Of a stretch of DNA of 64,000 nt, positions 1 to 64,000 are shown one piece after another. Position numbers and translations under genes: made by a program. The stretch spans positions 177,049 to 241,048 of the forward strand of contig CAUYUJ010002080.1 in the NCBI GenBank assembly GCA_963575745.1, given 5' to 3'. The DNA comes from Prorocentrum cordatum (taxonomy: Eukaryota; Sar; Dinophyceae; Prorocentrales; Prorocentraceae). Positions within the stretch are counted from its first letter, which is position 1. Every line of letters begins with the position of its first letter. The notes under the pieces were generated by a model. The model ran no database searches. It saw nothing but the letters and a program-made list of their open reading frames with translations, and was not told the DNA's origin.

Positions 1-670
1 CGAACGCCTTCGCGAGCACGAAACACAACCCCCCGCCGGCTTCAGTCTTCGCCGCGTCGAAAGATGAGGACCTACCATTCGCTGTCGGGGCGCTGCACTG
101 CGCGTCAATAGCATGGAGCCCACAAGCGACTGGCCGCATGCAGGGGCTACGCGGCGGGCAAAATTGGGTTTTAGCTTGCGCCCAAAACAGTTCAATCATA
201 CATGCAACCTCTACGTGGGACAGCGGCGCCAGGCAGAACGGGAGAGGGGCGAGACGCAGACAGCACATGAAGCAGTGGGCCCAGTCAACGAAGAAGAGCA
301 CGACCTTTCGCTCGACGCGTTCATGGGCGACATCACCAAGATCCACGCCGTGGCCTCGCTGGGTCCGACCCCGCAGGCGACTGGAGTTAGCGCGGTAATC
401 TCGGCGGGCGCATCAGTCGGCGCTTGGCGCAAGCGGAGATTTCTCGGCCCGCCCGGGTTCCCAGCTCCAACCGGCTCTCGGCGAAAGCAGGGGCACCTCT
501 GTTCGCCCAAGAGCCCATGCGAGAAGGATTGCATGGCAGATCAACGCCACCACTCAGCGCCTAGAGCGCAAGTTGCAGAGGGGGTGGGGGGGGGGGCTTG
601 GGCGGCCCAGCCAAAACTAACCGCCTGGTTCCCCTTCGAGGTCCAGGGCGAGACGGGGCCGCGCGGCAGC

Positions 671-673
<3 letters not shown>
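1..673. other. No gene recognised
   Basis: GC-rich sequence with overlapping open frames on both strands. None has a motif, a convincing start or a protein-like composition. I see nothing else supportable here. Confidence 0.4.
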
Positions 674-766
<93 letters not shown>

Positions 767-803
767 AAAAAAAAAAAAAAGAGAAAGAGAGAAACAGAGA
801 AGA

Positions 804-841
<38 letters not shown>

Positions 842-842
842 G
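674..842. repeat. (GA)n microsatellite with poly-A interruption
   Basis: An uninterrupted GA dinucleotide run fills 674-764. A poly-A stretch follows (about 766-780), then degenerate GA. The open frames across it (RERE/SLSL on the two strands) are repeat artefacts. Confidence 0.97.
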
Positions 843-949
843 GGAATGGGGCCAAGGGAGCTCCGATGAGGGCGATGGGAGCGCGCCTGCCCGAAGATAA
901 AGGATGCGCGGGGGGGGGGGGGGGTCAGCGAGGGGGGAGGCCACGCAGA

Positions 950-1506
950 CAAATTGCTTACAATGTGAATGCTTCTGGTCCTCTGATACTTCCGACAAGA
1001 TAAAGAAGGATATGTTCCAGACGTTCGTTTCGGGGGTGGGCCGGAGTGGATTGGCGGCGCATGTATTTGAGGCGCGTCTCTTGAAGGCGCTCGACAGTAT
1101 CGCGACGCTAATTGTGAGAAGAATCGCAGGAGAGAGGGTGAGCTGGATAGAAGCAGATGGCATGGGGGACACCGCGCTGCTCGACAGCGCTGATGATGCG
1201 CAGACTACAGTGGTGCGCAGTGTTGGCGCAACGAGTTGGCAGCAGTGGGCAGCAGTTCTTGGCGCGTCAAAGTTGGGCAGCCTCTGCCGCGTCAGGAGAT
1301 CGGAAAAAGGATGGGCGCGCGAAGCATATGCGCCCCTGGCAAAACAGGAGGTCGGTGATTTCCAGGCGCTGGCGGAGGTCAGCGAGGACGTCGGAAGCCG
1401 GTGCCCGCGGAGGCAATCAGACGTCTCAATATTCGACAAGGGCGCCAGAGATTGGGGAGTTTGGATTGGGGCGGGCCCCAGTCTGCGCCACGCTGGAGGG
1501 GCTTAG
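950..1506 (+). CDS. Unrecognised open reading frame, possible coding relic
   Basis: The open part of this frame after the G-run at 909 has mixed, protein-like composition. It is alpha-helix friendly, with a stretch resembling LLKALDSIATLIVRRIAG near 1080-1130 and a following stretch rich in D, A and Q. No family was recognised. A link to the region after the RT domain of a LINE is conceivable but cannot be shown. The frame has no trustworthy start codon and the ORF ends at 1506. Treat as a low-confidence coding relic. Confidence 0.22.
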
Positions 1507-2944
1507 GATACAGCGCTACCAGAAATTTCGGTGGGAGGCGAAGTGGTGGCTCAGTTTTGGCGCGACTGGGGGGCCGGGGCAGGGGCAGGTGCGCGGGGCG
1601 TAATGCACTGCGGCGGCGGCGTTGGCAGGGCGCGGGGGAGCGGCGCGCAACTGTCCTCCACGGTTCCCCGGCTTGGTGATGACGAATTAATGTCCATGGC
1701 GCTTGAGCTCCTTCGCGTCGAAATGTCCGGCCATGTCGCGATGGCAGCAGGGAGCCGCGGGATATGCAAAACCAGAAGCTCTTGGGATCATCCAGTACAA
1801 AAGCCCCCATCCCTTGTTTGCGCCCTCCGCGACTTCCAGGCCCAATCCTTGGGAGGCTTTTAGGTGCGCGCGCGCTGCCGCCATCCTGGGCCGCGCCGCG
1901 CTAACGGCGGCGATGGCGCCGCGGAGACCACCCCCGCCCAACAGGGAGCAGGCGCGGAGATGGAAGGAGAGCCGAAGCACAGCGACGGCGGCAAGGGAAA
2001 AGGAAAATACCAGTGGCGCGCAGAAGGGGCCGGCGCCAAGGCAGCGGGCAGCTCGCCATCGGCCGCGGCCGCGGCGACGGGGGGGAGCGGCAAAGGCAGG
2101 GGGAGAGGGCGCAGCCCCCCCCAAACCCGCCAGCCACGCGCAGCGGACGACTGCGAGGAGTTCGACCTCCGAGGGCGCATCAACGGACTCCAGCGGCCGG
2201 CTCTCCGTTCGGCAGCAGAGAAGATCAGAGATGCGAACCGCATGCCCTCGAACTTCTCGCGCATGCCAGTCAGCAATTGGGCGTTTCGGAAGTCGACGGC
2301 AGCGGGGCGCTACTACGGGAACCAGATCGGAGCTCAGCTACCCCAAAGTGGTGATCTGTGAAGCGCGCGGTCCTTCGGGATGGCAGCGACTGAAGCTGAG
2401 ACTCGGGTGTCCGGGCAGGGAGTCCATGAGTGGCTCACGTGGCAGCTTGTCCGGCGCCTTCCACACAAGGTGGTAAACCTAGCTATGACATGCCGGCGCG
2501 GCATTCGTGTTCACTGTGTAGCGGCTTGAGGTAACCCTGCACCCAATGACAGCGGCACTGGGGTCTCGGCGCTCTGCCCCTCCGCGCAAGCCGAGGGGGG
2601 TGCGCCGGTGCCAGAACCCTCAGCCCACCTGCAGCTCGCCAGATATAGTGTCATCCCAGTGTCGTGAGGAAACCCAGACGGAGGAACCTGCGGGTGTGGC
2701 TCGCGGGGCCCTTACGAGCAAGCCCTCCGTCGAGTGCAGGATAGTGCCTAAGGTCGCTAGGCGGTGGCCCATGTTAGCTGTGCCGGAGGGGTGGTCTACA
2801 GGATCTTTCTCGCCCACGCCGAGGCACAAAATGGGGCCGCGAGGCATCCGCGCGGGGATGGCGTTCATGGAAGGCACCCATGAGTTGGTGTCGGACTGGC
2901 AGGAATAATATCAAACAGCAGCACCGTCATCAATAGATCGAGCA
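1507..2944. other. GC-rich region without a recognised gene
   Basis: Several overlapping frames of 80-260 codons exist on both strands, but they are Arg/Ala/Pro/Gly-rich as expected from GC-rich noncoding DNA. The frame at 2546-2908 (+) has a somewhat more balanced composition after about 2640 and might be an exon, but no splice partner or motif was found. Confidence 0.35.
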
Positions 2945-3370
2945 ATGGACACCCTAAACGATTTCCTGGATCAGGTGCGGGACATCAGCGATCGCATCCA
3001 GGCCGTGATCATAGAGACGATCGAGATGTGCATGGTCAGCGAGAGCTATATGGCGCGCAACAACAATAACAGCAACCCGAACGAGGACGAGCAGGAATTC
3101 TGGGAGGAGGGTTCAGGCAAGATGCAGATCGGCATCAACGAGCCCCCCAACTTCGGAGCGGTGCTCCCGAAGGACATGAACCAAGAAACCATGGCGAAGC
3201 TGGACCTGTTCGCGGGCCACAACCCGAGGATGGCAACGGGTGTGTTGATCGTCTACGTGGGAGGCAAGAAGTCCCAGTCGGCGACGCCAAAGCCTGAGCT
3301 GGAGAGGGTGGCGCGGCGGGAACTGCAGCGCCGGCGCCGCTCAGGGCGGAGGGGGAGGTTGCATGAGTGA
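2945..3370 (+). CDS. Hypothetical protein or exon, unknown family
   Basis: A 141-codon frame with an ATG start and strongly protein-like composition up to about residue 100. It is acidic and hydrophilic, rich in D, E, N, Q, M and I, with an N/S-rich linker near residues 40-45. The last 35 residues turn Arg-rich, as if the frame had run into noncoding DNA, so the true exon may end near 3240-3310. No domain was recognised. It lies upstream of the exon cluster at 4.7-5.7 kb on the same strand and has the same compositional style, so it may belong to the same gene, but no splice joint was proved. Confidence 0.45.
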   Translation: MDTLNDFLDQVRDISDRIQAVIIETIEMCMVSESYMARNNNNSNPNEDEQEFWEEGSGKMQIGINEPPNFGAVLPKDMNQETMAKLDLFAGHNPRMATGVLIVYVGGKKSQSATPKPELERVARRELQRRRRSGRRGRLHE

Positions 3371-3440
3371 GGTTTTCTCGGAGTGCTGCGCCGCAGGGGT
3401 CAGATGAGGCAGTTGCATTGGCGAGGTTTTCTCGGGGCGC
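3363..3440 (+). repeat. Dispersed repeat, GAGGTTTTCTCGG motif, copy 1
   Basis: GCATGAGTGAGGTTTTCTCG begins at 3362 and a second half-unit, GCATTGGCGAGGTTTTCTCG, at about 3414. The same pair recurs at 5676-5770. Both copies directly follow an exon-like ORF. Confidence 0.6.
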
Positions 3441-4424
3441 AAATGCTCCAGGGCAGAGTGCCAGGCCGCTGCTGACCCTGGCATGCGCTTGCACTGCACC
3501 TCCGATTACGTCGGCATCAAGCAATGAGGGCGCCGCCCCGGCCCCCCCCCCCTTAGGCAGTTGGGCACGAAGGGGGGTGGGCACCTTTCAGGTCATGAGA
3601 GTATAGCAGAATCAATCAGCATGGGCGTTGTGCGCATCACCAAACTCTGACGTGTTGCCCCAAATGGTAGGAGATCCGACATGGCCTTGAAGTGCCGAAC
3701 AGGACGGGAAGCGAAGTTGCAGAGAAACGCGTGGGGGAAAGGCTTTCCTGGCATCAACCAGCCCACCCGTCCAAGTCAGTAACCGACGTCATCTACCATG
3801 GCGACGCGATGCGAATCTCCATCTCCCTTCCCTTTTTTCCATTGCGGATGCGGAGAGATAGCATGCGTGGTACTATGCGTGTTGTACAGCATGCGCACAA
3901 TGCATAGACGGGTCACGGTCAGCGTGGGGGAATGGGACCTGCATAGCAGGTGCAACGCGGCTAACAGGGCATATGGGAATACGCGACCATCTCCCTCCAA
4001 CATATTCGGCTACCACAGCCGACGTGGCTCAACCCTGGCCCAGGTGCGCAGCGCTACGCACTAGCAGGGTTCTCGGGGCGCGCGACGCGGGGGGGCCACC
4101 CATGGCCTTCGCGGGCAGCGGCCACTATGGCACCATGGCCTTGCGGGCGTTGCAACAAGGGGTTCCAGTGCTGCGAGATGATCGAGATCCACAGCGGCAC
4201 GCGAGAAAATATCAAGGAGACAAAGGCAGTGAATCAAAGAGAGTGCGCGTCGACTGCGAGCTGGAACTGAGGCAGGGGGAGTGGGAACAATAGAGGGACG
4301 AAGAAAAGACGCTGCATGCAGGAGAGAAGTATACCGCTAGAGACCAGGTCTGCCGAGAACAGAAGGGGGGGGGCAAGCGGGGCCGCGCGGGCGGCCCAGG
4401 CCCGAGGGGGGAAAACAAGGGAGA
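3441..4424. other. No complete gene; possible exon near 4150-4275
   Basis: Mostly noncoding. From about 4145 a short plus-strand frame reads WPCGRCNKGFQCCEMIEIHS and continues hydrophilic to about 4270, with a CxxC pair. It looks like coding sequence but has no identified splice sites or family. A weak SL-like match at about 4015-4034 was rejected. Confidence 0.3.
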
Positions 4425-4457
4425 ATATATATATATATATATACATATATGTATATA
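4425..4457. repeat. (TA)n microsatellite
   Basis: About 33 bases of alternating TA with one CATATATG interruption, followed by a short A-run. Confidence 0.9.
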
Positions 4458-4497
4458 AAAAAAGCAGCGCGAGCACTCCTGGCGGCAGACGACGGCC

Positions 4498-4667
4498 CAC
4501 ATGAAAAGTCTCGCACAATAAGAAACAAGTTGGCCATAGAAAAGCCAAAGGAGATGGCAGAGGCGCCGCTGGAGGGCATCAGAATGGACGGAGGAATCTT
4601 TGAAGCCATTAGCAAAGCAGGAGAAAGCATGACAAAGGCTCTGCGCTGCACGGAAGAATTACGACAT
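4498..4667 (+). CDS. Candidate exon of the 4.7-5.7 kb gene
   Basis: The frame reads HEKSRTIRNKLAIEKPKEM and continues with an Ala/Glu/Lys-rich helical stretch to TEELRH, where a GT (4668) could be a 5' splice site. A branch-point-like CTAAT lies at about 4697 and an AG at 4742-4743 just before the next exon-like frame. The phases of these sites do not match exactly, so the joint is not proved. Composition fits the downstream exons (acidic and basic residues, few Pro/Gly). Confidence 0.35.
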
Positions 4668-4743
4668 GTTGTTCAACTAGTGCACGGCCATGGACACTAA
4701 TGACGAAGATGCACTGAAGGCGGCAAAACAAGAGTGGCTACAG

Positions 4744-5682
4744 GATGGCGAAGGACATGGGTGGCAAACAGTCGGCGCACTTCGAGGTGCTGGACTTCGC
4801 GGACATGTGGAGCGACGCCATGCAGCAGTTCATCGCGTGCAGGAGGGCGCAGGATGGGGCGAAAAGGTGGGGGGGGGCTGCTCGCGCGGGCTTGCCATGC
4901 CAGACAAGTTGTGGCGGAGAGGCCCCAGCCCCAACTCGGGAGGGGAGGGGCGGCAGTTATGTTGCGAGGCGGATTCGCCACAGCTCGTCAAGGCGCAGGA
5001 GAGCCACCCAGAAGATGTGCTTGTGAAAGAGTGGGGGGACAAGATGAAGGACACGTTCGGCGACGACTGCGAGGAGTGGCCAAAGATCGAGCGCGGGTGT
5101 AAGTCCCCCCTGTTAAAGAGTGGGCCGTCGGTGGCGGTGGAGCTCAAGGCGGGAAACAAATTGCAAGCGCTCGTAGCAGAGAGGCTACCGCAGCAATTCA
5201 ACGACGCCATCAAGGAGCGCCACTACCAGTTTTTCGACCCCGCCCAGAAGATGGGCCCAGAGGAGCTGTTCGAGCTGATCCCCGCGCCCTTCCCGATGAC
5301 GCACAAGGTATGAGGTTGCGACCTCATCGCAAGTTGCCCTGCGGGCGCGCGGGGGAGGGCAGAGAGGAAGGCCTTTCCTGTGCAGAGCCGGCGCGAGCCG
5401 GGGTTGAAAATATCAGAGAACGACGAAGAGAACTTTCGCGAAGTCATGAAGGTCGCTTTGAAGGAGGTGAGCAACGAGGACAATGCCGACCCAGAGGACG
5501 TGAAGAGGCTGAAGGAGCGCCAGAAGCTACGAGACAGCACGCAGTCCTTGCTGGAAGGCGCCGAGATCTCGAGGCAAAGTTCGGCTACCCCAAGTCGGAG
5601 GAGACGACTGCGGCCGGCTGCCCCAGCGGCCTCCAGTGAGCGCGCCCGCTGGGGCCTCTTGGAACGCCGAGAGAAGCATTAG
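4744..5682 (+). CDS. Intron-containing hypothetical protein gene, unknown family
   Basis: Three exon-like blocks. Block 1 (4744 to about 4858 or 4866) starts MAKDMGGKQ and reads HFEVLDFADMWSDAMQQF. Block 2 (4984-5307) reads EWGDKMKDTFGDDCEEW and ends ELIPAPFPMTHK. Block 3 (5386-5682) reads ENDEENFREVMKVALKEV, then a charged helix. Blocks 2 and 3 join in frame across a clear GT-AG intron. Block 1 joins block 2 in phase only if a GC-AG intron starting at 4859 is used; the GT at 4867 is out of phase by one base. An alternative frame near 5570-5637 (KFGYPKSEETTAAG then a stop) also looks protein-like, so the 3' end is uncertain. All blocks are acidic and hydrophilic with no membrane segment. Function unknown. 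The dispersed repeat at 5676 follows directly. Confidence 0.5.
4859..4983 (+). other. Probable intron 1 (GC-AG from 4859, or GT-AG from 4867)
   Basis: The 3' end CGCCACAG precedes the exon-like frame at 4984. The GT at 4867 follows GAAAAG and gives a 117-base intron, but the phase is wrong for the upstream frame. The GC at 4859 keeps the phase, and dinoflagellates are known to use GC-AG introns. The interior is G-rich. Confidence 0.45.
5308..5385 (+). other. Probable intron 2 (GT-AG, 78 bases)
   Basis: ACAAG/GTATGAGG at the 5' side and TTTCCTGTGCAG/AGC at the 3' side. Length 78 is a multiple of three, and both flanking frames share one phase (codons starting at 5305 and 5386). The pyrimidine-rich TTTCCTGTG tract supports the 3' site. 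Confidence 0.65.
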
Positions 5683-5770
5683 CGAGGTTTTCTCGGAGTG
5701 CTATTCCGGGCAAGCTGGGCGAGCTCACAGGCAGCCATGATATGCATTGGCGAAATTATCTCGGAGGGCA
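5676..5770 (+). repeat. Dispersed repeat, GAGGTTTTCTCGG motif, copy 2
   Basis: GCATTAGCGAGGTTTTCTCG at about 5675 and a diverged half-unit GCATTGGCGAAATTATCTCG at about 5744. Same paired layout as 3363-3440. Confidence 0.6.
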
Positions 5771-7445
5771 ATTCGGAGCATACAGGATGGGCATCACGAA
5801 GTGCTCGCACTGACATGGCAATAGGATATGTGTTTGGAGTGACGACAGGTGCATTACTGAAGGGTGTCGAAGGAGAAAAAAGTGATCATCACGAAGTCCA
5901 CCAGAGTGCTTCTCGATGACCCCATTTACCATATACCGTGATTACCAACATGCTCTACCCCACATGCATTTTAAGGGATTATGGTGGGATGCTACAACAG
6001 GGTCTCATAATACAGATGCGACAGTGCATGGGGCAACTTTCGGCCAGACCGAGAAGTGAGCCGAGTGGGAGAGGGGAGCACTGAATTAAAACAGTAGAAT
6101 AAGCAGCCCCCCAGCAACAGTTTGGGGTTACGGGCCTCCCGTCCCTCCCCCGTCTCCTCCTTTGAGCGGTCGTGTCGTCGTCTCCTCCCCCTTGGCTTGG
6201 GCTCGCTGCCAAGCCCGGGCGTCCCCTCTCCTAGGGCGCGCGGAAGGGCCAGCAGCCGCTCCCCCCGCACTCACCCGCAGGGACTCGTGAACGCAAGGTA
6301 GCGAGCCTCTCTTACGGGGCCACCTCGGAGCTCAGTCCTCGAGCAACGTGGCATGCCCCCTGCCCGCCTTCGCGAGAAGGCAGGGCTGTTGCACGACCGA
6401 TCGCAGGGGATTTTGGCAGAAATGCGTAAGACAAGCGTCGGTGTTTTGACGCTGCACCCCCTTATGCGAATGTCCTTGTCCTCCCTTCCTCTCTCGTCCT
6501 CCGGTTCCCTCCCCTCTCCCTCCCTCCCCGCCCGCGCCCCCGCCAGCCGCAGCTTTCGGGCGCCTCGCGCCCCTGGGCCGTGGCTGCAGTTTCTGGCGCG
6601 GCCGCGCGGCGCAACGGCCGGGGCGTCCCCGTTTCCCCCCCCCGTGTCGAGGCCCCTCGGCGCGCGCGCGCGCGCGTTGTTGCTGTTGTTGTTGCTGCTG
6701 GTGCTGTTGCTCGTGCTCCTCGTTTCCCATTGGGGCTCCAGAAACGGGGGTCGATGCAAACCGGGGTCAGCCTGAGCGCGGGACGTTGCAGGATCCTGCA
6801 GGGCCAGGGTCTCAATAACCCGGGCTTGGGTGCAGGATCTTACAGGATCATGCAGGGTATTTCGCATTGGCCCGGGCTTGGGGGTAGGATTTTGCAGAAT
6901 TCGGCAAGGCCTACATGACCCGAATCTGGATTGATTTTGGTCAGAATATCCCCGATCCCATCATTAAAGGTCCGATGCTCTGAACAAATTGGAGCGGCAC
7001 GTTTGTCGTTGCAGTCGGATTGAGGATGACCGAGGTATAAGGTCGGGGTCGGTTCGGGGAGGGTGCTTTGGTGTACTTCGTGTTTGCTGGATGTTCTTGT
7101 GCATCATGGGGAGGGTAAGTGTGGATCTTCTGTGTGTTTGGGCCGACGGAGGGTCTCATGTTTTTGAAAGATAGTGTTCTGGCCTAGGTCCGAGTGGCTC
7201 CATCGGGCCCCACGACCATCGAAAACGACCCAGGACGCAAAGCTGGCCCAAGAGGGAAGTGATCCAGACCTCCTGGAGTCCAACCAGGGAAAAACTGGAG
7301 CGCCGGATGTATGGGTTCCCTATGCCCGACGGCGTGGTTGGATCAGCTGGCGAGACACTCACGGATTCCCACCTTTGGCGGCCGTTGCCGGGCCCCGGGA
7401 CGAGCAAAGACAGGGCCCGGGCAGAAAGTTTGACTTGGGCGACCC
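5771..7445. other. No gene recognised; short simple repeats
   Basis: Contains a CG run at 6659-6676 followed by a GTT/GCT-rich stretch to about 6720, and two diverged ~65-base units built on CCCGGGCTTGGG at 6815-6905. No protein-like frame was found. Confidence 0.45.
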
Positions 7446-7641
7446 GTCCTCCTCCTCCTTGTCCTCCTCCTCCTCCTTCTCCTCCTCCTTCTTCTCCTCC
7501 TCCTCCTCCTCCTCCTCCTCCTCCTCCCCCTCCTCCTCCTCCTACCCCATCCAACTCCTCCTCCTCCTCCTCCTCGTCCTCGTCGTCGTCCTCCTCCTCC
7601 TCCTCCTCCTCCTCCTCCTCCTCCTCCTCCCCCTCTTTGCC
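7446..7641. repeat. (CCT)n microsatellite
   Basis: TCC/CTC triplets with a few CGT and CCC interruptions. Long open frames on both strands across it are artefacts. Confidence 0.97.
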
Positions 7642-8140
7642 CCCCCCATCGGAACGCGTACGGCCCCGGGGGAAACCGTCCAGAATTGTCGTGACCTCTT
7701 GGGCTATTCTTGTTTTCCCCCACACCAGAAAAAAATCAGGCCCTTTGCACGCGCGCGCTGGTTTTGCTGCTTTCTGAGGACAGCGATGGGGAATGCACTC
7801 AGGGGGGAATACACACACCGCCATCCATATCCACATCTTGAGGTCCACATCATCGCACGGCGTTTTGGATGTAATTCCAACTAGGGCAGCCATGTTGCGT
7901 ACTCGAAAAAATGTGCGCACATAGACCGAACACTTGGCTTTGGCAATATATGAACATTGTTTCACACTTAAAGTCCGTTTGCGGAGTTAATCTGCAATTG
8001 ACACAGATGGTTGGAATTGCCTCCACTTTGTCGTTCTCGCTGGTTAGAATTACCCCCAGTTGGTTGGGATTGCATCCGGTCGGGTGGGATTACCACCGCA
8101 TGCGGCCCGCACCCGCCCCCCAGCGGGGAGTGTTTCGACG
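7642..8140. other. No gene recognised
   Basis: Between two microsatellites. From about 8005 a short degenerate repeat on GGTTGGAATTGC / GGTTGGGATTGC occurs about four times to 8095. Nothing else seen. Confidence 0.4.
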
Positions 8141-8204
8141 ACCGCGACCGCAATCACGACCACGACCGCGACCGCGATGACGGCGACGACGACGGCGACC
8201 ACGG

Positions 8205-8241
<37 letters not shown>

Positions 8242-8340
8242 GGCGTCGACGACAAATATGACGACGACGACGACGACGACGACCAGGACAACTACGACGT
8301 CGACGACGGTCGATCATCGACGTCGACGGCCACAGTACAA
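8141..8340. repeat. (CGA/CCA)n microsatellite
   Basis: Alternating CGACCG, CGACCA and CGACGA triplets. Confidence 0.95.
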
Positions 8341-8435
8341 GTACATCGATGTCGTCGTTGCAGATGTTTCTTGGGGGCTGTTGGGCTCTCGTCTCCACGG
8401 TGGACGCGGCTTGGGAATCTCGCCAGATGGACTTT

Positions 8436-9175
8436 GGGATACATATATATATATATACACTTACTTATATCTCGCAGAAAAAGAGGGGGAGGATGACGGG
8501 GGTCTGGGAAGGGAGAAGGGGAGAAGGAGGTGCGGAGGGGGAGTGGGAAGCAGTCCAGGTGGGCCCAGGGAGAGGCGAAGCATGGGCCGGTCGCCACGGC
8601 GGAAGAAGGCGTCACGCCGACGTTCGCCACAAAGCGAAACATGGGTTGAGAGGAGGGTCAGGAGGGAAGGATGAGCAGGAGCTGATCAGCACGAGGAGCA
8701 GCAGCAGGCGGAGGAGAAGGAGGAGGTGGGGGAGGAGGACTACGACGAGGAGCACGAGGAGGAAAGACGGGGAGGACGGAGGACGATCGACGTCGTCGCC
8801 GTGTCCGCCCCGAGCGCTGCCGCGTGAATCCCTGGAGGCGCTATGGCCAGGAAGGACTCGGCGCAGGCCGCGCCCAGCGATGTCGTGGACTGCGAGGCGC
8901 GCGGCGGTGTCTTGCGGAGCTCTCGGTGGGAAGCTGCTTTCCCGGCCTCGTGGCCCGCTGCTCCACGAGAGGGGAATGGGGAGGGGGAGATGGAGAAGTG
9001 GGGAGGAGGAGAGGCGGCGGAGGGCGGCGAGGGGGAGGGGGAGGAGAGGGAGGAGGGGGAGGAGGACGAGGAGCAGGAGAAGGAGGAGGAGGAGGAAGAA
9101 GAGGAAGAAGAGGAGGAGGAGGAGGAGGAAGAGGAGGAGGAGGAGGAGGAGGAGGAGGGGGAGGGGGAGGAGGAC
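8436..9175. repeat. TA tract, then long GGA-rich purine tract
   Basis: A TA tract at about 8440-8460, then G/A-rich sequence becoming (GGA)n at about 8690-8760 and 8980-9175. An intervening non-repetitive stretch at 8800-8960 carries no recognisable gene. Confidence 0.9.
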
Positions 9176-9179
9176 AAGC

Positions 9180-9330
9180 TAGGTGCGCTCGCGTCATATC
9201 TGACATCCTACCCCTCCCTCCCATCCCTTGCCATGGCGCAGATCCCCTCTCTACTCGCACAGTCGGATGTCGAGCAGGGCAATGATCCCGAAAGGGTACG
9301 CGATGCATTGTAGAGCACGGCATGGCATGG
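9180..9330 (+). repeat. Duplicated module M1, copy 1
   Basis: Starts AGGTGCGCTCGCGTCATATC and aligns along its length with 29868-30010 (AGGTACGCTCGCGCTATCTC). In both places it is followed by the CAGCG-type satellite. Confidence 0.75.
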
Positions 9331-9401
9331 CGTAGAAGAGCACCGCAAAGCGTAGTATCAACCTAGCATTGCATTGCATGCCGTGGCATGGCACGGGAAA
9401 T

Positions 9402-9612
9402 GACGCCAGCGCTGCAGCGGGAGCACGAGTCGAAACGAGCGGAAGCGCGGAAATGAGGCCAGCGCTGCAGCGGGAGCACGATTCGGAACGAGCGGAAGCA
9501 CGGAAATGAGGCCAGCGCTGCAGCGGGAGCACGATTCGGAACGAGCGGGGCCCGAAAATGAGGCCGGCGCCTCAGCGAGAGTAGCATTTTGGAAACAAAT
9601 GCAAGCGAAAAC
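9402..9612 (+). repeat. 53-bp tandem satellite, 4 units
   Basis: Units start at 9402, 9455, 9508 and 9560 (spacing 53, 53, 52). The core is GAGGCCAGCGCTGCAGCGGG. The diverged array at 30151-30660 is the same family. Confidence 0.9.
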
Positions 9613-10865
9613 CCAAGTCTGGGGAAACTTGTGTGTAAAAAACAGTACGCGGGGGGGGGGTCGAGCACTTTCAAACCGTCATCAGGGGAAGAGGGAGAGT
9701 AGTATTCATATTGAGTAGTTGTCGAGGAGCAGGAGGAGGAGCAGACGGGCATAGTTTCCTGGCACGGGAAAGGTACATCAGGAACTGGCAGGGGCCAGAT
9801 GCCTTGCGACTCGCAGCCCCACCAGCCCCACTCCGCACAGCCATGGTTCAGCCGTGGGGGTCCCACGGACTAATCGCCAACGGGGGCTGCAGAATGTATA
9901 GTTCAGCTACAACGGTTCGTAGCGGTTTGGTCGAAGAGCTGCAGGGCCAGTAAAGGGAAACGGCCGACGGGCACGCAGAAACGGGCCCCGTAGAGAACAT
10001 GCAGCTTCCAAACAGGGGGTCGCCGCTTGGGAGTAGACCCGAAGGTCTCATAGGGCTCACGTGCCACAGGGCACCGCCACACCGCAAAAGTGCGCAATGT
10101 TCTTGCAGCTGTCGCGACAGCAGTGGGCCATGGATGGTTCACACCGCGTTGCTTCCAGATGCATGAGAAACGAACTCATCCCTGTCCGCTTGCAGAAACG
10201 ATCGCCTTTCTGCAGGAGGAGGAGGGGAGGAAGAGGAGGACGGCGGTCCCGGCCCGCCCGAACGTCGCGCCAGGCTGACCTCGCCCGCGCGGCCTTTGTT
10301 GAGTTGAGAGCCCCCGCCTAGGCCGACGGCGCGCTGCTGGCCACCTGCCAGTTGGCGTGAAGTTGTGGCCATGTCGGCCTGAGGCAGAGAGTTCCTAAAG
10401 GAGCGCGGCTGGCGGCGGGGCGCTGCAGGGCGGCCAGGGGAGGGGCGCAGTTGTCGCGGGGCGGCGGCAAGGCTTCGCTGAGCTGCTGCGGCAGTTGGCC
10501 GCTGCCGTGCCGCGGAGCGACCGCGGCTGGGCCGCGGGGCCGGGCGGCGGCGGCAGCAGAGCGGCGGCGGCGGGCGGCGGGCGGCGGGCGCGCGGGCGAG
10601 CTTGCGGAGGCGGGCGCTTGGCGGCTTCGCTCACCAGGCAGGAGGGGCACGAGGCGGCGGCGGCGGCGGCGGCGAGTGCTGGGCCTCGCCGACAACGACC
10701 CGGCGCCGCGGCGACGGCGGCGTGGCGCCCGCAGGGTGGAGGTGGCGGCGACGAACGGCAGTAGCGGACACTCGGCGAGCGGGCGGACGCGGGCGCGGCG
10801 GCGCGCTTGCCCGGCGCGCATACCCTCGCCGAGCGCCCCAAGGGCCTTCTCGGATTCGGGGCCCC
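9613..10865. other. GC-rich region without recognised gene
   Basis: Open frames over 10318-11089 are Ser/Arg/Pro/Ala-rich artefacts of GCG-rich sequence. No motif or splice signal can be supported. Confidence 0.4.
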
Positions 10866-10910
10866 CCAGGGAAAGGAGGGGGGAGGAGGAGGAGGAGGAG
10901 GAGGAGGAGG

Positions 10911-10964
<54 letters not shown>

Positions 10965-11012
10965 AGGAGGAGGAGAAAGACGAGGAGGAGGAGGAGGAGG
11001 AGGAGGAGGAGG
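10866..11012. repeat. (GGA)n and (GCAGGA)n microsatellite
   Basis: GGA triplets, then GAGCAG hexamers (about 10910-10960), then GGA again. Confidence 0.95.
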
Positions 11013-11440
11013 ACCATTGTAAACCCAACACTTTCAACGATGTTGAAGTGCACCCTCCCTCCAGGATCCTCCTCCGTAGGCCCTTTTAAGGAGTCGTTTC
11101 CGTTGAGGGAAATCCATCGTTGGGGGGCAGCCGCGTGAACATTTTGAAGCGCGCCAGGGTTTCCATGACTTCAACGCCACGAGTGATCTTGACGGCTACG
11201 TCTTGGCGATACTCAATCGCCCCAGCACAGCGAATATACGTTACTGTTGCGGCCTGGCAAATCCTGAAATGCTCCAACCACGAGAGCCAGCGAAACTCTT
11301 TGCAACAATGCACAACGAGGGTGGGCGACGTTGTGACGATAACCTCTTTCTTAAGAAGGAACCGACATCAATCCGTAAAGTTCTTGCAGTTCTCCTAAAA
11401 CGAATGTTCTCGGCGCTGGGGCGAGAACCACATTGAAACC
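11013..11440. other. Boundary region, diverged 83-bp satellite units
   Basis: Sequence such as TTTTGAAGCGCGCCAGGG and CTTTGCAACAATGCACAAC suggests decayed units of the satellite that is clear from 11441. No gene. Confidence 0.4.
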
Positions 11441-12370
11441 GACCCGCCCCAATCCCCAATCTGTTAATTTGAGACACTTGTTTGAAACGAATGCGCGCGG
11501 CGCAACGGCGAGAACAACATGCTGAAAACCACCCGCACTCAATCCGCGAAGCTCTTGCAGATGTTAACGAATGCGCACGGCGCTAAGGCGAGAGCCGCAT
11601 TTTGAAAACCATCTGCCCTCAATCCGCGAAGCGCTTGCAACGTTTCAACCGAAAGTGCGCCGTGCTGAGGCGAGAGCCACATTTTGAAAACGACCCGCCC
11701 TCGAAGCCAGGAAATGTAGCACGCTTCTGAAAGCGCATGCGCGCGGAGCTCGAGCGAAGGACACAGTTTGAAACGACCCGTTTCCAATCTGCGAAGCGCC
11801 GACATTTTTTTTTTTTGAAATAGAAAAAACGAATGCGCGCGGCGCCAAAGCGAGAGACACAGTTTGAAAACCACCCGGCCCCAATCCGCAAAGCTCTTGC
11901 AGATGTTAAAAACGAATGCGCGCGGCTCCACGGCGAGAGCCGCAGTTTGAAAATCACCCGCCCGCAATCCGCGAAGCCCTTGCAGATTCTCAGAAACGAT
12001 TGTGCGCGGCGCCAAAGCGAGAGCCACATTTTGAAAACCATCCACCCTCAATCCGCGAAACGCTTGCAAAGTTTGAAACGAATGTGCGCGGTGCTAAAGC
12101 AAGAACGAAACGTTGAACGCGACCCGCTGTCGATCCCTGACAACCTTGCATTTTTCGAGAGGGCACGCTCGCGACTCAAAGGCGAGAAGCACATGTTGGA
12201 AACGATCCGTTTTTAATCCGCGAAGTGGTTACAATTTTCAAAATCGAATGTGCGCGGCGCCAAGGCGAAAGCATTTTTTTTACCACCCGCCCCTAAGCCG
12301 TGGATCTTCTGCATTTGTTTAAAACGAATGTGCCGCTGGGGCGAGAGCCACATGTTCAAAACGGCCCGCC
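11441..12370 (+). repeat. ~83-bp satellite array, locus 1
   Basis: About 11 units with core CGAATGCGCGCGGCGC, then GAGAGCCACATTTTGAAAAC, then CAATCCGCGAAGC. ATG-equivalent positions include 11491, 11571, 11653, 11737, 11833, 11916, 12000 and 12082 (spacing mostly 80-84; one 96 because of a T-run at 11806-11817). Open frames on the minus strand are repetitive artefacts. Confidence 0.93.
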
Positions 12371-13000
12371 CTCTATCTGTGAAGTTGTGGCCAACCTTTC
12401 AAGGAACAGGGTCATGATTTGTGAGGGCGTCTTAATGTAAACACCCGGCTCGCCTTTTCGACCATTTTCGGGTTGCGACAGGGAGAAATTAAAGCGAAGG
12501 CCTTACGGCTGGTGCTGCCGACCCTGAGGTTGGGGAGGAGGGCGCGGAACATGGGGAAGAAGATGAGGAGGGGGACAGGAGGAAGAGGTGGATGAGAAGG
12601 AGTAGGAGCACAGGCGGGGAATGAATAGGAGGAGAATGAGGCGAGCAGGGTCGCGTGCACAGGTGGAGGGGGGGGGGGCGCGAAGGAAAGGCAGGGACGA
12701 GTAGAGCATGGCGATCATGAGGAGGAGAAAAAGGAGGAAGAGAATGGCGAGGATGTTGACGATGTTGACGATGACGCCGGTTGCCTATCAGGACCATTCG
12801 GGGCGTCTTTGGGCCCTCCTGGGGCGACTTCCAGGTTTCGTTCGCTGTTTTGAGGCTAGGTGTGGCATCTTTCTGACGGATCTGGTTAGTTAGTAAGTGT
12901 TGGCGGAAATTTGCACGACATCAAATTCATAATTGGGGCCTATGGTTGGACTCTGCAGCGATCTGATATTTTCTCACATGGCACGCCGTGTATTTGTTCG
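12371..13000. other. No gene recognised
   Basis: Purine-rich stretch 12535-12760 and unique sequence. Nothing supportable. Confidence 0.4.
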
Positions 13001-13841
13001 TCAGAAAGGCAAACGACGTTTTGCAGAATACAGACTAGCAGCTCCGCGCTTTATATTCAATTCGCCAAGTGCACGTGATGTCGTCTTCGGCTTTCTGTAA
13101 ACCGCATAAGATTTCAGCGCGCGGAGAGGGATTAAAACAGGGTTTGGGTCTTCTACGAAGGCATGCCTTGAAACGCCATACGTCGCATCGACATGCTTTG
13201 TCAGCAACCTCTGCACTAGCACATGCGGCTCGTCGTCGTCGCGCACCACCCGAAACCAAATTTGCACTGCTGAATGGCCGCTGTAAGATCCCATAATAAC
13301 GATATCACCTTGCTCGATGCGCCCATACTCCTACGGGGGCTTCTTTACTTGAAACGACAGACAGGGTGCCACGACGCATGCGTTTCAACGCATTCAGCAA
13401 CTTCTGCGTTGTTGTAGTGGCGTCGTGCTGATCATCTGAGATACGCATAGTCTTCAAGTCGTGAGCGTGCTGCGCCGTGAGTTGCACCATTAAGGCCTTG
13501 TGTCTTGTTTTCCTTGCACATTTGATATTTTGCGAAACGTTTCACGAACTTGTGTTTGCGTTGCCCGAACAAAACAGTTCAGCCCCCACACGCCGTCCAA
13601 ACATGTTTGCAAAATGGGTGGACATGTGATCTGTGTAAGCCCAGCGGCGTTCACCATAGGCATGCAAATGGCAGCGAAGATGTTGCAACGCAGCTGCCTC
13701 GATCTGCGCGGCAGTGCAAGGAAGACGCCGCGCAGTCGCGATTATCACATCAATGGTCTCTCGCAGTGCCAACATGCTTGATATCTGGGGAACCACTCGT
13801 ACTGGCGCCAAGCTTGGTAATGACTTGGCGAGTGTATCCAC
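13001..13841 (-). pseudogene. Decayed protein-coding relic, unknown family
   Basis: The minus strand reads protein-like over about 280 codons. Part 1 (13841-13542) includes ALRETIDVIIATARRLPC and YTDHMSTHFANMFGRRVGAE. An in-frame TGA follows. Part 2 continues in the same frame to about 13305 (DDQHDATTTTQKLLNALKRM). A shift of one frame near 13310-13330 gives part 3 (GDIVIMGSYSGHSAVQIWF ... RLLTKHVDATYGVSRHAF ... LIPLRALKSYAVYRK) to 13001. Composition is balanced and unlike the flanking repeats, so it was once coding. One stop and one frameshift mean it is disabled, unless the TGA lies in an intron. No family was recognised; a transposon-borne protein is a guess only. Confidence 0.6.
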
Positions 13842-13885
13842 ACATCACAGGGACTGTTGAGAGCTCCTCCGAAGCACCCGCCAGA

Positions 13886-14060
13886 GGGGGAGGAGAAGGA
13901 GGAGGAGGAGGAGGAGGAGGAGGAGGAGGAGGAGGAGGAGGAGGGGAACAGGTGGGGAACAGGAGGAGGAGGAGGAGGAGGAGGAGGAAGAGGAAGAGGA
14001 GGAGGAGGAGGAGGAGGAGGAGGAGGAGAAGGAGGAGGAGGAGGAGGAGGAGGAGAGGGG
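13886..14060. repeat. (GGA)n microsatellite
   Basis: GGA triplets with GAA and GGG interruptions. Confidence 0.96.
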
Positions 14061-14576
14061 GGGAATGAATAGGTGCAGGACGAGGCGAGGGCCTGTAGGA
14101 GAGGGCGTGATAGAATGCTTTGGCTCATGGCCCGTGTGAGGCATTGTGTGGGCCCCGGGACCCCCGGAGGGGGAGTCGTATCTGACGCGTGACCCCCCCC
14201 CGGAACCCCCCCCGGGACCCCCTCCCCGCGGCAGGGAAGGGATCAAAGGAAAGGGGCTTCCCTTCGACTCAATGACAACGTTGCTCTTGACCTTGAGGGG
14301 GAGGCCCCGTGAAAACTGGGGGGAGCGGCGATGGGCCCGGGGACGAGGGGGAAAGGGGAGGAGGGGAGACGGGCCCAGGGAAATGGGGAGCGCAGGGACA
14401 GGAGACGACTGGCCCAGAGAAAGGGTGGACAGGAGACGACGAAGGCGACGAGGAACGAACGACGGGAACGGAGAAGCCCTTCACACACGCCGACACAGGG
14501 TCGGTGGATTTATAAAGAAGAGGAATGGAGGTGGAGGAGGTGGATGGGGAGGAGGAGGTGGAGGGGGAGGTTTTTT
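14061..14576. other. G-rich region, no gene recognised
   Basis: Runs of G and C, including near-palindromic stretches of GGGACCCCC at 14155-14230. No gene. Confidence 0.4.
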
Positions 14577-14830
14577 GTTTGTTCGGCGTTCCTTTGGTTT
14601 TCGGTTCCCTGTTGGTTGTCGGCGCCGTTTTGGTTTTCGGCGCTCCTTTGGTTTTCGGTCTCATTTTGGTTTTCAGCGTTCCTTTGGTTTCGGCGCCCCT
14701 TTGGTTTTCGGCGCACCTTCGGTTTTCGGCGCCCTTTCGGTTTTCTGCGGCTCTTTGGTGTTCAGCGTTCCGTTGGCTCTCGGCGCCTTATTGGTCTTCG
14801 GCGCTTTTTCCTTTCGCCGAGGGGGTCTTT
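14577..14830. repeat. 21-bp minisatellite, block 1
   Basis: Repeats of TTTTCGGCGCTCCTTTGG. The unit is a multiple of three, so frames stay open (LVFGAP on plus, KTKGAP on minus). The minus frame is Lys/Pro-rich. Confidence 0.85.
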
Positions 14831-15067
14831 CGGCGCTTTTTCCTTTTGCCGAAAAGGAAGGGATGGAGGGGGCCTTCCGGCAGAGGGGGTTCGAAGGGAA
14901 TGGGTGGAGGGGCGCTAAGCTCACTTTTCCTTTGGAGAGGGATGGGGGGAGGGGCTTCTTCCGCGCGAAAGAGGGGGAGGGGGGTTTCCGAGGGCCGAGA
15001 AGAAGAGGAACAACAACTTCAGAAAGGGGGGGGCTTCCTGCAGGGGAGGTCCAAAGGTGGGAAGGGG
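14831..15067. other. Flank of minisatellite, duplicated after block 2
   Basis: The stretch with CTTCCGGCAGAGGGGGTTCG near 14870 resembles CTTTCGGCAGAGGGGATTCC at about 15760 after block 2. This suggests the minisatellite and its flank were duplicated together. Confidence 0.5.
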
Positions 15068-15069
15068 TA

Positions 15070-15247
15070 CTCCAGATTTCGTAATAAAAGGGAGGGGGTC
15101 TGGACCGTCCAAGACAAGCCATTTCAGACCTCCCCCGTGGGAGAACCCTCCAAAACATCGTCCCCAGACCCCCCCAGGCCCTCCAAGATAGCCTGGAAGA
15201 GCCCCCCCCGAAATGAGACCCCCCTCCCTTTATTACGAAATCTGGAG
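15070..15247 (+). mobile_element. TA-flanked inverted-repeat element (family TA-1), copy 1
   Basis: A 178-bp element with ~32-bp terminal inverted repeats. The left end is CTCCAGATTTCGTAATAAAA; the right end reads the same on the other strand, with A- and G-run length differences. It is bounded by TA on both sides (15068-15069, 15248-15249). It has no coding capacity. An inverted copy at 28620-28798 is about 97% identical by eye (three substitutions plus homopolymer indels). The layout is that of a non-autonomous DNA transposon (MITE) with TA target duplication. With its flanks it starts GT and ends AG on the plus strand, as an introner would. Confidence 0.88.
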
Positions 15248-15249
15248 TA

Positions 15250-15433
15250 GCCTGGGTAGTCGAAGGCCAGACTGTCAGATTGGATTGGGCCCCAAGGGCC
15301 AATCTGGCCCGGCCAAACTGGATGATTTGGGTTATTCGCCAGACTGGATTCGCGTTGGCTCCCTCGCCAGATTGCCCCCGTTTGCCAGATTGGGCCTGCC
15401 AGATTGGCGCCAGATTGGCTTCGACTACCCAGG
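15250..15433. mobile_element. Second TA-flanked inverted-repeat element, adjacent to TA-1
   Basis: Left end GCCTGGGTAGTCGAAG (15250-15265); right end CTTCGACTACCCAGG (15419-15433), the reverse complement of all but the first left base. Bounded by the TA at 15248-15249, shared with the previous element, and the TA at 15434-15435. The interior holds several CCAGATTGG / CCAATCTGG motifs. Different family from TA-1, 184 bp, noncoding. Confidence 0.7.
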
Positions 15434-15484
15434 TAGCTGAGCCCACCCCCAACCCCTTTTGGAACAGGAAAGAGGGGACGGGGA

Positions 15485-15705
15485 GTCCTTTTGGTTTTCT
15501 GCGCTCCTTTGGCTTTCGGCACCTCTCCGGTCTTCGGCGCCCTTTTGGTCTTCGTCACCCCTTTCGGTTTTCGGCGTTCCTATGGTTTTCGGCGCGCCTC
15601 TGGTTTTCGCGCCCTTTCGGTTTTCGATGGCTCTTTGGTGTTCGGCGTTCCGTTTGTTTTCGGCGCTCTTTTGGTTTTCGGCGTTCCTTCCTTTAGCCTG
15701 GGAGA
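15485..15705. repeat. 21-bp minisatellite, block 2
   Basis: Same TTTTCGGCGCTCCTTTGG family as 14577-14830. Confidence 0.85.
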
Positions 15706-16605
15706 GGGGGGGCTTCCGCCCCCCGCCCTGTTGCCTAAAAGGAGGAAGGGGAGAGGGGGCTTTCGGCAGAGGGGATTCCGGGGGGGGGGGGGAGTAGGTA
15801 AGCCCCTCTCCCCCCCTGGAACTGGAGGAGGGGGGCAGCTTCCAGAGCGCGAAAGGGGGAAGGGGGGTGGGGAATTTCCGAGGAGGGGAAAGAAAGGGAG
15901 GGGGCCCAACAGATGAGGTCCAAGGGAGGGGGGTAGCTAAGCACCTCCTCCCTTCTCTGGGCAGGGAGGACGGGGGGGGGGCCTCCCAGAGCGCGACATT
16001 GGAGGGGAGTCTCTTCCCAGGGGCGGGAAGAAGGAGAGAGGCGGGGCCACCGGCAGGGGAAGTCCAAGGGGAGGGGGGGGGGGGAGCAGACCAAAGGGGG
16101 ACCCCCTCCCCTTTTGGGAGTGTGCCACGGGCGCGCTCTCTCAAAGGTATCCCTCCTGCGCACCGTATGGGCCTAAAAGGGGCACGTAAGGTACACTGGT
16201 TTCTCCCCCCCCCACTTATCCCCACCCCCAGTACGCAACGCCCAACCTGGCCGCCACCTCCTCCCAACTCCTCCCCCCCTTTCCCCCGCCCCTTCCCCTC
16301 CCCCTCGCAAGCCCCTCCCCCCCTTCCCTTGTCGTCGTTCTTGCCTCTCCCCCTTCCCCCTTGCCTTCTTTGCGCGCTTGCTCCTGAAGCATGTCGCCCG
16401 CGACTCTGATCCGTACACGACATGAGGCCGCGGCCTCACGCGTCCTGCCCCGCAGGGCACGGGCACAGCTGGGTGCCCGACTCCGGCGCCTCCGCTCCCC
16501 CCCCGTGGGCAGACGGGAGGTCCCCGACTGGATGGGCTGCGACCTCTCCGTCTGCCGGGTGCTGCAGGCCCCCCCTCCTCTCCGCCGCGCGTGTGGGCAC
16601 CGCGT
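15706..16605. other. G-run/C-run rich region, no gene
   Basis: Strand-switching G-rich (15700-16100) and C-rich (16200-16380) blocks. Open frames are Gly/Pro/Arg artefacts. Confidence 0.45.
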
Positions 16606-16658
16606 GGCTCGGCTCGGCTCGGCTCGGCTCGGCTCGGCTCGGCTCGGCTCGGCTCGTC
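16606..16658. repeat. (GGCTC)n pentanucleotide repeat
   Basis: About ten perfect GGCTC units, followed by a short CGT run. Confidence 0.95.
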
Positions 16659-16714
16659 GTCGTCATCGTCGTGGTCTTGGTCGTTGTCGTCGTCGTCGTC
16701 GTCGTTCCTGTCGT

Positions 16715-16800
16715 CCTCGGGAAGGAAGGAAGGGAGGAAGGAAGGAAGGAAGGACGGAAGGAGGAAGGAAGGAAAGACGGAAGGAAAGGGAGAAGAGGGG
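16715..16800. repeat. (GGAA)n-type purine repeat
   Basis: GGAAGGAAGGA units with GAC interruptions. Confidence 0.9.
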
Positions 16801-17175
16801 AGGACTAGAGGAGGAAGGTCCCTGCTCCTTCCTGTAATGTCGTCGTCCCTCCTTTCTTCGGTGGTTCAAAGACGGGGTCCTGAGGGATGGGGTCCTTCGG
16901 ACGAGGTGCCCCACGTAAACTGACCTTTGGATCCTGTCCTATTCACAGGGCCCCATCCCTCAGGACACCATCTACGAACGCCCGATGTATTCTATTCCTT
17001 CCCGAAGGCGACAAGGACGAGGAGGACGACGAGGAGGACGATGACCTGGGAGAGGCAGGGAGGACGAGTAGGAAGACGACGAGGGCGAGCACGGACGCAG
17101 AGGGAGGAGGAGGAGGAAGAGGAGGAGGAGGGGGAGGAGGAAGAGGAGCAGCAGGAGGAGCAGAAGGGGTAGGAT
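16801..17175. repeat. Duplicated 20-mer flank and GGA tract
   Basis: GGGGTCCTGAGGGATGGGGTC at 16875 and the related reverse-complement GGGCCCCATCCCTCAGGACAC at 16949 form an inverted pair about 60 bases apart. A (GAC/GGA)n tract follows at 17013-17165. Confidence 0.5.
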
Positions 17176-18960
17176 GAGCAACATCAGCAACGGCAGTAGG
17201 AGGAGCATGCTGACGACGAATCGGCGCTTTCTTCGGTCTGTTGGTGCTTTCTTTTAGATGTTGGTCGTCGTCGTGTTCGTCACCTTCATCCTCGCTACCC
17301 GTATTATTTAGTTTTGCCCGTGGTCATCGTCATGTTATTCTTATGTTGTTAGTATTATTATTATTATCATTTCCTGGAAACATTAATCATCTTGCTACCC
17401 CATTTTTCTTCCTTGTCGCTGGGCGCCGTGAACCTTAGTGAATCTACGTTACTTTGGTCCTTCATTATTCTCCTATTTCTTTTTCAGTTTGTTTCCGCCA
17501 GGGATTGCAGCCGTGTTTTCCAGAAGGGCAGGTGATCCGTGCTTCTCTTCATTTTCTGAAATGTCCCGACCTTCTGGTGGCTTGTGCATTTCGGTTCCCT
17601 GATCGGCTGTGGACGTTCTGCTGAGCGTCCGAGCGCACCTGCGTAGGCATATTTGTTCACACAAGCACCTTCATGTATTCCGTACCAGACGTGGCTCCAA
17701 GAGCAGGTTGTGGCACAACATTCGGCGGCGAGCGAGTGGGTACGTGAGAAGGAGAAGACCCTCTCAGAAGGCTCGGAAGTCCTCCAGCCTGCTGACAAGT
17801 TTTTCAAGCGTTTCCCGAAGACGCAGAACACTTCTCAGAAGTTGCGAGGGTTTCTGAGACGTCCCGCCGCCTTCTGAGAAAGTTTTCTCCTTCTCATTTC
17901 CCCCCCTCGCTCGCCGCCATCAAATGGAGTCGTCGGATCACGTCCTATCGCCGACGCATCGGCGATACGGCGCGATGTGGAGCCCGAGTTTGCTCGCGCC
18001 GAAGTCGCCAACGCAGCGGTGATGCATCGGCGATGCGGCGCAACCCTTTGGTACCAACCACTCGAAACCACTTTCAGGAGGCCTCTGAAGGTGTGTTTCG
18101 GGAAGGAACTCCGCTGGATGCTCCCAGGTCACCCCCAGGGGCGCGAAGATATCCACACTTCGCGCGTCGCGGCTGGGGCGGCTGAGCTGGACTTCTCCAG
18201 GGGGCGACGCAAGGGCGCGAAGGCAACCGCGGGGCGCGATGCGCGAAGCTGGGGGGGCCAGATACTCATACGTCCTATCCCCAGGGATCGTCCGCAGCGA
18301 TCATCTTCCTCTGACGCCACCCCTGCCCCCATCCCACCTCTGCGCCCCCCCCCGACGTGCGGCCCCTTTCATGCAGCTCGGAAGTTCTTTCCAGAGTGCC
18401 CGCAGGAGGCTCCAGGAGGCGCAAGAGGCTCCGACATAGTCCTCTCCTTTCTCCTCCGCTATTGGATGACTTCTGAACTTTTGATTCATGACGCGAGTAC
18501 TTTTTGGTGGCGTGCGGACAGCGGGCGCGAGGCGCATTCGCCGACGCCCGGTCGCGGTGCCCGCTTAGTCGGGCACCTTCATTCAGGCGCTTCTTTTACG
18601 GGTCTTCTGACCCTTGCGCTAAAACCACCTTCTGCGCTTGCTGAGCTCTAGCACAGGGCCAACTTCGATCCGATCGATCGAGGGAGCGCGGTCCACCGCG
18701 GCTGTGCTGAACAAAATCCCTGAGAGGGGGGTCACAGAACCTGGGGGGGGCTCCCCCCCACACACAAAAAACAACATCGCTGAGGGGCGGGTCTGAAACC
18801 GGGGGGACGGACCCCCTCCCACTCCCAACCCCCTCCCCTGCACAACCCCCCCCGTCCCAAAGAACCCGGAGGTCCGACCCCTCCCCGAAGGCCCCCTTTC
18901 GAACCCCCCCCGCATCCCCCATCCCCTCCCCAGGCCCCCCCGGGGGGGTTCGAACCCCCC
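17176..18960. other. No recognised gene; unassigned ORFs
   Basis: The plus-strand frame 17977-18651 and the minus-strand frame 17831-17484 are open, but they share no family features I recognise. Dispersed CGATGCATCGGCGATGCGG-type motifs occur at about 17955 and 18020. Mirror-like GGGTTCGAACCCC motifs begin at about 18945. Confidence 0.35.
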
Positions 18961-19149
18961 CCATTCGCCACCGGCAAACGTCGACTACTACGACGACGAC
19001 GATGACGACGACGCATTCTTGCGCCGGAGGGGGGTCGAACCCCCCCCCCCCGCGGGCCCCCAGGGGTTTCGAACCCCCCTTCCTTCCACTACACGCCGGT
19101 GGCAGCCTCGACGACGACGACGACGAAGACGACGACGACAACGACGACG

Positions 19150-19181
<32 letters not shown>

Positions 19182-19267
19182 GACGACCGCGACACGACGA
19201 CACAACGACGACGACGACGACGACGACGAAAACGACGACGACGAAGACAACGACGACGAAGATGGCG

Positions 19268-19299
<32 letters not shown>

Positions 19300-19300
19300 A
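18961..19300. repeat. (CGA)n microsatellite, interrupted
   Basis: CGA/ACG triplets at 18985-19012 and 19108-19300, separated by G/C runs containing TCGAACCCC motifs. Confidence 0.93.
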
Positions 19301-19741
19301 GTCGGACCCTATCGGACGGGTCGGGCGGACGGACTCTAACGGGCGGGTCGGGTCGGGCGGGCGGGACACTAAAGTCTGATGCGTATACAGCATGACGCAT
19401 GAGAACCCTAACGGACTGGCCAGTACGGGCGGACCTTATCGGGCGGGACGGGTCGGGCGGGCGGGACTCTAAAGTCTGATGCGTATACAGCGTGAAACAT
19501 GAGACCCTATCGGGCGGGTCGGGACGGGCGGACCCTATCGGGCGGGTCGGGCGGGTTGACCCTATAGGTCGGGTCGGGTCGGGCGGGCGGGACACTAATG
19601 TCTGATGCGTATACAATGACACATGAGAGCCCTGACGGACGGGTCGGGACGGGCAGGCCCTATCGGGCGGGTCGGGCGGGCGGACCCTAACGGGCGGGTC
19701 GGGGCGGGCGGGCGGGACAGTAAAGTCTGAAAATGCGCCAG
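19301..19741 (+). repeat. GGGCGGGTCGG satellite, locus 1
   Basis: Units of about 100-127 bases, each with several GGGCGGGTCGGG motifs and one TCTGATGCGTATACAG. The TCTGA positions are 19375, 19475, 19602 and 19726. Confidence 0.9.
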
Positions 19742-19854
19742 TGGATCTCCCCGAATACACTAAAGGGGGGGGTCCAAAAGCCCCCCCCCTCCCCCCTTCA
19801 AGGGGGGGGGGTCCGGACCCCCCTTTTTCTCCCCTAAGGGGGGGGGGCCCGAGG
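19742..19854. other. G-run/C-run linker
   Basis: Alternating G8-C8 runs. No gene. Confidence 0.6.
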
Positions 19855-20430
19855 GGTAGTGGCAGTGGGTAGTGGCAGTGGGTAATGAGTAGTGAGTAGC
19901 GAGTAGGGGGTAGCGAATAATGAGTAGTGAGGAGCGAGTAGGGCGTAGTGAGTAAGTGAGTAATGAGTAGAGAGTAGGCAGTAGTGATTAGTGGGTAGGT
20001 GATCAGTGAGTAACGAGTAGGGAGTAGCGAGTAGTGAGTCGTGAGTAGTGAGTAGGGAGTAGGGAGTAGGGAGTAGTGAGCACCGAGTAGTAAGAAGTGG
20101 GTAGCGAATAGTGGGTAGCGAGTAGCGATTAGTGAGTAGTAGGTAGTGGCTAGTGACTAGTGCGTTGTGACTAGTGACTAAAGACTATGTAGTGACTACT
20201 GAGTAGTGCGTAGTGAGTAGTGGGTCGTGAGGAGTGAGTAGGGAGGAGGGAGGAGGGAGGAGGGAGTGGTGAGTAGGGAGTAGTGAGTAACGAGTAGTGG
20301 GTGGTGGGTAGTGAGTAGTGGATAGTGAGTAGTGAGTCGCGAGTAGTGAGTAGGGGGTAGTGAGAAGTGAGTAGCGAATAGCGAGTAGTCAGTAGTGGGT
20401 AGTGCGTAATGAGTAGTGAGTACTCTTTGG
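19855..20430 (+). repeat. GAGTAGT heptamer minisatellite
   Basis: Degenerate seven-base units (GTAGTGA, GTAGGGA, GTAGCGA) for about 575 bases. Stops occur on the plus strand; no coding meaning. Confidence 0.95.
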
Positions 20431-20435
20431 GGCTG

Positions 20436-20500
20436 GGGTGAGTGGTTGGGGTTAGGGTTAGGGGTTTGGGTTAGGGTGAGGACTAGGGGTAGGGGTGGCG
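20436..20500 (+). repeat. Short interstitial telomere-like repeat
   Basis: GGGGTTAGGGTTAGGGGTTTGG and a further GGTTAGGG. These are degenerate TTAGGG/TTTAGGG units right after the heptamer array. Confidence 0.55.
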
Positions 20501-20770
20501 GGGGCCGGGTTCCGGAGTCAGGTGGCGGCGTGGCGAAAGGGGGGGAGGGGGGGGGTCGGACTCCCCCCCCCTCTTTGAAAAGGGGGGGGTCCTCGACGAC
20601 GGATCGGGGAAAGGGGGGAAGGGGGGGTTTCCGACGACGGAATCGGGGGAAGGGGGGAGGGGGGGGGGGGGTCCCGACGACGGATCGGGGAGGGGCGGCT
20701 AGGTTCTACCCCCCCCCTTTGCCCCCCCCCCCCCCCCCCGTCTGGGATCCAGCGGCTCACCTTCGTAAGT
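20501..20770. repeat. ~60-bp G-rich units with CGACGACGGATCGGGG
   Basis: Three units carry CGACGACGGA(A)TCGGGG at about 20593, 20630 and 20675, between long G and C runs. Confidence 0.6.
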
Positions 20771-21082
20771 CTGACGCCACATGAACACCCTAACGGGCGG
20801 GTCGGGACGGGCGGACTCTATCGGGCGGGTCGGGCGGGTGGACGCTATCTAGCGGGTCGGATCGGGCGAACTCTATCGGGCGGGTCGGGCGGGCGGACCC
20901 TAACGGGCGGGTCGGGTCGGGCGGGCGGGACATTAAAGTCTGATGCGTATACAGCGTGGCACATGAGAACCCTAATGGGCGGGTCGGGACGGGTGGATCC
21001 TATTGGGCGGGTCGGGCGGGCGGACCTTGTCGGGCGTGTCGGGTCGGGCGGGCGGGACAATACAATCTGATGCGCATACAGT
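20771..21082 (+). repeat. GGGCGGGTCGG satellite, locus 2
   Basis: Same family as 19301-19741. TCTGATGCG occurs at 20939 and 21066, 127 apart. Confidence 0.9.
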
Positions 21083-21290
21083 ATGCCTCCTCTCTCCTCC
21101 TCTTCCTCCTCCTCCTCCTCCTCCTCCTCCTCCTCCTCCTCCTCCTCCTCCTCCTCCTCCTCTCCTCCTTGTTCTCCACCTCCTCCTCCTCTTCCTCCTT
21201 GTTTTCCTCCTTTCCCTCCCTCTCCTAATCCTCCTCCTCCTCCTCCTCCTCCTCCTTCTCCTTTTCCTTCTCCTCCCTCTCCCCTTCGCG
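21083..21290. repeat. (TCC)n microsatellite
   Basis: TCC triplets with TTC and CCC interruptions. Confidence 0.96.
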
Positions 21291-21557
21291 TTCTCTCGCC
21301 CACTGCCGTTCCCACCCCTGAACCATCGCCCCCTCCCGCTGCTGTTCCTCCTCCTCCCCCGCTCCTCTCCCTCGTCCTTCTTCTCCAACGCGGGTGGACG
21401 GGCGCTGGCGCAGATCTGCGACGATGTCGTCCGTCGTCGTTTGCTGGCGGCGAGTAGGGGGGTGTGGGGGGGGAGAGAGAGAGGGGGGGGGATTGAAACC
21501 CCCTGGGAGGGCCTGGGGAGAGGGGCCCCCCCCTGGCGCAAGACTGTGTCGTTGTCT

Positions 21558-21588
<31 letters not shown>

Positions 21589-22974
21589 CGTCGGCGGCTG
21601 CCGGCGGCTGAAGGCGGAGGGATTCGAACCCCCCCGGGAGGGCTCGGAGGACGCGCAATGGGAGGACGATCGAGGAGGGGGCAGGGAGGACTGCAGCAAG
21701 GGGGGCCCGAAAGGGCCCCCTTCGGGCCCCAAAGGGGGCCTTGAAGGCCCGAGAAGGGCACCCGTCTTCCCCCCCCTTTTCACCGCCCCCCCGTTCATTC
21801 GCGCCCAGCCCACGTGCTGCAGCCCGCCGTGCCGGCACGGCCCTCGAGCTGCGGCTCGCGCAGCACTGCGGGGCCCCCTGCGCTGCTCGGCCGGCCCACT
21901 GGGAGCCTAGTCCTAGATGAGGCCTGCCAGGCCCCCTATAAGCGCCCGCGTGCGGGCCGCGCCGCGGCCTCGGGTCGGCCCTCCGGGGGGGATCTCGTTG
22001 ACGCAGTAGAGACCCCCACTGCGTGCTGGATGTGTTACGGGGCGCCCATCCCGTAGAACCCCTTTCTGGATTCTGTAGCAGTTCGGAGCAGGCCAGGAGC
22101 GGTAACGGCAACCAGCGCGACGGTCCGCACATGGGCATTCCTGTAGGCGGAGCTTTATAAGGCACTCCCACATGTAGGTCGGCTGGCCCACCCACCTGTC
22201 AGGCTGCGACCCGCGGGCCGGTTGAATTCCCTGCATGTCTTTGGCCCCCCCGCCACTGCCTCCGCGGTAGCACGAGCACCGAGAATCCCGAAGCTGGGAA
22301 CACCCCGGGCACCTCGTCAGCAGATGGCCCCGGTCAGCAGACAGTCCCTCGTGCGAGGTACTTCTCCAGCCCAGAGCCACGCCCGCCAGAGCCTCGTTAG
22401 CCGCGTCAACCACGTGCCGTTGGCGCCCTTCCACCCCTGAGGGTAGCCCGCGAAACCTCCGGCGAGCCGGAGGGGGCGGGAGAGGCTGCCACAGCGCCGT
22501 GGGATCGTTCCCGCTCCCCGCCAGACTTTCGTCGGTAGGTGAGGTTGGACTTTCGGCAGCAGTGTGGCAAGGACATGGGTACAGCCACCTCCGAGCCTCC
22601 CCCTGCCGGGCCGCGGCCGTAGCCGTAGCCGGGGAGCCGACAGGCCCCCTATGGTTCTTTACTCATTGTCTGTATGGTGGCACGATGACCGTAGCAAGCC
22701 CCAGGTCCCCCGAACCCGAGGCATACGTCTCTCCGCTCGTTGTCGCTCCAGCCGATGCTCGCAGCAGCTCCAGCAGCTCGCGAACCTTGCCGCCCCGGTG
22801 GCCACCGCACGGCGCGCTGCCACTGCGGGGGGCTCCTGCGCGCAGGGCCGGTGCTCTCCGCGGCGAGCTCGGCGCGCAGCGGCACGTTGGGTGGTGTTGA
22901 GCGCGGCCTCCCAGGGCTCCGAGAGATCGCGAGCGTGCGTGAAGGTGGAGGATGGGGTGAGCGTGGACGTGGCG
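21291..22974. other. GC-rich region, no gene recognised
   Basis: Contains a GTTGTC run at 21545-21590 and a stretch at 21830-22640 with unique sequence and open frames on both strands (for example 22434-21913 minus). No motif or family was recognised, and no tRNA fold around the GGATTCGAACCCCC at 21619. Confidence 0.35.
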
Positions 22975-23370
22975 GAGGAGGAGGAGGAGGAGGAGGAGGA
23001 GGAGGAGGAGGAGGAGGAGGAGGAAGGAGGAGGAGGAGCAGGAGGTGGGAGGAGGAGGAGGAGGAGGAGGAGGAGGAGGAGGAGGAGGAGGAGGAGGAGA
23101 GGTGAGGGGAAGGAGGAAGGGGGAAGGCGAGGAGCATGGGAGGGAGGAGGAAGGGGAGGAGGAGGAGAGGGGAGAGGAGGAGGAGGAGGAGGAGGAGGAG
23201 GAGGAGGGAGGAGGAGGAGGGGAGGAGGAGGAGGAGGAGGAGGAGGAGAAGGAGGGAGGAGAGGATAGGGGGAGAAGAGAGGAAAAGAGGAGGAGGGAGG
23301 AGGGAGGTGGCGATGGTGGAGGAGGAGGAGGAGGAGGAGGAGACGAGGAGACGAGGAGACGAGGAGACGA
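22975..23370. repeat. (GGA)n microsatellite
   Basis: About 400 bases of GGA triplets. GACGAGGAGAC repeats lie near 23340-23370. Confidence 0.97.
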
Positions 23371-23670
23371 GGAGGGGCCACGTGTCCGAGCCACGCTTCC
23401 CACGCCTTCTTCTAGGGGGCAGTGGGGCGGGACCGCCCCCAAACCCCCAGGGCCCCAGGAGAGTGGAGGCGGGGGCAATGGGGAAGGGTGAGGACAATGG
23501 TGACGACGACTGCGATACGGAGGAGGACGAGGGACGAGCCCAAGAAGAGCGCGGCATCAGGGCGTCGGGAGCCTGGGCAATCAGGGCGGGGTGGGAACGG
23601 GTGGGGGCCGGGGCGGGCCTGAATACTCTGGAGAGGGCGTTGCCCCCGCCCTCTCAGAATCCTGCCGCTA

Positions 23671-23779
23671 CGGCCAGGACGACGACGATGACGATGGCGG
23701 CGACTGAAACGACGACCAGGACAACGACGATGACGATTACGACGAAGACGACGTTGCCGCCGCTGCCGACGACGGCAAC

Positions 23780-23839
<60 letters not shown>

Positions 23840-23930
23840 ATCGACGGCGGCGGCGACGGCGACGGCGGCGGCGGCGGCGACGGCGACGGCGGCCGCGGCG
23901 GCGGCGACGAGGACGAGGATGGCGGGTGTG
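23671..23930. repeat. (GACGAC/GACGGC)n microsatellite
   Basis: CGA triplets grading into CGGCGA hexamers. Confidence 0.95.
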
Positions 23931-24450
23931 CCACAGCAGGACACGAGCATGCAGATAGCGGCCAACATCCGGGCGCTGGGCAAGCAGCTGCACGGTGCGT
24001 GCGGCCAGGCGTCGGGGCGCCCTCCCCCGTGGGGGAGGGGCAGGAGGAGCAGCAGGAGGTGACGAGGGGTAGCGGCTAGGAGAAGGAGGAGGCGACGAGG
24101 AAGAGAGAAGAAACAGGAGCGGGCGACGAGGAGAGGTCGACGAAAGGAGCACGAGTCGACGAGGAAGAGGGGCAGGAGGCAACGAGGGCCAGCTCGCAGG
24201 CGAGGAAAAGGAGGACCACAGTAAAGCGAAGGTGCATCAACGGTGCTGCGATAAACCCTGTCCCAAGTCCCCCTCTCACGCTCCCACAAGCATTTCTTTC
24301 AAGCGTCCTCATTGAAAGACCAGCACAGTTGGACCTGTCATTTGACCGAGGGCCCCCCTTTGAAAATGGACTTGCCCTGCATCTTTCCGGTTGCGCGAAA
24401 TCAGAAACGCGGAGACTGTGATAATATAGTTCAACAAGCTGTTCAACAAC
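23931..24450. other. No gene recognised
   Basis: GA-rich then unique sequence. Nothing supportable. Confidence 0.4.
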
Positions 24451-24505
24451 ATGTTTCCCAATGTCTTAAGTGAGGTCCTTGTTTTCTCTGGACACCCCGA
24501 ACAGG
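24451..24505 (+). repeat. Duplicated module M2, copy 1
   Basis: CTTGTTTTCTCTGGACACCC, then GAACAGGAACAGGA. The same module stands at 54280-54320, again just before an ATC/CA repeat and the 160-bp satellite. Confidence 0.8.
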
Positions 24506-24524
24506 AACAGGAGCAGGAACCCAC

Positions 24525-24531
24525 GCACATC

Positions 24532-24562
<31 letters not shown>

Positions 24563-24899
24563 GCATCATCAGCATCAGCATCAGCATAAACATCATCATC
24601 AGCATCATCACCATCACCATCATCATCATCTTCATATCATCATCATCATCAGCATCATCATCATCATCCCCATCATCATCAAATCCATCTTCATCATCAT
24701 CATCAGCAGCAGCATCAGCATCAATATCATCATCAGCATCAGTATCCTCATCATCAGTATTATCATCACCACCATCATCATGAACATCATCACCCCGTTC
24801 CCCTCGCCACTCACTCATTCACACATTCACACACTCACTCATCATCATCAGCATCATCAGCATCTTCATATTAACTCAGCCACTCACCCAGTCACCCTC

Positions 24900-24947
<48 letters not shown>

Positions 24948-25045
24948 CCACCACCACCACCAGCATCATCGACATCACTCCAGCACTAAATCAGACACAC
25001 ACAAACACACAACCACACTCACACACTCACACACCCGCACATTCA
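24525..25045. repeat. (ATC)n microsatellite and CA-rich tail
   Basis: ATC triplets to about 24960 with CAC(T) runs, then ACAC-rich sequence to about 25045. Confidence 0.95.
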
Positions 25046-25054
25046 TCTTGAGGA

Positions 25055-25860
25055 AGTCTAGGGCGGGAGCCTCGTCTGTGAGTGAGTTGCGAGGAAGTCT
25101 CAGGCGGGAGCCCCCCTCCCCCTATGATACCCGCAGATCACGTCATTAAGCCGAGCGAGTCGTCGGAAACCTGTAAATGTTGTAATCTTCGGGCTCCTGG
25201 GGCCTGAATATAGGAGAAGCATCAGGCGGGAGCCTCGTCTGTGATTGAATTGCGAGGAAGTGTTTGGCGGGAGAGCCCTCCCTACAGGGCCCGCAGGTAA
25301 TGCTTTTGATCCGAGCGGGTCATCTGAAACATGTAATTGTCATTTTTGGGCTTCTGATGATTGGATATGGGGGAAGGAAGCATCAGGCGGGAGGCTTATT
25401 TGTGAGTGAGTTGCGAGGAAGTCTCAGGCGGGGGGCCCACGCCTATGCGACCCGCAGATCATGTTACTAATCCGAGCGGGTCATCGGAAACATGTAGCTG
25501 TCGGTTTTGGGTTCCTGAGGCCTGAGTGTGGAGGAATCATCAGGCGGGAGCCTCGTCTGTGAGTGAATTGTGAGGAGGGTTTTGCGGGGAGCCCCCTCCC
25601 TATAGAGCCCGCACCTAATGTTATGAATCTGGCCAGGTCATCGGATACGTGTAATTGTCGTTGTTTCGGGGGTCTTGAGGCCTGAGTGAGCGTGGAGCCT
25701 CGTCTGTGAGTGAATTGCGAGGGGGTGTCGGGCGGGAGCCCCCTCCCTTTGGGGCCCGCACCTTATGTGATGAATCCGAGCGGGTCATCGGAAACTTGTA
25801 ACTGTCGTCATCTTTGGGCTCCTGAAGCCTGAGAATGGCGGGAGTCTCAGGGGGGCGTTG
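25055..25860 (+). repeat. 160-bp satellite, locus 1 (diverged)
   Basis: GAGGAAG or GAGGG starts at 25091, 25254, 25414, 25572 and 25719 (spacing 163, 160, 158, 147). Each unit carries GCGGGAGCC, CCGAGCGGGTCATCGGAAAC and GGGCTCCTGA. Confidence 0.92.
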
Positions 25861-26175
25861 GCAATCCGAGCGTTGTATGCCGAGCTGGTCGTCGGCAAAC
25901 TTGTTGCCTTCAGGGGCCCGCGTCCCCCAAATCTCAGAGCGTGAATTACCTACCCCGCTTTCGCTTCCAGGCAAAACCAAGCCATACCACGCGCCTCCTC
26001 GTCAAGCAGCCTGACCAGTACAGACTGCAATTTAGCATCGTTTGGTATCTCTCGGAAGCGAGGGTGATCAAAAGCGAAGTAGGTTTGTTTTCCCCCTAGA
26101 GCTGGTCGTCGGCAAACTCGTTGCTTTCATGGGCCCGCGGCTCCCAAATCGGGGAGTTCGCTCGATGCCGCAGCA
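25861..26175 (+). repeat. Tandem duplicated module M3 (two copies)
   Basis: GCTGGTCGTCGGCAAACTTG at about 25882 and GCTGGTCGTCGGCAAACTCG at 26101. Each is followed by TTGC(C)TTCA, GGGCCCGCG and CCCAAATC, about 219 bases apart. Confidence 0.75.
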
Positions 26176-26249
26176 GCAATCGGACACACGGGCGACTGAG
26201 GAGCCGACGACGACGACGACGACGACCGACGAGACGGCGGCCGGGCGCA

Positions 26250-26371
26250 AGGGTAGGAGGAGGAGGAGGAGGAGGAGGAGGAGGAGGAGGAGGAAGAGGA
26301 GGCGGAGGAGGAGGAGGAGGGCGGAGGAGGAGGAGGAGGAGGAGGAGGAGGGGCGGAGGAGGAGGAGGAGG
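26250..26371. repeat. (GGA)n microsatellite
   Basis: GGA triplets. Forms an inverted pair with the TCC tract at 26549-26643. Confidence 0.96.
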
Positions 26372-26548
26372 GGCAACCCATCCTCGGCCGAGTCGGGGGC
26401 AGGGGCAGCCCCCGGTCTCCAGGCCGCCGGGGGCGGCCCCTCGGCGGCCGCCGCGGGCGCAGGGGGAGGTCCTGGCAGCCGGGCTGGGGGCGGCGGCCCA
26501 TCTTCGGCCGAACTTGCCATATTGCGAAGGCCTCACGTCAGAGATAAC

Positions 26549-26643
26549 TCCTCCTCCTCCTCCTCCTCCTCCCTCCTCCTCCTCTCTCCTCCTCCTCCTC
26601 CTCCTTCCTCCCTCCTCCTCCTCCTCCTCCTCCTCCTCCTCCT
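26549..26643. repeat. (TCC)n microsatellite
   Basis: TCC triplets ending exactly at the hairpin at 26644. Confidence 0.96.
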
Positions 26644-26675
26644 CTACGGCCAGGAGCAGAAGCTCCTGGCCGTAG
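26644..26675. repeat. Perfect 14-bp inverted repeat (hairpin)
   Basis: CTACGGCCAGGAGC, loop AGAA, GCTCCTGGCCGTAG. Perfect 14-bp arms with a 4-base loop, at the edge of a TCC tract. No T-run follows, and nothing here is expected to use Rho-independent termination. Confidence 0.9.
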
Positions 26676-27184
26676 ACCCCCGCCGCAGGCGCAGAGAGAG
26701 CGATTCAGAGCCCCGAATCATCAGGGGTAACTCGGGTCAGGGCTAACTCGGGTTCCTTTTTCGGGAATCCGAGCCCGAGTTGTCCCGGACCCGAGTTACC
26801 CCGGATAACTCGGGCGCCCAATTACGGCCGGTGTTGCCGACCCTGAATGGCGACGACGACGACGACGACGTCGACGACGACGACGACGACGAGCGCTCTT
26901 GGGGGCCTCTTGGGGGTAGTTTGTGGGCCTCTTGGGAAGCTCTTAGAGGCCGCTTGGAAGCCTCGTGGGGGCCTCTTGGGGCTTCCTGGGGGTCTCTTGG
27001 AGGGGACCTGGGACGTCTTGGAGGCTTCTGAGACGCATCTTCGGCCGAACTTACCATATTTCTAATGTGTGTTTCAGTCGCGTTTCCAAGCGCCTCCTCT
27101 CTTGCTTGTGAACATTGGGACGCTAGCGCAAGTGTTTTTCATGATCTTCGGTTCGGCAACCGGGATGTGCTTAGATTTCTGTTG
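26676..27184. repeat. CGA repeat and CTTGGGGGCCT minisatellite
   Basis: CGA triplets at 26848-26892, then degenerate CTTGGGGGCCTC-like units to 27035, as at 44.9-45.6 and 47.8-48.4 kb. CATCTTCGGCCGAACTT occurs at 26499 and 27036. Confidence 0.7.
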
Positions 27185-27600
27185 AAGTTGCTCCCGCTCT
27201 AGACGTGGGAGAAGGAATCTGCAAAGGTTGCCTTTCTGCTTTCGTTCGGCCAGAGAGGGAGCCTGCAAAGGCTCCTGCTCTAGCCGCTGGAGTGGGAGGC
27301 TGCAAAAGGTTCCCTCTCCTGCTTTCGTTCGACTCGAAAGGGAGCCTACAAAGGCTCCCGCTCTAGCCGCTGGAGAGGGAACCTGCAAAGGCTCCCTCTC
27401 CTGCTTTCGTCCGGCCACGGGAGAGGGAACCTGCAAAAGGGTTCTTTTCCTGCTTTCGTTCGGCTGTAAAGGAACCTGCGAAGGCTCCCGCGTTCAATTC
27501 GTTGCAGGTAACCTGCAAAAGCCCCCGCTCTAGCCGCGAAAGGGAGCCTGCAGAGACCCCCTCTCCTCCCGGCGTTCGGTGGGAGAGGTGACCTGGAAAG
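27185..27600 (+). repeat. ~60-bp minisatellite
   Basis: Units of GAGGGAACCTGCAAAGGCTC, then CCTGCTTTCGTTCGGC or CTCTAGCCGC, about seven times. Confidence 0.88.
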
Positions 27601-27937
27601 GTTCCCGCTCCCGGCTCCCCCCTGCGTAGTGTCGAATTGATTATGTATGTTTCGGGATGTTCTGTGTTTTGGGGGAGCTTGCGGAAGTCCCCGGAAGTAT
27701 CTGGACGTTGGCACAGTGTGATGTAATGTGATGTAATGTGGGACCAAAGAACAGCAGAGATCTCCAGATATCACCAGAGAGCAGCAGGGAGCAGCATAGA
27801 CCAGAAGGGAACAGCAGCACGGACCGGGAAGGCGGGGGGGGGGAAAGCAGGAGGGCGAGGAGGGGACAACGTAGGGAGTTGGAGCTTGTGCCAGGGCGAG
27901 AGGGAGAATGACGCAGAGGAAACAGTAAGGACGCCTC
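27601..27937. repeat. Module M4 left part, no gene
   Basis: Unique sequence, then from about 27840 a stretch (GGGGACAACGTAGGGAGTTGG ...) that aligns with 56870-56956. Confidence 0.6.
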
Positions 27938-28209
27938 GAAAGATTGCAACACAACCCGGATTTGTTTTTGCAATCCTTCGAGGTTTTTGTTGCAATCCGT
28001 CGAGGAAGGATTGCGACGGGTTTTTTTGCAATCCTTCCTTCGGGTTTTGTTTTGCAATCCTTCGTTTTTTTGTTTTGCAATCCTTCGAGGAAGGATTGCG
28101 AAGGGTTTTTGTTGCAATCCTTCCTTCGGGTTTTGTATTGCAATCCTTCGTTTTTTTTTGTTTTGTGTTTTTTTTGTTTGCAATCCTTCGGGTTTTTTTG
28201 CAATGCTTC
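27938..28209. mobile_element. Foldback element of CAATCCTTCG repeats inserted in module M4
   Basis: About 272 bp, starting GAAAGATTGCAA and ending TTGCAATGCTTC (imperfect 12-bp terminal inverted repeat). The inside is a series of CAATCCTTCG / CGAAGGATTG inverted units joined by T-rich spacers, including the near-palindrome CAATCCTTCGAGGAAGGATT. The related module at 56950-56970 runs straight through (CGCCTC then ACCAACCACGAGGACG) and serves as an unoccupied site. No coding capacity. Confidence 0.65.
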
Positions 28210-28369
28210 AATCACGAGGACGGCGATGATGGTTGTTCCCGGGCTCTCCTGAAGGCTTCTCCTGCGGGGCCCCGCCGTCGGAGCAATTTTCGAGGAGCGG
28301 CCGCGCCCCCGCCACCCGTGCAGGAGCTGCACGGCAGTGCATGTTCGGCCGTGGGCTTCGAGGACGTCT
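28210..28369. repeat. Module M4 right part
   Basis: AATCACGAGGACGGCGATGA, then CCGTCGGAGCAATT; matches 56960-57040. Confidence 0.65.
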
Positions 28370-28498
28370 CTCCTCCTCCTTCCTCTCCTCCTCCCTCCTC
28401 CTTCCTCCCCTCCTCCTCCTCCTCCTCCCCCTCCTCCTCCTCCTCCTCCTCCTCCTCCTCCTCCTCCCTCCTCCCTCCTCCTCCTCCTCCTCCTCCTG
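28370..28498. repeat. (TCC)n microsatellite
   Basis: TCC/CTC triplets. Confidence 0.96.
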
Positions 28499-28619
28499 CG
28501 ACAGCTCCACTTGGACAAGGGGCCGCCCTGGATGCGTGCAGCGCCAGGTGTGCTGAAGTTTCCGTTCCGCCCCAGTAGCGGCGCCTCAGTCCTCCACCCA
28601 TCCAAGCGCTGCATCAATA

Positions 28620-28798
28620 CTCCAGATTTCGTAATAAAGGGAGGGGGGTCTCATTTCGGGGGGGGGTCTCTTCCAGGCTATCTTGGAGGGCCTGGGGGGT
28701 CTGGGGACAATGTTTTGGAGGGTTCTCCCACGGGGGAGGTCTGAAATGGCTTGTCTTGGAGGGTCCAGACCCCCTCCCTTTTATTACGAATTCTGGAG
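28620..28798 (-). mobile_element. TA-flanked inverted-repeat element (family TA-1), copy 2
   Basis: 179 bp, inverted relative to 15070-15247 and about 97% identical. TA lies at 28618-28619 and 28799-28800. Ends CTCCAGATTTCG / ...ATTCTGGAG. Noncoding. High identity suggests recent movement or gene conversion. Confidence 0.88.
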
Positions 28799-28879
28799 TA
28801 AGGCGCGGCGTTTGTGCAAAAGCTTCACTGTGGAGACGGCACGTGCGCAATCCTTTTGTTTGTGACATGTTGCCGGGGC

Positions 28880-29760
28880 TGATGACGAATGTGAGCGGCG
28901 TCGTAGCGAGAGCCCCGCTTCGAAGAGGGACCGCCCTCCATCCTTGAAAAGACAATGCGGCGCTACAGCGAGAGCACCATTGTGAAAAGGAACCGCCTTT
29001 CCACCCCCGAAACGGATGAAAACTGATACTTTTACCGAACATACGCGCGGCGCAGAAGCGCGAACCAGAGTGTGAAAACGCTCCCCACCCTGCATCCTTA
29101 ATCCGGCTGCAAACGTTTAAGGCGAATGTGCGCGGCGTTGCGGCGAAAGCTATTTTTGGGAGCCGACTTGGGCTACATCCTTGAAGCTGTTGCAAGGGTT
29201 TGAGACGAGTGTGCGCGGCGCGTAGGCGAGAGCCACGATTTCATAATGACCCCCTTCCTATGTTTGAAAACAGTTGCAAACTTCCAAGACGAATTGTCGC
29301 TGTGCTGCGTCGAAGGAGCTCTTCTGAAAGTGACAGACCTACAGCCTTGAAGCGGCTGCACACTTTCAAGACGAATGCACGCAGGCGTTAGTTGAGAGCA
29401 AAATGTTGAAACCAACCTGCGTCCTTCCTTGCAATTGTTGCGAAGTTGTAAGGTGAATGTTCGCGGTGCTGAGGCAGGTGCCACATTTTGAAAGGTAGCC
29501 GTCTGCTTCCTTGAAGCTGCTGCAACTGTTGGAATCGAATGCGCGCGGCGATGAGCTCCATTTTTTGGGAACAGCTTGTGCTCCATCCTTGAAGCGGCTG
29601 CACACTCTTGAGACGACTGAGCACGGCGCTTATTATACTGCGACAGCCAAACGTTGGAAACGTCCTGTACTCAAGCCATGAAGCTGCTGCAAACTATTAC
29701 GACGAATGCGTGCGACGTTTAGTTGAGAACCATCTGCGCTACATGCTTGAAGCTCCTATT
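28880..29760 (+). repeat. ~83-bp satellite array, locus 2 (diverged)
   Basis: Units with CGAATGTGCGCGGCGTTGCG, then AGAGCCAC and CATCCTTGAAGC. Same family as 11441-12370 and 49131-49850, but with more indels. Confidence 0.85.
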
Positions 29761-29769
29761 GATGCCATG

Positions 29770-29867
29770 CGTGGTCACCAGATCGTATGAGGAAGTCTCA
29801 GGCCAAACGCTGGGCCCGCCCTATCGACACGTCTTGCGGGTGCGACAGGGAGGAGCAGGACCAGGCA
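29770..29867 (+). repeat. Module M5, copy 1
   Basis: GAGGAAGTCTCAGGCCAAACG, then GGCCCGCCCTA(T/C)CGACACGTC and GGGTGCGACAGGG. The same module is at 49830-49920, also directly after the ~83-bp satellite. Confidence 0.8.
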
Positions 29868-30010
29868 GGTACGCTCGCGCTATCTCTGACGTCATACCTT
29901 TCCCTCCCATCCCTGACCATTGCGTAGAGCCCCTCTCTGTTCGCATAGTCCCGCGTCGAAGAAGACATTATTCCCGAACGGGTGAGCGCCGCGCAGCATA
30001 GCATGACGGA
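29868..30010 (+). repeat. Duplicated module M1, copy 2
   Basis: Aligns with 9180-9330. Confidence 0.75.
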
Positions 30011-30150
30011 ACATGGCGCTGGAGAGCACGGAAGAGCGTAGCACGGCGTAGTATGGTGTGTCATTGCGTGGGAGCCAGGGCGGGGAGACGTGAGCTAATG
30101 CCGATCCGATAGTATTGCCAGAGTTGCAGCACCATGGCATCTGAGAAATG

Positions 30151-30660
30151 AGGCCAACGTTGTAACGGGAGTTCCATAGTGAAATGCCAGCACGCAGAGA
30201 CCAGGGCTGGGGGGCGAACGTCACATGTTGATGCAAGAGCATTGCATGCGCTGCGCCGAGTGCCAGTCCTTCGGACGGAGGTTCCAGGGCAAGTCAGGAA
30301 TGCGTGTTTAAGAAATGCGACCAACGCTGAAGCCAGAACACCACTGTCAAGAACCGGCACTTCAGACATGGAGCCCACGCTGTAAACGGAACGCTGTTTT
30401 GAAAGACCGACACTTCGGAAATGAGGCCAACGTTGTAGCAGGAACGTCGTTTTGTAGTGATTTGACGCCAGCGATGCCGCGGGATCATTTTTGAGAACAT
30501 CCAAAACGCGAAATGAGGCCAGATTTGCCCAGCGCCGTAGCTGGAGTCCAACATCTAATGACCAGAATCACGGCATTTGGCCAACCCCACAGCGGGAGCA
30601 CCATTGTGAAGAAACGAGAACACGGAAATGGAGCCAACATTGCAGCGGAAGCAGTCTGAG
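30151..30660 (+). repeat. 53-bp satellite family, diverged array
   Basis: Units with AAATGAGGCCAACGTTGTA at 30148, 30315 (diverged), 30366, 30420, 30508 and 30626. Confidence 0.8.
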
Positions 30661-31368
30661 AACGCACAAGCAATAGCAATGTTGCGAATCCGCTGTGATG
30701 TACCGAAAGAGTGGGACGTTCTCAACATGTCTTCGGGGGAGGGAGCATAATATTTAGTAGTTCTCATGTTGCGTAGTAGTGGAGAGGGAAGGGGGAGGGG
30801 GAGGGGCGAGGAGGGAGGAACGGGGAGAGAAGAGAGGGGACTCAAGCAGGGAGCATGGAACAGGAAGGAGGAGACGGAGGACCGCCCGCCGACGACGAGG
30901 AGGATTTCAGACGAGGACGACGAACGAAGGAGGAAGAGGAAGGCCCTCGCTCCTCATTCCAACCTCCTCCCCACAGTCGCAGTCGTCGCCGTCCCTCCTC
31001 CAATTCCTCCGACCAGGGGGGGGGGGTCGGTGGGCGGAGGGGCTCTGCGGCGAAGCGGGCAGGGGCTTGATAGAAGAGAACGACGCGGAAGCACTGAGGG
31101 GCACGGTAACGCCGCAGGACACGACGGTTTTCAACCTTGAGCGATCGGGGCCACGATCGACGTAAGGTTGAACAATCGACACGGTACCAGAAACTTCTGC
31201 GCGCGCCGGCGTTACACGACCTTTCCGTAGGTCGAGGGACTTGTTCGTGGCCGAGGCTCGCCGTGAAAGGAGAACCCTCTTCGTTCCTTCTTCGGCGCTC
31301 CTCGTGCTCGCGGTGGCACGATTGGCCGTACGGCCAAGGCGGGAGGGGGCGGAGGAATTTGGCGGCGC
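30661..31368. other. No gene recognised; purine-rich
   Basis: G/A-rich 30780-30940, then unique GC-rich sequence. Open frames are Arg/Ser/Pro-rich. Nothing assignable. Confidence 0.4.
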
Positions 31369-31529
31369 GCACAGGGGGGTATAGGGAGGGGGGAGGGCTT
31401 TTTAGCAGCACCCCTGCTTCTTAGAAGGCGCGGGCCTTGTCTGCAAATGTAAGGCCGGCGCCTTCTAAGAAGCAGCCTGCTTCTAAGAAGTTTTCCCCCC
31501 TATCCCTACCCCCCTGTGCGCGCCGCCAA
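31369..31529. mobile_element. Palindromic MITE-like element with 5-bp target duplication
   Basis: 161 bp. The ends TTGGCGGCGCGCACAGGGGG and its exact reverse complement form a perfect outer repeat of about 23 bp. The inner arms (CTTCTTAGAAGGCGC / GCGCCTTCTAAGAAG) also pair, so most of the element folds back. GGAAT directly flanks both ends (31364-31368, 31530-31534). No ORF. A diverged relative is at 51332-51503. Confidence 0.8.
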
Positions 31530-32035
31530 GGAATGGTGGCCGAGCGGAGGCTCGCGGGGCCGCCCGCGCCCACTCTCCCCCCGCGAAGGCCACGGCGTGC
31601 CTGCCCGCGCCGGAGCCCGGCGGCGAGGACCGCGCGCCGCCGCCGCCGCCGCCGACGGACGGAGGCGGCGGCGGCGGCGGCGACGAAGATCACGACGGCA
31701 GCGGTGGCGACTGCGGGGGCGACGACGACAATGATTAGGGCGGTGACCACGGCGGTGACGAGGGCGACGATCGCCACCACGACGGCGGCGGCGACGCCGA
31801 CGACGACGGCGCGACAGCGACGACGACGATCGCGACGGCGACGACGGCAACGACGGCGACGGCGGCGACTGCGGCCTCACACGGCGACGGTGGCGGCGGC
31901 AGCGGGCAGCGACGGCGGCCAGCCCCTGTGCTGCTCGTCTCCATTGCGTCTGCCCCCCCCCCTCTCCCCCCCCACTCATCCCACTCCCCCCCCGCCATCC
32001 CACCGTTCGCATTCTTTTCCACCCCCCCCCCCTTG

Positions 32036-32078
<43 letters not shown>

Positions 32079-32430
32079 GAGAGCTCTCGGCCGCTACGCC
32101 TCCCGTGTGCGGCGCCGTCGTTCTCCCTCGTCTGCGGGGCCCCGCGCGCCTGTACAGGCCCCTTTCGGTTGCGCCGACGAGTGCTTGCCCCGCCCCCGGC
32201 CGCCCAGAGGGGGGGAGGACGGGCGGGGGAGGGGAAGGAAGAAAGGAAGGCAGGAAGGAACATGAGGAGGAGGAGAAGGAGGAGGCGGAGGAGGAGGAGA
32301 GGGGTTCTTCCTCCTCCTCCTCCCCCCGCCACCCTCCTCCTTCAGGGGCAACAGTGGAGGGGCAAGGGCCCGACAACTCACCCTGCCCAGGACCGTTCGC
32401 GCGGTTTCGCTATCCGTGGCCTCTCGCAGA
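31530..32430. repeat. CGG/GAC microsatellites and C-rich tract
   Basis: GCC/GAC triplets at 31640-31900, CGT triplets at 32036-32078, GGA/TCC at 32260-32345. Open frames are artefacts. Confidence 0.85.
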
Positions 32431-32445
32431 TTTATCGGCGATGTA

Positions 32446-33604
32446 TCACCGATTCCAGCTCGGTGTTCCCCACCTTGAGCTGGTCCCCCTTGCCGCTTGC
32501 CCATGGGAAGACGAGGAGGAGGAAAAGGAGGAGATGACGAGATGAGAAGTTGGGAGAGGAGGAGGATCTCCAGGATTTCCGCCATCCCGTAGGGATAAAA
32601 AAGAGGGGGAGGTCAGACGCCAACTTTGGGGTTCAAGCCCTTCGAAACTATCGAGATATTCTCGTCGGGTCTTGGAAACCAGTAGCGTGCACAGTTTGCC
32701 TAAGCGCTTGAGTTGGGCCTGACTTGAAAACACCCATGCAGCACAACACCAGATCATCACACGATTGTGGTAAATTAAGGCCTGTGAGGGATCGACCCAA
32801 CCACTTGGTAAGTGCATTCTGCGTCCTCGGGGTAGACGGGAAGCAAACCATCCACGGATTGGAGTTGGAAGTGCCCACTTTTCAGCCAGTCGGGCAACGT
32901 TTTGATTGCCGAGCCTGTACACACGCTGCACGAACCACCACTTTTGGTCCGGACGTGCGCGGACGAGAAGCGCGCAACGGCAATAGGGGAAGGGGGGAAT
33001 GCGAGGCGCATGCTTGGGTCCTTCCCTTCGTCCGAGCGCCGGCTGAACTAATCAGTAGCGCTGGGATCGAGGCCTGCGCGAAGCAAGCGCGTCTGGCTTC
33101 AACCCGAGCGATCCTGACTGTATCAGCCTGGGGAGCACGAGCACGGCGGGCTGCTTCCTTCGCGAGCTCACCAACCACACAGATTCCTTGGATCATCCAG
33201 TTGAGCCATTTTCTTTCAGCAACATCTCTCCCGTCAAGGTGGGGTGGAACATGAATTATTGCGATGACTGGGTCGCGCTGCTGGCTGGCGGGGGTCCTGG
33301 CTGTGGCCCTCCATAGATCAGCCGGAGGCCTTGACGGCACGCGGAGGTGGCCTTCGTACCAACCCCTAGCTATTTCAGCACACTCGCTAACATACACGAG
33401 CGAGCCCAAGTAGAACTTGACAGCCCATTCGAGGGCCTGGAACTCTCCGCGGGGCACTGTTCGGCTGGCTCCCACCAGAACCCGAGGAGGTGTGGCTCCA
33501 GAGCGAAGGGCAGAACGGAAATAAAGCTTGCGATGGCGAAACCTACCCTGCGGAACCTACAGTCGTGGGCGTCGGCCCCCCCCGAAACATCCCCAAAGAC
33601 AGCG
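32446..33604 (-). pseudogene. RNase H domain and C-terminal region of host LINE
   Basis: The minus frame from 33604 reads FGDVSGGADAHDCRFRRVGF, matching the start of LINE RNase H domains (FxDxSGG...RRxGWA). A frameshift near 33430-33470 moves to the frame ending 32882: TVPRGEFQALEWAVKF (motif with catalytic E), LVYVSECAEIARGW (the usual D is replaced by E), HVPPHLD and GELAKEAARRAR (end motif). Downstream HNRVMIWCCAAWVFSS matches the Cys-containing C-terminal segment seen in dinoflagellate LINEs. In the intact enzyme this domain would degrade the RNA strand during cDNA synthesis. Here it is frameshifted and severed from RT by the nested insertion. Confidence 0.75.
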
Positions 33605-33615
33605 AAGGGTTCATT
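33605..33615. repeat. Target-site duplication, left copy
   Basis: AAGGGTTCATT immediately before the spliced-leader sequence; partner at 38927-38937 (AAGGGCTCATT, 10 of 11 identical). In the host LINE this encodes NEP on the minus strand. Confidence 0.82.
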
Positions 33616-33636
33616 CCGTAGCCATTTTGGCTCAAG
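33616..33636 (+). other. Genomic dinoflagellate spliced-leader sequence (exact)
   Basis: CCGTAGCC...GGCTCAAG matches all 21 fixed bases of the trans-spliced leader known from dinoflagellate mRNAs. The preceding T at 33615 satisfies the variable first base (D) but is also the last base of the target duplication. It forms the extreme 5' end of the nested LINE. This is not an SL RNA gene: the sequence after it continues straight into the LINE, not into a GT donor and SL RNA intron. Confidence 0.93.
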
Positions 33637-33904
33637 TTCGAAACGCTCCCTTGGCGCTTCGAGCTTGGGCGCTGCCAAGGGGTTGGCCCGAGCGTCCTGA
33701 GGTTAAGCCTCGCTTTCTTCTCCAGTCGTGCGCCAAAGCACGCGGTGTTCCAGCCTTCCGTTTGTTCAGTTCGCTGCGATGGGCGGGAAGCGTCTTTCTG
33801 AGAGGCGGGGACACGTGATTCGTCGACTGCTTCTTCGTCGAGGCATCGCAGGAACGCCAGTCGCAGCCAGTCTCGTCGCCGTGGAGCCTCACTTGACCCC
33901 AGCA

Positions 33905-34550
33905 TCCTTACGAAGCTCGAGCACATTGCAGACAGCATCACTGGCCTCAACCAAGTGGTTCTCCAGAGAACGACAGAGGTGAATGAGTTGCGGTCCGCGG
34001 TCCAATCCAGCATCGCTCGCCGTGGGGAGCTAGCTGATCAACTCGCACTTCTCGGGGGGAACGTCTCTCAGCGGCACGCGCAGCTATCTAAGGATCTGGC
34101 AGTCTCCCTTCGCGAACAAGACACATTTATTGAGAGCATGCGCAAGGGTTCCTTGGAGCCCAGACGTCTTTCGCGCTGGATGACAGCGGCATGCCAACAT
34201 CCAGCCGACAGCATAAATGTTCTGAGATCGAGGAGCAGCTGAGGGCCCTTCAGACCGCGCAGCAGGCATCCGCTCAGCAGATTGCTATTATCTTCTCCAC
34301 TTCCTCGGCCTCGCCCTCGGATTTGCCTTCGGCGGCCTCGCCCCCCCGCGCCCCTGCCTCTCGCCGAGCTGCCCTTGAACGCGTGCATCGCGCTGTGATT
34401 GCGGGTTTCACCAGAAAACTAATGCAGACCTCTCGTCGTCGCGCAGGTGAATCTTTTGCGCAGCTGGGCGTTCCCCAAGGACGTCCTCAACCCGCCATCC
34501 GCGCGTGCGACCTGACCAAGACGGTGGTGTTTAGACTTCGCTGATGGTTC
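33905..34550 (+). pseudogene. ORF1-like protein of the nested LINE
   Basis: Reads KLEHIADSITGLNQVVLQRT, then NELRSAVQSSIARRGELADQ and RHAQLSKDLAVSLREQDTFI: heptad-like, coiled-coil forming. After a frame change it continues EIEEQLRALQTAQQASAQQI and a Ser/Pro/Ala linker to about 34545. LINE ORF1 proteins typically bind the element RNA as coiled-coil trimers; here only the coiled coil is visible. Weakly protein-like sequence continues to 35030 (FLSNIAARPPL, HAFICQIYDALVAGIAH). Confidence 0.5.
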
Positions 34551-35209
34551 GCAAGCCTCTGACTTTCTTTCGAACATTGCAGCACGTCCACCCCTGAAGT
34601 CCCCCGGCCCTGTCTCCCCTGGTCAATTCTTCTCTCCGCGTGCGAAACGTGACCTGGGCCCTGGCACGCGCCGCCTGTTCCGCGCACGAGCGCGGGCCGC
34701 CGTCGCGTCGGCAGTCCAACCGACGGGGAAAGAAGTCGGCAGCGACGGCCTGGGCGGCGACATCTTCGTTCTTCGTCGCGCCGAAGATCTTGTCCTGATA
34801 TGGCACCTTGAGCTGGCGTCGAGCTCGCTCCCCCGCCCGCAGATGCGCACTGAGTTCGCCGCTGAACAGGTCGCAGAGCGTCACGCATTTATCTGTCAGA
34901 TTTACGACGCCCTCGTCGCTGGCATTGCGCATCTGAATGAGGGGGCCCCTCTTCAGCAGTTGAGGAACGGGCCATTGGCTGCGGGGGCCACTCACCTGTC
35001 TGCCCCGGCGCGCGGTGAGATGGCGAGCCAGTGTTTCCACTGCGATTGCCCCGGGGCGATGCGGGGCCTTCTCTCGCCGCGCTTGCATCTAATGCCCCGT
35101 CCCATTGCCCCGGGCCTCGGTCTGAGGGCGTTGATTTTTCCGTCTCGCCCGTGGCTCTCCACGAGCCCCCGAGAATTTCAACGAGTCAGGCTTTTGCGCG
35201 GACTCCTTC

Positions 35210-35985
35210 TTGTTTCAAGGTCGGATCGTGGAACGCGCGTGCTTTCTCTGCGGCGGTGCGGGGCCAGAGCGGGAAGGCCCCGCTTTGTTTCCAACGTTTT
35301 CTCTGGCGCTCGAAGGATCTAGACATCGTCTGCGCCCGGGAATCTCATGGCCAAATTGCTGACGTTACGGAATTATCCGAGTGGCTCGTGGCTTTTCCAT
35401 CGGTCATTCTCTTCTACCTCATCGGGCGTCGGCTGGTGGTGCGCGTCCACCCTCGTCTCCTTCTTCTTTTTACTTCTGTCGTTCACGCTTGCATCCTGGA
35501 AGGTCGGGCTCTTGCTACTCATCTCTCTGGCCCTCGCGGTTCAATGCGCATCGTGAATGCCCATGCGCCCAATGCCGACGAACCCCCCCCTTCTATCGTC
35601 GCGCGCTTGAATTGATACGTCGTGCCCTCCCGCCGCCCACGGAATCGCTGACGATTGTTATCGCCGACTGGAACTTTGCCTTTGCTTCTGAGGGGCGCGC
35701 CCGCGCGGGCGGCTCTGGCTGGGCTGCTGGACGCGAAGCGCGCCCCCCCCTGTGTGCATGCACATGCGCTGGGCGGGCGGAACTGCACCAGTCTGGGGGC
35801 ACGGGGAGGGAGGCGAGGGATGGCGCGATCATGCACGCTGCGCGCTTGGACCGTGCGTGCACTAATTCGCCCGCGGCTCTATGGCCAGACCCCACTGTTC
35901 GTGGCAGTGTCTTGGGGCGTCTTCAGTCGGCCACGGTCTCAGATCACCAGATCACATCCCCCCGGTCGTTCATCTTTTTGTGTTT
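35210..35985 (+). pseudogene. AP-endonuclease-like domain of the nested LINE
   Basis: Motifs in family order: FKVGSWNAR (N at about 35232), DIVCARESHGQ (E at about 35340, the metal-binding E), IVIADWNFAF (D at about 35666, matching GDFN), ARLDRACTN and TVSDHQITS (the final SDH, about 35937). A frame change lies between about 35560 and 35610. The domain would nick target DNA for primed reverse transcription. Catalytic residues are largely kept; the reading frame is not. Confidence 0.72.
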
Positions 35986-36519
35986 TCGCAGAGGAATGCC
36001 CCGAGGAGGTTGCTTTCCTGGGTCGCAGAGTCGGAACTTGTTGGGCAGCTTCTCAACGTGGCCGCCGAGCCCCTGACGCCCCCCCCCCCCCCCCCCCTAG
36101 GGAAAAACGTTCGTGGATCAAGGAGTTGATGTTTGAGGTCGCGGAGGCCGTCGTGGAGCCCCTCTCCCCCCGCATGGCCGATGCGACTGAACTTAAACAC
36201 GATCGTGCTTTTCAAGCTCTCGGCGCCTGGGCGCCTGGGGGCATCTTTCCTCTCGCCGACGCTATCCGCGCGCGTCCTGCTCTAGCTGCCCACTTCCCTG
36301 GCGGCGCCCATTGTGGCGCCAGCGCCCCCGCTCTCTGCGCCCGCGCGCAGGATCTTCACCTCGCCCTGCTGGGCGAGCAGGAGAGGGGGCTCGACAGGGG
36401 CGCTTCTCACATCTCTGAAGAGACACTAGATCCGCCCAGAAAGAGAATCACCTGACAGAAAATCACCAGGGCCAAGACGAAACGTAGGACTCGGCCCCAG
36501 GGGACGATTGACCATTACG

Positions 36520-37930
36520 ATTTGCCTACAAGTGTTTCCACAGAACAGGCTGTTGTTACGCTTAGTTGTCACTGGTCTCAGATCTTTGCTGCTCCAGCTG
36601 AAGATCGTTCTACGCGGCTTGCTCTTACAGCTTGTGTTGCTCCTTTCGCTAATGCACCTGCATCGGCCAGCTGTGCTACTGCACTGGAGGAAGGGGTGGA
36701 TGGTTAGTGAGTTTGACTGGAGAGTCTTGGCGAGGGGCCGGGTGGGTAGCATGCCGGGTGGAGATGGGATTCCGCCTTCTGCATGGCGGGTTGACGCAGC
36801 GCTAGACATTTTGCATGATTGCTAGTGCGAGCTCATCGTGCCCCGTCTGGTGAGATCCCAGCCGGCATGAAAGAGAGCCTTCTGGTGTTTCTCCCGAAGG
36901 AAATTCGCGAGCATGAGGTTGGGGAATCGGTTTGCCGTGGCACTTCGGAAACCAGGCCACTGAGCATGGCCAACACGGACGCCAAACTCCCCCCCTCGAT
37001 GGCCTGGGTCCCCCCTCGCAAGACCGCGTTGTAAGGCCTTCTGCGGGAAACGCAGAAGTGCTTCAAGGGTCGTGACATGCTGGTGAATAGTTTGCAGGCG
37101 GAGCTTTTTCTGCTTGAGAAGCACCTGAAGGACAGGTGCGCCGCCGGGCTGGCCCTCGGTGACTTCGAGTCTGCCTCTCCCTTTATTTCGATCCCCTGGG
37201 TTCTCCACGTTCTTGAGGCCACGAGCGCCCCCCAGATTGTCATCTGTTTTTTTTTCGGCGCATCTATGAAGGGAACCCTGCTGTGGCGATTCTTTTTGGC
37301 GAACGTTTTGACGAAATCCGGGCTGGTCGGGGCGCGAGGCAAGGGGGCCCGAGCTCCATGTTACTATTCGTCCTTGCTAATGAGCCCATCGTAGCATGGA
37401 TCCAATCTGAGTTGTCTCAACATGTTGAACTGTCCCTGGCGTATGCGGATGATCTCGGTTTTGGATTGCGGTGTCTATTTGATCGGGGTCAAGCCGCTGT
37501 TTGGGTGCCTCGCCTGTTTTCGCTCCGCCAGAGGTATCGCGCTGAATTTTGCCAAGTGTCAGATTGTCCTTGTATTAGAACAGCTCTTGGACCTGCTTAC
37601 AGATCTGCTCGCCGATCTGGGCCAGTTGTGTCCGCTGATTGAGCTCGCTATGAGAGTTAAGTGCTTGGGGATTTGGATTGGGGACCATGCCGAAAATGTG
37701 GTTCGGGGTGAGAGTAATTTCAAGCTTTCGAAGAGGACGAGGGGGGTTCGGGAGTTGGGACTGGGCCTTGCTCAGTCGATTGTTCTCTGTCTTGCATTAT
37801 GTACCTCGCTCCTGTACTTCACTCTGCAGCTCTATTCGCCGTCCGTCTCTCTCGTGAAGGCGTCTCGTTCGTGTGTCGCGCTGCTTACCGCTGGCCCCTA
37901 CAATTCACTCAACTTGGTCTTCCCTTAGAG
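36520..37930 (+). pseudogene. Reverse transcriptase of the nested LINE
   Basis: VTLSCHWSQIFAAP (36550), GGDGIPPSAWR (36755), ETRPLSMANTDAKL (36950, the upstream RT motif), LALGDFESASPF (motif A, about 37150), GARQGGPSSMLLFVLANEP (motif B, 37338), LAYADDLGF (motif C, catalytic YADD at about 37441), RGIALNFAKCQIVL (motif D, 37531). A stop follows KTAL at 37032, and frame changes lie near 36710, 36815, 37290 and 37470. Catalytic aspartates are intact, so disruption is recent relative to loss of motifs. Confidence 0.8.
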
Positions 37931-38379
37931 TTTCCGCCCCCAGCGCTGATTGCAGAAGCGACGGGGGCTTGTTACACTGCCAGGTGCGATGCTTCCCCTC
38001 AGATGCGTGCCTAGTATCCTGCCATCTTCGATGATGATGACTGGCGCCCGCTCGCCGCGTTCGCGGGCGAGTTCCCACCTCTTTCCTGTTCCGCCTCTTC
38101 GGCTTTAGCGGCTGGATTCCCTCCATGAACCTCAAGGTCCTTTGTGAGCGACCTGATGAGCAGAAACAATACATGACTAAGTTCAAGCTGCACCACCGCC
38201 CCGCCGACCCCCCCTGCCCTGGCCCTTCTAAGGCGCATGAGGAACTGGATCCCTGGGGTTCAGCTTCTGGGCGTTGCTCGTATGATGACATGTTTCAAGC
38301 CCTTATCTATCCGTACTAACATGTACCTTCCGCTTGCGGTCATTTGACTGCTTACCCGAAGTCTCTGCGCGAGTTCTCA

Positions 38380-38700
38380 TTATGCCCCGAAAGGTTGCCT
38401 CATGGGATGCCGCGACGGGAGCCGCGACCTTGACGATATGAAGCATTGCCTCAAATGTCCTCGTCTTCGAGATCTCCTTGGGCGTTGGATGGGCATTTGG
38501 ACCCCGACGTCTCCTGAGGCTCGCCCCGGCGTTTTTCCATTGTTTTTTCCCCCCAGAATGTGGGGCCCGACCGAAGCCTGCTTGTGGCTGTGCTATGTGA
38601 CGCATTCCTAGCCGCACACCATGCCTTCCGTCTCTCTCTGCCTGGTCTCCCCGACCAACACTCCTGAAGCACGGCTTCGCACTCAGGCTCGCAGGCGCTA
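38380..38700 (+). pseudogene. Post-RT Cys/His segment of the nested LINE
   Basis: MGCRDGSRDLDDMKHCLKCP suggests the C-H-C zinc motif that follows RT in many LINEs. HHAFRLSLPGLPDQHS and EARLRTQARR follow in other frames. It marks the 3' coding end; the element ends at 38926. Confidence 0.5.
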
Positions 38701-38926
38701 AGAGTGCCGACGGATCTGGGGTGCGCTGCAGCTTGCTTCCTTTACATAGCGCCGAGTGGTATTGCCGCCGATGGTCAGCTGGCTGCGCGGGGCAGCGGCT
38801 CGCTGACATTTGGGTGGCAAGCCCTCCTTTACATGTCGCGACGTCATGGCTCCAGCCGTGGCGTGAGCCTGCTGCGAAGAGAACCCTAGAGGCCCCCAGG
38901 CTCTGGCATTGAAAGAAAAGAGAACT

Positions 38927-38937
38927 AAGGGCTCATT
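38927..38937. repeat. Target-site duplication, right copy
   Basis: AAGGGCTCATT; see 33605-33615. Confidence 0.82.
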
Positions 38938-39641
38938 GGGCCCACTTCCCCAAGACACGGGCCCGAGCAGGTCTCCATGCAAGAGATCATTCCGCCCCCG
39001 AGATTCAGATGAGGGGGGGGGGGAGTGACAGGTCCAGGGGCCTGGGATGAAGCCTCTCATCCAACAACGCGGGTTGGCTTCAGGTTTGGCGACTGCTTCT
39101 GGAAGCAACGATGCCGACTGAATGTAAGCAGGCGATGATTCTTTTCGGTACACGTCCAACACCGATGCAGTGTCTCGCGGCTGACCTGGCAACGTTCACA
39201 GATGTTGTTCGCGCGCAAATGGGCGTCGAAACTTTGACTTTGGCCACGACAAATTACAGTCACCATGGAGACCATTTGCCCTGATAGCTGTCGCCCTCTC
39301 TTGGCGCGGGTGGGACCTGCCGCGAACTTCTGAAACATATTGCTAAGTGCATCCTCCAGCTCCGCTCCGCGGCGCAACCCTGCAGCTTGCCGCCGCTGCT
39401 TGAACTCCATCGTAGACTCGAGCTGCGGCGCGGCCTGGCCCAGGCACGCGAATTCGGCAGCTCCGAACTTCCAGGAGACACCATCCTTAGCACCGTCACT
39501 CTGCACATCCCACTCCGCAGGCGACGCGCGCGCCCACCCCGCCTCTTGCAGGTCGAGCGTAGTTGTCGAGAGCGCCCCCGGACATGGCGACTGCGCAGCT
39601 CGGGCACGATGCTCATCACATGCTTGGCTGCGGCTGGCCAC
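38938..39641 (-). pseudogene. Zinc-binding region after RT of the host LINE
   Basis: The minus frame 39641-39057 reads LDLQEAGWARASPAEWDVQS, later ANNICERCQVSRETLHRCWT with C-x2-C ... H-x-C. After a stop and frame change, NPRCWMRGFIPGPWT leads to the insertion point at SGPNEP. This is the usual link between RT and RNase H in RNase H-bearing dinoflagellate LINEs. Confidence 0.65.
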
Positions 39642-40199
39642 GCCGACCAGATAGACGGCCTGAGCAGCGGTTTCTGCGGCCGCGCCGAAAGCCAGAGGGA
39701 CGCGCGCCGCCTTGGAAGAAGAGCCCGTGGATCAGCTCCTGGGAGCCGCATGGCCAAGAGCGCGGTGAGACAGCGCCCTCTCTTCGAGGGCCCCGCGGCG
39801 GCCCCCGAACGCTTCCGCTGCCGCGGCGCGTTGGAGCCGAACGCGCCGAAGACCTGGCGACGCGCGCCGCCGATGCCCCGGGCCGCGCCCACCGCGTCTT
39901 CGCTGTCGCCTGCCGCTGCCGCGCAGCTTGAGCAAAGCATTGGCCGCCTTGGCGGCGCCCCCGCGCGCCGCGGCCCTGCCCTGGCGGCGCCCCGCGCTCA
40001 GGTCCGCGGCCGAGTGGGCTGACTGGAGCGCCGCCGGCAGCGATGCGCCTCGCCGCCGAAAAGCATCGACAACTGCAACCGCGTCGCAATCATGGGGGCA
40101 GGTGGCTTCGCTCTCGGGGGAGATGCCGAGGCCGAGATGCTTGAATTCCTTGACTGCGACGAGGGTTCTTTTGACGAGCGCTGCACGCGCGTGCTTCCG

Positions 40200-41430
40200 A
40201 GAACTTGTTGCCCGCTGAGAGAGATCATCGATCCCGGATGCATGGCGCGCGACCTCTTGCGCGCGAGCGGGGCCGGGCACCCCGCGAACCGGGCGCCTTT
40301 GCTGAGCCCCTGCGCGATCGAGCGCGCGGCTAGGAAAATGGGCTTCGGCTCGGAGCCGAGCTGCGCCGAGAGTTTCGGCTGAGGCACAGCTGCAGCTCCA
40401 AGAAGAGAATCGCTGGGGGGAGCCCCTTCTTGGCCGCGCACTTCACAAGCGGCCCCCGCTCGACGCCGTCGTTGAAGGCCTCCCCGTCCTGGAACTCATG
40501 CCCATGCGCGATGCTCAGCCTCGACTGGGGCTCGTCCTGGAGCACCCTGACGAACGCCCCCGTCGAGGGTGCCGTTGCGCCGCATCCCAGCGATCATCCT
40601 GCTGGGCTGACCCATCCTTCATCTGCGCTTCCCTGACCATCGGCCAGGCGACCAGGCGCGGCGCGGCGTCGGCAGACGGCCGACGACGCGGTCGCCGCCC
40701 GACTCCGCGGCGAGCAGCCTACCGATCATGCGCATGACTTGCCGCGGACAGGGGAGGCCCTCCTCGATCATGGCGAAGAGATCGCACGCGTCCCGGGGCC
40801 CCATCCCGCGGCAGGCGCTCGAAGTTGGCGGGCGAGGGGCGGCCCGCGCCCGAAGCCTGCGCGAGCCTCCATGCTCCGCGGCGCCGACCGCAGCTCACTC
40901 GCCGCCATCGGCTCGATCGCCTCGATCTCCGTAAGGGACCTGGCGAAGGTGGAAGTCTCCATGGTGCCCTCGCGAGACGCGGAGCCTCTCCATTTGGACT
41001 GACACTTCTCAACTTTCCCGTCAACGATGCCCGCGGGGTGAACGAGCGTGGCGGAGCCGTCGTCGTACCCGTCGAGCTCGGGCTCGTCGTCCTTGACGCT
41101 GCGATGAACCTGACTTTGCGATGCCGAACGGTCCCAATCTTGAAACTGCCGCAGCGATGGCGCTGCGGCCCGACTGGGCTCGCCAGGCTGCCCGACAACG
41201 CTTCTCTTCCCGATCTGTGAGCTGCTGAGCGCCCGGGTCGCCAGGCCTCCGCACGTCGGCCAGCCGCGCATTCCAGCGACCTTGCGAAGGCGGCAAAGCT
41301 GAGCCAGCCCCGTCGAGCGGCTGGTCCGCCAAGCGTCTGGCTGCCTCCGCCAGTAGCACCACTTGGCTCTCGCCGTTGCGCCTGCGAGTGCCGCGAGGCG
41401 CGCTGGATGACCGCGTGCAACCTGCCCCAC
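40200..41430 (-). pseudogene. Reverse transcriptase of the host LINE
   Basis: Right to left: GWGP (about 40800), ACDLFAMIEEGLPCPRQVMR then GDRVVGRLPTPRRAW (40790-40660), motif A-like QDGEAFNDGVERGPL (about 40490), AAKKGLPPAILFLELQLCL, motif B-like KGARFAGCPAPLARK (about 40295-40250), motif C GIDDLSQ (about 40232-40215), motif D-like HLGLGISPES. Each block is in a different frame, so the gene is heavily broken, but the order and both catalytic aspartates of motif C are visible. Confidence 0.6.
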
Positions 41431-41989
41431 CAGCCTGCCACCCCGCCCTTGAGCGGTTGACTCCGAACACCAGCCGGCGCAAGGGCAAGACCTGCAGCGT
41501 GAAGCCCTCGCGCCTGGAGAGCCCGGGCATTCGGGGGCCGTTGTGGCTGGTGGTGGCGCGCTCCGCTGCGCCGATCACGACTCGTTGGCCCAAGGACCTC
41601 CTTCTTCGACGGCGACGTCAACATCGAGCCCCTCCAGGTCGGGGCCACCGCCCGAAAAGCTCGAGGCAGCGGGCCCAGGGGCCGAGGAGGCCTCGTCGCT
41701 GGGCTTTTTGGGCCTCGCGGCTGGGAAAGCACCAGGGAAGAAATATTCGCAGCCGGCCTTGATGCGCTCGCGAGCTAGCTCGACCGTCTTGTGCCGCGCG
41801 GCCTTGGCAACGCTGTTCTTAGACCCCGCGGCGGGAGCGCGGGGGAAGGGCGGGGCATTCGTGGGGGCGGGGGCGACTTGTCAAGAACGCGTCGCCATCT
41901 GTCGACCCACGCCTCCCAAGCGAGCCTCGAGGCCACAGCGCGGGCTCCAAGGCACATCGGCCATCGCAGACGCGCCGTGCATGCACGGG

Positions 41990-42830
41990 AGACAAGTCTC
42001 AGAAGCAACCGCACTATCGATATGCGAAACACCTGCGCTCCCTACGCAAGTAATTTCTAGATCAGCTTTTTTGGTGAGTCCTTGCCCTTGGATTCGCTTC
42101 CAGAATGCCGAACGCTGAAACACATCGATGTCTATGTTGAGATCACCGACAAAGAACCACGGAAGCTGCGCACGCTGAATGAGAGCTCCAAGCTTGGCGA
42201 AACGTCGCAGATCTTCTCCGTCAAATCCAACTGACGGATGCGCATAGAAGACTATGGCGATGATGGAAGACCCAGCCACATGCAAGACGAGTGGAAGCAA
42301 TCCGTCGAAGACGTGTGAGCCTGCTGCGCAAAAATTGGGCACCGCAGAGGCCTTCGGGATGACCCTGCGACATGAAGAGGTCCCCGCCCTCGTTGGCCTT
42401 TCCCACGCTGGCCCTCGACGTCGCTCTTCCCGTCGCACGGGCTGGGTTGCCGATGGACCTCCACTTGACCACCCTGCCGTTGCGAGCCCACTTCGGGCGT
42501 GCGCGGCAGCCGGCGTGGGTCTCGGTGAGGCTGGTGCATTGGTACCTCTCCAGGGAGACAGGCGCGCTGATGCGACTCCAAGCCTCGGGTCCCAAGCATG
42601 TGACGCTCGCGAAGAACATGCTGCAGATCTGGGCTTGCGTCGCAGCCCTCGGCGCCCGGCGGCTCAGGCGGCTCGCTGGCCGAAGGGGCCGCGGGGCTCT
42701 CGGCCGCCGCGCGGCCTGGCAGCTGCGGGTCGACCTCCGCAACCTGCGGCGCCGCCTGCGAAGCTGCGTCCACGCCCGCAGCCGCAGCTGCCCGTCGCTT
42801 TTCCATCTCATCTTGGATCTTGGCCTCTGA
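41990..42830 (-). pseudogene. AP-endonuclease-like domain of the host LINE
   Basis: FFASVTCLGPEAW (about 42620), TSLTETHAG (catalytic E at about 42523), KANEGGDLF (42380), FFVGDLNIDID (about 42150, the GDxN motif), GVSHIDSAVAS (about 42020). A frame change near 42390 separates the two halves. The final SDH motif was not found. Confidence 0.65.
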
Positions 42831-43084
42831 CGGTGCGCCTGGTGCTGGAGCGGCGCTGGCCGCGGCGGCGGCGGCGGGCGGCGGCGCCGCGCCCGCGGCG
42901 CGGCCTGGCCTGCGCCCGGCGCTCCAGCGCCCCGTCCGCACCACCCATAGTGCGCCGCTTCTTGGTCGCCATCCGCTTCAGCGCGCGTTCCTGCAACTAC
43001 TTGGTCCTGAGGCGCTACTTCGTCTGCGCGCTTTCCTTGGCGGCCCTCAGCCCCTGCCCCGTCTTCTTCAGCTCGGTCTTCTCC

Positions 43085-43664
43085 TCAGCGCCGCAGTCGA
43101 GCCCGCCCGCGCCGTCGAAGAAGCTGGCGTTCCACGACAGGTCGATGAGCGGGGCCTCGGGCGGTCGCGGCGGCGACCGGCTCTGGGGCGAGCCCCGTGG
43201 CTTTCGCCAAAGCCGCCGCTGCGCTGCGGATGTTGATCTCCGCCAGCGCAAGCGTGCGCGCCGTCGCCTCCTCGCGCTCTCGAGCCCTCTGGAGATTGGC
43301 TACGCACCGATTCAACTGGACCCGAGCCTGCTCCCACGTGGCCGAGACGTCGCGACAGGCGCCCGCCGCTGAGCGAACATCCTCCTTGGCGGGCACACTC
43401 TGCGGGCACGGCGGCGGCAGCGCGGGCTTGGGGAAGTTGCTTCTCCCCAGGAGGACCTTCACTGATGGAGTCCCGCACGACACTGGCCGCCGCCTCCAAC
43501 TTTTTGACAGGCTCTGGTCCTTGGCGGCCTTGGATGGGGGAGGACTTGCGTCTTCGGCTCGAAAAGGGTGGTATTGGCGCCGCTTTTCTGGCACTGGCAC
43601 CCTCGACTTGCAAGCGAAGAATGCCATTCACTCTTCCGACGCTGTGGACACGATATAAATTCAT
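43085..43664 (-). pseudogene. ORF1-like protein of the host LINE
   Basis: The minus frame 43627-43085 reads SRVPVPEKRRQYHPFRAEDA, then DVSATWEQARVQLNRCVANL and EREEATARTLALAEINIRSA, a predicted coiled coil. No zinc knuckle seen. Continues Ala/Arg-rich toward 42830. Confidence 0.5.
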
Positions 43665-44437
43665 ATATATATATATATATTATCATACGCACCTCTCCGA
43701 GGGAGTAGAGCTCAGAGGCGATTAGTGCGCACGCGTTCGCGATGTGTCTGGCCGTTTCGCTCGGGACATCCTCGAAATTCTGAAAATCGGTAGCATCCCT
43801 CACGCAGATCGTGACGTCAGGGTCGAAAAACACATGGGAATTTCAACATTTTAACATAAAACCTTCAAAATACATGGTAATTTCAATAATTGCGACCCCG
43901 ATTCTCAGAGAATTGCGGTTTCGTATGAAAAATCCTCCCTAAATCGAAACCCAGAGGGGCCTCCTGGAACCTCCTGGGGCCTCCTGGTGCTTTCTGGACC
44001 TTCTGGTACCCCAGACCCCGCCTCGGAGCCTCCTGGAGTTCTCCTGGGCCTGCTGAGGCCGCCTGGGGCCTCCTGGGGCCTCCTGGGGCTTCAGAACTAC
44101 ATGCACACACAGAGACACAAATCACGCCCAACACATCACACGCTAGACAAACATAACATACACACACACACAACACCGACAACACACAAAAAGCACGCAC
44201 CACACAAAGCACACATCACACACACACACACAACACTCACAATCCTGGGGCCTCCTGGAGCCTTTTCTGGTATCCAAGTCGGGCCTCCTGAGGCTTCCTG
44301 GGGGGCCCTGGTACACTCATCGCAAGGTGTGGCAACCCCACTTGCGCTCGAGTGCGACTTCGCTGTTATATGTCACTCCTGCTTCAAACGCCCCTTCAGC
44401 TTGTTGTATGAGCCTGGGCACACACGTGCCACTTGTT

Positions 44438-44484
<47 letters not shown>

Positions 44485-44890
44485 GTGTGTTTGTGTGTGC
44501 GCAAATAATTATATAGAAGGACGAATCATGGCGATCGGACAGCGGATGGTGCCTTTCAAGCACCACGTAAGAGGCGGACGCTCTCGGCCCAGGCAAAATG
44601 CTCGGGCCAAAGCGGCTTGAGAGGAGGAGGAGGAGGAGGAGGAGGAGGAAGAGGAGGAGGAGGAGGAGGAGGAGGAAGCAGGCGGTCTTCCATCCTGTTT
44701 CCTCCAGGTTTCTCTTCATTTCGGGTAGAACAAATCAACAGCACGCGCGTCGCATCCGAAGTTGCGCGTGCGAGTGTTTCAACAGTACCGAAAACGCTTA
44801 CGGCGAATCACCGCCGCCCCTTGACTCCTTTCGGTTTGGCCACGCTATTGGATCATGCGTTCCCCCAGCCGTTGTGGAAGCCCTTCGGGG
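43655..44890. repeat. TA, CA and GGA microsatellites; no gene
   Basis: TA run 43660-43682; CTCCTGGGGCC minisatellite 43960-44095; CA-rich 44100-44245; TA run 44430-44490; GGA run 44619-44680. No protein-like frame. Confidence 0.8.
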
Positions 44891-44894
44891 AACA

Positions 44895-45600
44895 CGTGGG
44901 TGAGGAAGAGGAGGATGAGGAGAGGGAGGATAAGCAGAAAGATGAGGATACCTCTTGGGAGCTTGTTGGGCCATTCTTGGGGCATCTTGAGAAACTCGTG
45001 GGGACCTCTTGGAGGCCTCTCGGGAACCTCTTTTGGCCTATTGGGGACTTTTTTGGCAGTCTTGCGGCGTGCCGGACCCGTCTGACGCCGTCAAGTTTTG
45101 GAGTGTCTCTGGGCCGTTTGGGGGGGCTCTTGGGGGCGATTCCGGGTCGTGTCCAGGGCCATCTTGGGCGTCTTGGAGGCCTATTGAGCCGTCTTGGGGC
45201 CGTTTTGGGGCCGTTTGGGGAGCCTCGGGCCGTCCTGGGACCATTTTGGAAGCATCTTGGGCAATCTTTGGGGCCCCTTGGGCTGGTTTAGGTCTTCTGA
45301 AGGAAATTTTAAAGCGACTCTCAAAATCCATCGAACACCTAAGGACAATTAATGCTGTTGGCCTTTCCGGGTCTTCCTGGAGAGCATTTTTGAAGCTTTT
45401 TGGGCCGTCATAGGGGCATCGTGGGCACTTCTTGGGCTCTCTGGGACTATCTTGGCGGTCTTGGGGGAATATTGGGACCGTCTTGGGGGCCATCTTTGGG
45501 CTATCTTGGGTCCTCTTGGGGCAACCTGGCCGTCTAGAAGGCATCCTGAAGGCCATCTTGGAGCTATCTGCAGAGGAACAATCCTTGCCAACCGGGTCTG
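44895..45600 (+). repeat. CTTGGGGGCC minisatellite, G-rich orientation, block 1
   Basis: Degenerate ~12-base units CTTGGGGGCCnT. Inverted relative to 45830-47610. Confidence 0.75.
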
Positions 45601-45829
45601 GATGAGCTTTGCGAATGGCTGGTGGTTTGTGCCGAAGCCCCTGAAGAATTTCTTCAGAAAAGAATCAAAATTCCCAGACGTCCAGCGGCAAGACCACAGG
45701 GAGCGGCGGATAACGGAACGCGTCGCGATTCGTTAGTTGGGGGACAACAAGGGAGAGTGTAACGGAATTGGCCATTGGGAACCTGAATTTTGGCGAATTT
45801 GTCAGCCATGTTCGGTCATAGGCGATTCA
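45601..45829. other. Unique linker, no gene
   Basis: No motif recognised. Confidence 0.5.
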
Positions 45830-47610
45830 AGTCAGTCTCAAGAGCGCTGTAGAGGGCCCCAAGACTTCCCAAGACGGCCCCAAGAGCGCCCGCGCTACCG
45901 CCACGACGGCCTCAGGAAGGTCCAGGATGGCCTCACGACGACAAAAAAGGTTTTCAAGACGCTCCACGAGGGCTCCAGCAGGACGCCCCAGAAGCAACAC
46001 TCGCCTTATTCCTTGAGAGCTTGCATTTTAGCGTGTGTGCTTCTTTGGTCTTCACATGGTCCACGACCGCCCGAGGGACCCCAGGATCCCCCCAGGACGG
46101 CACACGAGGTCCCCAAGACGACCCAAGGGATGCCCCTGAGGGCCCCAAAAGGTTCCCAAGAGAACCCCAAGAGGGTTTCAGGTGGGCCTGGCGAGGGCCC
46201 CAAGACGGCCCAAGCACCCCAAGACGGCCCAACAGGGCCACAGAACGCCAAGAGGGCCCTCAGACGGTCTAAAGGAGCCCCGAAAGGACACCCAAAATGG
46301 CCCAGCGAGGCCACATTCATAGATGGTGGCAAGGTTGGTAGTCAGTTGTTGCATGGGGTTGCACAGTCCTAACGCCAAGAGGGCTCCAAAAAGCGTTGAG
46401 TCAGAGATCCCGCGCCCACACAGAGCACGAGCGCGTTCCGTCCCCGTGCCAAGCAGGTCGGATGGCCTTCGGCCCAGTCCGTCACGACGGCTTCAGGGAG
46501 GCCCGAGGGGGATCCAAGGCTGCCCGAGAGCGCTCAAAGAGGGCCCAGGATGGCCTCGAGGCTACCAAAGAGGCCCTCAAGACGCCCCACGAAGCTTCCA
46601 AAAGGGCGCCCCATCGGCACAACTCGCCCCATTCCCGTGCTGGAGCACGTGCATAGTTAGCACATGTCCATCTCATTTGTCTTCACAGGGTCCACAACGG
46701 CCCAAGAGGCCCCCAGGATCGCCCCAAGACGGCACAAGGGGCCCCCAAGACGGCCCCACGACCCGGTGTTCGGCCACGTTCGGTCCTAGACGATTCAAAT
46801 CAGCCCCGCGAGCGCCTCAGAAGGCCCCAAGACGGCCAAAGACAGCCCCAAGAGCGCACACGCCATCGCGCCCTAAGGGCCCCAAGACGGCCCGAGAGCG
46901 TTCACATAAGATCCAGGATGGCTTCAAGGCGGCAACCGAGGCCCTCAAGACGCTCTACGAGGCATCCAAAAGCACGCCCAAAGGGGCATCAATCATCCCA
47001 TTCCGTGTTGGGGGACGTGCATATGTAGCATATATGTTTCTTCTGTCTTCGCAGCGTCCACGAGGGCCCCAGAGGCTCCCAGGATCGCCCAACGACGGCA
47101 CAAGATACCCCCAAGACCGCCCCAAGACGGCCCAAGAGGGCTCCACGACGGCCTACCAAGAGGGCCTCAAGACGGCCCAAGAGAGGCCCATGGGGACCCC
47201 AAAAGGTCAGTGAAAGAGCCCCAAACGGGCCTCTGGAGGCCGCAAAGAGGGCCCCGAGGGGGCCCCAGGGCGTCCCAAGAGGACCCCAGAATTTCCCAAG
47301 AGACCTTCAAGAGGACCGCAAAACGCCCAGGATGGCCCCAAGATGGCCCAAGAGGCCGCCAGGACGGCTCCAGGAGGGGGCCAGGGCGGAGGACCCGAAT
47401 GGACATTCCGAGTCCTCGGCCCCAAGAAGCCCCCACGAGGCTTCAAGAGGACCCCAGGAGACCCCCGAGAGGGCCCCAAGACTGCTCCCAAGGGGGCCCC
47501 TGGAAGCCCCGAGCGGGCCCCGAAACGACCCAAGGGGTTCGAAGACGGCCCACGGCCCAACGGAGCCCAAAAAAGACACCCAAAAAGGCCCAGAGAGACC
47601 ATAGTCATTG
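45830..47610 (-). repeat. GGCCCCCAAGACGG minisatellite with higher-order units
   Basis: C-rich strand of the same minisatellite. Larger units recur: three segments with AAGACGC..C.ACGA.G followed by a T-rich stretch and TCTTCAC(A/G) near 45950-46060, 46570-46690 and 46935-47055. A module CCAAGAGGGCTCCA...GTGCCAAGCAGGTCG...ATGG at 46376-46480 recurs at 47650-47760, about 1285 bases away. Confidence 0.7.
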
Positions 47611-47815
47611 ATGTTCGCAAGGTGGGTTGTAAGCTTTTTGTAGGAGGTGCCAAAATCTTGACACCAAGAGGGCTCCACAACACTGAGCAAGCGATGTCGC
47701 GCCTTCGGAGAGCACGAGTTTGTTCTCCATTTCCGTGCCAAGCAGGTCGAATGGTGTTCGGTCCATCCCGCCACCGTGCTTGGGTTGTGGGCCAGAGTCA
47801 TCAGGGACGTTTTGT
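47611..47815. repeat. Module M6, second copy
   Basis: Aligns with 46320-46490 (CGTGCCAAGCAGGTCG(A/G)ATGG). Confidence 0.65.
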
Positions 47816-48440
47816 GGGTTCTCTTCGAGATGGGAGCGCTCTCGGCGGCCTCTCGGGGACAGTTCTGATTCCTCTCAGGGGCCCTTGGGGTCGTCTTGGG
47901 GGCCTCTTGGGAGCCTCGTGGGGCCTTTTTGAGGCATCTTGGGGCCTCTTGGGGGTCTCCTGGGATCCTCTTGAGGCCTCTTTGGGGCTTCTCGGGGCCG
48001 TTCGGGTCCCCCGTCTGGGCCCCCTCTTGGAGCCGTCTTGGCGGCCTCTTGGGCCGTCTTGGAGGCCTCTTGGGCCATTTTGGCCTTCTTGGGCCGTTTT
48101 GCGGTCCCCTTGGAGGCCTCTTGGGGCGATCTTTGGGGCTTCTTGGGCCGTCTTGGAGCGTCGGGAAGATGCAATTGCGAGAAGATGCCCAAATCCTTCC
48201 AACACCTTAAGAGCATCAATGATTTGTTCCTCTTGGGAGGCCTCTTGGAGCGTCGTGAGGCCACCTTGGGCTTCTTGGACCGATTGATTGGCGATTCGGT
48301 GCCCTCTTGTACCGTCTTGGGGGGCTCGCGGGACCCTTCTGGCCGTTCTCGGGGCCCTCTTGGGCATGATCAAGTCATGCGACATGCCGCCAGGAGCCCA
48401 GGGGCCACGCGACGCGCTTTGGGAATTTGGGATCTGGGCT
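47816..48440 (+). repeat. CTTGGGGGCC minisatellite, G-rich orientation, block 2
   Basis: Same as 44895-45600; with the central C-rich block it forms a very large foldback arrangement. Confidence 0.75.
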
Positions 48441-49130
48441 CCTTGAAAAATCTTCAGGATTGAGGAACGGGGCTCCAGGGTATCCGACAAGGGACCTGAA
48501 GTCGTGCCTCAAGGGCACGGTGGCGGATCTTCCTGATGGGGTCATCAGGTCGTCTTGATATTGACATTGTGTATGCTCTCTGGGATTTTGATTCTGCCCG
48601 GCCAGATCCGATTCGATTCACACAGTCTTGCGATCGGGTGCGGCCCGATCCGCCGCTTTTTCCGGTCCGAGCCCGTTTTCCGATTCGATCTCTTTTGACC
48701 CCCGCCTGAAGGAACCGAAGGGGAGGATCTCGTCGCGAGGGGAGGAAGCATCGACCTCCAGCAGCTCAGTCATCGCCAATCGAGGACGGCCCTCTCTCCT
48801 GCCCAGGAGCTTGAAGTCTCGCTATCGAGAGCATATCGCCGATCCACTGGCGGCGTATCGCCGACTCTAAGCCAAAGTTTCCCCCACTAAGTCAGTCCCC
48901 CCACTATCGCTCCTGCTCAACACCACGGGCGGGAGGGATGGCCCAGGCCAAGGGAGGAGGAGGAGGAGGAGGAGGAGCAGGAGGAGGAGGAGGAGCAGAA
49001 GGAGGGACCAGTGCAAACACAAAACGCATCAACGATGTTGCAGTGAGACCTCCATCCAAGTTCCCTCTTCGTATGGCATTTTTCTGTTGCGAAAGTGCCA
49101 CATTGGAAGGCAACCATCTGAGAATCTAAA
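48441..49130. other. No gene recognised; GGA tract
   Basis: CGATTCGATCC-type motifs at 48605-48690 and a GGA run at 48952-49005. No gene. Confidence 0.45.
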
Positions 49131-49829
49131 ACCGTGCCAAAACATCATCCTTGGGACTTCAGCGCCGCGAATCAACGTGACTGTTGCGCCCCGACAATCC
49201 TAGATTGCGCCAGAATGCCATCACTTGGACGTCAACACCGCGTCTCAACAAGAACTGATGCGTCCTGGCAACCGAATTCGCGTCAGAATGCAATTCCCAG
49301 GGCTTCATCCAAACCAATCCGTGTAACCGTTGCAAGCTTTCAAAACGACTGTGCGTGGCGTTCAGGCGAGAACAACATGTTGAATACGACCCGCCGTCCA
49401 CCCTTGAAACTGCTGCAAACTTCTACGGCGAATGTGCGCGGCGCTACGGCCAGAGGCACATGTTGAATACGATTCGCCCACCATCCTTGGAACTGGTGCA
49501 GGCTTATACGGCGAATGTGCGCGGCGCTGAGGCGAGAGCCACATTTTGAAAAGGACACGCCCTCTATCCTTGAAGCTGTTCCAAGATTTTGAAGCGAATG
49601 TATGCGGCGTTTAGGCGAGAGCCACATTTTGAAGAGGGTCCGCCCTGTATGTTGGAAACTGGTAAACGTTTCAGACGAAGGTTCGCCGCGCTGAGGCGAA
49701 AGTCACATATTGATAACGACCTGCCCTCCACTTTTGAAACGATTGCAAACCTTCAAGAATATTGTACGCAGCACAGAAGCAAGAGCTTCATGCTGACAAC
49801 GGCCCGCACTCCTTCCTTGAAACGGCTGC
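49131..49829 (+). repeat. ~83-bp satellite array, locus 3
   Basis: Core positions 49348, 49431, 49514, 49597 and 49678 (spacing 83, 83, 83, 81). Core CGAATGTGCGCGGCGCT, then GAGAGCCACATTTTGAA, then CATCCTTGAA. Confidence 0.92.
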
Positions 49830-49920
49830 TTCAGGGTCACAAGTGGTGAGGGAGTTTCAGGCAAAACGCCCGGCCCGCCCTACCGACACGTCTGCGGGTG
49901 CGACAGGGGGTAGTTATTTC
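49830..49920 (+). repeat. Module M5, copy 2
   Basis: GAGGGAGTTTCAGGCAAAACG, then GGCCCGCCCTACCGACACGTC; matches 29770-29867. Confidence 0.8.
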
Positions 49921-50337
49921 GAAGGGGAGGGATGGGGGAGAAGCGTGTTCCATGAGATCCGAAGTTGCGTAAACATTGAAGCATCGCGAAAGATCACGAC
50001 CAGAGCCTAAGGCCTCACCTTTCTCCTACACTTTTCAGGCCAGATCGGTCTGGGATGGCCTCGGGGCCCAGAGCCAGCTGAAAACGCCCAGTGTGAAAAG
50101 ATTGCGGCGCCCGCATCTGAGGGCAAGGCACTTGCGGCACAGCGCCGCTCCTGCAGTTGGGTCGCTGAAAGAAGGAACGATGCGCAAGGAACGAAGCTCC
50201 TTTGTGGCTCCAAGAGCGCTTGCGTGCACGAGGAGTGCTAGAGGAACAGCCATGGAAGGACCCGAGGAGCGTCGCCCCCTCCGTTGGCCGCCACGGCGCC
50301 CCCTCTGGGGCCCCGCAGGGTCGTCGGAGAGGCAAGG
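49921..50337. other. No gene recognised
   Basis: Unique GC-rich sequence, unassigned. Confidence 0.4.
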
Positions 50338-50835
50338 CTCAGTTCGACTTCTCACGACTCCTCCGATTCGATCCGATTTCGATCAGCTCCGATTCCGAGT
50401 CGATCCAACTTCGGATTCAGATCTGGCCTTCGGTTTCTCAATCAAGCCTTGCTAGCATACCGACGCTCGCCGATTACACTTCTCCCGACTTGGCCACCGA
50501 TTCCCGTCGATCCGATCACCTCAGATCGCCGATCCGTCTTGCGGATTCGAGTCTGGGCTCTCGTGCCCTGGGATTAACGATGCATCGACGACACATAAGC
50601 GATGCATCGGCCACTCGAGGGCGATGCACGCCCCTCGCCCTATGCCTATCCCCTCCTATGCGTATCCCCCCCTTCTGCCTATCACCCGCTTGTGCCTATC
50701 CCAGCCCTATGGTTGCCACTGTGCCTATCCCACCCACGTGCCTATCCCACCCCTGCGGTTGCCCCTTATGCATACCCCCCCCTGTGGTTGCCTCTGTGCT
50801 TATCCCACCCCTATGCCTTTCCCCCTAGGCCTATC
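50338..50835. repeat. GATCCGATTC motifs and GTGCCTATCCCACCC minisatellite
   Basis: CGATTCGATCC / CGATTCC motifs at 50360-50530, then ~15-17-base units TGCCTATCCC(A/C)CCC at 50640-50835. Confidence 0.75.
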
Positions 50836-51331
50836 TCGCACTGGGGCTGCCCCTCACTCCTGGGGGCGCCGGAGAGGTGCTTCACGTTCCTGCGGGCCTT
50901 CGACGCGCTCAGCGGCGCGCTGCTCCTGCTGGCGGGAGACCTGGAGGCCCTCCGAGGGAGCCTCGCGGGGAGGGCAACACTCCCAAGCCCCAGGCAAGAG
51001 GAAGAGGGAGGGAGGGGGGGGAGGGCGAGGGACCCAGACCCCCCTCCCGCGTCGTGGACAAAAACACAAGGGGAGGTTTTTCGCTGTGCTCGGCCGGGGC
51101 CTCGGGGCCGTCCAAAAACAGGCTGAGGATGAAAAATTGGTCCCCCGGAAGGGGTCCAGACCTCTGGGGGTCGGCGTCATGAAAAATTCACGACGTCGGG
51201 GGTTTGGGTGGGAAGGGAGCCCCGAAACGCGGGCGTTGCAATTGTCTCTGAGCTTTTTCGCCTGGCTGCGGGATGCAGGGGCCAGCACATATCAGTCCGA
51301 CTCGAAGAAAGCCGCAAGAAGATGGGGCTGA
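50836..51331. other. No gene recognised
   Basis: Open frames on both strands without family features. Confidence 0.4.
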
Positions 51332-51503
51332 TCGGCCATGCGCCAAGAGGGGTAATTAGGGGGAGGAGGAAGGCTTCTTAGAAACATCCCTGCTTCTTGG
51401 AAGGCGTGGGCCTTGTCTGTAGATGTAAGGCCAACCCTTCTAAGAACCCGCCTCTCTCTAAGCAGCCTTCTCCCCTCCCCTACGCTCCTCTGCGCGCCGC
51501 CAA
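51332..51503. mobile_element. Palindromic MITE-like element, diverged relative of 31369-31529
   Basis: Shares GCTTCTTAGAA, CCCTGCTTCTT(A/G)GAAGGCG, GGGCCTTGTCTG and ATGTAAGGCC in the same order, and the right end TGCGCGCCGCCAA. The left end has diverged (7 of 23 mismatches). No clear target duplication. 172 bp, noncoding. Confidence 0.7.
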
Positions 51504-51956
51504 GTCTAGTGCTCAGGGACGGCAGAGAGGGGAGAAAGGGAGGGATACGGTAGGAAGAGATAGGGAGGGGAGGAAGAGTGAGGAAGGGGAGGGAGTGGAG
51601 GACGAGAGAGGGAGGGGAGCGAGGGGAGGAAGAGAAAAGGAGAGGAGGAAGAGGGAGGAAGGGGAGGAAGAGGGAGGAAGGGGAGGACGAGGGAGGGACG
51701 GGAGGGAAAGAGGATCAGTCGAGGAGTGGGAGGTCAGACGGCGAGGACGTGGACCTGGAAGGGGATCGTCGTCGGCGATGTCGTCGTCGTCCTCTTCCTC
51801 GTTCTCCAGCTCCCCTCTGCTGCCCCCTGCGGTGAGCGTGCTCCCCCCCCTCCTGCTCCCCACTCCCCCCTCGGTGCTCCTGCCCCCCCTCCTCCCGCGG
51901 CCCAGTTCAGCCTTCTGTGACTCCCGCTCGTCCTCCTGCTCCCTCCCCTGATGGTC
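51504..51956. repeat. GGAGGGAGGAAG-rich purine tract, then C-rich
   Basis: Purine repeats 51530-51720; pyrimidine-rich 51785-51950. No gene. Confidence 0.8.
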
Positions 51957-52137
51957 CGCTACCGAAAATTTCCGGTAGCGCTCCGCAGAGATCGGTCGCT
52001 ACCGAAATACCGAAATGTAGCGCCCAATACCGGTATCAGACCGTTCTGAAATCCGCTATTTCAACGCCCTCAAACGAAGATCCGGTCGCTACCGAAATTC
52101 GGGGTGCGTCGAAATCGCTACCGAAAATTTCCAGTAC
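51957..52137. repeat. CGCTACCGAAA-motif cluster with palindrome
   Basis: CGCTACCGAAAATTTCCGGT followed by AGCG is a near-perfect 24-bp palindrome at 51958-51981. CGCTACCGAAA recurs at about 51994, 52089 and 52120. Confidence 0.75.
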
Positions 52138-52383
52138 CAGACCATCTGGGTCCGCTTCGTCCCCCCCCTCCCGGCTCCTCACTCGGATCTCCCTCGGCCC
52201 CGCCCTCCACCCAGCCTTTCCTGGCCCTCCTGCTCTCCAGAGGTTTCCAGAGGCTCCGGGTAAGCAAGCAGCAGGAAGCAACCGACGAGCTGGACCCCGC
52301 GCCTCGCGGATCGAGCAGGAGGACGCTCTCCGGGTATCGAGGAGGATCTTGGGCGAGCCTTGAGGATCCAGGAGAGGACGCTA
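52138..52383. other. No gene recognised
   Basis: Unique GC-rich sequence. Confidence 0.4.
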
Positions 52384-52570
52384 CTCCGGATTTCACAATA
52401 CAAGGGGGATGGTGTTCTGCTTTGGGAGGGGGTCTGACCGCCTTCGTCTTGCAGGGTTCTGGGTTGTCTGTGCAAAAGGCCGCCATGTCACGGCTTTTCT
52501 GGAGGGAGGGGCTAAAAACTGCTCGTCTGGGAAGGTTGTGACGCCTACCCTCTTCTCATGACATCTGGAG
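52384..52570. mobile_element. Diverged relative of the TA-1 element
   Basis: Starts CTCCGGATTTCACAATACAA and ends ...ATGACATCTGGAG, with TA on both sides (52382-52383, 52571-52572). 187 bp. The interior is not clearly alignable to copies 1 and 2. With its flanks it begins GC and ends AG. Confidence 0.55.
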
Positions 52571-52889
52571 TAGGGGAGACCTGTGTACGTCCCCTTAGCT
52601 CGGCGTCACGGCGCCTCTGTAGAAGACCATCGAGAAGGTTGTTTTCCGAGAGTCGAGGGTGATCGAGGCTCGAGGTGGAAAGTCCGTCCGAACCTCGAGG
52701 ATCGAGGAGGAGGACGCTAAGCGAGACGTGTGCACACCCACCCCCTCCCCTCAGCTCGGCGTCGCGGCGCCTCTGCAGAAGACCATCCTCACGCTGCAGG
52801 AGGACGCGCGCCGCCCTCTGCTGCTGCTGCTGCTCCTCCTCCTCCGCTCCCCTCTCCCCCTCTACTTCTGGCGTTATCTTCCCGTGTTA
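52571..52889. other. No gene recognised
   Basis: Contains two related segments (CTCGGCGTC(A/G)CGGCGCCTCTG at 52598 and 52754, each followed by AGAAGACCATC), a ~156-bp duplication. Confidence 0.5.
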
Positions 52890-52903
52890 CGACTACGACT
52901 GCG

Positions 52904-52967
<64 letters not shown>

Positions 52968-53026
52968 CTACTCCTACTCCTACTCCTACTCCTACTATTA
53001 CTACGACTACGACTACGACGACTACG

Positions 53027-53070
<44 letters not shown>

Positions 53071-53088
53071 GGCTACAAGTAGTAGTAG

Positions 53089-53161
<73 letters not shown>

Positions 53162-53288
53162 GCTACTACTACTCCTACTATTACTACGACTACGACTACG
53201 ACTACGACTACTACGACGACGACTACTACTATTACTACTACGACTGCTACTACTACAAGTACTACGACTACTACTACTACTACTACTT

Positions 53289-53366
<78 letters not shown>

Positions 53367-53405
53367 GCTACTACGACTACGACTACGACTACGACTTCTC
53401 GTACG

Positions 53406-53447
<42 letters not shown>

Positions 53448-53547
53448 GCTACTGCTACGGCTACTATTAGTAGGACTTCTACTAGTACAACTACTACTAC
53501 TACTAGTGCGATTGCTATTATTAATACGACTACTACTACTACTTCTA

Positions 53548-53608
<61 letters not shown>

Positions 53609-53831
53609 GACTACTCCTACGACCTTTGCTGTTACATGAGCTAATTCATTTCCTACTACTACTACGACTGCTTGTATTATTACGACTCTTCGTACTATTT
53701 CCACGGCGACTACTACTTCGATTACGACTACGACTACGACTGTTACCACCAACGCAATACTACGACAAGGGCGATCAGTATTACTGCCACCACTACTAGT
53801 ATTGTTTACTTTTACTACTACTACTACTACG

Positions 53832-53901
<70 letters not shown>

Positions 53902-53931
53902 TTCGTGCTACTACTACTACGACTACTACTA

Positions 53932-53966
<35 letters not shown>

Positions 53967-53985
53967 GCTACTACTACTACTACGG

Positions 53986-54041
<56 letters not shown>

Positions 54042-54167
54042 GCTGCTACTACTACTGCGACTATCACTACTACACCTGCGACCACGAGTATTACTACTAC
54101 TACTACGATTACGGCTCTTTCTACTACCACTAATACTTCTACTACTACTACTACTACTGCTGCTACG

Positions 54168-54223
<56 letters not shown>

Positions 54224-54240
54224 CACGACTACTACCACTA
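52890..54240. repeat. (TAC)n microsatellite, about 1.35 kb
   Basis: TAC/ACT/CTA triplets with CGA, CCT and GTA interruptions. Long poly-Leu, poly-Thr, poly-Tyr and poly-Val frames are artefacts. Confidence 0.97.
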
Positions 54241-54316
54241 GCGGTAGTTTAACTGTTTTTCCCCACATCCAAAGTGGGGTTCTTGTTTTCTCTGGACACC
54301 CCGCGCAGGAACAGGA

Positions 54317-54347
<31 letters not shown>

Positions 54348-54613
54348 CACTCACACTCTCTCATCATCAACCTCATCAGCATCATCGATGATGCTCTCTC
54401 ACATGCTTAGTCACTCACATACTCATCATCATCATCATCACTCGCACTCTCTCACACGCTCACGAACATCATCATCATCATCATCGGCATCGGCATCATC
54501 CTCATTCAAACATCATCATCGCCACCACCACTCACAATCAATCATCATCCTCTTCACCACTCATCTTCACCACCACTCATCATCCTCATCCTCATCATCG
54601 TTGAGTAAATTGT
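54241..54613. repeat. Module M2 copy 2, then CA and ATC repeats
   Basis: CTTGTTTTCTCTGGACACCC at 54282, CA run 54318-54340, ATC-rich to 54600. Confidence 0.85.
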
Positions 54614-55253
54614 GAGGAAGTCTCAGGCGGGAGCCCCCTCCCTATGGGGCCCGCAGATCATGTTGGTAATCCGAGCGGGTCATCGGGATCCTGTAACTGT
54701 CGTCACTTTTGAGCTCCCCAGGCCTGAAAATGGAGGAAGTCTCAGGCGGGAGCCTCGTCTGTGAGTGAATTGGGAGGAAGTCTCAGGCGGGAGCTCCCTC
54801 CCTATGGGGCCCGCAGATCATGTTGGTAATCCGAGCGGGTCATCGGAAACCTGTAACTGTCGTCACTTTTGGGCTCCTCAAGCCTGAATTTGGAGGAAGT
54901 CTCAGGCGGGAGCCTCGTCTGTGAGTGAATTCTGAGGAAGGCTCAGGCGGGAGCCCCCTCCCTATGGGGCCCGCAGATCATGTTGGTAATCCGAGCGGGT
55001 CATCGGAACCTTGTAACTATCGTCAGTTCTGGGCTCGTCAAGCCTGAATTTGGAGGAAGTCTCAGGCGGGAGCCTCGTCTCTGAGTGAATTGTGAGGAAG
55101 TCTCAGGCGGGAGCCCCCTCCCTATGGGTCCCGCAGATCATGTTGGTAATCCGAGCGAGTCATCGGAACCTTGTAACTGTCGTCACTTTTGGGCTCCTCA
55201 AGCCTGAATATGGAGGAAGTCTCAGGCGGGAGCCTCGTCTGTGAGTGAACTGC
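54614..55253 (+). repeat. 160-bp satellite, locus 2 (four exact-length units)
   Basis: Units start at 54614, 54774, 54934 and 55094, with a fifth starting at 55254 and cut after GAGGAAGTCTGAG. Each unit repeats GAGGAAGTCTCAGGCGGGAG twice, 119 bases apart (then 41). Confidence 0.97.
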
Positions 55254-55265
55254 GAGGAAGTCTGA

Positions 55266-56628
55266 GCCGCGCTGTACAACGCGCTGGACCTTCGCGCCTG
55301 CCATGGACGCAGTGACACGCACGACGTGCAGGAGTCGAACTACCAGCGGCCACGCCACCACTTCGGGCGCGTGCCCATCGTGTTGCACCTCGGCGATTTC
55401 CTGCAGCTGAAGCCCACCGGCAGCATTGGCCTCCTGACGGACGTGAACGAGCGCCTGGACGTACAGGTACGCGGACCCGCCGACGGTGGAGATCCAGCAC
55501 GCCATCAAGGTCTTCTCTCAGATCCCCTGCGTCTTCGAGCTGAAGGGCACGAAGCGCTTCGAGCCCGGGGACCCTCTGATCACGTTCCTGGGCTGCATGC
55601 GCGAGGGCAAGCCCTTCCCACCTGAGGTCTGGTCCGCCTGGGAGAAGACGTTGGCCACGGACAACCAGGGCGTCCTGGACCCTCGGCACCAGCACGAGAA
55701 CTTTCGGCTCGGCTACGGCATGGGCATATCTTGGGAGACGCTGGCGAGGTGGATCAACACGCGCGCTCGTCGCGACGCTCGGCGTCTGGGCGTGCCCCTT
55801 GTTTTCCTGCAGGCCGTTGACAAGTGCGGCACGATTCAGGGCGAGCCCGACGCGGGTCGGCGCCTCCTGAACGTCCCGGACATGCACAAGACGGGGGACA
55901 TCCACGGCGTTTTGCCGGCCCACGTCGGCATGGAGGTGCGGTTCACGGCAGCGCAGGAGGAGCTGAAGAAGAAGTTGGGGCTCGTGCAGGAGCAGCGGGC
56001 CACCGTCGTGTCCTTCGAGTTCCACCGCGAGGACGAGCAGCGCTACGAGGAGTGCTCGGCAGGCCAGCTCTTTCGCCCCCGCTTCCTACCGCAGGGAATC
56101 TGGCTGCAGGTGCACGGCTTCAAGGAGTCTCCGATCTACCAGGAGGTCGCCGAGGTGCTGCGACAGGGCGCCGAAGGCGCCGACGACGACGGCCAGGCCG
56201 AGGCGCGGGCGCGGAGCTTGCTGATGTTCAGGCCCAGCGAAAGGGAGTTCACATGGCAGAGCTCGGGGGCGCACAGCGTGCGCCGCTCGGGGTTCACCCT
56301 GACGCACGCGTCCTACCTGACCTCCACGCTGTCGCAGGGCCAGACGCTGCGCAAGGGCGTCACCATCGACTGCGCGAGAGACGAGGACGCTGGCCGCACG
56401 GGCATGTCGGACGAGCAGTGGTGGCTGCACCTCTACGTCATGTTCTCCCGCGCCACGTGCATGCGGAACATGCTGATCCTGCGGCCGCCGCCGCGAGAGT
56501 TCCTGGAGCGCGGGCCGCCGGCGCCCCTGCGGAAGGCGCTCCTGGAGTTCGACAAGAGAGCGGTTTTGTCCAGGGCGGAGGCGAAGCAGCTCGCGGCAGA
56601 GCTGGGTTTCGTGCTGCCTTCCGCCTGA
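55266..56628 (+). pseudogene. PIF1-like superfamily 1 DNA helicase, C-terminal two thirds
   Basis: PIF1 helicases unwind DNA using ATP and also occur as the helicase part of Helitrons. The frame opens after TGA at 55263, starting AALYNALDLRACHG. VPIVLHLGDFLQLKP (about 55372-55416) is motif III, FELKGTKRFEPGDPL (about 55540) motif IV, LTHASYLTSTLSQGQTL (about 56300) motif V, LYVMFSRATCMRNML (about 56432) motif VI. Missing are motif I (Walker A), Ia and II, which should lie just before 55266. A one-base frame change sits between about 55462 and 55485, joining DVNERLDVQ to YADPPTVEIQ. The stop is at 56626-56628. Either a 5'-truncated fragment, or the last exon of a gene whose intron contains the upstream satellite (the sequence ends TGAG just before the frame). 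Confidence 0.75.
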
Positions 56629-56645
56629 GCGCGGCTGCGCCTCGC

Positions 56646-56747
56646 TCGAAGCCCGCGGGGTTGTCCCAACGGCTTGGTCTTGCGCGCCAACGGCTCGCGG
56701 GGTTGTCCCGACAGCCTGGCCCGCGGGGTTGTCCCAACGGCTGCGCG
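56646..56747 (+). repeat. CGCGGGGTTGTCCCAACGGC repeat, three copies
   Basis: Copies at about 56652, 56696 and 56722, just after the helicase stop. Confidence 0.85.
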
Positions 56748-56854
56748 ACGTGACCAGTAGAGAACGCGCCCGTGCTGGCCGTGGCGGCGACGGCGCCGAG
56801 GAACATCGACATGCGCGCTCATGCAACAGGAAGGGGAGGAGGTGGCGGGGCGCG

Positions 56855-57040
56855 GAACAAACAGGGGGGCGAGGATGGGGACAACGTAAGGAGTGGAAGG
56901 GGGGCCCGCGCCAAGGCGAGAGGAAATATACGCAGAAGAGACAGCCAGGACGCCTCACCAACCACGAGGACGACGGTGATGGCTTTTTCCAGATTCGCCC
57001 AGAGGATTCTTATGTGGGGTTCTTCCGTCGGAGTAATTAC
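56855..57040 (+). repeat. Module M4, unoccupied copy
   Basis: GGGGACAACGTAAGGAGTGG, then ACGCCTC, ACCACGAGGACG and CCGTCGGAGTAATT, matching 27840-27937 plus 28210-28300 without the foldback element. Confidence 0.65.
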
Positions 57041-57100
57041 GACTACCACCAATACGGCTATTACGTTTACTACTACGACTACTACTACTCCTCCTCCTCT

Positions 57101-57164
<64 letters not shown>

Positions 57165-57224
57165 GTCACCACTACTACTACTGTTACTACTACTACTACG
57201 ACTACTACTACTACTACTACTACG

Positions 57225-57256
<32 letters not shown>

Positions 57257-57710
57257 CACGATCACGACTACTATCACTGCTACTACGACGACGACGGCTA
57301 CTACGAATAGTACCACCACCATCACCACTATTACTACGACTACCGCTACGACTATAACACTCATCGTTGCGACTGTCACAACCACCACTTTCAGTATTGT
57401 TTAACCATGTTAACTGCAACTACTGCCTTTGCTGGTACGACCACTGCTCTATATTACCGTCGCTGCTACCACTAGCACTACGACGACGATGAATATTGTT
57501 ACGGCGACGATTATTCGTATTACTGCCACGGTTACTATTATTTCCAGTACTACGATTGCGACGACTACTACTCCTACTACTAGTACTACTCGTCGTACTA
57601 ATAGTTGTACCACTACTTCTACAATTAACACTACGACCGCTACTGCTTTCAGCTATATTACTGATTTGACTACTACGACCACCTACTACTACTACGAGGG
57701 TCAAGCATTA
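57041..57710. repeat. (TAC)n microsatellite, second block, degenerating
   Basis: Clean TAC triplets 57105-57260, then increasingly interrupted triplets to about 57700. Confidence 0.93.
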
Positions 57711-58160
57711 TTTTCTTGTTCACTAAGAATGAGTGTGTGAGGGTTCGGGCGCGGGTTCGGGCTCGGGGTTGCTCGGACGATATTGCACATGTAATACGAC
57801 AGCAACACGATTCCGCTACCACACGAAAGGCTTACACATTCAATTTAAACCAAGTAAGGTTTAATAGGAATGCGATCGGAATCGTTCCCAGGAGCCACCG
57901 AGAGATCGGTTACGAATACGAGGATTTTAATAGTACGCGAAGGTGGGGTTCGGAAGCCCAGAATTTCGCCATTCGCTAGTAAGAAACAACACAGCGGCTA
58001 TAGAACCAATACTACACGAACATGAGGTCCGGAAACCAATTGATTCTAATCGTTAGCGAGAATGGAGTTCGGAGGCCCACAATTTCGCCGTTCGCAAATA
58101 TGAAATCAATACATGGGCTATAGAGCCAATGGTACACGAAGGTGAGATTCGGAAACCCAT
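57711..58160 (+). repeat. Degenerate AT-richer tandem repeat
   Basis: G(A/G)TTCGGA(A/G)(A/G)CCCA motifs at 57949, 58068 and 58147 with TTTCGCC(A/G)TTCGC and GGCTATAGA(A/G)CCAAT. Unit near 119 bases with internal half-units. The frame at 57716-57979 is probably not coding. Confidence 0.6.
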
Positions 58161-58462
58161 TGTGCAGGCGCCCTATTGGACCCAGCGCATGCGAATCGCA
58201 TTGACAACCCGCGACGCGGGAATGTCGCCGGGCATCCGCAGCCCACGGGGTCCAATTGACAACGCGTTGCGCGGGGGAGCCTATCGGCTACGCGTCGCGC
58301 GTGAGCCCTGCGGAACACATGTGGCGCGGGAGTCCACGTGCAAATTCAAAGCTCAGTCCACGCCGCGGGCCCCTGTGCAGGTGTCCTTTTTTGAATTCGC
58401 GACTGCGCGGCGGGGGTGCGAGGCTAACCTGTGCGCGCTTGCGCTGCTTTCTTGCCGCGCGT
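58161..58462. other. No gene recognised
   Basis: GC-rich, unassigned frames on both strands. Confidence 0.4.
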
Positions 58463-58831
58463 TCAACGGTGGACGCACTGCGCAGCCTGGGCCGCTTCGC
58501 GAAGAAAGTCCAACGCCGAGAACCCCATAGAGAATCCCACAGTGAGCAAGTAAAAGGGGAAACATGTGAAAACCATTCCGTTCGCGACTTCTGGGCTCGC
58601 AGGCCCGCGGCCGTCGACGAGCCAGTAAATTGTCGCGCCCGCGCGCGCGCTGTCGCTAACGAAGGCGAAGTCTGGAGGCCGACGCCGCCTCACGACGACA
58701 ACTCCTACAAACGCCAAGCAAAAACCACGGGTCGCCCACGGACCGCCCGAGCGCGGCGCAGGGGCCTCGAGCGCGGCCCTCGTTGCGAAGTACCGGCGCG
58801 CCTTTGAGGACCACTTCGAGTAATGATTCAT
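58463..58831 (-). CDS. Unrecognised minus-strand ORF next to an SL-like sequence
   Basis: From ATG at 58831 it reads MNHYSKWSSKARRYFATRAA, then a hydrophobic stretch CLAFVGVVVV and another near MVFTCFPFYLLTVGF. No family was recognised. It lies 15 bases downstream (minus strand) of a degenerate SL match (58846-58866). If that match is real, this would be a retroposed transcript; composition alone does not prove coding. Confidence 0.25.
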   Translation of the reverse strand: MNHYSKWSSKARRYFATRAALEAPAPRSGGPWATRGFCLAFVGVVVVRRRRPPDFAFVSDSARAGATIYWLVDGRGPASPEVANGMVFTCFPFYLLTVGFSMGFSALDFLREAAQAAQCVHR

Positions 58832-58845
58832 TTGGGCCGCAATGG

Positions 58846-58866
58846 TTTGAGCCAACATGGCCATGG
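58846..58866 (-). other. Degenerate spliced-leader-like sequence
   Basis: On the minus strand 17 of 21 bases match the SL (CCATGGCCATG...GGCTCAAA). It borders the left end of the TCC tract, as the clear SL borders its right end. Chance similarity is possible. Confidence 0.3.
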
Positions 58867-59630
58867 CCTCCTCCTCCTCCTCCTCCTCCCCCTCCCCCTC
58901 CTCTTCCTATTCCTCTTCCTCCTCCTTCCCCTCCCCCTCCTCCCCCCCCCCGCCGTCCCCCTTCTCGCCCCCATCGTCTCCTCCTTCTCCACCTTGTTTT
59001 CCTTCTCTGCATGCTCAGCCTCCTCCCCCTCGTCCTCCTCGCCCTCGTCCTCCTCGCTCTCCTCTTTTCACGCCCCTCCCCTTCGTGCCCCTGCCCCTGC
59101 TCCTCCTCGTCCTGCTGCTGCTCATCCTCCCACCCCCCCTCCTCCTCCTCGTGACCCTGCTGTTGCTGGTGTTGCTGGTCCTGCCTCCCCCTCCTCCACT
59201 TCCCCCTCGTGCTCCTCCGCTTCCTCCCCCTCCTCTTCCCCCGCCCCCTTCCCCCCCCCCCCCCCCCCCCTTCTCCCCCCCCCCCCTCCCCTCCCCCCCC
59301 TCCTCCTCCCCGTCCTCCTCTTCCTCTTCCTTCTCCCCCTGCTATTGCTACGGCTCCTCCGCCTCTGGCCCCTCCTCTCCCCCCCCCCCTCCCCCCCTCC
59401 ACTTCCTCGCCCCCCTCCTCCGCCTCTCCATCCTCCCCCTCTTTTTCCTCCTCCTCCCCCCCTCCTCCTCGTCCTCCTCCTCCTCCTCCCCGTCCTCCTT
59501 CTCCTACTCCCCCCCTCCTCCTCCTTTCCTCCTCCTCTTCCTCTCCTCCTCCTCCTCCTCCTCCTCCTCCTCCTCCTCCTCCTCCTCCTCCTCCTCCTCC
59601 TCCTCCTCCTCCTCCTCCTCCTCCTCCTCC
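58867..59630. repeat. (TCC)n and C-rich pyrimidine tract
   Basis: About 760 bases of pyrimidine-rich sequence; perfect TCC triplets for the last ~90 bases up to the spliced leader. Open frames are artefacts. Confidence 0.97.
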
Positions 59631-59651
59631 CCGTAGCCACTTTGGCTCAAG
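59631..59651 (+). other. Genomic dinoflagellate spliced-leader sequence, one mismatch
   Basis: CCGTAGCCAC...GGCTCAAG: 20 of 21 bases match the SL (T to C in the T-run). It directly follows the TCC tract and directly precedes ATG (59652) and the LINE. Confidence 0.88.
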
Positions 59652-59716
59652 ATGCTGCCGGGGCGCTTCTGCCCGACAGTTTCCTTTTCACATCCACTGC
59701 ACTCTCGGCGCCCTGC

Positions 59717-61060
59717 ATGTCCTGGCGCAACCGCGCCCCATGGCGAGGTGGGCGACGCCGGCAGCCTGGCGCACAGAGCGGCACGTGGGCGTGGCAGTCT
59801 GATGATGACGCGCCTCCGAGGAAGAAGAAGCGTGGCGGCAAGAAGGGAGATGAGTGCGCCGCGCGAAGCGTGCGCCAGCACTGGGGGTACGCGCACTACG
59901 GGAATGAGAGCTGCAGCAAGTGCGGCGGTGCATATGTGGGCGGTGGTGTTCGCAATGAATGTGGTGAGCCACGTGAGTCTGCCCAAGCAGGTGCTGCACC
60001 TATGCCCCCCCATATTCTGCGTGAGTTGGAGAAGTGGGCGGTGCACTACCCTGCACTGGCGTCCGTGGCGAAGGACGCTGCTGGATCGCCGCCACCTCGT
60101 GTTCCCGTGCGCACTGATTGCGACCTGGATCGCATGGCGGCCTTGGAGCAGACGGCCCTGGCGAAGGAGGTCGAGCTGGCCACCAAGCAGGACCGTATCG
60201 CTGCCCAGCAGGCGCAGCGGCGCTTGGAACGGCATAAATGGCCACGTTGGAGGAGATGCGGCAGCACCATGTTGAGGCGGAGCGCAACCTGGACCTGGCG
60301 CGCCAGGCCGCGCGCGAGGCTGACGCGAAGAAGAACAGCTTCAACATTGGCCAGTTCAAGAAAGATATGCGCGCTGAGGTCGAGCGGCAGCGCCAGGCTG
60401 CCGCAGCTGCCGAGCGTGAGGCGCAGGACGGCTTCACCGAGCTGTGCGCCCCCGCTGCCGCCCCCGCCGCTGGCGCAGGAGGCGGCGCGCGCTGGCGCGG
60501 CGGAGGGGACGGAGCTGGGGTGGGCCGCGGGGCGCATGAGGGCGCAGGCGCAGCGGCTGCCGCCCATCGACCCCCCGACTTGCTGCAGACGCCGCTCGAC
60601 GACCTGCGCGAGCGGCGCCAAACGCATGGCCGCAGGTTCGAGCGCTGGGAGGCCGTCAAGCAGACGGAGCAGAGCATCGCGCCCCCCATGGATGACGCCT
60701 CGGAGATTGGCGAGTCTGAGTTTGGTGACCATCATCGCGATGAATTGGATCAGCTTCGCAAGCGGTCACTGGGGCAGGCGCTCACTGAGCCCGAGCGGAA
60801 CCGCGCGGAGACCATCTTGGTCAAGCAGGCAGCTCAGGAGGCTACGAAGCGACTTCGTACTTGCGCGAAGAAGGAGCTGCGAGTTTCGCCCGCGTGCTCG
60901 AGCAGGTGCAAGAATGAGGCCCCGTCGCGCGAGATGCTGGAGGAGCTGCCGGAGGAGGAGCGGGCGCTGCGGCGTCTTCCGCCTCGCGGGGGCCCAGCTC
61001 CTAGCAGGGCGTGTGGGCGAGTGAGCGGGCCCCCTCTTCGCTCTGCGCAGTTGTTTTATT
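59717..61060 (+). pseudogene. ORF1 of the third LINE
   Basis: ATG at 59717. Basic stretch DDDAPPRKKKRGGKKGDECA, then HWGYAHYGNESCSKCGGAYV with a CxxC pair and a further Cys (NECGEP), a possible zinc ribbon for RNA binding. A charged helix follows: ALAKEVELATKQDRIAAQQA, then after a one-base shift at about 60236 MATLEEMRQHHVEAERNLDL and EADAKKNSFNIGQFKKDMR. An Ala/Gly linker comes next, then PPDLLQTPLDDLRERRQTHG and PEERALRRLPPRG. The helix suggests coiled-coil oligomerisation as in LINE ORF1 proteins. Confidence 0.6.
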
Positions 61061-61065
61061 GTGCA

Positions 61066-61760
61066 ACGCCACGTATTGGAATGAAGTGGCCCTGTCTTTT
61101 GCACACGCGGTGAATCAAACATGCGACGGGTTTTTTTTCTGCGAGCATCACCTTGCGGAGGCGAAGGCGAAGCTTGCAAGAAGGAGATGCAATCATATAA
61201 AGTGGCGGCCTCACTTTCAGGCCGCCGCCCCCACCCCTGGAGGGGGCGCCCGCGGGGGGGTCGGAGCTGCGGTCTCTCGGGGACTTAGTTTTCGTAGGTT
61301 TCTGGTTGGCGCGGGGCGCGTGAAGGACCCGGGCCAAGGCACTTGTTGGATGTTTCTGGAGCTTCGGACCAAGCAGCCCATCATTGCGATTGGAGTCGCA
61401 CATGCGGTTTCGGACTTGGGCGTCTGCGGCGAGAATGTTTCGAGGCTTCAGGAGATCATGGAGTTCGCGGGTGCCCTGGCGGTCCCTTGGGCGCTGATGG
61501 GAGATTGGAATTTCCCTATCGAAGATTTGGAGATGTCTGGATTTACTCGACTAGTACGTGCCCGTGCTGCTGCCCCTGTAGGCGTTGACTTTACGCGTTC
61601 GCAGGGGAGGGGGGCCCTTATTGATTATGTGTTGGCCTCTGATGATATTGCTGGTTTTTTGAAGGTTGGCAAGTGCTCTCCCTCGCCCTTCAAAACACAT
61701 GCGCGCTTGAGTGTGGACATAGATCATGAGGTGGCGGAGCAGGTTCTCTGGAAGCGTCGT
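61066..61760 (+). pseudogene. AP-endonuclease-like domain of the third LINE
   Basis: NATYWNEVALSFAH (start motif), GFFFCEHHLAEAK (catalytic E in EHH), GGVGAAVSRGLSF, WALMGDWNFPIED (D and N at about 61500-61512), GRGALIDYVLASDDI (about 61606-61650), FKTHARLSVDID (TH in place of the usual SDH). All motifs lie in one open frame (61005-63248) with no ATG before the domain, so translation would depend on ORF1 continuity or reinitiation. It would cut target DNA for primed reverse transcription. Confidence 0.8.
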
Positions 61761-62499
61761 AGGCCAGCTCCTTTCCCAGAATGCGAAGGACCTGATCTGC
61801 CGTGGGAGGTCTTGTTGGAACAGTGCCGCGATGAAGATAAGGTCGAGGCCCCTGCATTCCTGAAAGAGAAGTTTTTGCCGCATGTGGCTGATAAGTTGTC
61901 TCCTGCTCTATTGGAGTATTACGCGTTATGGAACCGAGTCACGGAGAGCATGTATTTTTCGCGAGCGTGCGCATTCGATCCCGCTCCGCAGGGCATCGGT
62001 GAGCGAGCTGGGTATTTGTGTTTCTCTCGCGGCAGAGTTGGACGCCGCGGGTTTGCAGGTCAGTCACTTAGGCAACCAGCCTTTTGTTTCTGGGCGCACC
62101 TATCGCAGAGCCTCTGGGAGTACCGGCTTAGTTTGGCCAGGAAGTCTAAGGTTGCTATTGATAGGGTTGCTGCGATAGTGGTGCCTCTCGTTTTCAAAGT
62201 GGAAGAGCATGCGATTCCTGGAGATGTCCGTCCTGCTGGGTGGTGGCGGGCTCAGCTAGCCAGCTTGCCCCAGGGCGTGCCAGGTCTCGATGCGATCACC
62301 GACGCATGTAGTATCACTCTGACTAAGGCGTGGACAGCTGCGCGCTCAGAGTCCAAGGCCAAGATGACGGCTTGGCTGCTGCGCTGTCTTCCCAGACGAG
62401 CCAAGCGAGTTCACGCTTGGTTGAAGCGCGACCAGGGCGGGGATCTTGAGCACCTCGTTACCCCTTCTGAGGTCCTGCAACTCCCTGACGACCTCATGG

Positions 62500-64000
62500 C
62501 CAATAGAGAAAAGTATTGGAGGGGCTATTTGGAAAACAGTCCTGAGAAACGAGAGAGATTGTCAGGGGTGTTGGATGAGCCGTGGGTTGTCGCGCTGGCG
62601 GCGGCGGGGGATCTGGGACCTCTAGGGGCGCTTGATGTGCATCGAGCGGCGCGGGTGTTCAAGACTGACGCGGCCGTGGGGGGTGATCACTGGGCCCCGC
62701 GTTCCCTGTTACTGCTTCCTCCGTCGGCTGTTGGGGTTTATGCTGAGCTCTTCAATCAGCGCGAGCGCTACATAATGTGGCCCACCCAAACCATGCTTGG
62801 AATCATCTCTCTCCTCCCGAAGGCCAAGGATGCGGAGCGTCTTATTTGCAAATGTGCCACCTTGTATCGAGTCTATTGCAAGGCTCGAGGGCAGGAGATT
62901 AGTTCCTGGACCACTGAGCGTGCTGCTTTTCGGGGCACTGCTATTCGAGGGTCCTCTGCCTTGGTTGCCGCCCTGTTGCGTGACGTAGGTCATGAGATAG
63001 CCTCGCATATGGACATGCAATCTGTCGGCTTGTATTGGGACCTTACGAAGTTCTTTGATGCGGTTAACCCTTGTCGCCTGGCTGGATTTGCCATGGACAT
63101 GCGGCACCCTGTGCACCTCCTGTACCTGGGGATTGTTATGCATGAGGCCCCTCGCATCTTGGAGGTTGGGTTTTTTTTTTTTTTCCTGATATCATTCCTA
63201 CAGGCCCCGGGGTGCCTCCAGGTTGCGTGCAGTCTATGGCGCGGGTGAAGATTTATATGTACGACGTGCTGGACTTTGCGCGTGCCAGCTTTTCCCCAGC
63301 GCGGGCGGGAGCTCATGTGGACGACATCACCCAAACTCAGCAGGGTTCGTTTGATGAGATCGTCAATGCCATTGTGCCTGCAGCCGCGTGGCTACATCAT
63401 CAGCTTGAAGCAGCTGGTACCGTGATTTCTAACAAGGGTTCTATGGTTTGTTCTAGTGTTGCTCTGGAGCGGGCTGCCATTACTCGGTTGGATAGTGATG
63501 GCATCAGACTTTGTTGCGAGCGTGCCGCGCGTGATCTGGGGGTCATGACCGCGGCTGGCAAGAGGCGCTGCACGCGCAAGGTCAAGGAGCGGCAGCGTAA
63601 GGCTCGCAAGAAGGCCCAGAAGGTGTCTTGCCTCACGAAGCTGGTTAGTCGAGCCAGCCATTTGTGCAAGCCCGCCGCGTTGGCTGTCGGGCCCTGTGGC
63701 CACGAAGTTTTGGGGCCCACGCCTAGCCAGGTTTAAAGCATGAGGGCCCAGGCGGCCATGTGCTCTGGGCGGTGGTCGTCTGGGGCTTGTACTACCTCGG
63801 TCTTGGGGCTTCTGGGTTCGGCCAAGGATGACCCCCAGTTTAGGCTCCGGTATGAGCAGTTGTTCAGTTTTGCTAGTGTCTGGAAGCACTTGGACCACTC
63901 CCAGAGAATGATGGCCAGTAAAACGTGGGAACGTATCAAGGTGAAGTTTGGTTCTACCCGACATCGATGGAGAGTTGTTCGGGGTCCTAACGCCGCCACC
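62500..64000 (+). pseudogene. Reverse transcriptase and following region of the third LINE
   Basis: VFKTDAAVGGDHWAPRSLL (about 62655), IISLLPKAKDAERLI (62805), RVYCKARGQEISSW, GLYWDLTKFFDAVNP (motif A, 63030), GPGVPPGCVQSMAR (motif B, 63203), AGAHVDDITQTQ (motif C, HVDD, 63308), VISNKGSMVCSS (motif D). A T14 run at 63171-63184 separates motifs A and B by a frame change; 12 or 15 T would restore it. LGPTPSQV is followed by an in-frame TAA (63734-63736), after which the same frame stays open to 64000 (SMRAQAAMCSGRWSS ... FASVWKHLDHSQRMM), so the protein originally extended beyond the window. Confidence 0.82.

What the first reader, a model, noticed from the sequence alone, without database searches (positions are those of the whole stretch)
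33605..38937. A LINE inserted with the spliced leader as its exact 5' end and an 11-bp target duplication
Seen: AAGGGTTCATT at 33605-33615 is followed at once by the 21 fixed SL bases; the element ends with a purine-rich A-containing tail at 38926, followed by AAGGGCTCATT. Removing 33616-38926 plus one target copy restores an open minus-strand frame in the host LINE (GSGP-NEP-FAVFGDVSGG). Known: dinoflagellate mRNAs receive the SL by trans-splicing, and SL relics occur in retroposed host genes. Inference: this LINE's own RNA was trans-spliced and then copied full length, so trans-splicing is part of the element's life cycle and may supply the capped 5' end needed for translation.
Basis: partly seen in the sequence, partly recalled or inferred. 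Interest (0 to 1): 0.95.

Follow-up and report, generated by a model that had tools for sequence, protein, structure and literature searches.

The report
Spliced-leader-headed LINE retrotransposons in a dinoflagellate
In this dinoflagellate genome many jumping genes of the LINE type begin exactly with the short leader that the cell splices onto its messenger RNAs, which suggests that they copy themselves from host-processed messenger RNA, often into simple CCT or AGG repeats.

Summary
LINE E1 (33616-38926) starts with an exact spliced leader (SL), ends in a purine-rich tail and has an 11-bp target duplication (10/11). The window also holds a fresher SL-headed LINE, E2 (59631 to about 65800), which the finding did not mention. 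The host assembly (4.13 Gb; almost surely Prorocentrum cordatum) has 24,192 SL sites. Of 20 SL sites followed 6 kb downstream, 13 lead into reverse transcriptase, all in sense. E1's first 61 bases recur behind SL at two other sites, one of them a LINE with a clear endonuclease. Inner SL relics (exact in 9 of 80 SL sites) show that SL-headed copies were trans-spliced and copied again. Of 80 SL sites, 50 follow pure pyrimidine or purine tracts (background 7%). I conclude that SL trans-splicing is a normal step in these LINEs' cycle. Renewal in every cycle and the cap's role are inferred; no RNA was seen.

The parts
33605..33615 (+). left copy of E1's target duplication (AAGGGTTCATT; last T may belong to the 22-nt SL)
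33616..33636 (+). DNA-encoded spliced leader, exact, 5' terminus of LINE E1
   Evidence: 0 mismatches; 0 in 100 shuffles
33637..33697 (+). first 61 bases of E1 after SL; shared at 81-82% with two other SL-headed copies (L014, and L110 = L142)
33900..34150 (+). E1 ORF1-like stretch (frame 1), looks like a coiled coil by eye
   Evidence: read from the translation; not tested
35200..35680 (+). E1 EEP endonuclease remnants (GSWNAR 35226; ADWNF about 35660), frame-shifted
   Evidence: tblastx to L024
36740..37500 (+). E1 reverse transcriptase remnants (YADD at 37442)
   Evidence: RT profile E 0.001; L021, L024
38911..38926 (+). E1 3' purine-rich tail GAAAGAAAAGAGAACT
38927..38937 (+). right copy of the target duplication (AAGGGCTCATT, 10/11)
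38938..42200 (-). part of the older LINE-like host of E1 (GDLN 42147; CxxC...H...C 39200); extent uncertain
   Evidence: motifs only, no profile match
32900..33604 (-). other side of that host; joined minus frame open 167 codons across the junction
59530..59630 (+). CCT-rich tract, 5' flank of LINE E2
59631..59651 (+). spliced leader (1 mismatch, CCACTTTGG), 5' terminus of LINE E2
59652..64000 (+). LINE E2 (EEP GDWNF 61500; RT HVDD 63314); continues past the window to about 65800, where it meets CCT tract again

Best explanation
E1 is a full-length retrotransposed copy of a LINE mRNA that had received the dinoflagellate spliced leader, and it is one of many. In this genome SL is the usual 5' terminus of LINE groups that are not alike at the DNA level. 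Proposed cycle: (1) an inserted SL-headed copy is transcribed, probably by read-through from outside, since some copies start their ORF right after SL and have little room for a promoter of their own [inferred]; (2) the transcript is trans-spliced, either at the AG inside the old SL (CCGTAG^CC), leaving an inner relic [shown by relics], or at the old SL's own terminal AG, which renews a single SL [inferred]; (3) the SL mRNA gains the host cap and is translated [inferred]; (4) the LINE's EEP endonuclease and RT copy it fully, SL included, into a new site [copies shown; the machine inferred], often inside CCT or AGG tracts, with one tract strand preferred in some families [shown by flanks].
For: SL exact with duplication and tail at E1. 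Second SL-headed LINE in the window, CCT tract on both sides. Genome: 12,102 + 12,090 SL sites at up to 1 mismatch, reversed-pattern control 0. Of 20 SL sites followed 6 kb, 13 have RT (3.1-4.4 kb on) and 10 have EEP (1.3-2.4 kb on), none antisense; Pfam listed RVT_1 in 7 of 13 pieces submitted, 4 above its cut-off. Two copies of one family, 91% alike over 5.7 kb, both begin SL|ATG. LINE-side test: 38 of 40 with SL at 0-3 mismatches, plus one decayed and one partly deleted; the reversed SL never came under 9 mismatches. E2 family: the 10 viewed matches that reach the first 30 query bases (8 distinct sites, E2 included) have SL at 0-3 mismatches. Inner relic exact in 9 of 80 SL sites, near in 4, weak in 5, shifted control 0. 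SL 90% alike between 17 copies against 60% for the 27 bases next to it. T precedes CCG in 72 of 80, fitting the 22-nt leader. Tracts: 50 of 80 SL sites against about 7% background; 32 of 40 LINE-side copies.
Against: No RNA evidence. Most copies have one SL only, so renewal in each cycle is not proven for them. The 80 SL sites are exact matches from the first contigs of the listing, not a random draw. The RT profile was built from 7 of the 13 loci it counts, and one of the other 6 (L027) is a 91% copy of a model locus. 7 of the 20 followed SL sites gave no RT match (one, L031, a weak EEP match). The LINE-side sample is one group and needs an exact 19-base block near the 5' end. E1's likeness to L014 and L110 is limited to about 61 bases; no DNA or translated match was found further in. 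Duplications cannot be read in repeat tracts, so a duplication is supported by E1 alone; the 3' ends seen in tracts have no poly(A). 7 of the 30 E2-search loci viewed show no SL upstream; not followed. E1's own group is mixed in tract strand.
Confidence: 0.85

Rival explanations
1. SL was captured once per family and is now a DNA-encoded 5' end or promoter; RNA starts at it and trans-splicing is no longer needed.
For: No inner relic in 62 of 80 SL sites. Song et al. (PMC6050394, passages seen) propose that a retroposed SL carries a promoter motif TTT(G). ATG follows SL at once in 14 of 80.
Against: Inner relics with an exact outer SL (9 exact of 80) need re-addition. SL stays near-perfect while adjacent bases diverge. 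The variant T11G recurs in 7 of 41 SLs across subfamilies, as expected if drawn from SL RNA variants. Purifying selection on SL could mimic the conservation.
Confidence: 0.17
2. SL-headed copies are by-products: rare master copies with their own upstream promoter make RNA that is trans-spliced like any host mRNA, and the SL copies are dead ends.
For: A rare master class (under about 5%) would be missed in 40 sampled ends.
Against: Inner relics show that SL-headed copies were themselves copied. None of 40 ends shares more than pyrimidine tract upstream. SL-headed copies with long open frames exist (L015, stop-free frame of 1,869 codons; Pfam RVT_1 and EEP).
Confidence: 0.2
3. The LINE inserts into SL RNA genes, as SLACS, CZAR and NeSL do, so SL is target, not element.
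For: SL-exon-targeted LINEs are known (PMC4640811, passages; SLACS and CZAR as such recalled).
Against: Upstream of SL lie pyrimidine or purine tracts, (CA)n, (ATC)n or other DNA that differs from copy to copy; the 3' flank is CCT tract in L015, L017, L027 and E2; the elements carry EEP.
Confidence: 0.01
4. The RT jumped at the end of synthesis from LINE RNA to SL RNA (template switch), without splicing.
For: Jumps to small RNAs are known for other LINEs (recalled).
Against: A jump should carry SL intron bases and ragged joins. In the families with several copies the element begins at the SL exon's last base, and the exact inner relics start right after the AG in CCGTAG.
Confidence: 0.02
5. 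Assembly join or chance match at 33.6 kb.
For: None found.
Against: Shuffle control 0; the same junction recurs at other loci.
Confidence: 0.005

Closest known systems
DinoSL-tagged retrogenes of dinoflagellates (Slamovits and Keeling 2008, recalled; PMC6050394 and PMC12014239, passages seen)
   Same: A genomic SL or truncated inner relic CCATTTTGGCTCAAG marks a copied trans-spliced mRNA.
   Different: There the copied RNA is a host gene and the copying machine is unknown (PMC6050394 favours Ty1/copia LTR elements). Here the copied RNA is the LINE itself.
Trypanosomatid L1Tc/ingi LINEs with Pr77 (PMC8190864, PMC4035085, passages)
   Same: LINEs living in a host with SL trans-splicing.
   Different: They use an internal promoter plus an HDV-like ribozyme and make unspliced RNA. 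Here SL is the 5' end, and Rfam found no match in the 6 loci given.
SL-exon-targeted LINEs: NeSL (PMC4640811 passages); SLACS, CZAR (recalled)
   Same: LINE next to SL sequence.
   Different: There SL is the insertion target; here it travels with the element and the target differs.
Microsatellite-targeted LINEs such as Togen and HERO (PMC4640811 passages); Dong (recalled)
   Same: Insertion into simple repeats.
   Different: The passages on those families mention no SL at the element's end. Here the elements encode EEP and favour CCT or AGG tracts.
Trans-spliced transposon RNAs of Hydra (PMC12220107, passages)
   Same: About 30% of transposon Iso-Seq reads carry SL.
   Different: The passage seen describes RNA only; it does not mention SL at the 5' ends of genomic copies.

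Membership tests
LINE (EEP-type non-LTR retrotransposon) | reverse transcriptase domain | tested here: met
   E1 weakly; E2; 13 of 20 SL loci; Pfam RVT_1
LINE (EEP-type non-LTR retrotransposon) | EEP endonuclease upstream of RT | tested here: met
   E1 motifs and tblastx; E2 motif and weak profile match; 10 of 20 loci; L142; Pfam PF03372
LINE (EEP-type non-LTR retrotransposon) | target duplication and A-rich 3' tail | tested here: inconclusive
   E1 has both; the 3' ends seen in L015, L017, L027 and E2 run into CCT tract without a poly(A) tail
LINE (EEP-type non-LTR retrotransposon) | target-primed reverse transcription | not testable with these tools
   needs biochemistry
Copy of a trans-spliced mRNA | SL exon ending exactly at its splice site | tested here: met
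   same junction in several copies of a family
Copy of a trans-spliced mRNA | SL-bearing RNA of the element | not testable with these tools
   no RNA data held
SL-exon-targeted LINE (NeSL, SLACS) | the same SL-gene sequence on the flanks of copies | tested here: not met
   flanks differ between copies or are tracts
Pr77-type trypanosomatid LINE | HDV-like ribozyme at the 5' end | tested here: inconclusive
   Rfam, E up to 1, 6 loci given: no match; a divergent ribozyme could be missed
Microsatellite-targeted LINE | insertion in one repeat type | tested here: inconclusive
   50 of 80 SL sites in pure R or Y tracts against about 7% background; one family 5 of 5 R, the block group 13 of 15 Y and 32 of 40 Y, 0 R; but another family 0 of 4, E1's group mixed, and E1 itself not in a tract

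The most novel reading that the evidence does not exclude
SL trans-splicing is an obligate, self-renewing step for most LINEs of this dinoflagellate. The elements have given up their own promoter and 5' UTR, take the whole functional 5' end (leader and cap) from the host, and renew it each cycle because the leader ends in a splice acceptor. Their RT is thus adapted to SL-headed RNA, which would also explain why host mRNAs are so often retroposed in dinoflagellates.
Probability: 0.45. Interest if true: 0.93.

Novelty: new variant of a known kind. Interest (0 to 1): 0.85.

Why it matters
Which retroelement makes the many SL-tagged retrogenes of dinoflagellates is described as unknown (PMC6050394 passage). 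LINEs that copy their own SL mRNA point to LINE machinery and make the question testable. It would also be a case in which a mobile element's 5' end is supplied in trans by the host's splicing system, the reverse of the Pr77 route in trypanosomatids. The SL count in this genome (24,192 at up to 1 mismatch) against 496 and 244 reported for two Symbiodinium genomes (PMC8045281 passage; other search method) suggests that SL sites are not a plain proxy for retrogenes: here many are LINE heads.

Tried and rejected
Pfam on X-read plus frames of E1 and E2: no hits. PDB sequence search with one E2 frame: none. Protein database search with E2 ORF2: one hit, an EEP-like protein by eye, too few to use. 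Conserved hairpin after SL: rejected, since 333 of 2000 permutations reached the observed pairing and two other registers paired as well. Rfam for a ribozyme in six LINE loci: none. Host-frame homology across the E1 junction: not significant. SL in the viral and prokaryote collections: 3 contigs; I saw no LINE behind the SL, but read only 3,400 of 7,157 bases of L001 and ran no profiles. Asked and never answered: whole-genome count of block copies with SL, whole-genome count of SL plus relic, DNA search with E1's 5' end.
Full report
WHAT IS THERE. At 33616-33636 the dinoflagellate spliced leader is exact; 100 shuffles gave no match at up to 3 mismatches. It is preceded by AAGGGTTCATT. 5.3 kb further on, after a purine-rich tail, AAGGGCTCATT follows. 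That is the only copy with at most one mismatch in the 2 kb searched, and it sits exactly at the tail. Between them lies a LINE (E1) in poor condition. Pfam finds nothing in its three plus frames, but EEP and RT motifs, a weak match to an RT profile and translated similarity to the EEP and RT of other LINEs of the same genome, in order and in sense, identify it. The claim that excision restores a host frame is only weakly supported: a 167-codon minus frame is open across the join, but a plus frame is open there for 123 codons too, and nothing homologous crosses it significantly.

A SECOND CASE IN THE SAME WINDOW. At 59631-59651 another SL (one mismatch) follows directly on a CCT tract and is followed by a fresher, different LINE, E2, with EEP and RT motifs. 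Read past the window, E2 ends at about 65800 and runs into CCT tract again.

THE GENOME. The window lies in G000, 4.13 Gb in 21,875 contigs. C1 is 3,562,531 bases long, like the 3.56-Mb largest scaffold of Prorocentrum cordatum CCMP1329 (4.15 Gb, GC 59.7%; PMC10666404, passages), so that species is almost certain. SL at up to one mismatch occurs 12,102 + 12,090 times; the reversed pattern 0 times.

SURVEY FROM THE SL SIDE. The listing shows 100 places, all exact and in contig order. I skipped the first (near a contig end), fetched the next 20 with 6 kb downstream and the following 60 with 100 bases on each side: 80 of the 100. Of the 20, 13 have an RT match 3.1-4.4 kb and 10 an EEP match 1.3-2.4 kb downstream, none on the opposite strand. 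The profiles came from 7 (RT) and 5 (EEP) of these loci, so 6 of the 13 RT loci lie outside the model, one of them (L027) a 91% copy of a model locus. Pfam listed RVT_1 for the 7 model loci, 4 above its cut-off (L015, L017, L019, L021) and 3 below it (L020, L028, L029); 6 further pieces submitted gave no RVT_1. Seven loci (L012, L014, L018, L022, L026, L030, L031) gave no RT or EEP match at E 0.01; with filters off L031 gave a weak EEP match. L015 and L027 are 91% alike over 5.7 kb and both begin SL|ATG; L015 has a stop-free frame of 1,869 codons. Compared by their 100 bases behind SL, 42 of the 80 sites and E1 fall into groups of two or more; three of the 42 (L116-L118) are a tandem repeat with the same flanks, not LINEs; E2 grouped with none. 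Of 71 local matches, 29 begin within 10 bases of SL on both sides and 55 are in register to 6 bases. E1 groups with L013, L014, L098, L103 and L110; its own direct matches are L014 and L110, both from base 1, and L103, from base 8. Beyond about 61 bases E1 shows no DNA or translated match to L014 or L110. L110, read 4 kb further as L142, has a clear EEP (E 2.6e-32), so an E1-like 5' end does head another LINE; L014 gave no EEP or RT match.

SURVEY FROM THE LINE SIDE. A 19-base block of the 5' UTR of one LINE group occurs 1,134 + 1,119 times, reversed control 0. I took the first 40 listed copies without regard to SL. SL mismatches: 0 in 28, 1 in 7, 2 in 1, 3 in 2, 7 in 1 (decayed, right place) and 8 in 1 (L143 keeps the first 8 SL bases and lacks the rest). 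SL start to block is 48 bases in 27 copies, and 30 to 76 in the other 13; the reversed SL never came below 9 mismatches. Upstream of SL 32 of 40 are pure pyrimidine tract, none purine. With low-complexity masking on, 29 of 780 flank pairs match each other, and every one of these matches is at least 85% pyrimidine: apart from tract, nothing upstream is shared. (CA)n and other sequence occur too. For E2, a DNA search gave 35 matches, of which 30 were viewed. The 10 viewed matches that reach the first 30 bases (8 distinct sites, E2 included) have SL at 0-3 mismatches; 13 more distant ones have it at up to 4; 7 showed none in the part read and were not followed; two short unviewed matches also reach base 5.

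REPEATED ROUNDS. An inner relic CCATTTTGGCTCAAG directly behind a perfect SL occurs exactly in 9 of 80, nearly in 4 and weakly in 5; the same test 50 bases further on gave 0. In the LINE-side sample 2 of 40 have an exact and 1 a near relic (L155, L157, L075). Such a relic arises when an SL-headed copy is transcribed, spliced again at the AG inside the old leader and copied. So SL-headed copies have been parents, not only end products. As no SL-less parent was seen in the 40, single-SL copies should come either from splicing at the old leader's terminal AG, which renews it, or from RNA that starts at a DNA-encoded SL; a rare SL-less master is not excluded. Renewal is favoured by SL being 90% alike between 17 copies (of the first 20) whose next 27 bases are 60% alike and by the T before CCG in 72 of 80, but is not proven.

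TARGETS. In 50 of 80 SL sites the 20 bases upstream are pure pyrimidine (35) or purine (15) tract (at least 90%), against about 7% of background positions. By group: one is in purine tracts 5 of 5; the block group in pyrimidine tracts 13 of 15; another in neither, 0 of 4; E1's group is mixed (3 pyrimidine, 1 purine, 2 neither). L015, L017 and L027 have CCT tract at both ends; L020 has purine tract at both. E1 itself lies outside such a tract, inside an older LINE-like stretch.

MECHANISM. Shown: LINEs with SL at their 5' end and the element starting at SL's last base, at many places, some with long open frames and some with nested leaders. Inferred: read-through transcription, trans-splicing in each cycle, capping and translation by way of SL, copying by the element's own RT. 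Insertion into SL genes, template switching and assembly error are unlikely or excluded (see rivals).

WHAT IS KNOWN. SL-tagged host retrogenes are well known (PMC6050394, PMC12014239; passages); transposon RNAs with SL are reported in Hydra (PMC12220107, passage); microsatellite- and SL-exon-targeted LINEs are known (PMC4640811, passages); trypanosomatid LINEs use their own promoter and ribozyme and make unspliced RNA (PMC8190864, PMC4035085, passages). I found no paper describing LINEs whose genomic 5' ends are SL: searches (listings), and passages of PMC3229502, PMC7245778, PMC11453091, PMC10235124, PMC10666404, PMC8045281 and PMC4558846. The library lacks most subscription papers, so this is no proof of novelty.

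Noticed in passing
window 59631-64000 (to about 65800 in G000:C2080): A second, fresher SL-headed LINE with CCT tract at both ends, not in the finding.
   Followed up: yes
L015, L027, L017 near 5.6-5.8 kb behind SL: Their 3' ends share TCAAGGT(T)ACGTTC just before the CCT tract. It resembles an SL exon end plus GTACG, the bases after SL in L003. Meaning unknown.
   Followed up: partly
SLs of the E2 family and of the first 20 block copies: SL variant T11G (CCATGTTGG) in 7 of 41 SLs across subfamilies; possibly a variant SL RNA gene.
   Followed up: partly
L001 (IMG/VR contig), 2746-2913: Two exact SLs in an AT-rich virus-like contig; behind the second lies a less AT-rich, host-like open frame, as if an SL mRNA had been retroposed into it.
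   Followed up: no
L003, SL at 4334-4354: A contig binned as Dehalococcoidia that looks like eukaryotic ribosomal DNA with an SL in the spacer (by eye); likely a binning error.
   Followed up: no
L116-L118 (G000:C39:19904-28201): Three SLs with the same flanks on both sides: a tandem repeat, not LINEs as far as seen.
   Followed up: no
L082, L114, L121; L022, L091: Different SL-headed inserts in copies of the same upstream repeat: some non-tract targets may be preferred too.
   Followed up: no
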